A DNA stretch of 64,000 nucleotides. It comes from Umboniibacter marinipuniceus (GTDB lineage: Bacteria > Pseudomonadota > Gammaproteobacteria > Pseudomonadales > DSM-25080). Each line of letters starts with the position of its first letter. The first letter of the stretch is position 1. The notes below the pieces were generated by a model. The model saw nothing but the letters and a program-made list of their open reading frames with translations, did not search any database and was not told the origin of the DNA. The position numbers and the translations under genes are program-made. This document shows positions 1 to 64,000 of the stretch, piece after piece. The stretch is taken from NCBI RefSeq assembly GCF_003688415.1, contig NZ_REFJ01000003.1:1-64000 (forward strand). The letters are read 5' to 3'.

Positions 1-155
1 TTTTAAGGCGTTTCGCCTAAGTGAAATTACACGCGATACTGCAGCTCTTAGCCAAGACTTCTGACTAGCGACGGGTCACCCCCGTCAAGCAAGGTCGGCA
101 ATAATACCGATAGCATTGACCTTCGTCAATATGTTTTTAACGAAGGACTAAATTA

Positions 156-508
156 GTTTGGGAGCCAACCGATAAGCCGGGTTCTGTCGTGAGCAATCAT
201 TCCTCTAGGACTATCGTCACCGATAGTCTCAAGCAACCTACCCGCCTCCAGCGCGGGTCGCGCCAACGGAGGCCTATTTGGTCTTGCACCGAGTGGGGTT
301 TACCTTGCCGTAAGCTGTTACCAGTTACGCGGTGCGCTCTTACCGCACCCTTTCAGCCTTACCGGCTTCCGAAGAAGCTTAGGCGGTCTACTCTCTGCTG
401 CACTTTCCGTGGGCTTTCACCCCCCAGACGTTATCTGGCACTCTACCCTTTGGTGCCCGGACTTTCCTCTACCTATAAATAGATAGCGATTGCCTAGCCG
501 ACTCCCAA
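156..508 (-). ncRNA. rnpB: RNase P RNA, bacterial class A
   Basis: This is the catalytic RNA of RNase P, which removes 5' leaders from pre-tRNAs. The minus strand carries the universal P4-region block GAGGAAAGTCCGGGC (455-469) and, near the 3' end, the conserved ACAGAACCCGGCTTATCGG block (about 169-187). The ends pair as helix P1: GGGAGTC at 500-506 with GGCTCCC at 160-166. The length of about 350 nt is usual for type A RNA. It sits downstream of rsmI on the same strand, as in Pseudomonas-like genomes, and has its own promoter. The exact ends are estimated from P1 and the promoter. A conceptual reading frame on the opposite strand here is meaningless. Confidence 0.96.
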
Positions 509-514
509 GCGCGC

Positions 515-543
515 ACCTTACTTAACTAGCTATTCTTGGTCAA
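515..543 (-). promoter_or_regulatory. rnpB promoter (-35/-10)
   Basis: On the minus strand a TTGACC box (538-543) is followed by exactly 17 bases and a TAAGGT box (515-520). This predicts a start near 508, which fits the first base pairs of the RNase P RNA helix P1. The promoter lies partly inside the 3' end of rsmI. The discriminator is GC-rich, as is common for stable-RNA promoters. Seen in sequence; activity inferred. Confidence 0.6.
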
Positions 544-1365
544 GCTCCATTGGTAGATATCCTTAGCGTTTACACCATGGATCTGTGCCGCTATTTTGGC
601 GGCCTTCTTAGGCGGCAACTCCTCATTCAAGAGCGCGAAGGTTTCCTTCACCTTATCATCAAAGAGTTTGACCGCCTGCTCACCAGCGACCATGACCACA
701 AACTCGCCGCGTCGTTGGTTGGCATCCGCTGCGGTGAAATCAACAAGCTCCGCCAGCGTACCTCGAGTAATCGTTTCAAAGGTCTTGGTAAGCTCGCGCC
801 CGAGAACCACCTCCCGTTGCTCACCAAACTCCATTTTCATATCCGCTAAGAGCGCCTCGATACGATGAGGCGCCTCGTAAAAGACAAGAGTACGCTCCTC
901 ACCAGCAAGTGAAGCAAGGCGCTTCTGCCTTTGAAGTGGCTTAGCTGGCAAGAATCCCTCAAAACAGAATCGATCCGACGGAAGCCCCGCTGCACTTAGT
1001 CCGGCGATTAACGCACAAGCTCCTGGAATGGGAGATACCGTCACGCCATACTCAGGCGCTAAGCTAACCAGGCGATATCCTGGATCGGAAATGAGCGGCG
1101 TTCCTGCATCACTTACGAGCGCGCAATTTTCACCGTTAACTATTCGTTCGAGTAATTTACGAGCCGACTCTTCTGAGGAATAATCGTGAAAGCTGATTAC
1201 AGACGTCTCGATTTCGAACTGAGATAGGAGCCTACGTGTGTGACGAGTGTCTTCCGCCGCTATAAACTCGACCTGCTTCAAGGTGTCAATTGCTCGTAAC
1301 GTGATATCATTTAGATTGCCGATCGGTGTCGCTACGATATAAAGTGTCGGTTTTAAAGCTTGTGT
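526..1365 (-). CDS. rsmI: 16S rRNA (cytidine(1402)-2'-O)-methyltransferase RsmI
   Basis: RsmI 2'-O-methylates C1402 in the decoding centre of 16S rRNA, using S-adenosylmethionine. The tetrapyrrole-methylase fold is recognisable by TPIGNL near residue 13, SDAGTPLISDPG from about residue 85, and the LSAAGLPSDRFCFEGFLPAK block. The C-terminus ends with a PPKKAAKIAAQIHG segment similar to E. coli RsmI. No ATG is available. I chose the TTG at 1365 because GGCGGA precedes it and because a TATAAT box at 1398-1403 (minus strand) would place the transcript start downstream of the other candidate, a TTG at 1398. It is divergent from lpoA, as in most gammaproteobacteria. Confidence 0.95.
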   Translation of the reverse strand, partial: TQALKPTLYIVATPIGNLNDITLRAIDTLKQVEFIAAEDTRHTRRLLSQFEIETSVISFHDYSSEESARKLLERIVNGENCALVSDAGTPLISDPGYRLVSLAPEYGVTVSPIPGACALIAGLSAAGLPSDRFCFEGFLPAKPLQRQKRLASLAGEERTLVFYEAPHRIEALLADMKMEFGEQREVVLGRELTKTFETITRGTLAELVDFTAADANQRRGEFVVMVAGEQAVKLFDDKVKETFALLNEELPPKKAAKIAAQIHGVNAKDIYQWSLTKNS

Positions 1366-1407
1366 CAAAATGTGTTCCGCCCCATACAGTAAGGTCAATT
1401 ATAGATT

Positions 1408-3228
1408 ATGTACTCGTCAGTTATCAGAAGCACTGCAATTGTATTATTCATCGGTATTATCGTTGGCTGCACACCAACAAGCAATCCTGTCGTACCAAGC
1501 GTTAATGAAGACACGGCCGTGTACGATTTGCCCGCAGCGCTCACTCACCTAGCTGAACTAACAACAAGTGAACAAATAGAAGAATCGCTGAAACTTACAC
1601 CTTATATCACAGCCGATAATAGCCAAGTCTTCACACCGTACCTTGAGCAATGGGACAACACATTTCTCAACAACGCAGATCAGACGCGCGTAGCACTAAT
1701 TCGAGCGGTCATTGCAAATGCTGAAGGTCGCCACGCCGAGGCTGCGGCGCTCTTTAACCTAGCTTCCGATAGACCATCGGTCCAACTTCCCAACGTCGTC
1801 GCAATTGACCAGGGCCAACGCGCCGCCGAGAGCTTTGAGCTAGTAGGCCAATACTACAACGCCGCACACGCCGTATTTGATCAGTGTAGTCTAATGATTT
1901 CAGACGCCTGCGACCAACGGATTATTCAGCTGCTCATTGAGGAAGAAGTTCAAATTATCGAGGAGGCTAGTTCCTCAGACCCTAGCTGGCGAAGCTGGAT
2001 AACGCTTACTCTGTTACTTTCTGACTCGCGCACATCTATCGACAAGCAAGGTGAGGCGCTAACGACTTTCATCGATGCTAATCCAAGCCTGTTTTTCAAT
2101 GACACACCAGAGCTCATCACTCAACTCATTGAACTTTCATTACTTCCACCGCCGAGAACAGCGGTAATGTTGCCACTTAGTGGGCCGCTCGCTGCTTACG
2201 GGAGCGCGATTCAAAACGGGATAATACTGTCGCACTACAACATGAGCGTGGCTGGCGGTCGAGTTGCCACGATTGATTTTTACGACAGCAATACCGATGA
2301 TTTCATGGCGACCTACCTTGATTTAGCCAGCCGATACGACTTAATCATTGGACCGCTACTAAAGGAAAAAGTAGCGCAGATCGCATCGTTAGCGGAAGTC
2401 AATACACCCACGCTGTTACTCAATAGCTACGATACCGTTAGTGATAACGAGCAGTTATTTTCGTTTAGCTTAAACTCTGCCGAGGAAGGCGCCGAAGTCG
2501 CGAGAATGATCTACAACAATGGCTATCGGCAGCCACTAGTCCTACTTCCCGTTGGAAGCAGTAATGACGAGATGCAACAATCCTTCGAAGCCACCTGGCA
2601 GGATCAACTATTGGCTAGCGGTGATACTTCATCACTGGATATCGCGACCACTCGCTTAACCGTAGGAAGCCAGTTCGCAAACGAAATCGCCGGCGCTCTG
2701 CATATTGGAAAATCAAGGGAGCGCGCTCGAGCCATCTCTAACGCACTTCAACTTCCTGTAGAGGCGGAAGATAGACGCCGCCAAGATATTGACAGCATCT
2801 TTATAAGTGGGTCTCCAATTGAGGCGAGGCAAATAAAGCCTCAAATTGACTTCAATCACGGTAATGACCTAGAGGTCTTCGCCACCAGCAGAGTCTATTC
2901 GGGCGAGGTTAATCAAACCCGGAACCGAGACCTAAACGGAGTCTACGTCTCAGTTGCTCCTTGGTCAGTATTCCATGAAGATGAAAGCAACAGGCTGATC
3001 TTTTCCTCCGCCGAAGGACAGCCGGCACTTCAAGCTCTTATGGCGCTTGGTGCAGACAGTATGATTATTGGCACTCGACTCAACTACCTCCATTTGGTTC
3101 CTGGAACACGCCTCTCGGGCTACACCGGCAAACTTAGCGTGAGCTCGGATCGTTCGATATCCAGGCGCTTGAGCTGGGGTGTCTATAGCAACGGCAATCT
3201 AATTCCCATAGCTGATGGCGAAAAATAG
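1408..3228 (+). CDS. lpoA: Penicillin-binding protein activator LpoA, lipoprotein
   Basis: LpoA is an outer-membrane lipoprotein that reaches through the periplasm to stimulate the peptidoglycan synthase PBP1A. A signal peptide ends in the lipobox IVGC with the acylated Cys at residue 21. The N-terminal half is helical (TPR-like). The C-terminal half, from about residue 253 (RTAVMLPLSGPLAAYG), has a periplasmic-binding-protein type I fold. At 606 aa the length is normal for the family. It is the first gene of a run with yraN, diaA and dolP, and overlaps yraN by 14 bp. The assignment rests on architecture and the conserved position next to rsmI. Confidence 0.92.
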   Translation: MYSSVIRSTAIVLFIGIIVGCTPTSNPVVPSVNEDTAVYDLPAALTHLAELTTSEQIEESLKLTPYITADNSQVFTPYLEQWDNTFLNNADQTRVALIRAVIANAEGRHAEAAALFNLASDRPSVQLPNVVAIDQGQRAAESFELVGQYYNAAHAVFDQCSLMISDACDQRIIQLLIEEEVQIIEEASSSDPSWRSWITLTLLLSDSRTSIDKQGEALTTFIDANPSLFFNDTPELITQLIELSLLPPPRTAVMLPLSGPLAAYGSAIQNGIILSHYNMSVAGGRVATIDFYDSNTDDFMATYLDLASRYDLIIGPLLKEKVAQIASLAEVNTPTLLLNSYDTVSDNEQLFSFSLNSAEEGAEVARMIYNNGYRQPLVLLPVGSSNDEMQQSFEATWQDQLLASGDTSSLDIATTRLTVGSQFANEIAGALHIGKSRERARAISNALQLPVEAEDRRRQDIDSIFISGSPIEARQIKPQIDFNHGNDLEVFATSRVYSGEVNQTRNRDLNGVYVSVAPWSVFHEDESNRLIFSSAEGQPALQALMALGADSMIIGTRLNYLHLVPGTRLSGYTGKLSVSSDRSISRRLSWGVYSNGNLIPIADGEK

Positions 3229-3583
3229 CGTTGCTCTTGGTGCTGCCTACGAAGCATTAGTAGTCAGATATCTCATTGCCAATGGGCTTGCTATTATCGC
3301 CACTAACTATCGCTGTCGTTTCGGCGAGATTGATATTATTGCAAGCTCACCTGACTCCCTGATCTTCATCGAAGTGAAATATCGTACCGCTAATACCTTC
3401 GGACTACCTGAAGACTATCTTACCGCTGCGAAACAACGAAAATTAATTAAAGCAGCTCATCACTTTTTATGTGAAAATCGAGAATATCAGAATCAACCAC
3501 TCCGATTTGACGTCATTGCGAATAAAAACAGTGAAATCATTTGGATAAAGAATGCTATTGATTGCGAGTCATCATGGATTTAG
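3215..3583 (+). CDS. yraN: UPF0102 family protein YraN, endonuclease-like fold
   Basis: This small conserved protein (122 aa) resembles Holliday-junction-resolvase-type nucleases. Its exact role is not established. The diagnostic sequence is GEIDIIASSPDSLIFIEVKYR near residues 37-57, which carries the D...ExK metal-site pattern of the restriction-endonuclease-like fold. It begins inside the end of lpoA and ends inside the start of diaA, so the three are translationally packed. The order lpoA-yraN-diaA is highly conserved and supports the call. Confidence 0.92.
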   Translation: MAKNSVALGAAYEALVVRYLIANGLAIIATNYRCRFGEIDIIASSPDSLIFIEVKYRTANTFGLPEDYLTAAKQRKLIKAAHHFLCENREYQNQPLRFDVIANKNSEIIWIKNAIDCESSWI

Positions 3584-4176
3584 AACAGTTTATTATCGAG
3601 CAGTTTCACGAGAGTATCGCGGCAAAAATGGCCGCCTGTGAAGCCATCGCTGCACCGCTAGCCGAAGCTAGTGAGCTTCTCACCCACACCTTAGTTCACG
3701 AGGGGAGAATTCTCGCCTGTGGCTCGGCCGAGGCCGCTAGCGTTGTCCAGCAACTCACCGCAAGCCTGATGCACCGCTTAGAGCGCGAGCGCCCAGCACT
3801 ACCTATTTTCTCCCTCAACCAAGACGCCACCGCGATTAGCGCAATTGCCAATGATCATGGTCTTGACGATATCTATGCGCGCCAAATCATAGGACTAGGA
3901 CAAGAAGGCGATAGCCTTGTCATTATCACTCAACAGGAATTTTCTCCAGCGCTACTCACTGCTATCAATGCCGCAAAGAGTCGCGGGATGAGCATTGTAA
4001 TACTGGGAGGGCCAGACTTAGATTGCTATCTTTCCGCTCTCGGCGAAGATGACATTGAGATAGCAACGCCCATCGAACCGTCCCCTCGGCTAACCGAAGT
4101 TCACCAATTGGCGGTTGCATGTTTAATTGAATTACTAGAAGCACAACTTTTTGGAGTAGATGAATGCGACGACTAG
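3574..4176 (+). CDS. diaA: DiaA-like SIS-domain protein (DnaA initiator-associating)
   Basis: DiaA is a tetrameric SIS-domain protein that promotes assembly of DnaA at oriC; it is related to phosphoheptose isomerase GmhA. The ATG at 3574 gives 200 aa, matching E. coli DiaA (196 aa). The LERERPALPIFSLNQD and TAISAIAND segments align with the E. coli protein. The sugar-phosphate-binding motifs are degenerate: the usual CGNGxSA loop reads CGSAEAAS, and the S/T-rich loop reads ITQQEFS. This argues against isomerase activity and fits a structural DnaA-binding role. It overlaps yraN and dolP by a few bases. Confidence 0.88.
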   Translation: MDLEQFIIEQFHESIAAKMAACEAIAAPLAEASELLTHTLVHEGRILACGSAEAASVVQQLTASLMHRLERERPALPIFSLNQDATAISAIANDHGLDDIYARQIIGLGQEGDSLVIITQQEFSPALLTAINAAKSRGMSIVILGGPDLDCYLSALGEDDIEIATPIEPSPRLTEVHQLAVACLIELLEAQLFGVDECDD

Positions 4177-4751
4177 GCCGAACTTTAACAATACTTAGTT
4201 TAGTTACGCTCACTGTACTGGCAGGCTGTACTAGCATTATTACCGCAACCACTGATGGTCCCATTGAGAATGATGAGCTTGACCGGAGCTTTGGTCGATT
4301 TATCGATGACGAACAGATCGAGACAGTGGTTGCCGTTAATATTCGCCACAGTAGTGAGGCACTCGCTGACGCTAATATTTCGGTCGTCAGTTACAACGGT
4401 GTTGTCTTGCTAGTGGGGCAACTTACCACTGAGGCAGAGAGAGAACGAGTAACGCAGATAGCACGAGATGTTAAAGGGGTTCGCCAAGTACACAACCAGA
4501 TCGCTATCAGCGGTGAGATTTCTGCGCTCGCAGGTGCCAATGACGCCTACCTCTCAGCCAAAGTTCGTAGTCGATTCGCCATCTCAGACTCAGACTACGA
4601 TTTTTCCAATATTAAGGTAGTAACCGAAAACAGTGTTGTCTACCTGATGGGCATTGTTACTCGCTCTCAAGCTGATGTAGCTGTCGATATTGCTCGACAG
4701 ACGGGGGGCGTACAGCGTATCGTAAAGGTTTTCGAATATGCAGAGGGATAA
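4164..4751 (+). CDS. dolP: Division/outer-membrane stress-associated BON-domain lipoprotein DolP
   Basis: DolP (YraP) is an outer-membrane lipoprotein needed for envelope integrity and for amidase regulation during division. The signal peptide ends with LAGC, Cys at residue 22. Two BON domains follow, about residues 45-112 and 120-192, each with the characteristic VVLLVGQL and VVYLMGIVT strand. At 195 aa it matches the family length. It overlaps the end of diaA by 13 bp and is the last classical member of the cluster. Confidence 0.94.
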   Translation: MRRLGRTLTILSLVTLTVLAGCTSIITATTDGPIENDELDRSFGRFIDDEQIETVVAVNIRHSSEALADANISVVSYNGVVLLVGQLTTEAERERVTQIARDVKGVRQVHNQIAISGEISALAGANDAYLSAKVRSRFAISDSDYDFSNIKVVTENSVVYLMGIVTRSQADVAVDIARQTGGVQRIVKVFEYAEG

Positions 4752-4755
4752 TCTC

Positions 4756-5118
4756 ATGAGCTACAACCTTAAATTGACAGGTTCTACTCTAGAGCACAGT
4801 GACTGGACGGAAGCGCTCGAGGCGTTTTCCTCCCTATTTTCAATCAGCCATTCCGACACCGAGAAACTGATGACCATCGCGCCTGTTGTCATCAAACCAG
4901 ATCTCAGCAGCGAGAAGGCCCATGCACTAGCCAAGCTAGTGGAAGGCTGTGGCCTAGAGTGCTTGGTTGAATCTACCGACGTACAAGACGCATCAATGTC
5001 GGCTATCAACGATGAAGCAGATATCTCTGAGGACGAACAGGAAATTCCTGTCGCCACGCAAACACATGAAAAGAAAGGTTTGTTTGCGAAGCTAAAAGCG
5101 TTATTTAACCGCGGATAA
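4756..5118 (+). CDS. Hypothetical protein with L7/L12-C-terminal-like N-terminal domain
   Basis: I do not recognise a named family. The ATG at 4756 is chosen because AGAGGGA lies about 9 nt upstream; it gives 120 aa and leaves a 4-nt gap after dolP, so the two are likely co-transcribed. Residues 1-75 contain an APVVIKPDLSSEKAHALAKL stretch followed by a GLECLVES strand. This pattern resembles the C-terminal fold of ribosomal protein L7/L12, which recurs in small gammaproteobacterial proteins of unknown role. An acidic linker follows, then a basic amphipathic tail (KKGLFAKLKALFNRG) that could contact membrane or RNA. No signal peptide is visible. Function unknown. Confidence 0.75.
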   Translation: MSYNLKLTGSTLEHSDWTEALEAFSSLFSISHSDTEKLMTIAPVVIKPDLSSEKAHALAKLVEGCGLECLVESTDVQDASMSAINDEADISEDEQEIPVATQTHEKKGLFAKLKALFNRG

Positions 5119-5126
5119 CTTCGATC

Positions 5127-5330
5127 TCAGTAATGCGGGGGTGGCTCATTCGTTGGCGCTGGGTCACCTTCATCTTTTCGTTTAAGCATCTCGTTGAGAT
5201 ATCGTAATTGCTTTTTGATAACCCGTAATTCTTCGTCCTGCCTAGTCACTACCTCGTTTAAATCAGAAAGCGCCGACTCCTGAAACGCAGTTTGGATTTG
5301 CAGCTGCTCTATCTCAGCTTCATAGTTCAT
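5127..5330 (-). CDS. slyX: SlyX family protein
   Basis: SlyX is a short coiled-coil protein found across proteobacteria; its function is unknown. This 67-aa version shows the family hallmarks: a heptad-rich helix (IEQLQIQTAFQESALSDLNE, then VVTRQDEELRVIKKQLRYL) and a C-terminus ending in PPPHY. The start overlaps the end of the upstream hydrolase gene by 11 bp, suggesting translational coupling. It converges on the gene ending at 5118. Confidence 0.93.
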   Translation of the reverse strand: MNYEAEIEQLQIQTAFQESALSDLNEVVTRQDEELRVIKKQLRYLNEMLKRKDEGDPAPTNEPPPHY

Positions 5331-6426
5331 CGTCTATCTCCAAAAGTGAATACAATCGTGTTACCAGCTCAACGCCGCGCTGATCTAAAAACATCGCCTG
5401 ACCAAGAGACCGCGTCACATAGGCCACTGCCAGTCCATGGGTGATATCGGCAAAGGCAAAACTGCCGCCAGCGCCACTATGACCGAAGCCTCCGGACAGC
5501 GAGCCAAATTGGGTATCAATTGTACCCTGTGGGCGCATAAAGCCATAGGAAAATGCCATTGGCGTTTGCGTGGTTTGACAGATTCCCTGTGCCACCGTGG
5601 TTGCCGGTGACACGGGGTCATCTTTCTGGATACTGCGCAAAAAATCACTATACGCTGCAGCAAGACCGAATGCCGACGCTCTGCCGCTTGCCGCCGGGAC
5701 CATAGCAGAGGTCCATGATGACTGGTTATGGCCTACCATTAAGGTACTCGGATTCATAAAGGCCGAGCGGGTCATCGGATCGCCGTTTGGGCCTAACTGT
5801 CGTTTTAAGGAATGCTCTCGGTATGACTTCAACGGTGCTAGATTAGGTGCCAGGGTCGCTAACTGCTCGGTCTCGCTGGGCGCGCCATAATTAATCCCCG
5901 CAACAGAATGAGTAAAACACTCGCCTGTAACCGCCTCAATTAGTTGTGAGACCAACCACCCCCAGAGAAACGGACTGTAGGCAAGTGTCTTGCCACTAAA
6001 CCAGGGGGACTCGTTGAGTGTAAGTCGACAAATAGCGTCGTAGTCGTAAATGAGCTCACCATCAACCTTTTCATGGAAAGCCACGAAACCACTGCAATGT
6101 GACATCAACTGCCCAACAGAGCTCAGCGCCAATGGCTTATCTTTGGGTATCGGAAGCCACTTCCCTAAAGGATCACGGTATGAAAGCTCAGTCTTTGCAA
6201 CCAATTTAGCAATTGCCATGGCCAGCGCTCCCTTACAGGCTGAATAGCAGATGACTTTCGTATCTTCACACCAAGCTAGACCAGGACTTGACTCTCCACT
6301 CACGAGGTTAATCACGCAGCGACCGTCTTGAAATACAACGAAGGCACTACCTTCGTCGCCAAGCTGCCGCATGAGTGAATGGTAAAAGCTACTAAATTCC
6401 GAACGCTGATCAGCGGTTATCGCCAT
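5320..6426 (-). CDS. Serine hydrolase, beta-lactamase class C / esterase family
   Basis: This belongs to the penicillin-binding/beta-lactamase-related fold that includes class C beta-lactamases, family VIII esterases and D-amino-acid peptidases. The nucleophile motif is S-A-C-K at about residues 62-65. A YSP motif replaces the usual YxN, and GHSGAGGS takes the place of the KTG/HTG box. The ATG at 6426 is preferred over an in-frame GTG at 6444; it gives 368 aa. There is no clear signal peptide, so a cytoplasmic esterase or hydrolase is more likely than a periplasmic beta-lactamase (inference). It overlaps slyX. Confidence 0.85.
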   Translation of the reverse strand: MAITADQRSEFSSFYHSLMRQLGDEGSAFVVFQDGRCVINLVSGESSPGLAWCEDTKVICYSACKGALAMAIAKLVAKTELSYRDPLGKWLPIPKDKPLALSSVGQLMSHCSGFVAFHEKVDGELIYDYDAICRLTLNESPWFSGKTLAYSPFLWGWLVSQLIEAVTGECFTHSVAGINYGAPSETEQLATLAPNLAPLKSYREHSLKRQLGPNGDPMTRSAFMNPSTLMVGHNQSSWTSAMVPAASGRASAFGLAAAYSDFLRSIQKDDPVSPATTVAQGICQTTQTPMAFSYGFMRPQGTIDTQFGSLSGGFGHSGAGGSFAFADITHGLAVAYVTRSLGQAMFLDQRGVELVTRLYSLLEIDDEL

Positions 6427-6492
6427 AAAAGATTTTACCCACACTCCAGACTAGGACAGAATATGCTTTTTGACTGCCGACTAGGATTAATA

Positions 6493-7818
6493 ATGTTTTC
6501 CCGCGAGCAAAAGCTGCTACTTACAGGCCAAATACTCGGCATCATGCTTTATGCGTTCGACGAGCTCGCCATCAACACTATTATGCCTTTTATTAGTTCA
6601 GATCTAAATGGCGACCACCTCTACGGCGCAGCATTTTCATTCTACATGATAGGCTCGCTGATCTCGGTAGTTTGGGCGGGCGACAGACTTGATCGCAAAG
6701 GACCTATGTTACCGTTAGTGTTCGCTGTTATTGCATTTTCGCTAGGCTTAGTCGTCGCTTCATTCGCCACTTCGATGAACTATTTTGTCGCAGCGAGGTT
6801 TCTTCAAGGAGTGGGCGGTGGCGCACTCTATGCAGTGCTGTTTTCATTAACCGCACATTGCTACAGCGAGGCCGTGCGCCCAAAAGTAATTGGGCTTATT
6901 TCTGCGGCATGGTTGGTCCCCGCCATGCTAGGGCCCGTTACGGCCGGCTGGCTGAGTGATCATCTAAGCTGGCGTGCGGTGTTTATTCTGCAAGTACCGC
7001 TACTGTTCGTCTCACTCACAACCGTCTATGTGGGGCTAAGACACTTCAGTTTCAACTCTACCGGAAGCCCGGCCCGGCGACGCACCATGATACTAGCGTT
7101 AGTGATAGCCCTGCTCGTTACCGTCGCTTCGCTCGCACTTAGCTTTGGCACCACACTCAACTATGTAGCACTGGCCCTACTCCTTGTTGCAACGGCTGTC
7201 TTCGGCGTTCGGGCAATTTCCCCCGCATCAATGCGCTTACATCGAGCTCCGCAAGCGCGTTTGGCCGCAACTAGGGGACTGGTTCATTTTTCATTCTACG
7301 CCGCGGATGTCATGATCCCGCTGATTCTTGTTCGTCAATATGCGTACAGTGCTAGCGAAGCAGGATTAGTCTTAGTCATTGGAGCGCTTGGCTGGACGGC
7401 GGCAAGCGCCATCGCAGCGGCTGACCGTGCACGAACTCAGCGTCGCGAACTGATCTTGATAGGAAACGGACTTATCTTCGTTGGGATCTTGGCGTCGATC
7501 GTCATTCTGCAGTTGAATTGGACACCGCTATTGTTTGCACTGAGCTGGGTACTCGTTGGCGCTGGCATGGGGCTGGTTTATAACTGCGCTTCAGCACAAT
7601 TAATGGACAGGGCGCCATCAGATCAAATTGGTAAAACCTCCACCGTTGCAAGTATGTCTGACGCCATAGGCGTGGTGCTTGCAAGCGGGCTGGGGGGTTA
7701 CCTACTAAATAACCTCAATTTAGTCAGCGCCACCACCCTTCTTTGGTGCCTAGCATTAATCGGCTGTCTCGCTCTGGCGCTTATCATTCCAAGTGAGAAG
7801 TGCTTCAGGCTGGGCTAA
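6493..7818 (+). CDS. MFS transporter
   Basis: A major facilitator superfamily permease of about 441 aa with roughly 12 hydrophobic segments. The loop 2-3 signature is present as [11 protein letters not shown], and the TM5 antiporter-type motif region reads [18 protein letters not shown], which points to a proton-driven exporter of the DHA type. The substrate cannot be deduced. I chose the ATG at 6493 because AGGA lies 6 nt upstream; an ATG at 6463 also has a weak SD. It is divergent from the serine hydrolase and converges on the cysteine desulfurase with a 4-bp overlap of the 3' ends. Confidence 0.9.
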
Positions 7819-8963
7819 CCGCGCAGCGAGGTATAAACGGAACCCAGTATCTTAGCTGCTTCAACAACCTCCTCCTTGGTACTGAAACGCCCGAAGCTAA
7901 ATCGTAGCGACGTCAGCGCCAGTTTGGCGGGAACGCCAATTCCGACCAAGACGAAACTTGGATCAACGCTCGCCGAATTACAGGCAGATCCCGAACTTAC
8001 GGCAAGCCTGTTGAGGGACATCAACAGCGATTCGCCATCAACACCAGCGAAGCTGAGATTCAGATTCATAGGAGATCGGTGTTCCATCGAGCCATTTACA
8101 TGTATACCTTCTATCCCATCTAGCTCCGCGAGGAAGGCCTTTTGTAGTAGCGATGCATGAGTACGATCTTGGGCTAATTCAGCCGAGGCGATTCGAGCCG
8201 CTTCCCCGAATCCAACTATCTGATGAGTAGGGAGCGTGCCAGAACGCATACCGCGTTCATGCCCACCACCATGAATCTGCGCCGCAACCTTAACTTCCGG
8301 TGCTCGGCGAACATACAGCGCGCCAATTCCCTTAGGCCCATACATTTTATGAGCCGAAATACTCAACAAATCGATGTTCATCGCTACCACATCAATAGCG
8401 ACTTTTGCTGCTGACTGAGCACCATCTACATGGAATACGACTTGATTACGGCGACATATTTCACCGATTTCGGCGACGGGATTAACAACGCCAATCTCGT
8501 TATTTACGTGCATGATACTCACTAAGATCGTATCGTTACGCAGCGCAGCCTCAACTTGATCGGGATTAATCCGGCCAGATGAATCGGGCTGCAATTTCGT
8601 AATCTCAAATCCCTTACTGCTCAAATAGTCACAGGAATCAAGAACTGCCTTGTGCTCGATGGCCGAAGTAATGATATGTTTTCCCTTCGCCGCCAAACTC
8701 TCCGCAATTCCCTTAATGGCTAAGTTATCGGACTCTGTTGCGCCTGAAGTCCAGACAATCTCTCGCGGGTTAGCGCCGATCAACTTAGCAACGTGTGATC
8801 GAGCTGCTTCAACAGCGGCCTCGGCCTGCCAACCAATAACATGCGAGCGCGACGCGGGATTACCAAAATTGCCGTCTAGTTCAAGACAGTTGATCATTTC
8901 CTTTGCCACGCGAGGATCGACAGGAGTTGTCGCGGCGTAATCAAGAAAAATAGGACGTTTCAT
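7815..8963 (-). CDS. IscS-like cysteine desulfurase (short form)
   Basis: A PLP enzyme that takes sulfur from L-cysteine as an enzyme persulfide for Fe-S clusters or tRNA thiolation. It is very close to Isc[26 protein letters not shown], the PLP lysine in HKMYGPKG, and the catalytic loop [14 protein letters not shown] with its Cys. At 382 aa it lacks the roughly 20-residue C-terminal tail of E. coli IscS that helps bind IscU. It follows trmJ by 22 bp on the same strand, where iscR-iscS-iscU would normally lie, but no other isc gene is here. It may be dedicated to tRNA thiolation or work with a SUF system elsewhere (inference). Confidence 0.92.
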
Positions 8964-8985
8964 TAATGCTTCCTCATAGACCTCG

Positions 8986-9735
8986 CTAGGTCATGTTATC
9001 GTTGTTGCTAATTTTCTTCTGTACACCACTGAGAATACCACGAAGGATTGAAATCTCCGCAGACTTAGGATGACTACGATAAAACAATTTTCGTAACCGC
9101 TGCATCGTTTGCTTAGGCTCCGCTCTATTGTGGAAGCCAACCTCAACCATTACCTGTTCAAGGTGATCGAAAAAGAATGCCAAGTCGTCACCAGTGGCCA
9201 AGGCTTCGTCGGCACTACTCGTTACCGCAGCCGCACCAATATCTAAGAGGGCTAATCGACTTTCGTAGGCCAGTATCTGCGCAGCCGCAGCGACATTTAA
9301 CGATGAATACTCAGCACTGGTGGGAATGTGTACATGGTAATGACAATGCGCGAGCTCTTCGTTAGTTAGGCCGGTATCTTCTCGACCTAACACCCACGCC
9401 ACCTCACTCGCCTCACCACTCTTGAGCTTGGCTGCCATAATTGCACTAGCTTCCCGTGGACTTACCAGTGGCCAATCAAGCCCTCGAACACGAGCGCTGG
9501 CACCGATAACCAGCTGCTGCCCAGCTAGGGCTTCCGCTAAAGAGTTCGTCTCAATGCGAGCCTCCAGTACCCCCTGCCCTTTGGAGGCCATCGCTTCGGA
9601 CTGATCATTTACTTCGCATCGAGGCTTAGCCAGCACCAACTTAGACAAGCCCATCACCGCCATCGCTCGCGCCGTTGCGCCGATATTCCCTGGGTGACTT
9701 GTTCCTACCATGACCACCGAAACGCGCTCTAACAT
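8986..9735 (-). CDS. trmJ: tRNA (cytidine/uridine-2'-O-)-methyltransferase TrmJ
   Basis: TrmJ 2'-O-methylates position 32 in the anticodon loop of several tRNAs, using SAM. The SPOUT fold is shown by the N-terminal [15 protein letters not shown] block, the [12 protein letters not shown] motif and the knot segment [15 protein letters not shown]. The C-terminal helical extension, with [22 protein letters not shown], matches the family. At 249 aa the length is normal. It is divergent from suhB, the classical arrangement, and is followed by the IscS-like gene. Confidence 0.95.
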
Positions 9736-9894
9736 TAAATAATTCTCGACTAAACTTAAGTTGGAGTGAAGTTTAGCACTACCGAGATATGACTAGCTAT
9801 AATGAGGAAAAATTCTTATAGGGATGCGGGCAAAGTTTTGTTAAGCTAAGTGCTCGCTAAGTCGAACCGTTTTTTTAAAAAAGAGATTGCCATC

Positions 9895-10689
9895 ATGGAA
9901 CCCATGCTAACCATAGCGCTTCGCGCTGCGCGTAAGGCAGGCGAGTTAATCGTTCGTGCCTCAGAAGAACTAGAACTTATTAAGGTTGATGAGAAGGGCT
10001 TGAATGACTTCGTCACCGAAGTGGATCGCCGAGCAGAAGCTGAGATCATCTACCACCTACGCAAAGCTTACCCTGATCACAAGATATTAGGCGAAGAAAC
10101 TGGAACCACTGATGGTACTGCCGAATACGAGTGGATTATCGATCCGCTTGACGGCACTCTTAACTTCATTCGTGGAATTCCCCACTACGCTATTTCTATC
10201 GCCTGTATCTACCGCGGCAAGGTTGAACATGCTGTTGTTCTCGACCCAGTTCGCCGTGAAGAGTTTACCGCTACTCGAGGTCGCGGCGCTAACCTCAATG
10301 GTCGTCGCATCAGGGTCAGCTCGGCGCGAAATTTAGACAGCGCACTGCTGGCAACTGGTATTCCCTTCCGTGGTAAGCAAGATAAGCATATTGAAGGCTA
10401 CACCAAGGGCATGGCGCAAATTGCGGCCTTGAGCACTGGAATCCGTCGTGCTGGCGCTGCTAGCCTTGACCTCGCTTACGTAGCTACCGGTAGAGTAGAT
10501 GGTTTCTGGGAACTTGGTTTAGCCAGCTGGGACATGGCGGCGGGCACCCTGCTAGTAAAGGAAGCTGGCGGTCTAGTCACGGACCTAGACGGTGGCCACG
10601 ACTACCTTAGCAAAGGCCATGTAGTGGCCGCTACGCCAAAGCTAATCAAGCCTATTCTACAAAACGTGCGTCCACACTTGTCACTGTAG
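9895..10689 (+). CDS. suhB: Inositol-1-monophosphatase family protein SuhB
   Basis: SuhB hydrolyses inositol monophosphates in vitro; in E. coli it also joins the rRNA antitermination complex. The metal- and phosphate-binding motif is WIIDPLDGTLNFIRG, the second motif is ASWDMAAGTLLVKEAGG, and the upstream Glu is in LGEETG. The ATG at 9895 is chosen because MEPMLTIALRAARKAGE aligns with the E. coli start; it gives 264 aa. The location divergent from trmJ supports SuhB rather than another member of the phosphatase family. Confidence 0.95.
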   Translation: MEPMLTIALRAARKAGELIVRASEELELIKVDEKGLNDFVTEVDRRAEAEIIYHLRKAYPDHKILGEETGTTDGTAEYEWIIDPLDGTLNFIRGIPHYAISIACIYRGKVEHAVVLDPVRREEFTATRGRGANLNGRRIRVSSARNLDSALLATGIPFRGKQDKHIEGYTKGMAQIAALSTGIRRAGAASLDLAYVATGRVDGFWELGLASWDMAAGTLLVKEAGGLVTDLDGGHDYLSKGHVVAATPKLIKPILQNVRPHLSL

Positions 10690-10698
10690 CATTTTTGC

Positions 10699-10736
10699 TT
10701 CCCACCCAAGGGCCTTTGCACTCAGCGGGTGGGAAA
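10699..10736. terminator. Inverted repeat between convergent suhB and GDPD genes
   Basis: TTCCCACCC (10699-10707) is perfectly complementary to GGGTGGGAA (10728-10736), with a 20-nt loop. Neither side has a good U-tract, so this is a possible but non-canonical terminator for the two converging genes. Confidence 0.35.
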
Positions 10737-10742
10737 CAACCT

Positions 10743-11618
10743 CTATTTATCGTCCGTGGTTGCTATGTTTTGCAGTAATTCCGGAACGTCGGTAATGATT
10801 CCATCTACACCCCACGCTATCAATTCACGCATTGTCTCACCATCATTTATTGTCCAGACATGCACCTTTAGCCCATTCTCCTGGGCATCGGCAATAAGTT
10901 CCGGCGTTACCACTGTCAGGCCAAAATGCGCTAGCGGTATCTGTAAGGTCATCCCTTCACCACTGTACCAGTGAGTCAAACCGAGTTTATGAAGCACAAA
11001 GAACCGGGCAACTTCTAAGGTTGGCGAAGACGTCACGACATTTGGGCACATAGCTCTGAACGCCTTCATCGCAACCGTATGAAACGACCCTACGATGACT
11101 CGCTCCGATATTTCGTTGGCGATAATAAATTCACACAAGCGCACGGCGGCATGTTCGCTGTTCGGCTTGATTTCCATGACAAAACGCAACTCACTAAATT
11201 CATCGGTGACCGATCTTAGTGAAGGAACCCCGATTCCCAAACCACGATATGGATAGCTCGCACCTACGGCCATCCCGTAACCAGCATCAAGCGCCTTAAG
11301 TTCCGACAGCGTCAATTCGGCGACTAAGCCATTACCATCCGTGGTTCGATCAACGCGATCATCGTGAATGACCACCAGCTTATCATCGGCGCTTAGATGC
11401 ACATCCAACTCTAATACGGTAGCGCCAATTGCCGCCGCATGCCGAAACGCAACTAGGGTATTTTCAGGGCGGTGATCTTTTCCGCCCCGATGTGCGATCA
11501 CATCGAAGCTATTGGAGCTAAAAAAAGAAGGGGGTTCGGTAGGAACGGAACTTGGCCACAGTCTTAATACTGTGTAGATAATTCCCAGCACCAAAAGACT
11601 GACGATCAATCGTTTCAT
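10743..11618 (-). CDS. Glycerophosphodiester phosphodiesterase family protein
   Basis: The enzyme cleaves glycerophosphodiesters, products of phospholipid breakdown, to glycerol-3-phosphate and an alcohol. The GDPD domain is clear: HRGG at about residues 43-46, RPENTLVAF, ELDVHLSADDKLVVIHDD, and a C-terminal VHVWTINDGETMRELIAWGVDGIITD block. The N-terminal hydrophobic segment (residues about 4-20) looks like a membrane anchor or uncleaved signal, so the enzyme probably acts in the periplasm. At 291 aa it is a normal single-domain member. The glycosyltransferase gene lies 40 bp upstream on the same strand. Confidence 0.93.
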   Translation of the reverse strand: MKRLIVSLLVLGIIYTVLRLWPSSVPTEPPSFFSSNSFDVIAHRGGKDHRPENTLVAFRHAAAIGATVLELDVHLSADDKLVVIHDDRVDRTTDGNGLVAELTLSELKALDAGYGMAVGASYPYRGLGIGVPSLRSVTDEFSELRFVMEIKPNSEHAAVRLCEFIIANEISERVIVGSFHTVAMKAFRAMCPNVVTSSPTLEVARFFVLHKLGLTHWYSGEGMTLQIPLAHFGLTVVTPELIADAQENGLKVHVWTINDGETMRELIAWGVDGIITDVPELLQNIATTDDK

Positions 11619-11657
11619 AGCGTTACACTCTGCTAAATTATTATTGTTGTTGTTGAA

Positions 11658-12929
11658 TTATTCGCTATTGTGATCGCCTTCGTCAACGGCGTTTCGAAAT
11701 GCCGCAAATTCGGTCTTCACCTGAATCCATTGCGACATGAACTGATAGCTTTTGGCACCATGATAGTTCATGAGTAGTCCGGTCAGATTTCCCTGTCGGT
11801 GGTTCTCAATGCCTAGTTCTAAAATGTGAGCCAGTCGTTCCTTTAACTTAGGTGCCCAATTTTCGTACTTAAACTGCGAGACGAAAGACTTTGTTGGGCG
11901 CTGGCACTCATGAAAGTAGTCGTCATCGCGGAATAGACGAACAGCCGCCTCGACAAAGTGGTCGTCGTCATTGGCGATGACGCCCGGCCATTTATCGGAG
12001 TCTATCAGCATTCCTTCAGCGCCGATTGCCGAGGTAACAGACGGCGTCCCCATAATAGCCGCCTCTAATAGCTTCCCCTTTAAACCCGCTCCAAATCGCA
12101 GCGGCGCTAACAGCAACCGAGCTTCACCGATAACCTTTAGCGCATCCTCTGCTCGGCCTTTCACGCAGAAACCTATTTGTGGTTGATTGAGTTGCATCGC
12201 CTTAGGAGGTAAGTAAGCACCAAATATACTGATTGTTGCGCTTGGTTGCCGTTCGCGAATACGTGGCCACAAACGATAAAGCTCTCGAACGCTATCCCAA
12301 TTTGGCGCATGGCGAAAGTTTCCGATAGCTACCGCGCCGTTGCGTTCGCTTAGCGGTCTTGTTGAGACCGATAATTCATCAGCTTCCACGAGGAATGGAA
12401 GTAACACCAAATGTGATTGAGGGACATTGAAACTATCGATCAATAGCCGGTGCTCATAGGGCGAGATAATCAAGCTCAAATCACTTCGATGGATGGCAGC
12501 GATTTCACGTTTAAATTTCTCAGCAGATAGCAGCATGCGAGTCTGAAATATTTCCCCCGCCATCACACAACGTCTCCGCTCCTCTCTTAGTGACTGCAGG
12601 TCCTCGGTGTCCAAGATCTTCAACGCATTAGGGCAAGCTTTCGCTACCCGCCAACCGAACTGCTCTTCAGTCATAAAACGATCGAAGACGACAAGCTGCG
12701 GATCAAAGTCGCTGACATATTCATCAAAACTAGCGCTATTGATCTCGAGTTGCTGCGATTCAAAACCGAAGACTTCGAAGTTCGCCGAATATTCAGTGCG
12801 CTCGGCCGCACTCGCGATACAAAGTCGGCTTGCCCCAATCGCCAGCAATTTAGCTAGCGACATGAAGTGGCGCCCCGCCGCCGAAGACGAGGGTTCTGGC
12901 CAAACATAGCCAATCATTAATACACGCAT
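11658..12929 (-). CDS. Glycosyltransferase, GT4-like (GT-B fold)
   Basis: A 423-aa GT-B type glycosyltransferase. The N-terminus, MRVLMIGYVWPEPSSSAAGRH, is the usual acceptor-domain start. The C-terminal domain contains GNFRHAPNWDSV and the nucleotide-sugar-binding region LLAPLRFGAGLKGKLLEA followed by IMGTPSVTS. No membrane segment is visible, so it is cytosolic or peripheral. Donor and acceptor are unknown and no other polysaccharide gene is nearby, so its pathway cannot be inferred. It lies downstream of the terminator of the leucine-dehydrogenase gene. Confidence 0.82.
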   Translation of the reverse strand: MRVLMIGYVWPEPSSSAAGRHFMSLAKLLAIGASRLCIASAAERTEYSANFEVFGFESQQLEINSASFDEYVSDFDPQLVVFDRFMTEEQFGWRVAKACPNALKILDTEDLQSLREERRRCVMAGEIFQTRMLLSAEKFKREIAAIHRSDLSLIISPYEHRLLIDSFNVPQSHLVLLPFLVEADELSVSTRPLSERNGAVAIGNFRHAPNWDSVRELYRLWPRIRERQPSATISIFGAYLPPKAMQLNQPQIGFCVKGRAEDALKVIGEARLLLAPLRFGAGLKGKLLEAAIMGTPSVTSAIGAEGMLIDSDKWPGVIANDDDHFVEAAVRLFRDDDYFHECQRPTKSFVSQFKYENWAPKLKERLAHILELGIENHRQGNLTGLLMNYHGAKSYQFMSQWIQVKTEFAAFRNAVDEGDHNSE

Positions 12930-12964
12930 AGGGAGTTCCGTTGAATTTGTCGGTATTGTAGCGC

Positions 12965-12992
12965 AAAAAAAAGGCCCGTGTATTCACGGGCC
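12965..12992 (-). terminator. Rho-independent terminator of the dehydrogenase gene
   Basis: On the minus strand GGCCCGTG (12985-12992) and CACGGGCC (12973-12980) form a perfect 8-bp GC-rich stem with a 4-nt loop, followed by eight T residues (12965-12972). It ends the unit containing the oxidoreductase and the dehydrogenase. Confidence 0.93.
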
Positions 12993-13025
12993 AAAAGGAG
13001 TACAGAGCTGCGTATGAACGCTCTG

Positions 13026-14090
13026 CTATGCCGACAATAAGCTCTTCTCAGGGGTAAGTCCGTTTTCAACACGCAACTTCGCAAGTTTGACCGCGGCGGA
13101 GCCGGCGGTAACACCATTAGCGTTCGCGTAGTCAAACACCGCCGCCAAGGTATTAGATATCTCGGCTATCTGCTGTTCAACATTGATATTCGCTGTTGGT
13201 GAATACTGTGAAAATGCGTCGATAATTCCACCTGAGTTCACCGCGAAGTCAGGCGCATAGAGAATCTCTCGCTTCATTAGTTCAAGCTCAACGTCCGGGG
13301 TTGCTAGCTGGTTATTGGCCGCTCCGCATACTAAGCCTGTCTGCAACTTAGCGACGGTGTCGCTGTTAAGAATCGCCCCCATCGCACAGGGCGCGAAGAC
13401 ATCCATCGGAAGCGTCATTAACAAGCCTGGATCAACAATCTTGGCACCTAGGGCTCTCGCGCTATCGGCGTTATCTTGGTTTGGATCGGCGCCAAACACG
13501 CTGACTCCAGCTTCGATCAACAATTTACATAGGTGGCGGCCAACATTTCCAAAACCTTGGATACCCACGGTCAAGCCAGAAAGATGATTTTGACCATAGC
13601 GAACGCGAACGGACTCCTTCATGGCGAAGTAAACGCCTTTCGCAGTACTCGGTGACGGGTCACCTTGGTGCGCTTGAGTGCTCGATACACCGGTTACATA
13701 AGGAGTACGCTGAGCGATTAGCTGCATTGCCGAGACACTAGTACCAGAATCTTCGGCCGTAATGTAGCGACCTGACAAGGATTGAACGAAATCCCCCATC
13801 GCGCCCCAAGTGGCCGCCGTCGCTTCGCGTGGATTACCGATAATTACGGCCTTACCACCACCAATTGCTAAGCCGGCCAAAGCATTTTTGTAGGTCATAC
13901 CTTGAGAGAGACGCAGTACGTCATTGATCGCCGCTTCGTCACTCGAATAAGGAAACATTCTACAGCCTCCCATGGCAGGACCTAAACGCGAATCGTGTAT
14001 CGCGATAATCGCCTTTAAGCCACTGGCTCGACACTCATGAAATACCACATTTTCATGCTGATCGAAGTTTCTATTACTAAAGACACTCAT
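13026..14090 (-). CDS. Leucine/Glu/Phe/Val dehydrogenase family enzyme
   Basis: An NAD-dependent amino acid dehydrogenase that deaminates an L-amino acid, probably branched-chain or phenylalanine, to the 2-oxoacid. The substrate-binding lysines lie in MTYKNA (K68) and GGGKAVI (K80), matching leucine dehydrogenase numbering. The dinucleotide motif is GIQGFGNVGRH. At 354 aa it fits leucine/valine dehydrogenases and is shorter than glutamate dehydrogenases. Its start abuts the stop of the oxidoreductase gene (1-bp overlap), so the 2-oxoacid product could feed that enzyme. This pair points to amino acid catabolism. Confidence 0.9.
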   Translation of the reverse strand: MSVFSNRNFDQHENVVFHECRASGLKAIIAIHDSRLGPAMGGCRMFPYSSDEAAINDVLRLSQGMTYKNALAGLAIGGGKAVIIGNPREATAATWGAMGDFVQSLSGRYITAEDSGTSVSAMQLIAQRTPYVTGVSSTQAHQGDPSPSTAKGVYFAMKESVRVRYGQNHLSGLTVGIQGFGNVGRHLCKLLIEAGVSVFGADPNQDNADSARALGAKIVDPGLLMTLPMDVFAPCAMGAILNSDTVAKLQTGLVCGAANNQLATPDVELELMKREILYAPDFAVNSGGIIDAFSQYSPTANINVEQQIAEISNTLAAVFDYANANGVTAGSAAVKLAKLRVENGLTPEKSLLSA

Positions 14091-17000
14091 TAAGCTTCCT
14101 CATTCACTTTATTATTATCATTACTAAGGTTGGTTACAGGAATCCGCTCAGCGAGCATTGCTCCCATGGCATGCTGCAGTTGCTGACGATACTCGGGCAC
14201 TGCGGCGGCCTTGATATGACCATAGCCACGAAGCGACATCGGTAGCGCAGCCACCTCAAGCGCGATATCAAAGTTTTCAACGGTAATCCGCTTTGAAAGT
14301 GTCTTAAGCACCTCTCGATATTCTTCGATGAGTTCGCGCTCTTCGACTCGATCTTTGTGGTAGCCAAATACATCAAAACGGGTGCCACGTAACATTTTGA
14401 ACTTGGCTAGGCCCGATAACACCGGCGTTAGCCAAGCACCGAAGCGGCGTTTGTGAATTCGCCCGTCACTGCCCTGCTTAGCCAGCAGGGGCGGAGCTAA
14501 GTTATAGGCAACCTTAAAGCCATCTTCAAACTGCGCTGCTAGCGACTTCTTGAAAGCGCTTGTGGTTTGCAATCGAGCAACCTCGTATTCGTCCTTATAG
14601 GCCATCAGTTTGAATAGCGACCTCGCAACCGCTGTAGAAAGGGGTAACGAACTGTCATCAAACAGCGCCTTCTCTGCTTCGGCAACGGCCGCAACATCCG
14701 CAACAAATTGTTGTGCATAGCGTTCGTTTTGATATTCAACTAGGCGTTCAAATCGATCGTCGACGACGTCTTGGTAGTCATTTAATAGCACAACCTCTTG
14801 GTGAACCTTGGCGGAAAATGCACTTGGATCATGCGCGAGTAGTCGACCGAGTTCGAAGGCTCGTTTGTTCTGATCAATCGCTACTCCATTCAATTCAATC
14901 GCTCGAAACATAGCTTCTTGAGAAACAGGGAGCAGTCCGCGCTGATAAGCGCACCCCATCAACATCAGGTTCGAGCCAATTGAATCGCCGAGGAGTTGCT
15001 CGGCAAGGTCGGTAGCATGATAGAAGGCGACCCGATCAGCGCCTAAATGGCCTGAAATCTCAGCCTTGATCGCTTCCATTGGCAGCGCATGGTCGCGATC
15101 TTTAAATATCTCAGAGGTGGGTGTATCCACTTCATTAATAATGGCAAATGAACGCTGACTATCAACCTTTGCCAGGGACTCGTCACTGCCCGCGACAACT
15201 AAATCACAGCCTAGTAAAAGGTCTGCTTCGCCGGCGGGAACGCGGACGGCGAAAATATCTTCTTGCTTGGCTGCTACGCGAACGTGGCAAACTACCGCAC
15301 CAAACTTCTGCGCTAGGCCAGTTTGATTCATCGTTGCGCAACCCTTGCCTTCAAGGTGAGCCGCCATAGCAATCAGGCTCGTTACGGTGAGTACACCTGT
15401 ACCGCCAACACCTGTAGCGACAATATTCCACGGCTTATCTAAGCTCACTTGCTGCTTGGGCTCTGGAATCGCTATCTGCGGCAGATCGCCTTGAGCTGTC
15501 TGCTTTCGTAAGGTTCCCTCAACGCTAACAAAACTTGGGCAGAAACCTTTCACACAGCTGAAATCCAGGTTACAGGCGCTTTGGTCTATCCGGCGCTTAA
15601 CCCCGAGTTCGGTCTTCAATGGCTGAAGTGACAGACAATTTGATGCTACGCCGCAATCACCGCACCCCTCGCAAACCTCCGGATTAATAATCAAGCGCTC
15701 TTTTGGTGTTGGGAACGCATTCTTTTTGCGTCGACGACGTTTCTCGGAAGCACAGGTTTGCTGGTATACAATAACCGTACATCCCGGTGTTTCGCGCAAG
15801 TCTCGCTGCACCGCATCAAGGTCATCTCGCCAGTGAACACTGACTCCGTCAAATGGTGCGTTAGGCATGACATTATCAACTTCCTTGGGGTCAATCACCC
15901 AAGCTATTCGATCTACCCCTTCACCTTTCAATTGAAAGAGTAAGCGATCAATACTTAGCTCACCGTCAATTGGCTGGCCGCCGGTCATCGCAACGGCATC
16001 ATTAAAGAGAATCTTATAGGTGATATTAACCTTTGCTGAGACCGCTTGACGAATTGCCAAAATACCCGAATGGAAATAGGTACCATCACCCAAGTTCTGG
16101 AATACGTGTTTCGTTGAGGTAAACGGAGCCTGCCCTACCCAAGTCACACCTTCGCCACCCATCTGAGTAAAGCTGACGCCTTCGCGCTCGCCCGGCATCC
16201 AAGTTGCCATATAATGACAGCCGATACCTGCCATGGCCCTGGAACCTTCGGGTACTTTCGTGGAGGTGTTGTGTGGACAACCTGAGCAATAGTGGGGAGA
16301 TCGTTCAACTAGCGGTTTTCGAGCAAAAAGCGCGAGCTCTTTGTTATTAATAAAATCTAAACGCTGCTGAACAATGTCTGACGTAAAGAACCGAGCAATC
16401 CGGTGCGCAATCACGCGAGCAATCATCGCTGGCGTTAATTCACTTAAGTTTGGTAATAGATCTTTGCCAGCCTCGTCAAACTCGCCTACCACCCGTGGAC
16501 GCTGTTCGGTAGGCCAGTTATAGAGTTGGCCGGTGAGCTGATCTTCAATAATCGAACGCTTTTCCTCGACGACCAAAATCTCATCAAGCCCTTCGGCGAA
16601 TTGATGAGTAACAACCGGTTCAAGCGGCCAACTCATCCCGACCTTGTATACGCGAAGTCCAATGTTTGCCGCTAAGCCTTCGTCTATACCCAAATCATCC
16701 AGTGCTTGCATTACATCAAGATAGGACTTACCTGTGGTGATGATACCTAACCGTGGCTTGTCCGAGTCAATCACAATCTTATTTAGGTTATTAACCCTAG
16801 CGAACTCGCGCGCTGCGTAAATCTTGTATTTGTTAAGCCGCTCCTCTTGCTCAAGCGGGCGATCTGGCCAGCGGGCGTGGACGCCTCCTTCCGGCAACGC
16901 AAAGTCATTAGGAATCTTTATTTCAATCCGATTTGGATCAATGTTGGCGGAAATCGCCGAGTCCATGTTCTCAGTAATTGCCTTCAACGCAACCCAACAA

Positions 17001-17581
17001 CCACAGTAACGAGAGAGCTCCCAACCAAAAATACCAAGATCTAGCACTTCCTGTACATTGGACGGATTTAGAACTGGGACCGACGCGCCGATAAACATAT
17101 GCTCACTCTGGTGAGGCAAGGTAGAGGACTTACAGGCGTGATCATCACCCGCCACAGCTAGGACACCGCCGTACTTGGAAGTACCGGCCGCATTCGCATG
17201 CTTAATCACATCCATCGAACGATCCACGCCCGGTCCCTTGCCGTACCACATGGAGAATACACCGTCGTAGTTCGCTCCTGGATTGAAGTTTACTTGCTGC
17301 GTTCCCCATACGGCTGTCGCAGCAAGATCTTCGTTAATACCAGGCTGAAATTTAACGTGATTCTCTTCGAGGTAGTTTCGCGCTCGCCAAAGCGCTTGAT
17401 CGACACCGCCTAACGGAGAGCCACGATATCCCGAAATAAAGCCGGCGGTATTGATGCCGCGCGCAAGGTCGCGCTGACGCTGAAGAAGAGGCAATCTTAC
17501 GAGCGCCTCAATACCAGTCATATAGGCACGTTTGGCCTCTGGGTTGTACTTATCGTCGAGCGTTACCGACTTATCGATCAT
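14090..17581 (-). CDS. Indolepyruvate ferredoxin oxidoreductase family protein (fused subunits)
   Basis: A fused 2-ketoacid:acceptor oxidoreductase of 1163 aa that converts aryl or branched 2-oxoacids to acyl-CoA with thiamine diphosphate and Fe-S clusters. An N-terminal pyrimidine-binding domain starts near GFISGYRGSPLGG. The TPP-binding segment includes GIGCHYMATWMPG and LGDGTYFHSG. A ferredoxin-like insert has Cys at about 637, 640 and 643 (CEGCGDC), with more Cys near DFSCVKGFCPS. The C-terminal gamma-type domain begins at VATGVGGTGVLT. This fused form is known from aerobic proteobacteria. It is divergent from an Lrp regulator and coupled to the leucine-dehydrogenase-like gene. Confidence 0.93.
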   Translation of the reverse strand: MIDKSVTLDDKYNPEAKRAYMTGIEALVRLPLLQRQRDLARGINTAGFISGYRGSPLGGVDQALWRARNYLEENHVKFQPGINEDLAATAVWGTQQVNFNPGANYDGVFSMWYGKGPGVDRSMDVIKHANAAGTSKYGGVLAVAGDDHACKSSTLPHQSEHMFIGASVPVLNPSNVQEVLDLGIFGWELSRYCGCWVALKAITENMDSAISANIDPNRIEIKIPNDFALPEGGVHARWPDRPLEQEERLNKYKIYAAREFARVNNLNKIVIDSDKPRLGIITTGKSYLDVMQALDDLGIDEGLAANIGLRVYKVGMSWPLEPVVTHQFAEGLDEILVVEEKRSIIEDQLTGQLYNWPTEQRPRVVGEFDEAGKDLLPNLSELTPAMIARVIAHRIARFFTSDIVQQRLDFINNKELALFARKPLVERSPHYCSGCPHNTSTKVPEGSRAMAGIGCHYMATWMPGEREGVSFTQMGGEGVTWVGQAPFTSTKHVFQNLGDGTYFHSGILAIRQAVSAKVNITYKILFNDAVAMTGGQPIDGELSIDRLLFQLKGEGVDRIAWVIDPKEVDNVMPNAPFDGVSVHWRDDLDAVQRDLRETPGCTVIVYQQTCASEKRRRRKKNAFPTPKERLIINPEVCEGCGDCGVASNCLSLQPLKTELGVKRRIDQSACNLDFSCVKGFCPSFVSVEGTLRKQTAQGDLPQIAIPEPKQQVSLDKPWNIVATGVGGTGVLTVTSLIAMAAHLEGKGCATMNQTGLAQKFGAVVCHVRVAAKQEDIFAVRVPAGEADLLLGCDLVVAGSDESLAKVDSQRSFAIINEVDTPTSEIFKDRDHALPMEAIKAEISGHLGADRVAFYHATDLAEQLLGDSIGSNLMLMGCAYQRGLLPVSQEAMFRAIELNGVAIDQNKRAFELGRLLAHDPSAFSAKVHQEVVLLNDYQDVVDDRFERLVEYQNERYAQQFVADVAAVAEAEKALFDDSSLPLSTAVARSLFKLMAYKDEYEVARLQTTSAFKKSLAAQFEDGFKVAYNLAPPLLAKQGSDGRIHKRRFGAWLTPVLSGLAKFKMLRGTRFDVFGYHKDRVEERELIEEYREVLKTLSKRITVENFDIALEVAALPMSLRGYGHIKAAAVPEYRQQLQHAMGAMLAERIPVTNLSNDNNKVNEEA

Positions 17582-17695
17582 AATTGCTACTCCACCACTT
17601 CATTTTTGTTATAAGATCAGGCGATTAGTTGTTACATAATCTTAGAATCTCCGCAGTGAAATTGTTATTTCCAATAAGCTTACTTTTCTTTTAAT

Positions 17696-17737
17696 TTGAA
17701 TTTTTTATTCAACTTACAAGTGAATTATGTATATAAT
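17696..17737 (+). promoter_or_regulatory. Putative Lrp-family operator overlapping the regulator promoter
   Basis: A palindrome, TTGAAT-TTTTT-ATTCAA (17696-17712), sits in an AT-rich stretch between the divergent oxidoreductase and lrp-like genes. It is followed by TATAAT at 17732-17737, a good -10 box for the regulator. The right arm overlaps the expected -35 region. The half-site spacing and AT-rich centre resemble Lrp/AsnC sites, so autoregulation and control of the oxidoreductase operon are plausible (inference). Confidence 0.5.
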
Positions 17738-17775
17738 TTACAAAAAAAGAATTCCACTTAGATAAGGAGAGGCTT

Positions 17776-18240
17776 GTGACAGAGCTCGACCAACAGGACA
17801 AGCGCATTTTGAACGTTCTTCAGCAAGATGCTTCGCTCACTTCGTCAGAGATTGCTGAGCGCGTTAATATGAGCCAATCGCCTTGCTGGCGTCGGATCAA
17901 AAGATTGCAAGATTTGGGTGTCATTAAGCGCCAAGTAGCCATCCTGAACCGAGAGTCAGTTGGTGTGGATATTGTTGTCTTTGCAACCGTGAACCTGGCG
18001 GCACAAAGTAATCTCGATCTCAATGCCTTCGAAGAGGCTATGTCCACAGAGCCACTGGTTGTTGAATGCTATACCATGGCCGGAACGTGGGATTACATGC
18101 TAAAAATTATCACCAAAGATATTAAGAGCTACGAGCACTTTATCCGCCATACGTTGACCGCGAACAAACTGGTACGAGAGATTCACTCGCATATCGCCGT
18201 AACCGAGATTAAAAACAGCACCGCGCTGCCGCTGGATTAG
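17776..18240 (+). CDS. Lrp/AsnC family transcriptional regulator
   Basis: An amino-acid-responsive regulator of 154 aa. The N-terminal winged HTH runs from ELDQQDKRILNVLQQDASL through NMSQSPCWRRIKRLQDLGVI. The C-terminal RAM (ligand-binding) domain includes VVECYTMAGTWDYMLKI and the DIKSYEHFIRHTL helix. The start is GTG at 17776, with AAGGAGA 5 nt upstream. It is transcribed away from the oxidoreductase-dehydrogenase operon, which it probably controls in response to a branched-chain or aromatic amino acid (inference from position). Confidence 0.93.
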   Translation: MTELDQQDKRILNVLQQDASLTSSEIAERVNMSQSPCWRRIKRLQDLGVIKRQVAILNRESVGVDIVVFATVNLAAQSNLDLNAFEEAMSTEPLVVECYTMAGTWDYMLKIITKDIKSYEHFIRHTLTANKLVREIHSHIAVTEIKNSTALPLD

Positions 18241-18295
18241 CAAGCCTTGGCTTAGCGCGCTGAAGAGTGCAACGCCTAGAGCCGAATACTGATGT

Positions 18296-18338
18296 AAAAA
18301 AAATGCCCGTTACTGACACAGTAGCGGGCATTTTTTTT
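18296..18338. terminator. Bidirectional intrinsic terminator, lrp-like / secF
   Basis: A 14-bp stem, AATGCCCGTTACTG (18302-18315) with CAGTAGCGGGCATT (18319-18332) and one G-U pair, has a 3-nt loop. It is flanked by an A-run at 18296-18303 and a T-run at 18331-18338, so it can terminate both the regulator gene (plus) and secF (minus). Confidence 0.95.
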
Positions 18339-18353
18339 AGTTTAAACGGTGCG

Positions 18354-19271
18354 TTAAACAACACCGTTAGGGTCAATTTCCTCTTTCTCTTTGAGGAGTA
18401 AATCCTCTCGAGAGAGCTTCATCGACATTAACGCGTTTGCAGACAAGTAAATCGATGAATAAGTACCCACAACGATACCGATGAGCAAGGCTGACGCAAA
18501 ACCGTGAATCATCTCACCACCGAAGTAGAATAACGAAAGCACAACTAACAAGGTGGTAAACGAGGTAATTACCGTACGCTCTAAGGTTTGAGTGATGGCG
18601 AAATTGATCACGTATGCCGCGTCATCACTACGCAACTTACGGAAATTCTCGCGAATATGATCTGAGACAACAATCGTGTCATTCAAAGAGTAGCCAATGA
18701 CCGCTAACACCGCGGCTAGAACCGTCAGATCAAACGACCACTGAAAGAACGAAAAGATACCTACAGTGATGATCACGTCATGCGCCAAGGCTGCCACGGC
18801 ACCAATCGAGAACTTATACTGGAAGCGTACCGATACATAGACCATCATTACCGCCAACGCCGCCAGCATAGCTAATACGCCCTGCTCTCGAAGTTCATTA
18901 CCTACCTGAGGACCAACAAACTCACCCCGCTTTAGGACAATACGCTCACCTGATTCGCGCAACGTAGTGAGGACACTGTCCGATAGTTGGGCACTACCCG
19001 TTCCCTGCATACGAACCATCACGTCACGTTCTGAGCCGTAGTTTACAACGGTAAAATGGGCGAAGCCGGCTTCGTTTAACTGCTCTCTAATTGCCGTTAG
19101 CTCTGCCGGTTGTTCATACTCCAGCTCCAGCAAGGTTCCGCCAGTAAAATCTAAGCCGAAATTTAGCCCTTTAGTGGCAATGGATGCGATAGACGCCACC
19201 ACTAAGATGGCTGAAAATAGTGCCGCCCACTTACGACGCGACATGAAATCAATTGTTTTTTGCTCACTCAT
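18354..19271 (-). CDS. secF: Protein translocase subunit SecF
   Basis: SecF pairs with SecD to use the proton motive force for late steps of protein export through SecYEG. At 305 aa it has the family plan: TM1 (about residues 14-32), the GLNFGLDFTGGTLLELEY periplasmic start, and five C-terminal TMs including AVIGYSLNDTIVVSDHIREN and the TSFTTLLVVLSLFYFGGEMI helix. It starts 10 bp after the secD stop and ends at a strong bidirectional terminator, so the unit finishes here. Confidence 0.97.
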   Translation of the reverse strand: MSEQKTIDFMSRRKWAALFSAILVVASIASIATKGLNFGLDFTGGTLLELEYEQPAELTAIREQLNEAGFAHFTVVNYGSERDVMVRMQGTGSAQLSDSVLTTLRESGERIVLKRGEFVGPQVGNELREQGVLAMLAALAVMMVYVSVRFQYKFSIGAVAALAHDVIITVGIFSFFQWSFDLTVLAAVLAVIGYSLNDTIVVSDHIRENFRKLRSDDAAYVINFAITQTLERTVITSFTTLLVVLSLFYFGGEMIHGFASALLIGIVVGTYSSIYLSANALMSMKLSREDLLLKEKEEIDPNGVV

Positions 19272-19281
19272 AACTCGCTCC

Positions 19282-21132
19282 TCAAATCATCAACTTCGAC
19301 ACACGACGACCGCCATAAATGGCATTGACGATGAGTCGGGTTAGCAAAATTGCTGTGAACATAGAGGTGGCAATACCCACCATCAAGGTAACCGCGAAGC
19401 CCTGAACTGGGCCAGTGCCTACTGCATATAAGATTACCGCCACTAAGAAGGTGGTGATGTTGGCATCGAAGATGGTATTAAACGCTCGTTCGTAGCCGGA
19501 ATTAATCGCAACTTGAGGGTTCTTTCCGTTCTTCAGTTCTTCCCGTATTCGGGCGAAGATGAGTACGTTGGCGTCAACTGCCATACCAACAGTAAGCACC
19601 ATGCCGGCGATACCTGGCATCGTTAACGTCGCACCGAGCACGCTCATTACGGCAACCATCAGCACTAAGTTCACGGTTAGTGCGACATTCGCAATGAATC
19701 CGAAAACACGGTAGTAGAGAATCATAAAGATAACCACTAGCCCGAGGCCGATCTTAATAGAGTCGATACCCTTAGCAATATTCTCAGCACCTAGTGACGG
19801 TCCGATTGTGCGCTCCTCTTCGAAATACACCGGTGCGGCTAGTGCGCCTGCTCTTAGTAGTAATGAGAGTTCTCTGGCTTCAACTGGACTGATACCAGTG
19901 ATAACAAAGCGGTTCGACAAAGGTGAGTTAATGGTCGCTAGTGAAATCCAGCTGCGCTCGGCCTCTTGATAAGGCTCTTCAACGGTTTCCCCCTGCTCAT
20001 TCGTTACCGTTCGGAATCGCGTTTTATATTCGATGAACTGCACCGCCATCCTACGACCAACGTTATCGCGTGTTGCCCGGTTTATCTGTGTTCCACCGGC
20101 ACCATCAAGAGTGATAGAAACCTGAGGCGTGCTCGTTTGTGGATCAAACGTAGGCTGCGCATTAGTCACCTGATCGCCAGTAACAATAGGCGTGCGGTCA
20201 ATTACCGCAGTGAGGTTGGGGTTATCACGGTTAGGCAGCGTTTCTCGCAAATAAGATGGCGTAGAGGAATTCGACTCGAGGTGGAACTGGAGATTCGCCG
20301 TCTTACCAATAATCCGCTTCGCCTGTGCTGCATCCTGAACACCAGGTAACTGCACTACGATCCGCGAACGACCCTGACGTTGAACGATGGGCTCTGCCAC
20401 ACCCAACTCGTTTACGCGGTTACGTAAACTGGTCAAGTTCTGCTGGACTGCATAGTCTTCGAGCTCTCGTACCTTAGCATCAGAAAAACTAATATTAACC
20501 GCTAGGGCGTCTGTTTCACTTACTTCAACATTAAGGTCTGGGTAAGTGGTTCTCAATAACGAGGTTGTTTCTGCCACTTTCGCAACGTCACGAAGAATAA
20601 CATTCAGACGGCCATTTTCGGTTGCCACGTTGCTGTAGCGAATTCGATTCTCACGAAGTTGGGTACGAACCTCGCTTTCACGACTTTCTAAACTATTTTG
20701 TACTGCCTGAGCCGTATCTACCTGGAGTAAGAAGTGAACGCCACCAGACAGGTCAAGACCTAGGGTCATTGGCGAAGCACCCAAATCAATTAGCCATTGA
20801 GGCGTTGTATCGGCGAGGTTCATTGCCACGACGAACTCACGGCCTAGGGCATCGCTAATGATCTCTTTAGCTCGTAACTGGGTATCCGCACTGTTTAGTC
20901 TAACTAGAATTCCAGCGTCAGTCTGTTCCATGCGAAGGGTCTCAATACCGGCGTTTTCCAACGCGGTACTAACCTGCCTCTCAACGACATCGATGTTTTC
21001 AAGTCGACCGTCGTAACCATTTATCTGCAAAGCATGGTCCGGCGCATAGATATTAGGGAGTGCGTACAATGCGCCGAGTAAACACAGCACAAGGATGGCA
21101 AAGCTCTTCAAGAAGCTATTTTTATTAGGCAT
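19282..21132 (-). CDS. secD: Protein translocase subunit SecD
   Basis: The larger RND-like subunit of the SecDF export motor, 616 aa as in E. coli. The N-terminal anchor is followed by the SPMTLGLDLSGGVHFLLQVD motif, the P1 head domain, and six TMs containing VGMAVDANVLIFARIREEL with the functional Asp. The start MPNKNSFLKSF is followed by LPNIYAPD, a common family feature. It is normally preceded by yajC; here only 129 bp separate it from tgt, with no open frame, and that gap holds a promoter. Confidence 0.97.
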   Translation of the reverse strand: MPNKNSFLKSFAILVLCLLGALYALPNIYAPDHALQINGYDGRLENIDVVERQVSTALENAGIETLRMEQTDAGILVRLNSADTQLRAKEIISDALGREFVVAMNLADTTPQWLIDLGASPMTLGLDLSGGVHFLLQVDTAQAVQNSLESRESEVRTQLRENRIRYSNVATENGRLNVILRDVAKVAETTSLLRTTYPDLNVEVSETDALAVNISFSDAKVRELEDYAVQQNLTSLRNRVNELGVAEPIVQRQGRSRIVVQLPGVQDAAQAKRIIGKTANLQFHLESNSSTPSYLRETLPNRDNPNLTAVIDRTPIVTGDQVTNAQPTFDPQTSTPQVSITLDGAGGTQINRATRDNVGRRMAVQFIEYKTRFRTVTNEQGETVEEPYQEAERSWISLATINSPLSNRFVITGISPVEARELSLLLRAGALAAPVYFEEERTIGPSLGAENIAKGIDSIKIGLGLVVIFMILYYRVFGFIANVALTVNLVLMVAVMSVLGATLTMPGIAGMVLTVGMAVDANVLIFARIREELKNGKNPQVAINSGYERAFNTIFDANITTFLVAVILYAVGTGPVQGFAVTLMVGIATSMFTAILLTRLIVNAIYGGRRVSKLMI

Positions 21133-21190
21133 AAAACGTCTTCAGCCGCAGCTGATCCAATTATCATTATGAAAGGGTTATATGGGGTCG

Positions 21191-21219
21191 ATTATGCGCA
21201 CTTCAAGTAGAGAGCTCAA
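21191..21219 (-). promoter_or_regulatory. secDF promoter
   Basis: On the minus strand TTGAGC (21214-21219), a 17-nt spacer and CATAAT (21191-21196) form a good sigma-70 promoter about 55 nt before the secD start. This suggests secDF can be transcribed independently of queA-tgt. Confidence 0.6.
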
Positions 21220-21261
21220 CCGAATTCCCTACTTAAGGTGTTTTTTATGACCTGATGGTCG

Positions 21262-23461
<2,200 letters not shown>

Positions 23462-23635
23462 AGTATTCTCTGAGTATATTTTGCGCGCGCAACCTTAGCG
23501 AAAAACCCCGCCAATTACCACTTCGGAATACTATCTATAAATAGCAAGTGCTACCTAAAGTGAGATGCGACCGCTCACGCATCACTGAAAAATAGCCTAA
23601 CTGCATTAAAAACAGCAACTTAGCCACAAAGTTGG

Positions 23636-23664
23636 TTGACAGCTCTAGAGCTCATAAGTAATAT
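23636..23664 (+). promoter_or_regulatory. tRNA-Leu promoter
   Basis: A perfect TTGACA (23636-23641), a 17-nt spacer and TAATAT (23659-23664) are followed by a GC-rich discriminator (GCGCCCC). Such discriminators are typical of stable-RNA promoters under stringent control. The predicted start near 23671 leaves a leader of about 86 nt before the tRNA. Confidence 0.8.
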
Positions 23665-23756
23665 GCGCCCCATACACGACAGTGCTTCTAATAATTCAAG
23701 GTTCTCGGCTTATTGGCTTGAATCTTAGCTAGAATTATAGCCATACGTGTTGCTGT

Positions 23757-23842
23757 GCCAGTGTGATGAAATTGGTAGACATAGGGGATTCAAAATCCCC
23801 CGCTGAATAAGCGTGGCGGTTCGAGTCCGCCCACTGGTACCA
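23757..23842 (+). tRNA. tRNA-Leu (anticodon CAA)
   Basis: An 86-nt class II tRNA. The acceptor GCCAGTG pairs with CACTGGT (a G-U at the first position). The D-loop contains GGTAGAC, the anticodon stem-loop is GGGGATTCAAAATCCCC with CAA at the anticodon, a long variable arm follows (CGCTGAATAAGCG), and the T-arm is GGCGGTTCGAGTCCGCC. The 3' CCA is encoded (23840-23842). It is followed directly by its terminator and by an array of copies of its own 3' end. Confidence 0.97.
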
Positions 23843-24205
23843 TACAAATTAATGCCTCGCGAATGCGGGGCATTTTTGTATGTGGCCTGGGGGCGTCGAG
23901 ACCGCCACTCCGGTTCGACTCATTACGACTTAGGAGTAATGAGAATCGATGCGAGCCTGCGAGCCATCGCCCGAAGGGGCAAAACAGCCAATGCTGTTTT
24001 GAATCGTCCGCCCACTGGTACCATACAAATTAATGCCTCGCGAATGCGGGGCATTTTTGTAAATGCTGTTTTGAATCGTCCGCCCACTGGTACCATACAA
24101 ATTAATGCCTCGCGAATGCGGGGCATTTTTGTAAATGCTGTTTTGAATCGTCCGCCCACTGGGGCCATACAAATTAATGCCTCGCGAATGCGGGGCATTT
24201 TTGTA
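23825..24205 (+). repeat. Tandem array of tRNA-Leu 3'-end plus terminator units (rtT-like)
   Basis: A 56-bp block at 23825-23880 consists of the last 18 nt of tRNA-Leu, including CCA, then a short spacer and the terminator hairpin. It recurs at 24006-24061, 24078-24133 and 24150-24205. The last three are preceded by AATGCTGTTTTGAATC, making exact 72-bp tandem units (23990-24205). The final copy differs by TA to GG just before CCA. A unique stretch of about 109 bp (23881-23989) separates the first copy from the array; it holds inverted repeats (CTCATTAC/GTAATGAG and AAAACAG/CTGTTTT) and a T-arm-like CGGTTCGACTC. The architecture resembles the E. coli tyrT rtT repeats, which also begin with a copy of the tRNA 3' end. 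Because 72 is a multiple of 3, open frames cross the array on both strands; they are artefacts. Confidence 0.9.
23851..23876 (+). terminator. tRNA-Leu terminator (first of four copies)
   Basis: AATGCCTCGC (23851-23860) pairs with GCGGGGCATT (23865-23874), with one T-G pair and a GAAT loop, followed by a T-run. Identical copies occur in the downstream repeats at 24032-24057, 24104-24129 and 24176-24201, so any read-through transcript meets three more terminators. Confidence 0.9.
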
Positions 24206-24261
24206 GGTTGAAAATCCGAGTAGAAGCGTTCATGCTTTCGGGATAACAAACGGGAGTACTA

Positions 24262-25719
24262 ATGGATACCTACCTTCTCATTTCAATCGGCAGCTATTTT
24301 CTAGTCATGCTCGCCATCGGTCTTTACGCCTACCGAAACACCCAAGATGATGTTGAAGGATACCTTTTAGGTGGCCGACAACTCAGTCCCGGCGTGATGG
24401 CGTTATCCGCAGGCGCCTCGGACATGAGCGGCTGGATTCTTATGGGACTCCCAGGTGCTATGTTCATAAGCGGCTTGTCGTCCGCATGGATTGCGGTTGG
24501 CCTAATAATCGGCGCCTACTTTAATTATCGACTGGTTGCCCCACGCCTTCGAATTTACACAGAACTCGCTAACGATGCCGTGACTATTCCGGACTTTCTA
24601 GGCAGTCGGTTTAGTAATGACGGTCAAGCGCTGCGAACCATCTCGGCACTGGTGATTGTCGTCTTCTTTACTTTGTATACCTCTGCAGGCCTCGTAGCCG
24701 GGGGAAAGCTCTTTGAATCGGCCTTCGGTCAGAGCTATGAGCTGGGCATTATGATTACCGCAGCGGTAGTCGTTGCCTATACGCTGTTCGGCGGCTTTCT
24801 CGCTGTTAGTCTTACTGACTTCGTGCAGGGCTGTATTATGTTCATCGCCCTGGTAGTTGTACCTGTTGTCGCTTTTACACTGACAGATGCTCCGTTTGAT
24901 AGCCTTCAACAGATAGACCCTCAGCTACTACAAATGACAACAGGCGTGAGTATTATCGCCATAATTTCTAGTGCAGCATGGGGGTTGGGCTATTTTGGTC
25001 AACCTCATATCATTGTCCGCTTTATGGCCATTCGCTCAATCCGAGAGTTACCCACTGCGCGACGTATTGGTATGGGGTGGATGATTATTTCCGTATTAGG
25101 TGCCCTAGGCGTGGGTCTAATTGGACGCGCATACAGCAGCGAATTCAACGTCGATATTGCTGACCCCGAAACGATATTTATCGTGCTTTCGCAAATCATC
25201 TTTCATCCTCTTATTGCGGGCTTCCTCTTAGCTGCCATTCTTGCGGCCATTATGAGTACCATCTCATCACAGCTATTAGTCTCGGCTAGCTCCCTTAGCG
25301 AAGACCTCTTTCACAAGCTCTTTGCAAAGAACGCCTCCTCTTCTCACGTCGTGGTTATTGGTAGGTTATCGGTGGTCGCGGTCTGTCTAGTAGCAGGATG
25401 GCTAGCGATGGATCCCAGCGAGAGTATTCTAGGCCTTGTTGGTAATGCTTGGGCTGGCTTCGGGGCGGCCTTCGGGCCAGTGATTCTACTCGCACTATTT
25501 TGGCGAAACCTCAGTTATTGGGGTGCGGTACTTGGGATGATTACAGGCGCTGCGGTGGTACTAGTCTGGATTAAACTAGGACTGAGCGGAGTGATTTATG
25601 AAATCGTTCCAGGCTTCGTAGCGGGTTTGATCACCGCCATCATCGCTAGCCTCTTAACCCCTAAACCAAATCAGCTAAAACTAGCTGTATTTGATGAAAT
25701 GAAGCGTCAGTTAGACTAA
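24262..25719 (+). CDS. putP: Sodium:solute symporter, sodium/proline symporter (PutP-like)
   Basis: A Na+-coupled symporter of the SSS family, 485 aa with about 13 transmembrane helices. The N-terminus (YFLVMLAIGLYAYRNTQDD, then YLLGGRQLSPGVMALSAGASDMSGW) matches PutP closely, including the S57-type Ser and the ASDMSGW segment of the proline transporter. The FGGFLAVSLTDFVQG and LGYFGQPHIIVRFMA motifs are also typical. It imports proline, or possibly a related amino acid, across the inner membrane. It is monocistronic, between the tRNA-Leu repeat array and a strong terminator. Confidence 0.9.
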   Translation: MDTYLLISIGSYFLVMLAIGLYAYRNTQDDVEGYLLGGRQLSPGVMALSAGASDMSGWILMGLPGAMFISGLSSAWIAVGLIIGAYFNYRLVAPRLRIYTELANDAVTIPDFLGSRFSNDGQALRTISALVIVVFFTLYTSAGLVAGGKLFESAFGQSYELGIMITAAVVVAYTLFGGFLAVSLTDFVQGCIMFIALVVVPVVAFTLTDAPFDSLQQIDPQLLQMTTGVSIIAIISSAAWGLGYFGQPHIIVRFMAIRSIRELPTARRIGMGWMIISVLGALGVGLIGRAYSSEFNVDIADPETIFIVLSQIIFHPLIAGFLLAAILAAIMSTISSQLLVSASSLSEDLFHKLFAKNASSSHVVVIGRLSVVAVCLVAGWLAMDPSESILGLVGNAWAGFGAAFGPVILLALFWRNLSYWGAVLGMITGAAVVLVWIKLGLSGVIYEIVPGFVAGLITAIIASLLTPKPNQLKLAVFDEMKRQLD

Positions 25720-25740
25720 ATATAACGGACAATCTAGCGA

Positions 25741-25777
25741 GGTGCGACTACACTAAATGAGTAGTCGCACCTTATTT
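25741..25777 (+). terminator. Terminator after the symporter gene
   Basis: GGTGCGACTAC (25741-25751) and GTAGTCGCACC (25761-25771) form a perfect 11-bp stem with a 9-nt loop, followed by TTATTTT. It ends the symporter transcript just before the next gene. Confidence 0.85.
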
Positions 25778-25789
25778 TGAGTTAATCTG

Positions 25790-26125
25790 ATGTCTGAAAT
25801 TCTGTATTTTACACCTACCGTCGAGCATTCTTCACAACGCATATTGAAGTCTCGGTACCGCATTGAGCTGCGCGAAATAGAGCAGTTCCACAAGTATCTC
25901 GATGCCAAAATTGCTCGACTGAGTTCTCCCGCCTACGAGGAAGCTGATCAAGACGCTCCTCGGTACTCGGCCGAGCGTATGGTACACAATCTGTTACGAC
26001 TCAATCACGAATGTAAAGTGGCGCTCAGCGGCCGATCTACCGCCCCACAGTTATATCAACTTCTAGAGAAGAAAGACTTATACTTTCAATTTGGTTTAAG
26101 CACTAGCCTCCGTAGAACTTTTTAA
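25790..26125 (+). CDS. Hypothetical protein, 111 aa
   Basis: I recognise no family. The protein is charged and probably mostly helical (for example residues 20-45, RYRIELREIEQFHKYLDAKI), without a signal peptide or membrane segment. The ATG at 25790 follows the terminator of the symporter gene by about 15 bp, and the RDD-family gene begins 49 bp downstream, so these two may share a transcript. A short inverted repeat, CCAGCA/TGCTGG, lies in the gap before the RDD gene. Codon use looks like that of its neighbours, so I think it is real. Function unknown. Confidence 0.65.
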   Translation: MSEILYFTPTVEHSSQRILKSRYRIELREIEQFHKYLDAKIARLSSPAYEEADQDAPRYSAERMVHNLLRLNHECKVALSGRSTAPQLYQLLEKKDLYFQFGLSTSLRRTF

Positions 26126-26174
26126 GCCAGCAAAAGCTTGGTAGACTGCTGGGAAAATATTACGGAAGCCACCC

Positions 26175-26738
26175 ATGTTAACTCCCACCGATTACGAAAA
26201 CATGCCGTCTGGACGTATCTGGCGACGCGTCGCGGCCCTAGCTTACGATACCCTACTCGTCATGGCCTTGAGTCTCGCCTATTTCGGGGTCGTTACCTTG
26301 ATTGCCTACCAATTTCAGACTACACCAGCTGAAGGTGACTACGGTGTGATGTACAGCGATGCCTGGAAGCTAATTCTGTTTGCGGGCTGGGTTGTCGTTG
26401 TCATACTTTTTTTCGGCCTCTTTTGGACTCGAAATGGACAAACACTTGGGATGCAAGCGTGGAAACTTCGCGTACAGAAGCCCAGTGGCGAGCTCATTAG
26501 CTGGCGAGAATCCGTTTGCCGATTCGCCGTAGTAGGTTTCGGGGTTGCTGTCCTCTTGGCCGCGTCAAGCCTCGAATCAACCATCCTTAGCTGGCTGGCT
26601 TACGGCATCTTTGTGGTTAACTATGCGGCGTGTTTGTTCGCAAAAAAGGATAGCTTAACTGACATAATTAGCGCTACGCGTGTTGTTGAGGTCCCTAAAG
26701 ACCAGCGAATAGGTGTTAAGAGTGGAGGTGTCTTCTAG
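26175..26738 (+). CDS. RDD family membrane protein
   Basis: A 187-aa inner-membrane protein of the RDD family. The name-giving Arg-Asp-Asp pattern appears in TM1 as RRVAALAYDTLLVMA. TM2 follows near residues 65-85, then the conserved NGQTLGMQAWKLRVQ motif. RDD proteins have been linked to small-ion transport in some bacteria, but the role here is unknown. It converges on lptG; an inverted repeat overlaps its stop codon. Confidence 0.88.
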   Translation: MLTPTDYENMPSGRIWRRVAALAYDTLLVMALSLAYFGVVTLIAYQFQTTPAEGDYGVMYSDAWKLILFAGWVVVVILFFGLFWTRNGQTLGMQAWKLRVQKPSGELISWRESVCRFAVVGFGVAVLLAASSLESTILSWLAYGIFVVNYAACLFAKKDSLTDIISATRVVEVPKDQRIGVKSGGVF

Positions 26739-26745
26739 ACACCTC
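26725..26745. terminator. Hairpin overlapping the RDD gene stop
   Basis: GAGGTGTC (26725-26732) pairs with GACACCTC (26738-26745), loop TTCTA. It sits between the convergent RDD and lptG genes. The downstream T content (CTTGTTGTTATT) is discontinuous, so termination is plausible but not certain. Confidence 0.4.
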
Positions 26746-26756
26746 TGCGCTTGTTG

Positions 26757-27827
26757 TTATTTCGCTCGCCGCAATAAATAACCACCAATAACGAAGCAAC
26801 CTAGAATTGGTATAGTAACCGCTAGCACTGGAGATAGTCCATACACTAAGCTGATAGGCCCAAGGATGTGCTGAACGGTAGAGAAAACAATGCCTACAAT
26901 GACGCCGGTGAAGATTCGAGCGCCCATGGTGACCTGTCTTAACGGCCCGAAAACAAAGGATATGGCAATAAAAACTAAGCTCATACTCGCTAAGGGCTGA
27001 AGTACTTTTTGCCAAAATGTGAGCTCGTAAACGCGGTTATCAAGGCCTTGAGATGACAAAAAGTTTGCGTAATACCAAAGATCGCGAATCGATAAATTCG
27101 CCTCATCCGCTGCAACAATTTGCATAACCCGTGGCGACATCTCCGAGCGCCACCATGACTCAGGTACCAAATCTTCAGCCATTGAGCGCTCATTAATAGC
27201 TAGCACCGAGGTATCCTGAAGCAGCCAAGCGCCATCGAGATAGAGGGCTTCTTCACTGAATTCAACCCGCTCAAGCTGATAGGCTTCATTAAACTTAAAA
27301 CGAACCAACCCGTACATCTTTCCCGAGGGGAGAATAGTATTTACGTGGAAGAACTCATCACCTTCAAGTCCCCAAAAACCGTTATCAGAATCCTGAATCG
27401 CGGCAACTTCCTCGCCCATTCTTTTGATATCTCGCTTCGCCTCGGCATGAAGTTCTAGCGGAGCGGCTACGTACTCAGCAATAAACATGCCGACAAAGAT
27501 AATTAGCAACGCGCCGCGCATGGCAAACCAGCCCAGTTTTCGCACCGACAAACCGGCTGCACGCATCACTGTTAGTTCACTGGTAGAAGCCAACTGCCCC
27601 AATCCGAATAAGACCCCTATTAACACCGCGATGGGTATACTCGTCACGAGCTTTTTGGGAATAAGATAAGCGGTGTATTCCAGTACAGCTGGGAAAGTGT
27701 AATCCCCGCGCATTGAATCAGCTTGATCTACGATTGTGGTAATGACATCGAGCGAGCAAACAGCCAACAGCACAACCAAGGTACTTTTCAGAACACTACT
27801 AGAGACGTATTGCTTAATTAGACGCAT
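26757..27827 (-). CDS. lptG: LPS export ABC transporter permease LptG
   Basis: LptG and LptF form the inner-membrane core of the LptB2FG extractor, which pulls lipopolysaccharide out of the membrane towards LptC and LptA. The 356-aa protein has six TMs with the large periplasmic beta-jellyroll between TM3 and TM4. Family signatures include the TM2-3 region LIPKKLVTSIPIAVLIGVLFGLG and TSELTVMRAAGLS, the coupling-helix area. The ATG at 27827 has GGGGGT 7 nt upstream and overlaps lptF by 14 bp; an in-frame GTG at 27836 is the alternative. Confidence 0.95.
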   Translation of the reverse strand: MRLIKQYVSSSVLKSTLVVLLAVCSLDVITTIVDQADSMRGDYTFPAVLEYTAYLIPKKLVTSIPIAVLIGVLFGLGQLASTSELTVMRAAGLSVRKLGWFAMRGALLIIFVGMFIAEYVAAPLELHAEAKRDIKRMGEEVAAIQDSDNGFWGLEGDEFFHVNTILPSGKMYGLVRFKFNEAYQLERVEFSEEALYLDGAWLLQDTSVLAINERSMAEDLVPESWWRSEMSPRVMQIVAADEANLSIRDLWYYANFLSSQGLDNRVYELTFWQKVLQPLASMSLVFIAISFVFGPLRQVTMGARIFTGVIVGIVFSTVQHILGPISLVYGLSPVLAVTIPILGCFVIGGYLLRRAK

Positions 27828-28902
27828 TCTGTACACCCCCGCCCGACTTCTTCATCTCACGCTCATCGGACGTTAGCAACCACCAAGCCAGCCCTCCGAA
27901 GCTTAAATGAATCCACCACATTCCTAACCAAATGGGAACTTGGCCATCCTCAATGGCGGACTGCGTGGCGGTGATTAGCGCAAAATAAAGGAGAAATATT
28001 AGGATTCCCGGTATGATCTTAGCGAAGCGTCCGGAGCGCGGATTTGACCGACCAAAGCCAATCGCTAGCAACGTGATGATAGGCACCATCAGCGTTAATG
28101 ACAGGCGGTAATGAAGGACTGCCATATGCTCAGCTTCACCGGCATCCCAAAGTGCTAGTGTACTCCAAGTCTTTAATTTCGATTCTTTTGCGACAATATC
28201 CGCTTGTGGAATCAAAATACCATGTGCGCCAAAGCGAAGTTCTCGACCACCTAGCTCGCCTGGAGTCACATCGAAACGTACACCGTCCTTTAACACAATA
28301 TAGCGATTCTCGCCCAGTTGCTCTTCGTGAGCTGACGGCGCCAATATGACGAAAGCCTGTTCGTCCTTTTCAGCCGATGCAACGAACACTCTGCCTAATT
28401 GCCCCTCGCCCACCGATTCAGTATAAACGACGCCCGAGCCACCACCGATATTCATAAAGCGACCGGGTATCAATCGATCAACCTCGGAGCGACTCCGCTG
28501 TTGATCAAATACCTCATTCGCTGACTGCAGGCCCGTGGGGCCAAGATAGAAAGTGATGAAACCCACTGACGCAGCGATTACTAATGCTGGCGTAAGAATC
28601 CAACGACTTAGCTTCTTAAGACTAGTCCCGGTAGCAAAGAGGACAGCGACTTCACTATCCATATACATGCGCCCAACTCCAAGCAAAACAGCAAGGAATA
28701 AACTCAAGGGAAAGATAATTTCCAAACTGGCGGGGATACGGTAAAGCAATATCCAAAAAAGTACGCTGGGGTCTAGGGAACCTGCCGCTGCACGGCTCAA
28801 ATAGTGCGCTAGTGAGTTGCTCACAACAATAAGCAGCAGCACGCTGGCTACCGCAAAGAAGGTTGCTAAGATTTCACGCGATACGTATCGAAACAAGATC
28901 AC
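27814..28902 (-). CDS. lptF: LPS export ABC transporter permease LptF
   Basis: Partner permease of LptG in lipopolysaccharide export. It starts with GTG at 28902 and opens MILFRYVSREILATFFAV, typical of LptF. The segment LEIIFPLSLFLAVLLGVGRMYMDSEVAVLFATG marks the TM2-coupling-helix region, and QPxR-like QQRSRSEVDRLIPGRF follows in the periplasmic domain. At 362 aa the length is normal. The order lptF-lptG divergent from pepA is the standard gammaproteobacterial arrangement. Confidence 0.95.
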   Translation of the reverse strand: MILFRYVSREILATFFAVASVLLLIVVSNSLAHYLSRAAAGSLDPSVLFWILLYRIPASLEIIFPLSLFLAVLLGVGRMYMDSEVAVLFATGTSLKKLSRWILTPALVIAASVGFITFYLGPTGLQSANEVFDQQRSRSEVDRLIPGRFMNIGGGSGVVYTESVGEGQLGRVFVASAEKDEQAFVILAPSAHEEQLGENRYIVLKDGVRFDVTPGELGGRELRFGAHGILIPQADIVAKESKLKTWSTLALWDAGEAEHMAVLHYRLSLTLMVPIITLLAIGFGRSNPRSGRFAKIIPGILIFLLYFALITATQSAIEDGQVPIWLGMWWIHLSFGGLAWWLLTSDEREMKKSGGGVQNASN

Positions 28903-28989
28903 TGTAATATATTTTCTATGTTGGGACAGTTTGACTTACACTATACCCCATATTTGTCGAAATTAACCTTAAAAAGAGAGTTAAGTATT

Positions 28990-30462
28990 ATGCAATTTAC
29001 TGCCAAGTCATGTGATGTCACTACCCAAACGACAGAACTCGCGGTACTCGCACTGCGTCCGAAACAAGACTTACAAGGTCAATCGGAAGCATTGAATGCC
29101 GCCGCCAACGGTGCTATCGCTCGCGTTTTAGAGTCTGGCGATTTTAACGCAAAGGCTGGTGAAACACTGTTGCTTCCGCTGGTCGAAGGTCCAGCTCGAC
29201 GCATTCTTCTAGTTGGTTGCGGAGCCGATGATAATTTGGCGAGCTTACAGAAATGTCTGACGGCAATGGCTTCGGCGATGCTAAAAGCCAATGCAAGTGA
29301 TGCCACACTATATCTCAACGAACTACTTGGCGATGAATACTTGTCTGAACGCGCAGAAGCAGTGTCATCCGCTATCGTGCACTCGGCCTATCGTTTTGAC
29401 GATTACAAAAGCGAACCAGCGCCAGTCAGTGCGCTAGAAGAAGTTACCTTGCATTGTGACGGTGACAACGACCTACTTGACGCGGCCCTTAACGAAGGAG
29501 CGATCATCGCCTCAGGCGTTAACGTTGCCCGAACTTTAGGTAACCTGCCTGGTAACGTTGCTCACCCGGTATTTCTTGCTGAGCGCGCGGTAGAATTGGC
29601 GCAAGTTCACGAGAAGCTAAACACCAAGGTGTTGGGTATGGACGAAATGGAAGCACTGGGCATGGGCGCCTTCATCTCTGTTGCAAAAGGTTCCACTATT
29701 CCCGGCCAACTCATTGTTATGGAGTACAACAATGGCCCAGAAGACAGTGCGCCCATCGCACTAGTTGGTAAGGGGATTACCTTTGACACCGGTGGTATCA
29801 GCCTCAAACCAGGCGCAGGCATGGACGAAATGAAATTCGATATGTGCGGTGCTGCATCGGTATTCGGCACCATCGAAGCTGTGTTAGATATGGAACTACC
29901 TATTAATTTGGTATGTATTGTTGCAGCTGCTGAAAATATGCCGGCGGGTAATGCCTCTAAGCCTGGTGATATTGTCACCACAATGAGTGGGCAAACGGTC
30001 GAAATTCTAAACACCGACGCGGAAGGCCGTTTGGTACTTTGTGATGCCTTAACTTACACCATCGAAAACTTTAAGCCCGCCGCCGTTGTTGATATTGCTA
30101 CGCTTACTGGCGCATGTGTTATTGCACTGGGGCACCATGCTTCAGGAATGTACTCCAATAACGAAGACTTAGCAGACGATCTTCTCTCTGCGGGAGAGCA
30201 AACTGGCGATCGCGCTTGGCGCATGCCATTGTGGGACATTTATCAGCAGCAGTTGAATAGCAATTTCGCTGACATGGGTAATATCGGCGGTAAAGAAGCC
30301 GGATCGGTTACGGCCGCGTGCTTCCTATCTCGCTTTGTTGGTGATACGCCTTGGGCACACCTAGATATTGCTGGCTCCGCTTGGGTGTCTGGGGCGCAGA
30401 AAGGCGCTACCGGTCGTCCGGTTAAGCTACTCGTAGAATGGTTGCGCAACGCTTCAGTATGA
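28990..30462 (+). CDS. pepA: Leucyl aminopeptidase PepA (M17)
   Basis: A hexameric, two-metal cytosolic aminopeptidase that releases N-terminal residues from peptides; in E. coli it is also a DNA-binding accessory factor. The ATG at 28990 (MQFTAKSCD) matches the family start and gives 490 aa. The M17 catalytic domain shows GKGITFDTGGISLKPG with the catalytic Lys and metal Asp, and the signature NTDAEGRLVLCD. Both metal ligands and the bicarbonate-binding Arg are present. It is divergent from lptF and translationally coupled to holC through an ATGA overlap. Confidence 0.96.
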   Translation: MQFTAKSCDVTTQTTELAVLALRPKQDLQGQSEALNAAANGAIARVLESGDFNAKAGETLLLPLVEGPARRILLVGCGADDNLASLQKCLTAMASAMLKANASDATLYLNELLGDEYLSERAEAVSSAIVHSAYRFDDYKSEPAPVSALEEVTLHCDGDNDLLDAALNEGAIIASGVNVARTLGNLPGNVAHPVFLAERAVELAQVHEKLNTKVLGMDEMEALGMGAFISVAKGSTIPGQLIVMEYNNGPEDSAPIALVGKGITFDTGGISLKPGAGMDEMKFDMCGAASVFGTIEAVLDMELPINLVCIVAAAENMPAGNASKPGDIVTTMSGQTVEILNTDAEGRLVLCDALTYTIENFKPAAVVDIATLTGACVIALGHHASGMYSNNEDLADDLLSAGEQTGDRAWRMPLWDIYQQQLNSNFADMGNIGGKEAGSVTAACFLSRFVGDTPWAHLDIAGSAWVSGAQKGATGRPVKLLVEWLRNASV

Positions 30463-30887
30463 CCGCCGTCGATTTCTACAAGATCAATGATAGCGACCCA
30501 GCGTCGCTGTCATTCTGCGCGCTAAGACTTGCTTGTAAGTCTTGGCGTGCAGGTCACAATACCTATGTTCACTGCGCCTCCGAAGAACAGGCAAAGGCAT
30601 TGTTATCACAGCTCAACACGCTTTCTCCGCACTCCCTTGTGCCCGGTTACGTGGGGCCATACCAAGCACAATCCACGGCAATAGCCTTTGGCTTTGACGA
30701 ATCGCACGCACCTGTCGCGGCTGCCGAGATCATGATTCAGGTCAGTAGCAACCTCTCAAAGTGCTTTAGCCGATTTGCGCGTTTATTAGAGCTCACTAAC
30801 ACCAACGAAGAGTATGCCAGCGCAAAACGTGAGGCATGGAAGTTCTATAAATCCCGAGGCTACCCGCTTCGCTATCACGAAATCTAA
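30459..30887 (+). CDS. holC: DNA polymerase III subunit chi
   Basis: HolC links the clamp loader to single-strand-binding protein in the replisome, through its partner psi. The 142-aa protein begins MTAVDFYKIND and contains the chi-type core: CKSWRAGHNTYVHCASEEQAKAL and a C-terminal KREAWKFYKSRGYPLRYHE segment. The start codon overlaps the pepA stop (ATGA), and valS follows. The order pepA-holC-valS is a strong syntenic signature, which supports a divergent family. Confidence 0.93.
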   Translation: MTAVDFYKINDSDPASLSFCALRLACKSWRAGHNTYVHCASEEQAKALLSQLNTLSPHSLVPGYVGPYQAQSTAIAFGFDESHAPVAAAEIMIQVSSNLSKCFSRFARLLELTNTNEEYASAKREAWKFYKSRGYPLRYHEI

Positions 30888-30950
30888 CTGACCGATCCTT
30901 CGCTTCGCGCAAAATTTCGCTACAAATCACATTAAAATCTCCATTCATAG

Positions 30951-30979
30951 TCAACAAATGTTGTGCCTTGCGTTATACT
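30951..30979 (+). promoter_or_regulatory. Putative valS promoter
   Basis: TCAACA (30951-30956), a 17-nt spacer and TATACT (30974-30979) precede valS by about 58 nt. The -10 box is good and the -35 matches four of six positions. The GC-rich stretch after the -10 (CGCGCG) is compatible with growth-rate control. Inferred from sequence only. Confidence 0.45.
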
Positions 30980-31037
30980 CGCGCGAAGACAATAGTATTT
31001 TCCGGTAGCGCAACAAAGCGGACCGTTTAGAGGACTC

Positions 31038-33806
31038 ATGGATAAAACCTACCAGCCACAAGACATCGAAACTCGCATCTATCAAAACTGGGAAGAGAGT
31101 GGATACTTCCGCCCTTCTGGCGAAGGCACTCCCTACTCAATCATGATCCCCCCGCCTAACGTAACCGGCAGTTTACATATGGGCCATGGCTTCCAAGATA
31201 CCATCATGGACGTGTTAACTCGTTACCACCGTATGGCCGGCTGTAATACCTTATGGCAACCAGGAACGGATCATGCGGGTATCGCTACGCAGATGGTGGT
31301 AGAGCGTCAGTTACTCGAGCAAGGCGAGACAACACGTCAAGAGCTTGGTCGTGATGCATTTATTGAAAAGGTCTGGGACTGGAAGGAGAAATCCGGCGGG
31401 ACCATCACCAAGCAACTTCGACGCTTAGGCGCTTCACCAGACTGGAGCCGCGAGCGCTTCACTATGGATCCAGGTTTATCTCACGCCGTTCAAGAAGTTT
31501 TTGTAGAACTTTATAATGAGGGACTTATTTACCGCGGCCAGCGTTTAGTTAATTGGGATCCTAAGCTGCACACCGCGATTTCAGATTTAGAAGTGGTGTC
31601 CGAAGAAGAAGATGGCTTCATGTGGTATTTCCGCTACCCATTAGCCGATGGTAGCGGTGACGTCGTTGTCGCAACAACTCGCCCAGAAACTATGCTGGGT
31701 GATACCTGTGTAGCAGTTAATCCCGAGGACGAACGCTACCAAAGCTTAGTTGGTAAGGAGATTGCCCTCCCATTCTGTCAGCGCAATATTCCAGTGGTTG
31801 CAGATAGCTATGTCGATGCCGAGTTTGGTACCGGTTGCGTAAAGATTACCCCCGCCCACGATTTCAATGATTATGAGGTTGGACAGCGCCATAACATGCC
31901 GTTGATCAACATCTTTACCGCCGACGCAAAGATCAATGACGTTGCCCCAGAAGCCTATCGAGGATTAACGCGCGAAGAAGCACGCACACAAATTGTGGCT
32001 GATTTCGACGAGGCAGGACTACTCGTCAAAGTTGAGCCGCACAAATTGAAGGTTCCCCGTGGTGATCGTTCTGGCGTTGTGATTGAGCCTTGGTTAACGG
32101 ATCAGTGGTATGTTGACGCAAAAACCTTGGCGAAGCCGGCCATAGAGGCCGTTGAGTCTGGTGATATTCAATTTGTTCCCAAGCAGTGGGAGAACACCTA
32201 CTTTGCCTGGATGCGAGACATCCAAGATTGGTGTATTTCCCGTCAGCTTTGGTGGGGCCACCGCATCCCGGCTTGGTACGATGATCAAGGCAAGGTATAT
32301 GTAGGTCGCTCCGAAGAAGAGGTCCGCAGCAAGAATGACCTCGGCGACCGCCCGCTGCGCCAAGATAACGATGTATTAGATACTTGGTTCTCATCGGCGC
32401 TATGGACCTTTAGCACGCTAGGTTGGCCTGAAGAGACGCCCGAGCTAAAAACTTTTCACCCTACTAGCGTACTTGTTACTGGCTTTGACATCATATTCTT
32501 CTGGGTAGCGCGAATGATTATGATGACGCTGCACTTTAAGCGTGAAGTACCGTTCCACACCGTCTATGTGCATGGTTTAGTACGCGATGGCGAAGGTCAG
32601 AAGATGTCCAAATCTAAGGGCAATGTGCTGGATCCAATTGATCTAATCGATGGCATCGACATTGATACCTTAGTTGAAAAACGCACCACTGGTCTCATGC
32701 AGCCAAAGATGCGCGCGAAGGTCGAAAAGAAGACACGCAAGGAATTTCCAGAAGGGATTGGCGCCTACGGTACTGACGCCCTGCGTTTCACCTACCTATC
32801 GCTTGCCTCTACCGGCCGAGACATTAAGTTCGACATGGGCCGTATTGAAGGCTTCCGTAATTTCTGTAATAAAATCTGGAACGCTGCTCGTTATGTATTA
32901 ATGAATACCGAGGGCCATAACTGTGCACAGGATGGCAGTACAGATTACCAATTGAGTTTGGCAGATCGCTGGATCATTTCTCGCCTTCAACACACGGAGA
33001 AAGCGGTTGCTGAAGCAGTGAGCAACTATCGGTTCGACATCGCGAGCCAGGCAATCTATGAGTTCATCTGGAATGAATACTGTGATTGGTATCTCGAATT
33101 ATCCAAACCGGTCCTCTGGAATGAAGACAGCCCAGAAGCGTTGAAACAAGGAACTCGTCGTACCTTGATTCGGGTTTTGGAAACATCGCTTCGACTGGCT
33201 CACCCATTCATGCCATTTATCACCGAGGAAATTTGGCAGCGAGTTAAAACACTGGCGGGTCAGTCCGGCGAGTCAATAATGCTAGCCCCGTATCCTGTTG
33301 CGAACGAAGACAAGATCGATACTGAATCCGAAGCTAACATTGAATGGCTGAAGTCCTTCATCGATGGTATTCGAACTATCCGAGGTGAAATGAATATCTC
33401 TCCCGGCAAGCCGATTCCAGTGCTTCTGCGCAACGCGAGTGAGCTCGATCAATCAAGACTTGATGAGAATCGCTCTACCTTGCTGTCTCTCGCGAAGCTT
33501 GAGAGCGCTACAATTCTCTCTGCCGATGAGTCCGCACCAATGTCTGCAACGGCCCTGGTGGGCGATATGGAAGTCTTAGTTCCTATGGCGGGCCTTATTG
33601 ACAAGAACGCAGAGCTAGCGCGTCTTGATAAGGAGATTGCAAAGTTGGAGAAAGAAGTTACCCGCATCTCAGCGAAGCTTAATAACCAAGGGTTTGTCGC
33701 TAAGGCACCTGAGGCGGTCATTAGCAAAGAGCGTGAGAAGTTAGCGGCCACGGAGCTCGCATTTACTAAGCTTTGTCAGCAGCGTGATGAGATCAATTCA
33801 CTCTAG
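31038..33806 (+). CDS. valS: Valine--tRNA ligase
   Basis: Class Ia aminoacyl-tRNA synthetase that charges tRNA-Val and edits threonine. The HIGH motif is [13 protein letters not shown] near residues 37-49, and the KMSKS motif appears as KMSKSKGN. The editing domain includes [10 protein letters not shown]. The anticodon-binding helical domain and the C-terminal coiled coil ([20 protein letters not shown]) complete the 922-aa protein, a normal length. GAGG lies before the ATG. It ends the pepA-holC-valS run and has its own terminator. Confidence 0.98.
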
Positions 33807-33830
33807 CAGCTCACTCAACTAAACAACAAA

Positions 33831-33860
33831 AAGCCCAGCCTTTCTAGCTGGGCTTTTTGT
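33831..33860 (+). terminator. valS terminator
   Basis: AAGCCCAGC (33831-33839) and GCTGGGCTT (33847-33855) form a perfect 9-bp stem with a 7-nt loop, followed by a T-run (33854-33858). Confidence 0.93.
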
Positions 33861-33891
33861 TGGCAATTATCATCACCTAGATTTTGAGGCG

Positions 33892-33917
33892 AAAAAAAGC
33901 CGCGAACTCGTCGCGGC
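33892..33917 (-). terminator. Terminator of the TonB-dependent receptor gene
   Basis: On the minus strand GCCGCGA (33911-33917) pairs with TCGCGGC (33899-33905), followed by seven T residues (33892-33898). It is separate from the valS terminator just upstream. Confidence 0.92.
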
Positions 33918-33944
33918 TTTGGTTACTCAGAAGCTAAACGCAGT

Positions 33945-36407
33945 TTAGAAGTCGTAACGTACGCGAACGTAGTAGCTGCCACCTTGGAAACCATAAGGCG
34001 AAGTCACGGCGTATTGAGCGCCGGCGATATCTGCCCACGGGTTATCAGGCGCTTCATCAGTTAAGTTAGCTACCCCACCAATAATCGCAAGCGAGTCCGA
34101 TACGTTATAACCTAATTCTGCATCCATGGTGAATGCCGAATCGATATCGATCGGAAGCGTAGCGTCATCAAGATGAGCTTCCCAGACTGACGAATAGTAG
34201 TTCACTCGGGCCATTGCATAGAACGAGTCACTAATCATGTGGCGATAGCTCAAGTTCGCGCGCTGCTTAGGAAGATTCTCCTCCAGCTGGCGCTCGCGAT
34301 CGGCACTGAGTGACCCGCCAACAACCTCTGTTTCGTTGTAGTTGTAGACCAACGAAAGATCACCACGCTCGTCAAACAAGGATGTGGAAACCACCACATC
34401 TAAGCCGGTAGTTTGCGTATCAAAGTCATTGGCGAAGAAGCGGTATGAAGCAAGGCCTTCGGCGCCAGGAACACCATTGTCTAGCAAGATCTGACGATCC
34501 GCCGGCGTAACATCGAAGTTATCGGTCAACGCAATACGATCAGTTACGTCAATGCGGTAAACATCAGCGGTAATGTCAAACATTCCCAGCTGCGCGACTA
34601 AACCAACACTGATATTTTCTGACTCCTCTGGCTGAAGTACTTCCGCCGTTGAGTTGATCAACATAGCGGTAGTGGGTGCAATCGTGCCCTGATCCACCAA
34701 CTTTTGACCGCCCATTCCATCAGATACCGAAGCGGTAGTAGTGTTCACTACGTTAGCCTGGCCCGGAGTTGGCGCGCGGAAACCGGTAGAAGCCGTTGCG
34801 CGAATCGCTAATGACTCGTTGAAGTCATAACGACCCGATAGCTTCCAGTTTGACGTTGAGCCAAAACTATCGAAGTCTTCATAGCGAAGTGCTGCACCCA
34901 AGGTCAATGCATCAATTGGCGTCCACTCAACATCGCCATATACAGCATAGTTTTCGCGTGACCACTTACCTGCAACTTGCGGGCCAAAGCCTTGGAAGCC
35001 GTTTGAGCCAATCCCGAAGCCTTGATCCGTTAACGGGCCGCTCTCCCAAGAAGCGATATCACCGATCTTCGCTTCGAAGGTTTCTTCATGCCATTCGAAA
35101 CCACCGGCAACGTTAAAGTCACCCATGGTTTTGTTTAGGTCAACGTTAAAGGTGTTCTCAACCTGAATGTAAGTACCCGGCTTGAAGTCAGTTGGGGTAT
35201 TGGGCCCCAAAGATGGGTTAACCGTATTTGAAATAAAGAATGCCGCTTCGTTGTAACCAGCACCGTAGCTAACATCATAGTTAATCCCACTTGGCAATTC
35301 ACCGCGGAAACCCACGACACCAGCAAGATCAACGACATCAGCACCAAAGCTTGGCGTAAAGCCACCTGGGAACATCTCAGTGAACGAATAGCAGTCCGGA
35401 TTACCCTGAGCCTGAGCGTGGGTGAGGCCTGCGCAGTTACCTGACATATTTCCGGTCAGATCGCCAATCAAGTCCGTTGCGCCACCGTCATTTGAGTAAA
35501 TACCACCACGATTAGTGGGGTTACGGAAATAGAAACCACCCTCTACGGTGCGACGCGCGTAGTTACCAAACGCATACACCTCATTGCCGTTACCGGTATC
35601 GATGCCGGTATTTAGGAATACTTTTAGATCACCGCGAGTTTCAGGCTGACCCCAAACTTGAGCAGGATTTGCTACGGCGGTGTTACCACCTGCTATCAGA
35701 CCGGCAGCGTCAGCACGCTGTACTGAACGGCTAGTAGGGTCTTTCTCACCATATTCTAGCGTTAAGTTCGCGAAGCCATTTGGGCCAAGTGCGAAACCAT
35801 TATTAAGCGACAGCGTGTAGAAGTTGCCATCACCTTCGTAGGTAGAACCCAACTTAACTTCAGCTGAACCACCTTCTGCGGCATCATTAAGTACGAAGTT
35901 AATAACACCGGCAATAGCATCTGAACCATACTGAGCAGCGGCACCATCACGCAATACTTCAACCTGCTTTAGCGCTGCCGCTGGGATAACGGAGATATCA
36001 GCGCCCTGGGCACCATCTGAAAGACCGCCACCTAAGAATGAAATCACCGCCGCGCGATGACGTCGTTTACCGTTCACCATTACCAATGTTTGGTCAGGCG
36101 CTAAACCTCGGAGGTTAGCCGGTCTCACTACGGTGGCCGCATCTGAAATAGGCTGATCGTTTACGTTGTAGGACGGGATAGCCGAGCGAAGGATGTTCGC
36201 CATATCGCCGTCACCGCGTGAGGTTAGGCTCTCCGAGCTAATGACATCGATTGGCGCCATTGATTGAGTAACCGAACGCCCTTCGCTTCGACTACCAATG
36301 GTGACTACTTCTTCGACTTCGCCTTCCGGCTGAGCCCAAGCAGCAGCGCTTGTAAAGGTTGCGGCAGCAATCGCTACGCTAAGTAGCTTGCGAGAATTGT
36401 TTTTCAT
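33945..36407 (-). CDS. TonB-dependent outer-membrane receptor
   Basis: An 820-aa gated beta-barrel for uptake of a scarce nutrient across the outer membrane. A signal peptide (cleavage after SAAAWA, about residue 25) is followed by a TonB-box-like EVVTIGSR. The plug domain contains LRGLAPDQTLVMVNGKRR and the VEVLRDGAAAQYGSDAIAGV signature. The barrel ends with YYVRVRYDF, the C-terminal aromatic needed for BAM recognition. The pattern resembles receptors annotated for unknown substrates rather than clear siderophore receptors. It is monocistronic with its own terminator; about 270 bp of non-coding DNA upstream shows no repeat that I can identify. Confidence 0.95.
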   Translation of the reverse strand: MKNNSRKLLSVAIAAATFTSAAAWAQPEGEVEEVVTIGSRSEGRSVTQSMAPIDVISSESLTSRGDGDMANILRSAIPSYNVNDQPISDAATVVRPANLRGLAPDQTLVMVNGKRRHRAAVISFLGGGLSDGAQGADISVIPAAALKQVEVLRDGAAAQYGSDAIAGVINFVLNDAAEGGSAEVKLGSTYEGDGNFYTLSLNNGFALGPNGFANLTLEYGEKDPTSRSVQRADAAGLIAGGNTAVANPAQVWGQPETRGDLKVFLNTGIDTGNGNEVYAFGNYARRTVEGGFYFRNPTNRGGIYSNDGGATDLIGDLTGNMSGNCAGLTHAQAQGNPDCYSFTEMFPGGFTPSFGADVVDLAGVVGFRGELPSGINYDVSYGAGYNEAAFFISNTVNPSLGPNTPTDFKPGTYIQVENTFNVDLNKTMGDFNVAGGFEWHEETFEAKIGDIASWESGPLTDQGFGIGSNGFQGFGPQVAGKWSRENYAVYGDVEWTPIDALTLGAALRYEDFDSFGSTSNWKLSGRYDFNESLAIRATASTGFRAPTPGQANVVNTTTASVSDGMGGQKLVDQGTIAPTTAMLINSTAEVLQPEESENISVGLVAQLGMFDITADVYRIDVTDRIALTDNFDVTPADRQILLDNGVPGAEGLASYRFFANDFDTQTTGLDVVVSTSLFDERGDLSLVYNYNETEVVGGSLSADRERQLEENLPKQRANLSYRHMISDSFYAMARVNYYSSVWEAHLDDATLPIDIDSAFTMDAELGYNVSDSLAIIGGVANLTDEAPDNPWADIAGAQYAVTSPYGFQGGSYYVRVRYDF

Positions 36408-36674
36408 AATTTCCCCTAAGGTAAAGATTGAGTAATAAAACGGAATAATTAATTCCGCCGCCGTGATCTAACGTCACTTATGGCAGTTTTCCCACTAGGA
36501 CTACGTAAAACAGCGTACTCCATCACTCAAAAATACGGGATTAAATCTATAAAAACAATGGTTAATAACCTACAAAATTGACTGTCCTCATGAATACTCA
36601 GAATGTACCGTTATTCAATCACGGAATACACGCTTGCAGAATCAACTAGCTAGCACTAAAGCCATCGCGTTGAA

Positions 36675-38294
36675 TTAACCTGCTTCACTTGGCCTAACAA
36701 ACCAGCATAGCTCGCTACTTGCTTCGCTCAATACGCAGCTACCTCGCGCTGGAGCCTCTAAACCAAGGGCCAAGACGGCATCAGCGCGGTCCAAATAATG
36801 CGTCAAGGGCTTGTCGATATGCTCCATTTGCTCGGTCATCTCTTGGTTGAAGAGATCGTTTAAACTTACCGATAAAGGCAGGCGGTTACCGCGGTAATTC
36901 CATGTACCAGAAGTTCGATCATAGTGATAATGATTGAGGAGTTTAATACCATGACTGGCCACCCAGTTCACGGCATCAATGAGATAGCTGGCAGTGTCAT
37001 GATCAATAAAGTAATTGAAATTTAGGCGAACCCACCCCGGCCTTAAGACCATATCACCACGCTGATTGGCGGCCTCAATGGCGAGCGACTGCGCTTCGCT
37101 TAAACCAAGTAATTCATGACCGTAGGGGCCAGCACAGGAACAGCCTCCTCGAGCTTGGATACCAAAGAGGTCATTGAGCAGGGCAACAATGAAGCCGTAA
37201 TGTAGATCCTTATCACCTTCTAGAAATCGCAATGAGACAATACCTAGTCGGTCCAATGAGGTACCACCTAAGATGTCGATATTTGGATTTTTCTCCCACA
37301 AGCGAAACGCCTGCTGGAGATAGGCGTGCTCGCGGGCGACAATTGTTTCGGCACCGACTTTGTCTTTGATGCTAAACACCAAACCGGCACGAATCGCCTC
37401 GACAATTGCCGGTGTCCCACCCTCTTCACGTCGTTCGATATCCGCTAGAAAGGTGTGTCGGTTTGCGGCCACAAAAGACACCGTTCCGCCACCGGGGACA
37501 GTTGGGCAGCTATTGGCAGTCAGTTCGGATTTGAGTAGCAGCACGCCCGGCGTACCTGGACCACCAATGAATTTATGCGGAGATAGATACACTGCATCAA
37601 GACTGTTGTCACCTTCACTTGCTGCCAAGGTGTTTTGGACGTCAATATCCACGTACGGACCCGCAGCGGCATAGTCCCAGCACGACAGCGCGCCGAACCG
37701 ATGGAGAAGCTCGCTTATCCGCTTTACTTGGGTCTTTATCCCAGTGACGTTTGATGCCGCTGAAAATGACCCGATTAGCAGCTTGCGGTGCTGATATTTG
37801 CCTAACTGGGCCTCGAGCTCGGCTTCATCGGGGAGACCTGCCGAACAGAGTGGGATTCGAACTAGGTCTACAGGCGCCTCGCGCCATGGAAGATCATTGG
37901 AGTGATGCTCATAGGGCCCAATAAATACCACTGGACGCTCTGCCCTCGCCTCCAGCAACCCCATAACCCCGATGAACTTATGGATAGCTGCCGTAGCGCC
38001 CGAGCCACAAAATATCAGTCTATGCTCATCCGTTGCGTTAAGTGACTGTTTAATAGCCGCCCTCGCCTCCTCGCGAAGCGCCGTGGTCTGCCGACCTGTT
38101 AACGAGCTCTCTGAGTGGGTGTTGGCGTAGAATGGTAGTACTCGCTGCTGGATGAAGCGCTCAACGAAATCGAGGCTTCTACCCGATGCCGTGTAATCAG
38201 CGTAGATCAGAGGTCGGGTTCCAAAGGGTGTGGTAATGGCAAGCTTCTCACCAATTACTCCCTGACGGATTTGTTCAATTAATGGATTAGACAT
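36675..38294 (-). CDS. Class V aminotransferase / cysteine desulfurase-like PLP enzyme
   Basis: A 539-aa fold-type I PLP enzyme. N-terminal YADYTASGRSLDFVE, the FCGSGATAAIHKFIG cofactor loop and the Schiff-base lysine in SPHKFIGGPGTPG are clear. A Cys-containing loop, RGGCSCAGPYGHELLG, occupies the position of the desulfurase/selenocysteine-lyase catalytic Cys. The protein is longer than IscS or SufS because of a C-terminal extension of about 100 residues. The reaction is uncertain: desulfurase, lyase or aminotransferase. It is divergent from an Lrp/AsnC regulator, which suggests an amino acid substrate (inference). Confidence 0.85.
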   Translation of the reverse strand: MSNPLIEQIRQGVIGEKLAITTPFGTRPLIYADYTASGRSLDFVERFIQQRVLPFYANTHSESSLTGRQTTALREEARAAIKQSLNATDEHRLIFCGSGATAAIHKFIGVMGLLEARAERPVVFIGPYEHHSNDLPWREAPVDLVRIPLCSAGLPDEAELEAQLGKYQHRKLLIGSFSAASNVTGIKTQVKRISELLHRFGALSCWDYAAAGPYVDIDVQNTLAASEGDNSLDAVYLSPHKFIGGPGTPGVLLLKSELTANSCPTVPGGGTVSFVAANRHTFLADIERREEGGTPAIVEAIRAGLVFSIKDKVGAETIVAREHAYLQQAFRLWEKNPNIDILGGTSLDRLGIVSLRFLEGDKDLHYGFIVALLNDLFGIQARGGCSCAGPYGHELLGLSEAQSLAIEAANQRGDMVLRPGWVRLNFNYFIDHDTASYLIDAVNWVASHGIKLLNHYHYDRTSGTWNYRGNRLPLSVSLNDLFNQEMTEQMEHIDKPLTHYLDRADAVLALGLEAPARGSCVLSEASSELCWFVRPSEAG

Positions 38295-38435
38295 ACCACT
38301 TTAACTCGTAGAGATTAGATGAGTCTATGCTAAAGAAACAAATGCTAAACATTGTGCTAAGATGAACGAAAAATTAGGATTAAAACGAAACAAAAATTCA
38401 AAATAAAGATAACTTTTCGGATGATGTATTGAAAT

Positions 38436-38891
38436 ATGAAAAAATTGGACCAAAAAGACCGTGAAATTCTGAGGCTAATGCAAGGCGACGGCAACCTTTC
38501 GATTGGCGATATCGCGGAGCGATGCAGCTTATCCAAGTCAGCCTGCTGGCGACGCATCCAAAGTTTCGACGAAGCTGGAATCATTAAAACGCGGACGGCC
38601 ATTTTAGATGCTGAATCTTTAGGGCTTGCTTTGACCGTCTATATCTCGGTGCGAACCAACCAGCACAATGTAGAATGGTCTGAACGATTCAAAGACATTA
38701 CCCATCGCTTAGATAACGTGCTTGAAGTCCATCGTATGAGCGGCGATCTAGATTATTTAATCAAAGCGGTGGTGATAGACATGAAGGATTTTGATCGTCT
38801 GTATCAGGAATTGATCAAGGCTGACCTCTATGACGTAAGCTCTTCGTTTGTCATGGAAGAACTCAAGGCGACTACCCAATTGCCAATCTAA
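38436..38891 (+). CDS. Lrp/AsnC family transcriptional regulator (second)
   Basis: A 151-aa regulator with an N-terminal HTH (KLDQKDREILRLMQGDGNL, then CSLSKSACWRRIQSFDEAGI) and a C-terminal RAM domain (VLEVHRMSGDLDYLIKAVV). It is clearly paralogous to the Lrp-type regulator at 17.8 kb but not close to it. The divergent position implies control of the PLP enzyme gene. The AT-rich intergenic region carries three TGCTAA repeats (38328, 38343 and 38355) that could be operator elements. No good Shine-Dalgarno precedes the ATG. Confidence 0.9.
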   Translation: MKKLDQKDREILRLMQGDGNLSIGDIAERCSLSKSACWRRIQSFDEAGIIKTRTAILDAESLGLALTVYISVRTNQHNVEWSERFKDITHRLDNVLEVHRMSGDLDYLIKAVVIDMKDFDRLYQELIKADLYDVSSSFVMEELKATTQLPI

Positions 38892-38944
38892 TCAACAAAC
38901 CTAGTTGAACGGGATCGTATCGATTTTCCGCGAAGGCGACAGAG

Positions 38945-38979
38945 AAAATGGCGCGGCTGACTATGCTAGCACCGCGCCA
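38945..38979 (-). terminator. Putative terminator of the RND operon
   Basis: TGGCGCGG (38949-38956) and CCGCGCCA (38972-38979) form an 8-bp GC-rich stem; on the minus strand it is followed by TTTT (38945-38948). The loop is 15 nt and the U-tract is short, so confidence is moderate. It lies just after the pump gene. Confidence 0.55.
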
Positions 38980-38992
38980 AGTTATAGTGGGT

Positions 38993-41900
38993 TTAAACCT
39001 TTTTAAACAGCCGCTTGCTACTCATCAGCAACTGCTGCTTCGCCCACCTCAGATTACGCTTTAATCCTTGTGGCAAGAGCAACATACACGGCGTCACGAT
39101 CAGCGTAAGTAACGTGGAGAAGGCAAGTCCCCAAACAATCGCAGAGGCCAACGGCACCCAATAAGAAGCTACCGTACCTCCGTGATCTAGCGCTCTACTC
39201 ACTACGTCAATTGACCAATTGGTAGCAATAGGGAGTAAGCCAAGGATGGTTGTTGCAGTGGTCAGGAATACTGGGCGTAAACGTTGAGCACCTGTGCGAA
39301 CAATAACATCCGAGAGGGACATCGCGGGATTCTCCCGGCGCAGGACATTAAAGGTATCGATAAGAACAATATTGTTGTTGACGACAATCCCTGCCAGCGC
39401 AACCACGCCGACACCGGTCAAGATCACACTGAACACATCACCCGTAATTAACAATCCACCCATCACTCCCGCCGTGGACATCACCACCGCGGTCATAATG
39501 AGTCCAGCCTGATAGAAACTATTAAACTGAGAAATCAATAGGACTGCCATGAGGAACATGGCGAGAATCATTGCTACTTGAAGGAATTGCGCAGACTCTT
39601 CTTGCTCTTCATTAGCGCCACGGAAGGTTATGCTTAGCTCGCCCGGCCAATCATAACGTTCAACCAAAGCCATAATTTCTTTGGCCTTATTATCCGCTAA
39701 CACGCCTTCGACGGTATCAGCGTTAATGAACATGACCTGACGACCATTAAAGCGCTCAATGGTACCGGTGGCGTTTCGAGGTGAGACGGTGGCAATCGTA
39801 GAGAGTGGCACCGAGCCATTCGGGGTATATACACGCAACTCATTAAGCTGTTGCATCCGTCGTTCAGCGGCGGCAAAACGGGCGCGAATCTCAACTTCTT
39901 CTTCCGCATCACTCGGACGATAATCGCCAATCTCTACACCGTTAGTCAGCAGCTGCACAACCGTGCCCACCTCAAGCACATTAGCACCAAGCTGCGCTGC
40001 TAAACGCCGGTCAACATCGATTTGCCACTCAATGGACGGCAGCGGTCGCGAATCATCCATATCACGAAGATCAGCTACCTCGGATTGAATTAGATGACTT
40101 AGACGAGCTGTTTGGGCAATCAATAATTCACGGTCCACGGCGCTCAGCTCAATCTTAATTGGCTTACCTACGGGAGGGCCTTGCTCTATGACCCCCGCCT
40201 CGACATGGACGCCAGAAATATCAGCGGTTCGCTGTCGTATTAACTCAAAGGTTTCCGCTGAATTTAGCTCGCGATCATTATGGTCTACGAGTTGAATTAG
40301 CACCGTAGCAATCCGATCTGGCGATTCATTACGGCCACTACCTTTCCCTGGCTGATAAGTGGAGGTATAGACCGTTAGCACTCCTGGCGTTTCAGCAATG
40401 CGTCGCTCAACACCACGAACCACTTCAAGCACCTCAAGCGCCGACAGGTTCCCACGCGCTCGGACTGCAGCCTGACCATAAACCGCCTCGGATGTAGTGA
40501 AGAACTCGACACCTTTATTGTATTTTCCATAGGCCGAATAGATAGCCATAATCAACACGATGCTCAACAAAGTCACTAATACCGGAAATCGAACTAGCCG
40601 TGCGAGGAGACGGGCGTAAAGCCCCGTTACTCCCTTCAACTCAACGGGATCACTGGACTCTAAGACGCGAAAATGCTCGATATCCTTCTTAGTGAAATTC
40701 GACCGACCAAACATGGAACCCAGCACTGGCGCAAAGACCAGCGCGTAGATTAACGAGCTCGTGAGCACGGCGAACACCGTGGTCGGTAGATAGGCCATGA
40801 AGTCGCCGACAGTACCAGGCCAAAGCATCATAGGTAAAAACGCCGCCAAAGTGGTGGCAGTGGAAGCAAGCACCGGTAAGAACATTCTTCGTGCAGCAGA
40901 GATATAGGCTTGGCGTGAAGACGCCCCATCGGCCATTCGTCGGTCCGCATACTCGGTGATGACAATCGAGCCGTCAATAAGCATCCCCAACGCCAACAAC
41001 ATGCCGAACATCACCATAAAGTTAAAGGAATAGCCCAGTAAGTAAATCCAGATAGTCCCCATCAATAGACTAACTGGAATCCCGGCCCCTACGAGTAGCC
41101 CCGAACGGAAGCCTAGCGCTCCCACCACAATAATCATCACTAAACACACAGCGGTAACAATATTACCCTGTAGTTCGTTGACCATTTGCTCTGTCTGAGG
41201 CGTTTGATCGAGAATAGATTGAATCGTCAACGAGTCCGCATAGACACCACGATAGCTATCGACGACTTCGCGAATTTGCGCCGCTACTTCGAGCTGATTG
41301 GTACCGGAGCGCTTTTTAACCTCGATGGAGATGGCGGGATCGCCATTGATTAGGCTGTAGCCATCAGCATCTTTAAATCGCCGGGTAATCTCGGCAATAT
41401 CAGACAAGACGACAACACCGGCTGGTGTTGATTTAATCGGCAGGTTAATAACGTCAAAATAACTTTCAATCAAGCCGGGCACCTTTACGCCGAAACGTCC
41501 CGCACCCGTATCGATCTCACCCGCAGGAATCAACTGATTATTAGCGTTTACCGCCTGAATGAGTTCAAAGGGAGTGATATTGAAGTTCTCGAGTTTATCT
41601 CGATCGATCATCACTTCAACAACTTCTTCTCGACTGCCACGCAGATCCGCAGATAACACATCGGAAATCATTTCGATATCCAGACGCATGGTCTGGGCAA
41701 TGGTAAACAATTCGCGTTCATCTAACGCCGTGCTTGATAAGCCAACGACCATGGTCGGAAATTTATCGGCCGAGATTTCATTGATGATCGGCTCTTCAAT
41801 GGATTCGGGCAGCTTTTCTCGAGCCCTATCTATGGCCGCGCGCACGTCATTCATGGCCAAGTCGATGTTGATAGCGGAATCAAATCGGATCATGAAAGAA

Positions 41901-42169
41901 GCCAAACTTTCTTTCGCTGCGGCATTCAGCTCATCGACGCCGTCGATAGTACGCAATTCAAGCTCTACCGGTTTCAGCAACAGCCGCTCGGCATCGTCCG
42001 GCGAGATCCCAGGATTAATAATTAGGACTTGAAGAACCGGTACTTGGACATCGGGGCTAGCCTCAATCGAGATATCGCTTCGAGCATAGAGCCCAGCGAT
42101 TAACAGCAAAGCGAGAATCGAAAGCGTTGTACGAGAGCGTTCAATACATAGATTTAGGAAAGTACGCAC
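38993..42169 (-). CDS. RND family efflux transporter permease
   Basis: A 1058-aa inner-membrane proton-driven exporter of the AcrB/HAE1 superfamily, with 12 TMs and two large periplasmic loops. The start, CIERSRTTLSILALLLIAGL, and INPGISPDDAERLLLKPVE are typical. The TM4 proton-relay region reads MLIDGSIVITEY: the first Asp (D399) is present, but the second Asp of AcrB is Gly (G400). The TM10 position of the AcrB Lys lies in VVNNNIVLID. It therefore belongs to a non-AcrB branch with an altered relay. The adaptor gene is 3 bp upstream; no outer-membrane channel gene is present. Substrate unknown. Confidence 0.93.
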   Translation of the reverse strand: MRTFLNLCIERSRTTLSILALLLIAGLYARSDISIEASPDVQVPVLQVLIINPGISPDDAERLLLKPVELELRTIDGVDELNAAAKESLASFMIRFDSAINIDLAMNDVRAAIDRAREKLPESIEEPIINEISADKFPTMVVGLSSTALDERELFTIAQTMRLDIEMISDVLSADLRGSREEVVEVMIDRDKLENFNITPFELIQAVNANNQLIPAGEIDTGAGRFGVKVPGLIESYFDVINLPIKSTPAGVVVLSDIAEITRRFKDADGYSLINGDPAISIEVKKRSGTNQLEVAAQIREVVDSYRGVYADSLTIQSILDQTPQTEQMVNELQGNIVTAVCLVMIIVVGALGFRSGLLVGAGIPVSLLMGTIWIYLLGYSFNFMVMFGMLLALGMLIDGSIVITEYADRRMADGASSRQAYISAARRMFLPVLASTATTLAAFLPMMLWPGTVGDFMAYLPTTVFAVLTSSLIYALVFAPVLGSMFGRSNFTKKDIEHFRVLESSDPVELKGVTGLYARLLARLVRFPVLVTLLSIVLIMAIYSAYGKYNKGVEFFTTSEAVYGQAAVRARGNLSALEVLEVVRGVERRIAETPGVLTVYTSTYQPGKGSGRNESPDRIATVLIQLVDHNDRELNSAETFELIRQRTADISGVHVEAGVIEQGPPVGKPIKIELSAVDRELLIAQTARLSHLIQSEVADLRDMDDSRPLPSIEWQIDVDRRLAAQLGANVLEVGTVVQLLTNGVEIGDYRPSDAEEEVEIRARFAAAERRMQQLNELRVYTPNGSVPLSTIATVSPRNATGTIERFNGRQVMFINADTVEGVLADNKAKEIMALVERYDWPGELSITFRGANEEQEESAQFLQVAMILAMFLMAVLLISQFNSFYQAGLIMTAVVMSTAGVMGGLLITGDVFSVILTGVGVVALAGIVVNNNIVLIDTFNVLRRENPAMSLSDVIVRTGAQRLRPVFLTTATTILGLLPIATNWSIDVVSRALDHGGTVASYWVPLASAIVWGLAFSTLLTLIVTPCMLLLPQGLKRNLRWAKQQLLMSSKRLFKKV

Positions 42170-42172
42170 GCC

Positions 42173-43219
42173 TTAACCCTCAACGACTTCAACGGTAACC
42201 TGATCACCCTCGGCAACAAATTCGCCGCCCACGGCAATCACACGAGCGCGTTGAGGGAGACCGCTCACCCAAATACCTTCAGCGGTTTCGTCCACTAAAC
42301 TAACTGGGACATACTCAACTCGGGATTGATCATTAACGATTTTGACGCGCAAAACGCCATTCGTACTTAGACTTAATACTGATGGCGCTAGCAAATGAGC
42401 CGGCACTTCGGCTAGCTGAATACGCATCTTCGCCGTTAACCCTGCGGGTAGGGATTCGTCTAGTGACAACACTGATTCAACGGTGTAATTACGGGTAATT
42501 TGATCGGCTTGAGAAGCGATGAACCTAACCGAGGCAGGAACAGTGTGTGCCTCACCGATTTCCACCGTTCCCGCTTGGCCCGACGAGAGATAAGCTACCT
42601 GAGATTCTGATACTTGCGCGCTGAAAATCATTGGCGTTACATCAAGCATACGGGCGCACGCCATACCGCTTTTGATATAGCTACCCTCATCGGTAAGTAA
42701 CTGCTCTACGATGCCATCAAACGGCGCGGTAATCTTTAAATAGGATACCGCCAGTTCTGCTTGGCGCGCCGCTAAGCGCGCCGCAGCTAGCGAATTTTCT
42801 GCATTGGCTAATGCCAGGTCTGACTGCAAACCGCCGGTTGTGAGGCGACTAACACCTTCGTACTCTAATTCAGCTAATCGAAGTGCCGACTCAGCTCTTT
42901 CAAGCTGATAGTAGCGATCTCCTGCCTCGATTTCGCAAAGAACATCACCCGCTTTGACCTGCGACCCTTCGCGATTCGGAGTGGCGATCACTTGTCCCTG
43001 CAGTTTTGCGGCAACCAAGACTTCTTTATCAGCGTCTACGCGGCCTCGCAGTTCCACTACCAACCGATGGACTTGTTCTTCGGAACTGACCACCCGAACA
43101 CTAAAATTGTTCGCATTGGCATTTGTCGACTCCAGATGTGGGTCATCGCCAAGGGCACCTGAAGCTAGCCAAACAACAAGAAGTACCGTAAAAATAAGAG
43201 AAAGCAGTGTTTTATTCAT
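42173..43219 (-). CDS. RND efflux periplasmic adaptor (HlyD/AcrA family)
   Basis: The membrane-fusion protein that bridges the RND permease and an outer-membrane channel. It has a signal peptide at residues 1-24 (ending LASGALG), then a lipoyl half-motif (VAAKLQGQVIATPNREGSQVKAGDVL), a coiled-coil hairpin (YQLERAESALRLAELEYEGV) and a second lipoyl half (LKITAPFDGIVEQLLTDEGSYI). At 348 aa it is a compact adaptor. It is the first gene of a two-gene operon with the permease and divergent from a sensor kinase, which might regulate it through an unlinked partner (inference). Confidence 0.93.
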   Translation of the reverse strand: MNKTLLSLIFTVLLVVWLASGALGDDPHLESTNANANNFSVRVVSSEEQVHRLVVELRGRVDADKEVLVAAKLQGQVIATPNREGSQVKAGDVLCEIEAGDRYYQLERAESALRLAELEYEGVSRLTTGGLQSDLALANAENSLAAARLAARQAELAVSYLKITAPFDGIVEQLLTDEGSYIKSGMACARMLDVTPMIFSAQVSESQVAYLSSGQAGTVEIGEAHTVPASVRFIASQADQITRNYTVESVLSLDESLPAGLTAKMRIQLAEVPAHLLAPSVLSLSTNGVLRVKIVNDQSRVEYVPVSLVDETAEGIWVSGLPQRARVIAVGGEFVAEGDQVTVEVVEG

Positions 43220-43380
43220 TTGTTAGAATGTTCCGAAGTAAACGAGTAGACTGGAGTTAGTCTCAGCCTATAGTTATAGCCTGTTAGCCTAATAATAACG
43301 CCACTAAAGTGGTCAAACCTCAGTCATTCAAGGACAATTGTATTTGCCCGCTATTCAAAGCTAAATTGGAACGTTAAGCA

Positions 43381-45357
43381 ATGTGGATTCCCCTAAAGCG
43401 CCAAATTGGTATTATCGGCCTTTTACTCCTACTACTCCCAGCTTTTGGGCTGATGTCGTTACGCCTTGTTGAGACACGCTTAAGTGAATATCAAGCTGAA
43501 ACCCTCGCGCAGCGATTAGAAGCACTCACGACGTTAGTTACGGCGCAGGCTCAATTCGACCTATCAAGCAACAGCTCGGTAATTAACCCCTTCGCTGCTC
43601 AACGAACAATGCGAGCTGATGGCTATCTTGACGATTGGAGCCTCATTCCTCAGCGCGGACTCACATTAGAGTTCGGCGAGACTAGCGCTACCGTGCAGTC
43701 CATCGAGACTAAACAACACCTGTGGCTATCAATTCGCATTGAAGGTCATGACCCACAACGCTTTTTCCAGTCTGGACGTTTTGTTGCCGGAGATCGTCTC
43801 GTCCTTAGGACCGAGTTCAATGAATATTCCATCACGCCAAACCTAAGTAATGAGACGTCAACCAGGGAGCGAGGCCAGCTGCTTAACCAGCGAATATCTG
43901 GCTACTGGAAAGCGATGGCTACTGGCAGCATCATTGAATTACGGATACCGAAAGATTTAGTGGGTCAACAACTGGGTATGGTACTGCAGCTCGCAAAGAC
44001 TCCTCTGGGGTCGCTTCAACTACGCAGTTATGAGGAGGCAGACTCGATTCCTGCAGTGGTCTGGACAAATTCGGAAGCACAGCGCTTGCTCAGTCAGTAT
44101 CAAGCGCTTGATGCGCAAGCCGAAATTCGTCTGATCGATGACAATTTCAACTTACTTGCGTGGTCGGGAAACGCGAGCAACCTAAGAAGCCCCGAGCCGC
44201 TGAATTGGCTTCAAAGACTAAGTTTGGCAACGGCCAAACGTCCAAACGGCAGGCAGCTAAGTCTAACGTCAAGCTGGGCGCTAGCGCAGCTAATAGGCAC
44301 GCTGACAATAAATAAGACGACAACAGAGGTTATTCATATCTCCTCACCCGCTTGGCCATCGGGCGCGCTGGCTGGCTTAACTCGGTTAAACTGCAACCAA
44401 CCCAGCTGCCCCACCCTAGTTATTATTGAACCCAAAGTAATGGGCGAAATATTATGGTCGGCAGGACACCTAAAGCTGATCGCAGTCCTGTTCGCTGGGG
44501 CTATCGTCATCATTGCTGTGATTAGCCTCTGGGCTCGCTGGTTGGCTAAACGCCTGAGAAGACTTGAATACAACATGGTTAACTTTGGTCGTCAGCAGCA
44601 TAGTCGCCAGGGCTTAGATGAGGTAAGTGTTTTAGCTAAAGTATTTGATGACTTACAGCTTCAGGTGAACGCCAATACCGAATACCTAGAACAGCTTGCG
44701 AACCGTTTAAGCCACGAATTACGGACGCCCCTTACGGTCATCCAGTCCAGCTTGGAGCACTTAGCCCGTCAGACAAGCGGCGATTCACTTGTTTATGTTG
44801 AACGCGCTGTCAGAGGGAGCGAACAACTCCAAGTTATTTTTCAGCGCATCACCGAAGCAAGAAACTTAGAGCAACTTCTTCTCGGCGTCACACCACAAAG
44901 AACAGATCTCAATGACTTGGGCCATCAAGTTGTCCAGGGTTATCAATTGGCTCATCCAACACTCAAGATCGAGTTTCAAGGCCCAACCACTCCATGCTTT
45001 ACTCTCTCGGATAGCGATTTCTTGGCGCAAGCGATGACGAAACTAATTGATAACGCGATCTCTTTCCATAATGAGGGCAGCTGCATAGTCGTAAATGTCG
45101 ACGAGCAGCCTGATGCCATTCGCCTTAGCGTTACCAATGAGGGGCCGGAACTTGTTGAGCCAACAAAACAGCTATTCGAAGCCTTCGTCAGCATGAGAAA
45201 GCGAGACGCGTCACAACATCTAGGCTTTGGGCTCTACCTTAGCAAATTAATCTGTGAACACTTTGCCCACCAACTGTTCGCCGAGAACTTGAACCCAGGT
45301 AGGGTGCGCTTTACCATAACAGCTGAGCCGCTGCGTGACGACGAGAAGTTAGCGTAA
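43381..45357 (+). CDS. Orphan sensor histidine kinase
   Basis: A 658-aa membrane histidine kinase. TM1 spans about residues 10-27. A large periplasmic region (30-360) begins with a DGYLDDW motif like those of carbohydrate-binding-type or sortase-associated kinase sensor domains. TM2 lies at about 364-386, and a short HAMP-like linker follows. The phospho-acceptor is H445 in LSHELRTPLTVIQ; the N box is KLIDNAISFHNEG and the ATPase glycine box is HLGFGLYLSK. No response regulator is adjacent, so the partner lies elsewhere. The architecture recalls the 'proteobacterial dedicated sortase system' kinase, but no sortase gene is in this window. Confidence 0.88.
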   Translation: MWIPLKRQIGIIGLLLLLLPAFGLMSLRLVETRLSEYQAETLAQRLEALTTLVTAQAQFDLSSNSSVINPFAAQRTMRADGYLDDWSLIPQRGLTLEFGETSATVQSIETKQHLWLSIRIEGHDPQRFFQSGRFVAGDRLVLRTEFNEYSITPNLSNETSTRERGQLLNQRISGYWKAMATGSIIELRIPKDLVGQQLGMVLQLAKTPLGSLQLRSYEEADSIPAVVWTNSEAQRLLSQYQALDAQAEIRLIDDNFNLLAWSGNASNLRSPEPLNWLQRLSLATAKRPNGRQLSLTSSWALAQLIGTLTINKTTTEVIHISSPAWPSGALAGLTRLNCNQPSCPTLVIIEPKVMGEILWSAGHLKLIAVLFAGAIVIIAVISLWARWLAKRLRRLEYNMVNFGRQQHSRQGLDEVSVLAKVFDDLQLQVNANTEYLEQLANRLSHELRTPLTVIQSSLEHLARQTSGDSLVYVERAVRGSEQLQVIFQRITEARNLEQLLLGVTPQRTDLNDLGHQVVQGYQLAHPTLKIEFQGPTTPCFTLSDSDFLAQAMTKLIDNAISFHNEGSCIVVNVDEQPDAIRLSVTNEGPELVEPTKQLFEAFVSMRKRDASQHLGFGLYLSKLICEHFAHQLFAENLNPGRVRFTITAEPLRDDEKLA

Positions 45358-45394
45358 CGGTCATTGCTGCGGATCGCTGGGGTGCGAGTCGATA

Positions 45395-46012
45395 TTAGCT
45401 CACTATGGTCTCTGACTCTCGGTAGGTATTCCAAGCTTGAAGCGATACTGCCATTTCTGTCAATAATTGATAGAAGTCCTCAACACCGCCTCGCGCAGGA
45501 AGGCGAGCCAGACGAATTAATGATTCATTGAGTTCAGGGCTCGGATGCTTGATCTTAGCCTGCTCCAACTTCCAGCGAATTCCCTGGCTAATAGACTCGT
45601 AGATATACCGTTTGAAATCATCGGACAACTTACTATCAGCCGGTTGCAGAATATTCTTTGGAATCATCAGTAATCGAGCAACACTACTTTCTACCTGCAC
45701 ATCTGCTGTTCTGCTCCGCGCGGAAAATAGTGACATATCTCCAAGCCACTCTCCGGCGCCTATCACTGCAAGCTCACCTACCCTCGAAGATCTAACACTA
45801 ACCGAGCCACTGACGACGAGGAAAACACTCCCTGCAGAATCACCCTCTTGAATCACTGATTCACCACCGTCGTAGCACCAGAGATGAGCACTTTGCATCA
45901 TTTCCCTATAATCGTTGGGAAACAAAGCCTCTACCGAACGTAAAAAACGGGTCGCATTGAGAATCAGCCGAGTTCGATCTTCAAATAATTCACTTCCTGA
46001 TAATACTCGCAT
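45395..46012 (-). CDS. Cyclic-nucleotide-binding-fold protein without HTH
   Basis: A 205-aa soluble protein with one cNMP-binding beta-barrel (about residues 30-140): GESVIQEGDSAGSVFLVVSGSVSV and the phosphate cassette GDMSLFSARSRTADV. The cassette has D in place of the usual Glu of GE, but keeps the R-T-A part, so ligand binding is uncertain. The C-terminal 65 residues are helical and contain no HTH like that of CRP, so it is not a classical transcription factor. The ATG at 46012 has GGAAAG 8 nt upstream; an in-frame TTG at 46048 is possible. Role unknown. Confidence 0.82.
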   Translation of the reverse strand: MRVLSGSELFEDRTRLILNATRFLRSVEALFPNDYREMMQSAHLWCYDGGESVIQEGDSAGSVFLVVSGSVSVRSSRVGELAVIGAGEWLGDMSLFSARSRTADVQVESSVARLLMIPKNILQPADSKLSDDFKRYIYESISQGIRWKLEQAKIKHPSPELNESLIRLARLPARGGVEDFYQLLTEMAVSLQAWNTYRESETIVS

Positions 46013-46240
46013 CTGAGTTGCTTTCCTTCCGTGTTTTCTATGGGCCAATTTTTACCATTTATCCTAAGATGGGATATTGACGAAAAAACAATAATCATTG
46101 CGAGAATTGGCTCACAGAACCAACAAATGAATATGATCAAAAATGAACCATTTGATTCTGTACTCATTATTTCTATCAGGTTATAGTAGACAGTATTACA
46201 ACTAAAAAAATATTGCCTGTAACTTAGAGAGAGCCCTCCG

Positions 46241-47356
46241 ATGAAGAAGTTAATAAACGGAGCACTGATTGGATTTTGCTTGGTTTCGCTAAGCACTTTC
46301 AGTCAAGCTGATTTCGCAACAGAAAACAATTTAGTACTCAACGGTATAGCAGTTCACAGCGAACTTCGACAGCCCGTGTTTCTTGCCAAACTTAACGTCA
46401 CTCACCCTGCGTCAACGCCGAATGAGGCACGTACCCCGGGAGCACCAGCTCAGATGGAGCTGACGCTTCTCAAGCGTAGCTGGAGCTCACGTCAGTTCCG
46501 TCAATACTGGCTGTCAGGTATTGCTATTAATGTCGGTTTAGAGGAAATGACGGCGCATCAAACTGAACTACTTGATCTCGCTACGGTTCTAAAAGGCCGA
46601 ATGCGGCAGAATGATCGTTTTAGCATCGACTTTATTCCTGGTGAGGCAACCATTGTCAGCCTTAACGATATAGAACTAGATCAGTACTCACCTGAGCTAT
46701 GGCCGTTGCTTGTATCTAACTGGGTTGGCCCTCGCGTTGATCAGGACTATCGCCAAGATATTTTATCACTACCCGCCAACACGAGTGAGCTGCTCGCATT
46801 AGCTTCTACCGAGCCTAGCGACGAGCGAATAGCCGCCATCGCTGGCTGGCTAGTCGTAGCGGAAGCCGTTGAAGTTGCCGTAGAACCCGAACCAGTCGTT
46901 GAAGCTGAGCCAGAGCCAGTCGTAGAGGTTGTTGCTGCGCCAGTTCGTCAACCGGAGCCAGAGCCAGAACTAGAACCAGAGCCTACTGTTGCGGCACTAA
47001 GCTTCGATGATGAGTTCGAAGAAGATGAAAGTGCCGAAGAGGCCGCGCTTGAAGCGCAGAAAGCCTTTATGGGTGCGGTCTACTCATCGCAGATGCTGCA
47101 ATGGACAAACCGCAACGTACGCTACCCTTCTAGAGCCTTAGACAGGGGACGTGAGGGGCGAGTTACCTTGAATGTTACTGTTGACCAAGCCGGCAATGTT
47201 GTATCAGCTGAGATTACCGAATCTTCAGGTCACGGGATATTGGATCGCGAGGCGCTTCGGGCGGTTGATCGATCAGCCCCGTACCCGCGCTTCCCTAGTG
47301 AGCTAGATACGTCTACGTACACAGCAAGCGTACCGATTTCTTTTATCCTTCAGTAA
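46241..47356 (+). CDS. Secreted chalcone-isomerase-like / TonB C-terminal fusion protein
   Basis: A 371-aa protein with an apparently cleaved signal peptide (residues 1-23, ending FSQA). Residues 25-205 look like a bacterial chalcone-isomerase-like domain: LNGIAVHSELRQPVFLAKL, a FSIDFIPGEATIVSLNDIEL segment and a WPLLVSNWVG block. A Glu/Pro/Val-rich linker (about 210-250) is followed by a TonB C-terminal domain (about 275-371) with RYPSRALDRGREGRVTLNVTV and the ITESSGHGILDREALRAV motif. It lacks the N-terminal membrane helix that a normal TonB needs to contact ExbB/ExbD. It may act as a periplasmic partner of an outer-membrane protein. The LuxR-type gene follows 24 bp downstream. Confidence 0.85.
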   Translation: MKKLINGALIGFCLVSLSTFSQADFATENNLVLNGIAVHSELRQPVFLAKLNVTHPASTPNEARTPGAPAQMELTLLKRSWSSRQFRQYWLSGIAINVGLEEMTAHQTELLDLATVLKGRMRQNDRFSIDFIPGEATIVSLNDIELDQYSPELWPLLVSNWVGPRVDQDYRQDILSLPANTSELLALASTEPSDERIAAIAGWLVVAEAVEVAVEPEPVVEAEPEPVVEVVAAPVRQPEPEPELEPEPTVAALSFDDEFEEDESAEEAALEAQKAFMGAVYSSQMLQWTNRNVRYPSRALDRGREGRVTLNVTVDQAGNVVSAEITESSGHGILDREALRAVDRSAPYPRFPSELDTSTYTASVPISFILQ

Positions 47357-47380
47357 TGAGTCACCTTTGGAGCAAAAGCA

Positions 47381-47956
47381 GTGGGACATAGTCGAATATC
47401 AACACTGATTTGCTCCAATTCCGCATTGATGGCGCAGGGGATATCTGTCGCCATTGACGCGCTATTTAACCAAGTCAGCAATGTTTGCCTCACACCACAT
47501 TACGAGAACCAGCGCCCGACCATTGCTGCTTACCCACTGGTAATTATTGACTCCGGATCGGACTTCTGCGACAAAATTATGGAGGAGTTAAATCGCACCA
47601 AAACCAACCGCACAACCATTTTCATAATTGGTGAGCAATGGGCGATCGAACCAGAATTCCCGTTTCATGCTATCGAACGTGATATCGAGCTCAAACGATT
47701 CGAAGAAGTTATTCGTCACGTTGTTTCGGCGAAATATGACGTAAGAGAACGCCCCGCGGATCTAACAAAAATGCAGGAAGAAGTTGTTCATCTAGTTGTT
47801 CAAGGAATGGTTAACAAGGAGATTGCGAGGCAGCTGGCGATTTCAGAGGCAACAGTACGTACCCATCTTACCGCTATCTATAGGCGCTTAAGAGTAAAGA
47901 ACCGAACTGAGGCTGCCGTAGTCGCCCGAGAGTACTTTATCGCTCACGGGCACTAG
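47381..47956 (+). CDS. LuxR-type response regulator with degenerate receiver
   Basis: A 191-aa NarL/FixJ-like regulator starting with GTG at 47381. Residues 1-120 follow a receiver fold: the phosphorylatable Asp may be retained in YPLVIIDSG, but the N-terminal acidic pair is replaced (LICSNSA) and the conserved Lys is not apparent. The C-terminal HTH (about 128-190) is clear: LTKMQEEVVHLVVQGMVNKEIARQL, then ATVRTHLTAIYRRLRVKNRT. It is probably co-transcribed with the preceding fusion protein and may regulate it. Loss of receiver residues suggests control that does not depend on phosphorylation (inference). Confidence 0.88.
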   Translation: MGHSRISTLICSNSALMAQGISVAIDALFNQVSNVCLTPHYENQRPTIAAYPLVIIDSGSDFCDKIMEELNRTKTNRTTIFIIGEQWAIEPEFPFHAIERDIELKRFEEVIRHVVSAKYDVRERPADLTKMQEEVVHLVVQGMVNKEIARQLAISEATVRTHLTAIYRRLRVKNRTEAAVVAREYFIAHGH

Positions 47957-47973
47957 ACATTGCTTGGAGTGAG

Positions 47974-49437
47974 CTATCGTCTTCCGGACGGATGACGACG
48001 ACCAGCGTTCCGGCGCGGCGGCTGACTTTTTGACTCAACCTTCACATACGGTGCAGTCGTCATCAATGCTTCAGGTGGTTGCTCACACTTCAGCGAATCA
48101 CCAAGTAACGCCTCAATGTTCGGCAATAAAAACGCGTCATCTTCACAGGCAAAACTGATTGAGGTTCCCTTCGAACCCGCTCTCCCCGTTCGCCCGATAC
48201 GATGAACATAATCTTCAGCTTCTTCAGGGAGGGTATAATTAATCACATGGGTAATACCATCCACATGTATCCCGCGACCTGCGACATCAGTGGCGACCAT
48301 AATATTAATCTGCCCATTCTTAAATTGCTCCAAGGTCTTCACTCTGCGCGCTTGAGCCACATCACCGGAAAGAATCCCTACCTTAAAGCCGTGGGCCTTC
48401 AGGCGGTCATATAAACGATGGGTAGTATCTCGGCGATTAGCAAATACGATGACGTTTTCGACTTCCGGTAAGCGCACAACATTGTACAACACGTCAAATT
48501 TTTCATCGGCGCTGCACATATAGACCTTCTGTTCCACAGAATCGGTTGCCACGGACTCAGGCTCAATTTCAACTTTGTGTGGGTCAATTGTCCACTGACT
48601 TGCCAAGTTGTTAACATCATCCGTGAAAGTAGCCGAGAACATGAGTGTTTGGCGGTTTTCCTTACGCGGTGACGCTTGAATAATCCGACGAACTTGGGGA
48701 ATAAAGCCCATATCCAGCATTCGATCCGCCTCGTCAATCACAAGCAGCTCACACTCATCCAAATAGCAGTGTCGATTGGAAACAAAATCCAATAAGCGCC
48801 CAGGCGTGGCGACAAGAATATCAATGTACTCGCGCTCAATTTGCCGTAGCTGTTTGTCGTAGTCCATCCCACCAACTAACGTATGAACCTTTAGCCCCGT
48901 GTGCTTAGTGAGCGCTTTGGCGTCATCGGCGATTTGCATGACCAACTCTCGAGTTGGTGCGATAACCAACGAGCGGGCTTCACCCGCGTAGCGCCCCTCA
49001 GTGATAGGATTGCGAAGGAGGTCATTGATAATAGCAACCAGGAATGCAGCGGTCTTTCCGGTTCCGGTTTGCGCCTTACCCACCACATCATTTCCCTGAA
49101 GTGCGAAAGGCAGCGACTCAGCCTGAATAGGCGAGCAATATTCGAACCCAAGATCAGCGATACCATGCAGTAACGAAGGCTCAAGATTCAAATCATGAAA
49201 GCGGGTTTTACCTTCGACGACGGGCACCTCAAAATCCGCTGGCTGCCAAACTGGTTCAGCCTTCGCTGCAACCGACTTTTTTGCTCTACCCTTCGGCTTT
49301 GGGGAGCCTTTTCGCTTATTTTGCGTCGCGTTTTCACGCTGTGCTCCACCCGATGCACGGGTTGATTCCCTAGCTATCTCGTTCGCGGATGCTTGAGTTT
49401 CTTTTTTCTTGGTAAAAAATCGTTTTAACAAGTTCAT
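47974..49437 (-). CDS. rhlB: DEAD-box RNA helicase RhlB
   Basis: An ATP-dependent RNA helicase; in E. coli RhlB works in the RNA degradosome. The Q motif ([16 protein letters not shown]), Walker A ([11 protein letters not shown]), the PTRELVMQI motif, [14 protein letters not shown], the SAT motif, and the helicase C-terminal [20 protein letters not shown] and [10 protein letters not shown] are all present. The N-terminus has a basic, low-complexity extension of about 85 residues (rich in Lys, Ala, Ser) that is longer than in E. coli RhlB; the C-terminus ends in an Arg-rich tail. At 487 aa it fits Pseudomonas-type RhlB. It converges on the LuxR-type gene with 17 bp between. Confidence 0.88.
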
Positions 49438-49468
49438 TTCCTATTAAGTTCAGCTTTGATTAGCTGAG

Positions 49469-50077
49469 TTATGATGCGTCGACTTTATTACCGACGCGTC
49501 GCTTGATCCAGAAGTCAATGCTGATCCAGCGCCCGCCACCGAGTTTTGCTAACGCCAACAACATCACGGCATAATTAATTGCTGTTTCTATGCCATTATT
49601 TAAAATAACGATTGATCCACTGGAACTCAACCAACGATAGTTCCCGTGTTGTTGCAAGATTTCCTTGGCTTTGCTTAACTTTGCCGCCGATTCGGCAACG
49701 CGCTCATTAACGCCAAACCAGCTTGGATCTGCAATCATCTGCCAACCATTTGCCCAGTGTGCCGTAAACGCAGCAACAATCATAGTGAAGAACAATAATA
49801 GCGCTATCAGCCGCGTTGCCAGGCCAAACAAAATAAGAAAACCACCAACAAATTCCAGCAGCGCTACCGACCAGCCTAATAACTCTGGAAAAGGCAAACC
49901 CAAGCCCCAGTCATCGTTGGCAAACCACGCAATGGTATTATCAATATTCGCCAGTTTCTTCGATCCAGCCATAATAAAGATAGGTGCCAAGAATAGGCGT
50001 AAAGCTAGATTCGCCAAGAAGCTAGCACTCGCTAAGCGGGGACTAATCGTTTGCTTCAACGTTGTGATCAACTTCAT
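49469..50077 (-). CDS. DoxX family membrane protein
   Basis: A 202-aa inner-membrane protein of the DoxX/DoxD-like family. Four hydrophobic segments are visible, and the motif LALRLFLAPIFIMAGSKKLANI followed by FVGGFLILFGLATRLIALLLFF is typical. The central loop (GWQMIADPSWFGVNERVAE) is longer than in small DoxX members. The family has been linked to redox and sulfur metabolism, but no specific activity can be assigned. It lies 10 bp downstream of another membrane protein gene and 31 bp upstream of rhlB. Confidence 0.85.
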   Translation of the reverse strand: MKLITTLKQTISPRLASASFLANLALRLFLAPIFIMAGSKKLANIDNTIAWFANDDWGLGLPFPELLGWSVALLEFVGGFLILFGLATRLIALLLFFTMIVAAFTAHWANGWQMIADPSWFGVNERVAESAAKLSKAKEILQQHGNYRWLSSSGSIVILNNGIETAINYAVMLLALAKLGGGRWISIDFWIKRRVGNKVDAS

Positions 50078-50087
50078 CTCCTCATCC

Positions 50088-50765
50088 TTAAGAGCCTTTG
50101 CTCAATTCATTATAGAGTCGACACTTAAAGATATCGAATGTTGCCAAGGCGACGGCGGATATAGCGGCCCACGCAAACATGGCAGCGCCTGTAGGAACCA
50201 CCTGACCAATAAAAAACAGCGGGAAGAACACCCACATCACCATTTGCAGAAGTCCAATAAATACCGTTCCCATCGCCGGCCCAGTAAGCTGCCAACTTTG
50301 CTTCATCGCAGACAGCGCCCCCACAGACTTATCTACAACGATAACCGGCATCAAGATAAGCCGAAGATATAGGTAGACACCCGGCACAATAAACAGCAAT
50401 AAGCCAAATACAATCAGCACGGTACGCAACGCAAAAGCGAGCAAGAGGTGTGGCGATACGGACAACAGTCGATTGAGAACCACCCGAGTTACCAGGGCAC
50501 CAGACATCACAGCGGAAAGCGTGGCAGTGATAACCACACCCTCAATCAGAGGTTTAAAGATTAATTCTAGGGTTGCAAGCGTTGGAAACTGCCCAGCCAA
50601 CGCCTCCGCCAAAGCTTCGTCGGTTTGCGCCGCCTGTATAAGCTCCAGATCAATAAGGTTTCGAAAGGCGAAATGCTCAATCAGCGCGAGCGGCACCACA
50701 AAAAGCACCAAGTAGCGCCAGTACTGTTTGAAGAACTTAAAGGTATCTAGAACAAGAGGCGACAT
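50088..50765 (-). CDS. YciC-family (UPF0259-like) inner-membrane protein
   Basis: A 225-aa membrane protein with about five or six TMs. FRNLIDLELIQA and the LLLFIVPGVYLYLRLILMPVIVVDK segment, with the following S-A-M-K-Q-S-W sequence, match UPF0259/YciC-like proteins. In E. coli YciC has been associated with membrane integrity and with DedA-like roles, but no defined function is known. It starts 10 bp after prmC, so it may be co-transcribed with hemA-prfA-prmC. Confidence 0.75.
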   Translation of the reverse strand: MSPLVLDTFKFFKQYWRYLVLFVVPLALIEHFAFRNLIDLELIQAAQTDEALAEALAGQFPTLATLELIFKPLIEGVVITATLSAVMSGALVTRVVLNRLLSVSPHLLLAFALRTVLIVFGLLLFIVPGVYLYLRLILMPVIVVDKSVGALSAMKQSWQLTGPAMGTVFIGLLQMVMWVFFPLFFIGQVVPTGAAMFAWAAISAVALATFDIFKCRLYNELSKGS

Positions 50766-50774
50766 AAAGAAATC

Positions 50775-51617
50775 CTAAGGCAAATTTACGCGCCAATGCG
50801 CGCTAGTAAAACGATCATTACGGCCGAAATCTTGACCAGTTTCAACCTGATCGTAGCCATAATCTTGCATAATTTGACGCACAGCACGACCCTGCTGATA
50901 ACCGTGCTCTACCACCAACACTCCACCATTAACAAGATGCTGTCTGGCACCCCTCGCGATAGTATGGATATCAGCCAGCCCACTTTCAGCCGCCACGAGC
51001 GCCGACTTGGGCTCAAAACTCACATCACCCTGAGCTAAGTGAGGGTCTAGTGAATCAATATACGGGGGATTGGCAGTGATTAAATCAAATTCTCCATCGA
51101 CTGAATCGAGCCAATCACTTTGAAAAATACTCACATTCTTTAATTGCAATTGCTGTTGATTCGCGCGAGCTAACGCCACCACTTCCGCGAACTTATCCAC
51201 GGCAGTGACGGCCCAACTCGGGTTCTCGGCAGCTAAGGCTAAGGCAATCGCTCCGGTGCCCGTCCCCAAATCTAAAACACTGGCCTTTGCAGGAAGCGAT
51301 AACTGTAGTGCGTAATCTACTAAGCATTCGGTGTCAGCGCGGGGAATTAAGGTACTTGTATTCACTTGCAACTCAATTGACCAAAAGCCGCGCCGCCCAG
51401 TGATATAAGCAACAGGCTCACCCGCTGCTCGTCTTGCAATGAAATCATGGTACTGCTGGCACTGAACGTCACTAAGCACTTTAGCGCGGTCAAGAATTAA
51501 GCGGGTGAGTTCACAATCTAATACATCTGCCAGTAACCACTTGGCGTCCACCTCAGGCTCAGGCGAGGTGGTTGCTAGCTCAGCAGTCGCACTTGCGAGA
51601 GCTTGGGCTACATTCAC
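50775..51617 (-). CDS. prmC: Peptide chain release factor N5-glutamine methyltransferase PrmC
   Basis: PrmC (HemK) methylates the glutamine of the GGQ motif in RF1 and RF2, using SAM. The 280-aa protein has the N-terminal helical domain, the conserved [17 protein letters not shown], the SAM site [16 protein letters not shown], and the catalytic NPPY in [12 protein letters not shown]. The start codon overlaps the prfA stop by 4 bp, so substrate and modifier are translationally coupled, as is common in proteobacteria. Confidence 0.96.
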
Positions 51618-52705
51618 GCATCGCCCTCAGATAAGCTAGCAAGCAGATCGGCTTGATGCTCTTGCATAAGCGGCTCAATAACCAACCCCAGATCCCCCTG
51701 CATGATCTCGTCAAGCTTGTATAAGGTCAGGTTAATACGATGATCGCTGACTCGTCCCTGCGGATAATTATAGGTGCGGATTCGCTCTGAACGATCTCCT
51801 GATCCCACTAAATTACGGCGCTCTTCGGCTTGTTCAGTGGCGCGACTTTGTTCAGCTGAATCACGCAACCGCGTAACGAGCAATGACATTGCCTTGGCTC
51901 GGTTCTTGTGTTGAGAGCGCTCCTCTTGGCACTCCACGACTAACCCCGTTGGCAGGTGAGTGATTCGAATGGCAGAATCGGTTTTGTTGACGTGCTGCCC
52001 CCCCGCACCGGAAGCCCGATAGGTATCGATACGAAGATCCGCTTTGTTAATTTCGACCGCATCCATTTCATCAGCCTCAGGCATAACGGCCACCGTGCAG
52101 GCCGATGTATGAATACGCCCCTGAGATTCAGTTTCTGGTACGCGCTGAACGCGATGAGCACCGCTCTCAAACTTTAACGCTGAAAAAGCACCCTGGCCCA
52201 CGACGCGGGTAATAACCTCTTTGAAGCCACCGTGTTCACCTTCACGTTCACTAATCACTTCTACACGCCAACCGCGCCCTTCGGCATAGCGGCTATACAT
52301 TCGGAACAAATCACCCGCGAAGATCGCGGCTTCGTCTCCACCAGTTCCCGCTCGGACCTCAAGAAATACGTTGCGTTGATCATTTGGATCTTTCGGGAGC
52401 ATTAAGCGTTCAAGCTCAACTTCTGACGCCGATAATTGCCCAGCAAGCTCGCCAAGCTCCTCTTGAGCCATCTCCACCATCTCCGGATCGCCGGAATCAA
52501 GCATCTCTTTCGCTTCAGCTATGTCTGAAGTAGCTCGCTGCCAGGAGTTAAATTCGAGAACCACTGGTTCAATCTCCGCATACTCCTGAGAGAGCTCCCG
52601 AAAACGGTTCTGTTGTGAAATAATGGAGGGGTCGGACAGTAATTGCCCAACTTCTTCATGCCGATCTACCAGTTGTTCGAGTTTCTCTCGTATAGATTGT
52701 TTCAT
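51614..52705 (-). CDS. prfA: Peptide chain release factor 1
   Basis: RF1 recognises UAA and UAG and triggers peptide release. The GGQ motif is in [18 protein letters not shown], and the stop-codon recognition region includes [19 protein letters not shown] chose the ATG at 52705 ([12 protein letters not shown]) because it aligns with the family; further upstream starts would run into hemA. The result is 363 aa, the usual length. It lies 13 bp after hemA and overlaps prmC. Confidence 0.97.
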
Positions 52706-52718
52706 TGTTACCTTCTTA

Positions 52719-53978
52719 TCAACTCGGTTCGCCATCAATACCAAACAGCTCGCGACTCCATTCAATTACGTCAAGACGCCCTTCTCTTCCGGCCTGACTT
52801 AGCGCGTTAGTTGGTTGATGTACGATTTTATTCGTGAGCGCCCTAGCAAATTGGTTCAGTACGAGCTCTGGATCTTCTCCTCGCGCTAACAATTTTACAG
52901 CGCGCTCCAATTCAATATCTTTATGCTCGCTAATTTGCTGTCGGAACGCCTTGATGGTATCTACAGCATCCTGAGCTCTGAGGTGCTTGAGGTAATGGTC
53001 AACTTGTTCATCAATAATTTTAACGGCTTGAGTGGCGGCTTGCTCACGAGCCGCTAAGCCGTCATTTATGACGTTAGCCAGATCGTCTACCGTGTAGAGG
53101 TAAACGTCTTCAAGTTGGCCAACTTCCGCCTCGATATCTCGGGGAACCGCAATATCAACCATAAATTGCGGCCGGTGTCGTCGTTTGGTCATAGCCGTTT
53201 CTACCGTACCCTTACCTAGGACAGGTAACTGACTGGCGGTAGAGCTGATGATAATATCAGCTTTTGGTAAATGATCAGGAATCTCACTAAGTAACACACC
53301 CCGTGCTTGGAAGCGCGCCGCTACATCTTCGGCGCGAGCCAGCGTTCGATTTGCAACCACCATACTTGCCACGCCCTGCTGGTGTAAGTGCTGCGCAACC
53401 AAGTCAATGGTCTCACCCGCACCGATAAGTAACGCATGTGTTGATGAAAGATCGCTAAAGATTCTTTGCGCTAATGACACCGCCGCATAGGCAACCGAGA
53501 CGGGACTAGAGCCAATAGCAGTCTGGGAACGAACGCGTTTAGCAGCGCTGAAGACCTGTTGAAACAATTGATGGAACGCACCGGTAACCGTACCGGCCTC
53601 CGTGGCCACCGCAAAAGCAGACTTAACTTGGCCTAAAATCTGCGGTTCTCCAAGTACTAATGAATCTAGCCCACTTGCTACTTTCATCAGGTGCGCCACC
53701 GCGTCGCGATCGGAGTAGCTATACAAACTCGCTGACAATTCCTCAGCGCTCACTTGATGAAACTCAGCCAACCACTCGGTAATTTCAGTAACATTACAGG
53801 CACCGTGAACGACAATTTCCGTTCGATTACACGTAGATATGATGACGGCTTCGTCTGCATGCGATGACGAACACAGTTCACGGTGCGCATGCTGAAGTGC
53901 ATCAGGAGCAAAAGCAAGCTGTTCGCGTAACGCGAGACTTGCAGATTTGTGATTAAATCCAATAGCCAGTAACGGCAT
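52719..53978 (-). CDS. hemA: Glutamyl-tRNA reductase
   Basis: HemA reduces glutamyl-tRNA(Glu) to glutamate-1-semialdehyde, the committed step of C5-pathway haem synthesis. The catalytic Cys lies in [12 protein letters not shown]. The region [17 protein letters not shown] and the NADPH domain ([17 protein letters not shown]) are typical. The ATG at 53978 ([15 protein letters not shown]) fits the family start; an in-frame TTG at 53999 is less likely. The length of 419 aa is normal. The gene is divergent from the TPR-lolB-ispE unit, the Pseudomonas-like arrangement. Confidence 0.97.
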
Positions 53979-54064
53979 AGAAGTTTGATCTCTTTCCAAG
54001 TAGTTTTCTTTAACAGGGTTGCTAAAGATCTGAGCAACTACAATTATTTCGTTTCAAAGCCGTT

Positions 54065-54070
54065 ATTATA
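54065..54070 (-). promoter_or_regulatory. Putative hemA -10 box
   Basis: A perfect TATAAT on the minus strand, about 87 nt before the hemA start, in the gap between the divergent hemA and TPR-lipoprotein genes. The matching -35 is weak (ATCATT at 17-nt spacing), so the call is tentative. Confidence 0.4.
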
Positions 54071-54120
54071 CCTTTACACTTAAGTGAAATGATACGGCAG
54101 TTTTCGGTGTTCAATAGCTA

Positions 54121-55827
54121 ATGAGAAAATCAACCTTCGCTCACGTCAAGAAGCTACTTCTAATCAGCACCGTGCTTGTGCTGACCGCATGCGCTTCCTC
54201 GCCGCAACCATCTTCTCAAGGCAATAACATCGAAGCGCAGCCGAGCCGGCTCGAGAGCATCAACAATTCACCACCAGAAAAGCCACTCCCAAGGCAAATG
54301 ATCGAGAATTTATTTCTCGCTGACATCCTTGCATTTCGCGGTCAACATCAGCAGGCTGCCGAACTCACTATGGAGACGGCAAAGGCGTTTAATGAACCAT
54401 CTTTAGCAGAAGAGTCAATGTGGCACCTTCAGCAGTCTGGCAGCGATCTTAAACCGGCGCTTAGCTACTGGGCTTCATGGGATAATTCATCCGATGCGTA
54501 TCTGGTATCAAATGCGCGCTATGAATTAAGCAAACAAAATTTTGGTGAAACGCTTCGCTATGCTAGTCAGATTAAAGAACCCTCGCTAGCCAACCCTTTC
54601 TTTCAGTCCGTGGGCGCAACGGCAATGCGGTGGCCCGCAGATAACCAGGATCGCTTTGTTGAGGTACTTAAAGCTGTTCAGGCGGCGAGGCCCGACTTAT
54701 CCGCGGTGACCATTGCTATCGCCCTCACTCACTTCTACCGATTTCCTGAGCAGTCTATTGAGCTCATGGAGCAGCTGCTAACTGAGTTCCCCAACGACGA
54801 GGCTGTTGTCGCTAATACCGCAGGGCTAATGGCTGAAGTCGGCGATATCGACAAAGCGCTCGCCGTGCTCGACAAATTTCTTGAACAGCACCAAAGCGTT
54901 GATATTCAAACGCAACGATTAAAAACTGAATATTTCGACAACCGCCGAGAACCGAATTTCCGACCGCTATTGGACACTCCTGATATCACCGTAGCTTGGC
55001 TCGTGGAAACCGCAAACTGGTTAACGGCCCAAGGCTTCTTCACACAAGCTACGGAATTTTCAGCGCATTTAGCAAAACGCCCCGCACTACTCGAACGCGC
55101 CGCGCTTATCGACGCTGAAATCCTCATTGCGCAGGGTAATCAGGGCGCGGCTTTAGGCCTGCTGATGCAGATCAAACAGCCTGAGCACGTGACCGTCGCC
55201 GCAGAAAGCTTCGCGCGGATGGAGCTCAGCAGCGATAATCTCACCGTTATCGAGCAATGGTATGATGAACGACGAATTGAAAACCCTTCCTACTCAGAAC
55301 AATGGATACAACTGGAACTTCGAGACCTGTGTGGCCGTGAGGAGATGGCAGTATGCCGAGCTCGAGCCGCGTCAATTCTTGAGACTAACCCCCACAGTTT
55401 CAGTGCGCTTGAAGTCTTGTCGGAAATATTAACTCGTAGCGGCCAACAAACCCAGCTCGAGCAATACTACGAGCAATTTCTCAGTTATAACCCAGATGCA
55501 CATTTAATACGCAATAATCTAGCCTACGGCTGGATCTCCCGTGAAGTTCGGCTTGATGAAGCGGAGCAGCAGCTCCAAATCGCCCTGAGCGCGGAGCCGG
55601 AGAACCCAGCCTACCTAGATAGTCTTGGCTGGCTATATTACCTACAAGGAAATCTCACCCTTGCCTATGAGTACGTGAGTCGAGCTAGCCAACTCGTTGA
55701 TCACCCCGAAATCCTGGCGCATCTAATCACCATTCTGGAGGCCATGAGCAATCAAGCTCAGGCCGACGAAGTGCGCAGCTTCGCTCGTGAGCGATTCCCA
55801 ACTATCACCTGGAGCACTGAAAGATGA
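54121..55827 (+). CDS. Tetratricopeptide-repeat lipoprotein
   Basis: A 568-aa lipoprotein with a lipobox LTAC (Cys at residue 24). The body is a helical solenoid with TPR-like repeats, best seen at about 215-250 (NDEAVVANTAGLMAEVGDID) and 475-530 (RLDEAEQQLQIALSAEPENP, then AYLDSLGWLYYLQGN). It corresponds in position to the TPR protein that precedes lolB in pseudomonads. Its role is unproven; a scaffold in outer-membrane lipoprotein or cell-wall assembly is plausible (inference). It overlaps lolB by 4 bp. Confidence 0.88.
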   Translation: MRKSTFAHVKKLLLISTVLVLTACASSPQPSSQGNNIEAQPSRLESINNSPPEKPLPRQMIENLFLADILAFRGQHQQAAELTMETAKAFNEPSLAEESMWHLQQSGSDLKPALSYWASWDNSSDAYLVSNARYELSKQNFGETLRYASQIKEPSLANPFFQSVGATAMRWPADNQDRFVEVLKAVQAARPDLSAVTIAIALTHFYRFPEQSIELMEQLLTEFPNDEAVVANTAGLMAEVGDIDKALAVLDKFLEQHQSVDIQTQRLKTEYFDNRREPNFRPLLDTPDITVAWLVETANWLTAQGFFTQATEFSAHLAKRPALLERAALIDAEILIAQGNQGAALGLLMQIKQPEHVTVAAESFARMELSSDNLTVIEQWYDERRIENPSYSEQWIQLELRDLCGREEMAVCRARAASILETNPHSFSALEVLSEILTRSGQQTQLEQYYEQFLSYNPDAHLIRNNLAYGWISREVRLDEAEQQLQIALSAEPENPAYLDSLGWLYYLQGNLTLAYEYVSRASQLVDHPEILAHLITILEAMSNQAQADEVRSFARERFPTITWSTER

Positions 55828-56372
55828 TTCGAATTGCCGTTATCATCCTCTTAAGCTTGGTGAGCGCTTGTCAAAGTTATGCGCCACCCTCCTCCAACAC
55901 CAATGTTCTGCCAGCTAACTGGTCGCTGTCTGGCAAACTCGGATATCGTGGAAGCGAGAGCGGTTCAGCTACCATCACATGGCGTTATGCTGACAGCAAT
56001 CATCTCATTAACCTAAGCGGTCCGTTTGGCAGCTACGCAACCCAAATAGCCGGTAATGCCAGCAATCTAAGTATCCGTACCGATGAAGTGTTAATGACTG
56101 GGCCGGCCGAAATTATAATGCTGGAGCAATTGGGCTGGAGCACACCAATCGATGCCTGGCCCTTTTGGCTCAATGGCGAGGCCGCCCCTGATAAGCCGGC
56201 AACCAACTATCAACGAACTAGCTCGCAAGTAAGTTTTACCCAAGACGGTACCCACGTTCAGCTTGACCGCTTCCGAGTGGTAGACGGTTACACACTGGCC
56301 CACCGGATCATCTGCGAACGCGATGGCCAGCGCCTTACCCTCTTGGTATCCAGTTGGAACCTTGGAGTTTAA
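55824..56372 (+). CDS. lolB: Outer-membrane lipoprotein receptor LolB
   Basis: LolB accepts lipoproteins from LolA and inserts them into the outer membrane, being itself a lipoprotein. The signal peptide ends with VSAC (Cys16). The mature domain starts with NWSLSGKLGYRGSESGSATITWRY and includes the SGPFGSYATQI and LEQLGWSTPIDAWPFWLNG segments, the last holding the characteristic aromatic cluster. At 182 aa it is slightly short, as in Pseudomonas. It overlaps the TPR gene by 4 bp and precedes ispE by 1 bp. Confidence 0.93.
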   Translation: MIRIAVIILLSLVSACQSYAPPSSNTNVLPANWSLSGKLGYRGSESGSATITWRYADSNHLINLSGPFGSYATQIAGNASNLSIRTDEVLMTGPAEIIMLEQLGWSTPIDAWPFWLNGEAAPDKPATNYQRTSSQVSFTQDGTHVQLDRFRVVDGYTLAHRIICERDGQRLTLLVSSWNLGV

Positions 56373-56373
56373 G

Positions 56374-57204
56374 ATGACCCTTGAAATACTTAGCCCTGCA
56401 AAACTGAATCTAAATCTTCACATCATCGGTCAACGCGAGGATGGCTATCACCTGCTTGAGAGTTATTTTCAGCTCCTCAACTTCGGCGATCACATGGGTT
56501 TTGAACCACAAACCTCACGTATTGACATCAGCCCCGAAATCCCAGGTGTTACGCCGGAAGAGAACCTCATTTTCCGGGCCGCACAGCTGCTAAAGCTCAC
56601 TGCCGACGATCCGCAACTTGGCGCCAAGATAAGCCTAAAAAAGCTACTCCCCATGGGCGGTGGGTTAGGCGGGGGAAGTTCGAATGCCGCAACGACACTG
56701 ATTGCGCTGAATGCACTATGGCAGTTAAACCTGAGTATTGATGAACTGGCGACGATGGGACTAAGCCTGGGAGCGGACGTCCCATTCTTTGTTCGTGGAC
56801 ATAGTGCGTGGGTTGAAGGAATTGGCGAACGAATTACACCCTACCCTTCAAACTGCCACTGGTACGTTGTACTACGCCCTCGTGTCTCGGTCTCTACGGC
56901 GGCTATTTTTAGCCATCCCGAATTGACAAGAGACACCCCGAGCAGTACAGTAGCGGCCGTTTTGAGGCAGGGTGGTCGCAATGATTGCGAGCCTGTCGTT
57001 AGATCGCTGTACGCGGAGATAGATCGCACAATTGACTGGCTGAATAAATTTTCGCCAGCTAGACTAACCGGTACAGGTGCTTGCGTTTTTGCAGCATTCA
57101 AAAGCAAACAGGACGCAGAGGCAGTTTTCCGCCGGCGGCCTGATAATTGCGACGGTTTCGTAGCGCAGGGGATAAACGATTCACCTGTTGCACAAATTAG
57201 TTAG
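56374..57204 (+). CDS. ispE: 4-diphosphocytidyl-2-C-methyl-D-erythritol kinase IspE
   Basis: IspE phosphorylates CDP-methylerythritol in the MEP isoprenoid pathway. GHMP kinase signatures are present: the N-terminal SPAKLNLNLHIIGQREDGYH and the ATP-binding GGGLGGGSSNAATTL. A C-terminal LTGTGACVFAAF glycine motif is also seen. The ATG at 56374, one base after the lolB stop, gives 276 aa and the correct family start. tRNA-Gln follows 9 bp after the stop and probably lies on the same transcript. Confidence 0.96.
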   Translation: MTLEILSPAKLNLNLHIIGQREDGYHLLESYFQLLNFGDHMGFEPQTSRIDISPEIPGVTPEENLIFRAAQLLKLTADDPQLGAKISLKKLLPMGGGLGGGSSNAATTLIALNALWQLNLSIDELATMGLSLGADVPFFVRGHSAWVEGIGERITPYPSNCHWYVVLRPRVSVSTAAIFSHPELTRDTPSSTVAAVLRQGGRNDCEPVVRSLYAEIDRTIDWLNKFSPARLTGTGACVFAAFKSKQDAEAVFRRRPDNCDGFVAQGINDSPVAQIS

Positions 57205-57213
57205 TTAATACAC

Positions 57214-57288
57214 TGGGGTGTAGCCAAGTGGTAAGGCAACGGGTTTTGATCCCGTCATGCGTAGGTTCGAGCCCTACCACCCCAGCCA
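57214..57288 (+). tRNA. tRNA-Gln (anticodon TTG), copy 1
   Basis: 75 nt with acceptor TGGGGTG pairing with CACCCCA, a TTTTGAT anticodon loop (anticodon TTG), a T-arm GTAGGTTCGAGCCCTAC and an encoded CCA. It lies between ispE and prs, the classical Pseudomonas-like position. The sequence is identical to the two copies near 61 kb. No separate promoter was identified, so it is likely processed from the ispE transcript. Confidence 0.97.
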
Positions 57289-57346
57289 TCTCTTTATGAG
57301 ACCGACAACGCAGATTGAATGACTTCAACAAACAAGGGCGATATCA

Positions 57347-58288
57347 GTGGCTAACCTAATGGTATTTACCGGGAATGCAAACCCGGAACTAGCAAAAAAA
57401 GTATGCGATGAACTTCACATTCCACTTGGAAAGGCGTCAGTAGGATCCTTCTCCGACGGTGAAGTAATGGTAGAAATTAAAGAAAATGTTCGTGGACAGG
57501 ATGTTTTCATTATTCAGCCAACATGCGCCCCAGCGAATGACAACCTGATGGAGTTGATCGTAATGGTTGACGCCCTCCGTCGAGCTTCTGCTCAGCGAAT
57601 CACTGCTGTCGTTCCCTACTTTGGTTACGCCCGTCAAGATCGACGCGTTCGTTCAGCACGTGTTGCCATCTCTGCCAAGGTGGTTGCCGATATGTTGGTT
57701 GGTGTAGGTGTTGACCGTGTACTCACCGTCGACCTTCACGCTGAGCAGATTCAAGGCTTCTTCGATGTAGCGGTAGATAACTGTTATGGCAGCGTTCGTC
57801 AGCTGCAAGACATCATTGATCAAAGCTACGACAACCCCATCGCAGTGTCTCCGGATATCGGTGGCGTAGTTCGCGCTCGAGCGGTTGCCAAAAAGCTAGA
57901 CACAGATCTTGCTATTATCGATAAGCGCCGTCCTCGCGCAAACGTCGCCGAAGTCATGAATATCATCGGTGAAGTCGATGGTCGAACCTGTATTATGGTC
58001 GACGATATCGTTGATACCGCTGGTACACTCTGTAGCGCCGCATCGGCACTAAAGAAGCGTGGCGCGGCGAAAGTTGTTGCCTATTGCACCCATCCAGTAC
58101 TTTCTGGCCCTGCAATTGACAACCTAAATAATTCTGAGCTTGACGAATTGATCGTTAACGATACAATCCCGCTCTCAGAAGATGCGCGCAATTGTAAAAA
58201 GATTCGTGTATTATCCCTCGCGCCGATGCTAGCCGAATCCGTTCGACGCATTAGCAACGAGGAATCAATCAGCGCTCTGTTCGACTGA
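57347..58288 (+). CDS. prs: Ribose-phosphate pyrophosphokinase
   Basis: Prs makes PRPP from ribose-5-phosphate and ATP for nucleotide, histidine and tryptophan synthesis. The start is GTG at 57347, weakly preceded by AAGGGCG. Motifs include [14 protein letters not shown], the [12 protein letters not shown] loop, the ATP-binding RPRANVAE region and the PRPP-binding [11 protein letters not shown]. At 313 aa the length is normal. The next gene is rplY, with three hairpins between them. Confidence 0.97.
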
Positions 58289-58298
58289 TTGACCCAAA

Positions 58299-58401
58299 TT
58301 TGAGCGGTTCATTACCGCTCAAATACTAATTCGACACCAGTCGAATTGGTTTACGCCATCGCAATAAGCCTGGTCGCGGGTGTGCGATGGTTTTGTATTT
58401 T
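58299..58401 (+). promoter_or_regulatory. Three consecutive stem-loops before rplY, the last terminator-like
   Basis: TTTGAGCGGT/ACCGCTCAAA (58299-58323, 10 bp, 5-nt loop) is followed by CTAATTCGAC/GTCGAATTGG (58326-58349, 10 bp with one G-U pair). The third is CCATCGCA/TGCGATGG (58356-58390, 8 bp, 19-nt loop), which runs directly into TTTTGTATTTTT and then the AAGGAG ribosome site of rplY (58403-58408). The last could be an attenuator or terminator for prs. Seen in sequence; function inferred. Confidence 0.55.
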
Positions 58402-58414
58402 TAAGGAGTTATAA

Positions 58415-59050
58415 ATGACTGATTACACATTGAAGGCTGAAGTCCGTGACAACATGGGGAAAGGTGCGAGCCGCCGCCTGCGTCGCTTGGAAGGCCAAGT
58501 TCCAGCTATCGTTTACGGTGGCGACAAAGAGCCTTTAACTATCTCACTACCACACAAAGATCTTTCTCGTGCGCTTGAAGATGAGGCGTTCTACAGCCAC
58601 ATCATCACGATCAAGATTGGTCGTAAGTCTGAAAAGGTTATCCTTAAAGACCTACAACGCCACCCGGCTAAGCCAATCATTGTTCACGCCGATTTCTTGC
58701 GCGTTTCTGCAAAAGAAAAGATCAACGTGAAAGTTCCACTTCACTTCCTAAACGCTGAGTCTTCAAAGGGCGTTAAGCTAGAAGGTGGTTCTGTTATTAC
58801 TCAGCTCAACGAACTAGAAGTAAGCACACTTCCGAAGGACCTTCCAGAGTTCATCGAAGTTGACCTTCAAGAAGTTGGCGCTGGTGACACGCTACACATT
58901 TCTGACGTTGTTCTTCCGAAGGGCGTTGAAAGTGTTGCACTTAGCCACGGCTCAGACCACGACTTAGCGATTCTTACTATCAAGAAGCCTAAGGGTGCTG
59001 CGGCAGACGATTCTGCTGAAGCTGAAGGCGAAGAAGACGCGGCGGAGTAA
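58415..59050 (+). CDS. rplY: 50S ribosomal protein L25 (CTC-type, two domains)
   Basis: L25 binds loop E of 5S rRNA. This is the long CTC-type form of 211 aa. The N-terminal 5S-binding domain contains GKGASRRLRRLEGQVPAIVYGG and LQRHPAKPIIVHADFLRV. A C-terminal TL5-like beta domain follows (INVKVPLHFLNAESSKGVKL), then an acidic tail of about 20 residues (ADDSAEAEGEEDAAE). It has a strong AAGGAG site and codon use typical of a highly expressed gene. It lies between prs and pth, the usual order. Confidence 0.97.
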   Translation: MTDYTLKAEVRDNMGKGASRRLRRLEGQVPAIVYGGDKEPLTISLPHKDLSRALEDEAFYSHIITIKIGRKSEKVILKDLQRHPAKPIIVHADFLRVSAKEKINVKVPLHFLNAESSKGVKLEGGSVITQLNELEVSTLPKDLPEFIEVDLQEVGAGDTLHISDVVLPKGVESVALSHGSDHDLAILTIKKPKGAAADDSAEAEGEEDAAE

Positions 59051-59076
59051 TTCCTCCGCTGAAGGGAGCGCTAGTT

Positions 59077-59658
59077 TTGTCGAATATCAAACTCATCGTA
59101 GGCCTTGCTAATCCAGGCAGAGAATACGAGGGCACTCGACACAATGCTGGCGCCGACTTCGTCAACGAGTTGGCGCGCCTTTATGGCGCGTCACTTGTTT
59201 CTGAATCCCGATTTCATGGCCTAGCAACGCGAACTACGATTGCAGGCCGAGACGTTCGCCTCCTCATTCCTACTACCTTTATGAATCGCTCCGGTCAATC
59301 GGTGGCGGCGCTGGCAAATTTCTTCAAAATTGAACCTGAGCAAATCCTAGTCGCTCATGACGAGCTTGATCTTGGGCCAGGTATCGTTAAATTGAAGAAA
59401 GGTGGTGGCCATGGCGGGCATAATGGCCTTAGAGACATTATCTCTTCGCTTGGTAACAGTAAGAATTTTATCCGCCTACGCATTGGCATCGGCCATCCAG
59501 GCTCGGCGAAACAAGTCGCCAACTATGTACTGTCCCAACCTAGCGCGGACGATCGAATTGGCATCGATCACTCTATTGATCGTACACTAAAATGTATTGA
59601 GCCCATTGCCGCTGGTGATCTTGATCAGGCAATGCTCAAACTTCACACACAGAATTGA
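59077..59658 (+). CDS. pth: Peptidyl-tRNA hydrolase
   Basis: Pth recycles peptidyl-tRNAs dropped from ribosomes. The catalytic His lies in TRHNAGADFVNE, and the substrate Asn in TTFMNRSGQSV. The HDELDLGPGIVKLKKGGGHGGHNGL block, with its Asp, is diagnostic. The start is TTG at 59077, with GAAGGGA about 10 nt upstream. At 193 aa it matches E. coli Pth. It is packed between rplY and ychF. Confidence 0.97.
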   Translation: MSNIKLIVGLANPGREYEGTRHNAGADFVNELARLYGASLVSESRFHGLATRTTIAGRDVRLLIPTTFMNRSGQSVAALANFFKIEPEQILVAHDELDLGPGIVKLKKGGGHGGHNGLRDIISSLGNSKNFIRLRIGIGHPGSAKQVANYVLSQPSADDRIGIDHSIDRTLKCIEPIAAGDLDQAMLKLHTQN

Positions 59659-59673
59659 TACGGAAGCATAACC

Positions 59674-60765
59674 ATGGGTTTTAATTGCGGAATTGTCGGC
59701 CTACCGAACGTAGGTAAATCAACGTTATTTAACGCGTTAACTAAAGCGGGTATCGACGCCGAAAACTTCCCGTTTTGTACTATTGAGCCCAATGCAGGCG
59801 TGGTACCTGTTCCCGACCCTCGGGTAGATGCTATTTCAGCCATCGTTGGTCCCGAGCGCATTGTGCCTACCACCATGGAGTTTGTTGACATCGCTGGCCT
59901 CGTAGCCGGTGCATCAAAGGGCGAAGGTCTTGGCAACAAGTTCCTCGGCAATATCCGTGATACCGATGCTATTGCCCACGTTGTTCGCTGCTTCGATGAC
60001 GACAACGTTATCCACGTTGCCAACGCCATTAATCCAGCAGCTGATATTGAAGTGATCAATACTGAACTGGCACTAGCGGACTTGGAAAGTTGCGAAAAAG
60101 CCCTTCAGCGTAACCAAAAACTAGCTAAAGGTCGTGACGCGGACGCGATTAAGCTCGTCGCAATCCTTGAGCAGCTTATCCCTCATCTCAACGAAGCCAA
60201 ACCTCTTCGTAGCCTAGATCTCAGTGAAGACGAACTTAAGGCGGTTAAGCATTTTAACTTCCTCACATTGAAGCCAACCATGTACATCGCCAACGTTGAT
60301 GAAGAGGGTTTCGAGAATAATCCTCACCTTGAGGTGGTTCGCGCCATTGCAACTGAAGAGCGTGCTGAACTCGTCGTTATCTGTAATAAAATGGAAGCTG
60401 AGATCGCCGAACTCGAAGACGATGAAAAAGCCGAATTCCTCGCGGAACTCGGCTGGGATGAAGCTGGCTTGGACCGTGTCATTCGCGCTGGATATGATCT
60501 TCTTGGCTTACACACCTACTTCACCGCTGGTGTAAAAGAAGTCCGCGCCTGGACCATCCCTATTGGCGCGACCGCGCCACAGGCCGCAGGAAAGATCCAC
60601 ACGGACTTTGAGAAAGGCTTTATTCGCGCAGAAGTGATTGGCTATGATCACTACATTGAGCATAACGGTGAAGCCGGCGCGAAAGAAGCCGGGAAATGGC
60701 GACTCGAAGGCAAAGACTATATTGTTGCCGATGGCGATGTCATTCACTTCCGCTTTAACGTCTAA
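59674..60765 (+). CDS. ychF: Redox-regulated ATPase YchF
   Basis: YchF is an Obg-family P-loop ATPase that binds ribosomes and affects stress responses. The G1 motif is [15 protein letters not shown], followed by [17 protein letters not shown] and [20 protein letters not shown]. The non-canonical G4 region (ICNKMEAE) fits its preference for ATP over GTP. A coiled-coil insert and a C-terminal TGS domain (FITRAEVI-like FIRAEVIGY, then [15 protein letters not shown]) finish the 363-aa protein. It ends the TPR-lolB-ispE-prs-rplY-pth-ychF block. Confidence 0.97.
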
Positions 60766-60852
60766 TAGCGAGCCGTTTAGTTCGATTCGGTAGCTTCGGG
60801 ATACTTAGCTCTCGCTAAGCTACTGAATTAACTAATTTTTTCACCTTTTCTC

Positions 60853-60880
60853 TTTACAATTTAAATAGCATGTTTATAAT
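60853..60880 (+). promoter_or_regulatory. Promoter of the tandem tRNA-Gln genes
   Basis: TTTACA (60853-60858), a 16-nt spacer and TATAAT (60875-60880) precede the first tandem tRNA-Gln by about 40 nt. The -10 is perfect and the -35 matches five of six positions. Confidence 0.75.
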
Positions 60881-60920
60881 TCGCATCGACTTAAGGCAAT
60901 GACCTTAAGCGATGAGAAAT

Positions 60921-60995
60921 TGGGGTGTAGCCAAGTGGTAAGGCAACGGGTTTTGATCCCGTCATGCGTAGGTTCGAGCCCTACCACCCCAGCCA
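60921..60995 (+). tRNA. tRNA-Gln (anticodon TTG), copy 2
   Basis: 75 nt, identical in sequence to the copy at 57214, with encoded CCA. First of two tandem copies 16 bp apart, with its own promoter upstream. Confidence 0.97.
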
Positions 60996-61011
60996 ATTTC
61001 TCTCTCTTCCT

Positions 61012-61086
61012 TGGGGTGTAGCCAAGTGGTAAGGCAACGGGTTTTGATCCCGTCATGCGTAGGTTCGAGCCCTACCACCCCAGCCA
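61012..61086 (+). tRNA. tRNA-Gln (anticodon TTG), copy 3
   Basis: 75 nt, identical to copies 1 and 2, with encoded CCA. It lies 16 bp after copy 2 and is probably co-transcribed with it. The following 230 bp up to tRNA-Met hold nothing I can identify apart from the tRNA-Met promoter. Confidence 0.97.
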
Positions 61087-61275
61087 TTTCCATCGTCAAT
61101 TCTCGACAAAACTCATATCATCTTTTCATAATTATTGGCGAACTGATTAGCCCTTCATGCCATCGATGACCAGCCGAGCACATAGCCAATTTAGTCATTT
61201 CTCCGTCTCAAACTGTACAATTGCTCGTTAATTTCATAAGGGATTGATTTTGTTTAGCTTTTTCCTAAAAAATGG

Positions 61276-61303
61276 TTGACACTCAGCGGCTCATCCTTAT
61301 AAT
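61276..61303 (+). promoter_or_regulatory. tRNA-Met promoter
   Basis: Perfect consensus boxes, TTGACA (61276-61281) and TATAAT (61298-61303), with a 16-nt spacer. The predicted start near 61310 is only about 7 nt before the tRNA. Confidence 0.9.
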
Positions 61304-61316
61304 TCCGCTTCGTTAA

Positions 61317-61393
61317 GGCAAGGTAGCTCAGCTGGTTAGAGCACAGCACTCATAATGCTGGGGTCGGCGGTTCAAGTCCGCCTCTTGCTACCA
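61317..61393 (+). tRNA. tRNA-Met, elongator (anticodon CAT)
   Basis: 77 nt with acceptor GGCAAGG, D-arm AGCTCAGCTGGTTAGAGC, anticodon loop CTCATAA (CAT) and T-arm GGCGGTTCAAGTCCGCC, with encoded CCA. The GTTAGAGCACAGCACTCATAA region closely follows E. coli elongator tRNA-Met. The first acceptor pair (G-U) differs from the unpaired first base of initiator tRNA. A lysidine-modified tRNA-Ile is a formal alternative. Confidence 0.9.
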
Positions 61394-61403
61394 TATCTAA
61401 AAA

Positions 61404-61432
61404 GGCCGTCGTTTTACGACGGTCTTTTTTTT
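61404..61432 (+). terminator. tRNA-Met terminator
   Basis: GGCCGTCG (61404-61411) and CGACGGTC (61417-61424) form an 8-bp stem including one G-U pair, followed by an eight-base T-run. Confidence 0.92.
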
Positions 61433-61506
61433 GCTGTGTAAGATAGTTTGGCATTCGCGCCGACATTCTTTAAAATCAACCTAACTAAAAACCTCGAGAG
61501 TTGATC

Positions 61507-62220
61507 ATGGGCAGAGCATTTCAAAACCGCAAAGAATCTATTGCAAAGACATCTGACGCTAAATCAAAAGTGTATAGCAAGTACGGGCGTGAGATTTACG
61601 TTGTCGCCAAACAAGGTGGCAGTGACCCAGACGGCAATCTTAGCCTTCGCGGACTGATTGATCGTGCGAAGAAGGATCAAGTTCCCTCGCATGTCATTGA
61701 CAAGGCGATCAAGAAAGCTGAAGGCGGCGGTGGTGAAAATTTTGATCGCGCTCGTTACGAGGGTTTCGGTCCAGGCAACTGCATGGTTATTGTAGACTGC
61801 CTAACAGACAATCCAAATCGAACTTTCGGCGATGTCCGCCAATGCTTCACCAAGACTAAAACAAAGATTGGCACCCAGGGTAGCGTCAGTCATATGTTTG
61901 ATCATAGTGCCATCTTTTCCTTCAAGCACGACGACGAAGATGCAGTCCTTGAAGCGCTCATGATGGCAGACGTGGACGTAAGTGATATTGAGCAGGAAGA
62001 CGACCTGATCAACGTCTTTGCGCCACAGACAGACTTTTTCAAAGCTAAACAAGCGTTGCAGGATGCGTTCGGCGAAATTGACTTCGAAATGGCTGAAATT
62101 CAGTTCATTCCACAAACTACCACCGAGATAAGCGAAGAAGATAGACCCATGTTCGACAAGTTCATCGGGATGCTTGATGACCTAGATGACGTTCAGCGCG
62201 TTTATCATAATGCTGAGTAA
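61507..62220 (+). CDS. YebC/PmpR family protein, YeeN-type
   Basis: A 237-aa member of the YebC/PmpR family, proteins that bind DNA or act on the ribosome at difficult nascent-chain sequences. It aligns best with E. coli YeeN rather than Yeb[16 protein letters not shown] start, [43 protein letters not shown], and the [11 protein letters not shown] end. The ATG at 61507 is preferred over a TTG at 61501. It is monocistronic, ending in a strong terminator. Confidence 0.93.
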
Positions 62221-62240
62221 TTTGCTTTGCTAAGATATGA

Positions 62241-62272
62241 AAAGCCCGAGGCATTCAGCTTCGGGCTTTTTT
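62241..62272. terminator. Intrinsic terminator between YeeN-type gene and glutamate-synthase-like gene
   Basis: AAAGCCCGA (62241-62249) pairs with TCGGGCTTT (62261-62269), followed by T's to 62272. On the minus strand the stem is followed by TTTTC, so it can also serve the convergent gene. Confidence 0.9.
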
Positions 62273-62279
62273 GTAATCG

Positions 62280-63848
62280 CTAGGTGACGTCCGTCGACCA
62301 AAGTTGTCGCCAGCGCTCAGGTATGTCGTCCGTAAGTAACTGCCCGTTTGCTAGTAGTTGCTCCGGTTCAATACAATCACTAATATTTCCGTCACCATCT
62401 CTACGCTTTATCATCCAAGGCTTAAGCTGAGCTGGATCAGCTAAGCCCATAGCGCCGAGTAACTCGAAGAAGTGTTCGCAGGTAGCGGCTTGAAAATTAG
62501 CAATCCTGACCGATTTACTTGCCGGGTCCAGAGCGGATGAGCGAACTGGATCTTGCGTTGCGATACCAGTGGGACAGTGATTCGTATGGCAGCTTTGTGA
62601 TTGTATGCAGCCCATCGCTAACATCATCGTCCGTGCGGCATTGACCACATCTGCTCCCAGCGCCAGTTTCGACAGCACATCGAACCCTGTGGCCGTCTTT
62701 CCAGACGCGATCACAGTAATCTCCGAGCGTAGTCCCGCTCCTGTCAGCACTTGATTGACGAAGGCAATGCCCTCGGCTACGGGGTAGCCTAGACGGTTAG
62801 AGAACTCTACCGGTGCAGCGCCAGTGCCACCCTCGGCACCATCCACAGTAATAAAGTCAGGAACAATTTGGGTATTGATCATTGCCTTCACTAATTGCAC
62901 AAACTCAACGGGTCTTCCAAGACAGAGTTTAAAACCCACAGGCTTTCCGCCAGAAAGCGCACGTAGTCGCGCAATATTTTGCATCAAACCCTCTGGCGAC
63001 GCGGCGAACGGGTGCCTCGCAGGGGAGACACAATCCTCATCGGTTGCGATCAACCGTACAGCGGCGATTTCCTCGGTAATCTTCTCCTTGGGGAGTACGC
63101 CGCCATGGCCAGGCTTCGCACCCTGAGAAAGTTTAATCTCAATCATTTTGACCATATCTTTTGACGCAGCTTCTTTGAATTTATCCTCATCAAAAGTTCC
63201 GCTAGCAGTTCTACATCCGAATAAGCCAGACCCAATTTGCCAGACCAGATCACCCCCCTGTTGGTGATAGGGGCTAATGCCCCCTTCCCCCGTATTATGA
63301 TAATAGCCACCGATTTTAGCAGCGCGATTCAAGGCACTAATCGCATTCGCGCTCAGTGAACCGAAACTCATCGCTGAGGTGTTCAAGCGCGACGCCGAGT
63401 AGGGTTTGGTGCACGAGGATGAGCCAATGACGTGACGTTTCGCAGCCTCAGTGACCTCCACGGGATAGATAGAATGCTCGATGGATAGATAATTTTCTTC
63501 GTAAAGATCGTGCTCGGTCCCGAACGCCTTAGCATCATTTAAACGCTTCGCTCGTCGATAGACGGTATTGCGTTGCTCTCGATTAAAGGGCTTTTCCTCG
63601 GTATTCGAGGCAACAAAATACTGATGAATTTCGTCGTGAAAGGATTCGAGGATAAATCGGATGTGCGCCACAACAGGGTATAACGTGGTAATAGTATGCC
63701 GATTTAACAAAACGTCATACAGGCCAATGACGGAATAACTGAGTGTTAAGAGCAACAGGAAATAACTATCAAAGACGACGGCGATCCCCGCTGCGAAAAC
63801 ATTACCAACTGTGGAAACTAATAGTAAAACGCGTTGCATTAGTGTCAT
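62280..63848 (-). CDS. FMN-binding glutamate synthase family protein
   Basis: A 522-aa protein with the FMN-binding domain of glutamate synthase, here as a stand-alone form. Two hydrophobic segments at the N-terminus (about residues 8-45) suggest membrane attachment. The synthase-type barrel includes SAMSFGSLSANAISALNRAAK, GGYYHNTGEGGISPYH, the SQGAKPGHGGVLP motif, and TVDGAEGGTGAAPVEFSN. A Cys-rich segment, MGCIQSQSCHTNHCPTGIAT, matches the Fe-S-binding region of GltB. No glutaminase domain or small subunit is nearby, so the donor and physiological reaction are uncertain. It could be an ammonia- or ferredoxin-dependent oxidoreductase. Confidence 0.9.
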   Translation of the reverse strand: MTLMQRVLLLVSTVGNVFAAGIAVVFDSYFLLLLTLSYSVIGLYDVLLNRHTITTLYPVVAHIRFILESFHDEIHQYFVASNTEEKPFNREQRNTVYRRAKRLNDAKAFGTEHDLYEENYLSIEHSIYPVEVTEAAKRHVIGSSSCTKPYSASRLNTSAMSFGSLSANAISALNRAAKIGGYYHNTGEGGISPYHQQGGDLVWQIGSGLFGCRTASGTFDEDKFKEAASKDMVKMIEIKLSQGAKPGHGGVLPKEKITEEIAAVRLIATDEDCVSPARHPFAASPEGLMQNIARLRALSGGKPVGFKLCLGRPVEFVQLVKAMINTQIVPDFITVDGAEGGTGAAPVEFSNRLGYPVAEGIAFVNQVLTGAGLRSEITVIASGKTATGFDVLSKLALGADVVNAARTMMLAMGCIQSQSCHTNHCPTGIATQDPVRSSALDPASKSVRIANFQAATCEHFFELLGAMGLADPAQLKPWMIKRRDGDGNISDCIEPEQLLANGQLLTDDIPERWRQLWSTDVT

Positions 63849-63922
63849 AGCAAATCCTCTTTGATCTCACTATAGCCTAAACCAATTTTACAACACACTT
63901 GAATTCTTAGGACCGACTGCCC

Positions 63923-64000
63923 TCAACTCGCCTTGAATCGCGCCGCGTCGATAATGCTATAGATATGAATAATCCACCCCAACAATACCAGCCACAGTAA
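63923..64000 (-). CDS. C-terminal fragment of a membrane protein (runs off the window)
   Basis: The last 78 bases of the window read on the minus strand as an open frame ending in TGA. The 25 residues are very hydrophobic, then turn basic (WLVLLGWIIHIYSIIDAARF), which looks like a last transmembrane helix followed by a short cytoplasmic tail. The rest of the gene lies beyond the right edge, so no family can be named. It is upstream of the glutamate-synthase-like gene on the same strand. Confidence 0.4.
   Translation of the reverse strand, partial: LLWLVLLGWIIHIYSIIDAARFKAS

Follow-up and report, generated by a model that had tools for sequence, protein, structure and literature searches.

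Behind the tRNA-Leu(CAA) gene in the window (the whole stretch of 64,000 nucleotides of Umboniibacter marinipuniceus DNA analysed here), the 3′ end of the tRNA and its terminator recur as a short array, which raises the question of what this array is and how it came to lie there. The explanation that we prefer, with a probability of roughly 0.8, is that it consists of one diverged full-length unit of the RtT RNA family (Rfam RF00391) and two extra 72-bp copies amplified by slippage, forming a decaying and mostly silent insertion. The features on which the argument draws are as follows.

22403–23461, − strand: queA, upstream divergent neighbour (TIGR00113, 486 bits, above cut-off)
23636–23664, + strand: putative sigma-70 promoter of tRNA-Leu(CAA), TTGACA-17-TAATAT (consensus scan 10/12)
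23757–23842, + strand: tRNA-Leu(CAA) (ARAGORN; Rfam tRNA, 50.7 bits)
23825–23880, + strand: 56-bp block copy 1 (tRNA nt 59–76 and terminator)
23843–23880, + strand: intrinsic terminator of tRNA-Leu(CAA), between the tRNA and the RtT unit
23874–24023, + strand: full-length, divergent RtT unit (covariance models R1 and R2)
23886–23908, + strand: 5′ arm, antisense to the tRNA-Leu 3′ end and T-arm (degenerate copy)
23912–23918, + strand: GGTTCGA, sense T-arm nt 52–58, 3′ strand of the first hairpin
23919–24001, + strand: core hairpins 23919–23943, 23947–23969, 23969–23980 and 23980–24001 (folds and model alignments)
23990–24061, + strand: 72-bp unit 1, its first 16 bp being the 3′ end of the full RtT unit
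24006–24061, + strand: 56-bp block copy 2, 100% identical (3′ strand of the RtT closing helix, CCA, terminator)
24062–24133, + strand: 72-bp unit 2, identical to unit 1 and equal to the RtT unit minus 109 bp
24078–24133: 56-bp block copy 3, 100% identical
24134–24205, + strand: 72-bp unit 3, 97% identical, with TA replaced by GG at 24163–24164
24150–24205: 56-bp block copy 4, with two mismatches, at 24163–24164
24206–24217, + strand: first part of the conserved GGTTGAAAATCC block ahead of putP, also present in the sister species (G002)
24262–25719, + strand: putP, sodium/proline symporter, downstream neighbour (TIGR02121, 682 bits, above cut-off)

The 56-bp block, which comprises the last 18 nt of tRNA-Leu(CAA) including the CCA and the terminator, is present four times (starting at 23825, 24006, 24078 and 24150), as a sequence-only reading of this DNA had observed. 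That reading also described three exact 72-bp tandem units; there are three, and the first two are identical, but the third is not an exact copy. The repeat copies are confined to this one place in the 2.69-Mb genome, and identity over such a length is far beyond chance. The terminator hairpin folds at −19.8 kcal/mol (z −5.5), and a terminator scan marks 23851–23874. The last array copy stops at GGTTGAAAATCC, so that the array abuts this block and leaves it intact; judged by sequence, it occupies the former spacer between the tRNA and putP. The promoter block is likewise kept in the sister species. The 5′ leader of tRNA-Leu in the window (23665–23756) is about 80 nt longer than that of the sister species, in which the tRNA directly follows the promoter; in a search for a source of this leader outside its own genome only the tRNA itself was matched, and no source was found in the order.

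The 181 bp between block copies 1 and 2 correspond to one full RtT unit, and the 109 bp extending from copy 1 to the first 72-bp unit (23881–23989), which the sequence-only reading passed over, are RtT body rather than filler. R1, a six-helix model made from 22 units behind tRNAs (excluding those of the window and of G088, a genome from a different family within the order), has a sole match in the window, 23874–24023, which ends at the CCA of copy 2 and scores 17.4 bits with an E-value of 0.0055 in 85 kb, and this is also the top match genome-wide, at an E-value of 0.17 only; these values are rough, as stated by the search tool itself. R2, made from 53 units including that of G088 and other members of the order, again excluding the window, scores the same interval at 32.1 bits (E 2.6e-7 in 66 kb, equally rough), although part of the gain may reflect the tRNA-Leu end shared with the G088 unit. 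In a genome-wide R2 search 23874–24023 is not among the matches listed, apparently owing to the first-look filter, which scored only 150 of 229 candidates. RF00391 itself (Rfam cut-off 45 bits) gives no above-threshold match in the window or the genome, where its hits are noise; many matches behind tRNAs elsewhere are likewise below this cut-off, which suggests that the threshold is narrower than the family. A permissive Rfam scan of 801 bp returned weak sub-threshold hits to isrJ, GcvB and leaders only (E 0.0055–10), which we disregarded.

The match to the models begins at 23874, behind the tRNA that ends at 23842. The end of the unit copies the adjacent tRNA over 18 of 18 nt, CCA included (the family norm is 18–19), and its period of 181 bp compares with a median RtT spacing of 178 bp in the family and with 178 bp in E. 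coli. The 5′ arm scores 12 against its own tRNA, compared with a mean of 7.2 and a maximum of 11 for 53 tRNAs of other isotypes, and GGTTCGA is invariant across the RtT alignment. The unit folds at −55.9 kcal/mol (z −2.75), with the closing helix and core hairpins present; its third hairpin is poorly formed, and several pairs are broken in the R2 alignment. The E. coli K-12 tyrT repeats are laid out in the same way, with GGNNGAGAACC and GGTTCGAC followed by hairpins and finally by the tRNA 3′ end. Like rttR of that operon, the window unit lies just behind a tRNA and combines an antisense arm, the GGTTCGA hairpin, several core hairpins and a copy of tRNA nt 59–76 with CCA; it differs in following tRNA-Leu rather than tRNA-Tyr, in scoring below the Rfam cut-off, in the terminator that precedes each unit, and in consisting of one full unit only, followed by short core-less derivatives. 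The window thus lacks the tandem series of complete units known from E. coli, although single-unit loci elsewhere (as in G088) indicate that such a series is not essential to RtT. We conclude that 23874–24023 is a divergent member of the RtT family, and the description of the locus as rtT-like proves to have been too cautious, since the covariance models and the shared anatomy make it a true homologue.

Comparison of the 72-bp and 181-bp units reveals a common prefix of 56 nt and a common suffix of 16 nt, which together account for all 72, such that exactly 109 bp are missing; the junction reads TTTTTGTA/AATGC. The join is without microhomology, and its breakpoints lie at the foot of the terminator and in the loop of the last hairpin. 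What the short units retain is the tRNA end, the terminator and only half of the last hairpin; the antisense arm and the core are gone, and one of the units folded alone forms only the terminator and a small stem. They accordingly read as internal-deletion derivatives of the 181-bp RtT unit, and the loss of 109 bp is the outcome that would be expected of slippage across a folded strand. Among the possibilities that the sequence-only reading listed for the extra copies, a recombination relic fits best; the notion of tRNA-end decoys gains no support, as these copies lack the strand pairing with the mock acceptor and each lies behind a terminator. We dropped two ideas concerning the spacer: TTTTGAATC, for which a link to the anticodon loop had seemed possible, is the 3′ half of the last RtT hairpin, and an inverted spacer match to 23605–23617 was judged to be chance.

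Across the family, 91 loci have an upstream tRNA or tmRNA gene (Ser, Tyr, Gln, Arg, Asp, Lys, Leu, Pro, Val, Met and tmRNA). The 3′ end of the unit copies nt 58/59–76 of the adjacent tRNA, the match reaching 18–19 nt back from the CCA in 61 of the 69 loci that are measurable (those in which 10 nt or more are copied exactly); the other 22 of the 91 have diverged ends or misplaced model ends. This edge in the T-loop is sharp irrespective of the tRNA, nine tRNA/tmRNA types being represented among the measurable loci, whilst the rightward match is variable in length (0–161 nt) and often runs through the terminator. The 5′ arm is a degenerate antisense copy that fits its own tRNA above the other-isotype mean in 54 of 55 loci (Wilcoxon p 1.4e-10, over loci that are not phylogenetically independent), and the bases before GGTTCGA track the local T-stem (p 1.3e-10, over similarly non-independent loci), as would also be expected of any stem obliged to pair with an antisense arm. 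Covariation is evident with both models: for R1, 89.4% of cells are paired compared with 74.1% after shuffling, with 115 double-change cells compared with 36.8; for R2, whose alignment was fitted to the model and shows stronger covariation, 92.2% of cells are paired and 357 double-change cells compare with 93.7 ± 7.8 after shuffling. Structured-RNA covariation in the RtT family is thus real.

The order of elements in a unit is thus an antisense tRNA end, sense nt ~49–58, the core, and sense nt 59–76. An RtT unit is built from the tRNA that it follows, as a degenerate antisense copy of the 3′ end and then a sense copy of about nt 49–76; a core of about 80 nt with four hairpins interrupts the latter in the T-loop, separating nt 58 from nt 59. 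In the RNA, the antisense arm pairs with nt 59–76, giving a self-closed structure with a tRNA-like 3′ end and CCA. tmRNA (ssrA) genes also precede RtT units (L136, L139 and L211), and the tmRNA 3′ end is copied in L136 and L211. At a tRNA-Ser locus (L112, 1501–1656, minus strand) the antisense arm seems to extend beyond the T-arm towards the variable arm, suggesting that the antisense copy can exceed what the helix needs. In one tRNA-Tyr/tRNA-Gly cluster, RtT units are closely followed by a match to a group II intron, at 115.5 bits (L114, 2248–2395).

With RF00391 at E-values up to 0.05, matches occur in 92 of 369 genomes sampled from the class (23 above cut-off), and the best loci lie nearly all directly behind tRNA genes. 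R1 has matches in 88 of 398 genomes sampled from the phylum, other classes included, and R2 in 96 of 195 genomes of the order to which the window belongs (56 of 96 genera), with up to 17 per genome. Ten tRNA isotypes, as well as tmRNA, are followed by units, most of which have ends that match the gene in question and the edge at nt 58/59. A tandem run of at least six RtT units, repeating every 167 bp or so, is found at G895:C5:242164-243127, and five of these units score identically. Another genome of the same genus as the window (G001) contains three RtT units elsewhere in the genome, one of which is behind tRNA-Arg. Three tRNA-Gln(TTG) genes of one sequence lie within 4 kb in the window itself (57214–57288, 60921–60995 and 61012–61086, two of them in tandem), with no RtT match behind them by R2.

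At the same locus in the sister species G002, sequence comparison, R1 and R2 gave neither an RtT unit nor an array. In G088 an RtT-like unit lies behind tRNA-Leu(CAA), next to queA, and in G165, of the same genus as G088, tRNA-Leu(CAA) is without a unit. The G088 unit resembles that of the window in its tRNA, its queA neighbour, the duplication of the terminator together with the tRNA end, and the stretch between its tRNA-end copies, which is similar to 23881–23989; its spacing is 178 bp. It differs in being a single full unit lacking 72-bp derivatives, and its hairpins are better preserved (R1, 28.9 bits). The sequence-only reading had held that absence from close relatives and from long-read assemblies would mark the repeats as an assembly artefact; they are indeed absent from the sister species, yet the unit is present in G088 and in about half of the genomes of the order, such that the comparison shows gain or loss of RtT between close relatives and not an artefact. 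The T-stem and acceptor bases of the window tRNA (23757–23842) are as in genomes of other families (G026, G088 and G165) and unlike those of the sister species, so that the tRNA may have been exchanged along with its RtT unit.

An alternative account concerns the arrival of the unit, and is compatible with the decaying insertion that we favour: a segment of about 181 bp would have integrated site-specifically at the tRNA T-loop, in the manner of an att site, with copy 2 as the displaced tRNA end. The sharp left edge at nt 58/59, across nine tRNA/tmRNA types, is in keeping with this, and integrase crossovers in the T-loop are known, according to PMC1762012, from phage Ms6 in tRNA-Ala; in island relics left by tyrosine integrases (attR), too, the tRNA 3′ end is repeated directly and the repeat has its edge within the T-loop. 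However, no integrase is located nearby, the 109 + 16 bp from the terminator to copy 2 contain no gene or cargo, and the unit spans only about 180 bp. The antisense 5′ arm, matched to the local tRNA, is a feature that att sites lack and is not a product of ordinary integration, and the T-loop edge coincides with the end of an RNA helix. A distant blastn search for a phage source of the array gave only tRNA-Leu genes and scattered short matches, and an exact pattern of part of the spacer had four unrelated matches in viral contigs, none near a tRNA. We regard site-specific integration as unlikely.

Somewhat less likely still is that the locus is a working RNA gene, in which read-through past the tRNA terminator would yield an RtT RNA that serves either as a small RNA or to decoy the enzymes that process tRNAs, with short CCA-ended fragments arising from the extra copies. 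RtT RNAs are made in E. coli and have been detected on northern blots in Actinobacillus pleuropneumoniae, and their release from several tRNA operons and occurrence in Pasteurellaceae are already known (PMC4986893); the E. coli rtT RNA, as cited in PMC4986893, is released from the tRNA transcript and is linked to the stringent response. The strong covariation of the family also shows selection on RNA structure. In the window, by contrast, both the antisense arm and the third hairpin show wear, the pairing strand and the core are missing from the extra copies, and the sister species manages without the unit. The strong terminator between the tRNA and the unit implies that RtT RNA could be formed only via read-through; together with the terminators that follow, it makes a decaying amplified insertion likelier than a dedicated small RNA gene.

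The view of the sequence-only reading, that the tRNA end and terminator were reiterated by recombination as an independent analogue unrelated to RtT and with a different unit length, is very improbable: simple tandem duplication could yield 72-bp repeats, and the RF00391 cut-off is not reached, but the R1 and R2 matches stop precisely at the CCA of copy 2, and the antisense arm, the GGTTCGA hairpin, GCCCGAAGGG and the 181-bp period all fit the RtT family. An assembly artefact of short tandem units is equally improbable; although two of the 72-bp units are identical, short reads could miscount them and the assembly comprises 16 contigs, the array is internal to a 447-kb contig, two differences are private to the third unit, and neither the full unit nor its relatives in other genomes depend on the copy count. 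A protein-coding repeat can be dismissed almost entirely, for the frame 23813–24211, which stays open over 132 aa since a repeat of 72 bp, divisible by 3, preserves the phase, has no NCBIfam match and starts inside the tRNA, the minus-strand frame is also open and the sister species has nothing like the repeat, even though the E. coli unit overlaps the annotated tpr gene.

According to the preferred explanation of a decaying insertion, an RtT unit would have entered, or been copied, behind tRNA-Leu and then decayed, as its weak R1 score, broken pairs and worn third hairpin suggest. One 181-bp copy would subsequently have lost 109 bp, and the short product would have been amplified in tandem, although this order of events is reconstructed. 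The unit has presumably lost its function, and our guess is that its expression is low. The insertion with its short repeats now probably serves chiefly to provide extra terminators between the tRNA and putP; these may protect putP, which would then be a side effect.

The RtT family and its structure, including the tandem GA motif (PMC7657543), are already known; in our partial coverage of the literature, neither the tailoring of both arms to the local tRNA nor the breadth of the family seen here was described. Hitherto RtT has been regarded chiefly as something that the E. coli tyrT operon produces, and the survey shows a wider presence. Tentatively, and with rather less than even confidence, we suggest that RtT units might be small mobile or self-copying elements which target the T-loops of tRNA and tmRNA genes, both arms being rebuilt from each target. 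If so, one conserved core would stand behind many tRNAs with its sense and antisense ends tailored to each, and the window would represent a late stage of such an insertion. How one core gains arms fitted to different tRNAs is a testable question, and the tailoring of the arms bears on tRNA 3′ processing and on why DNA elements favour tRNA 3′ ends.
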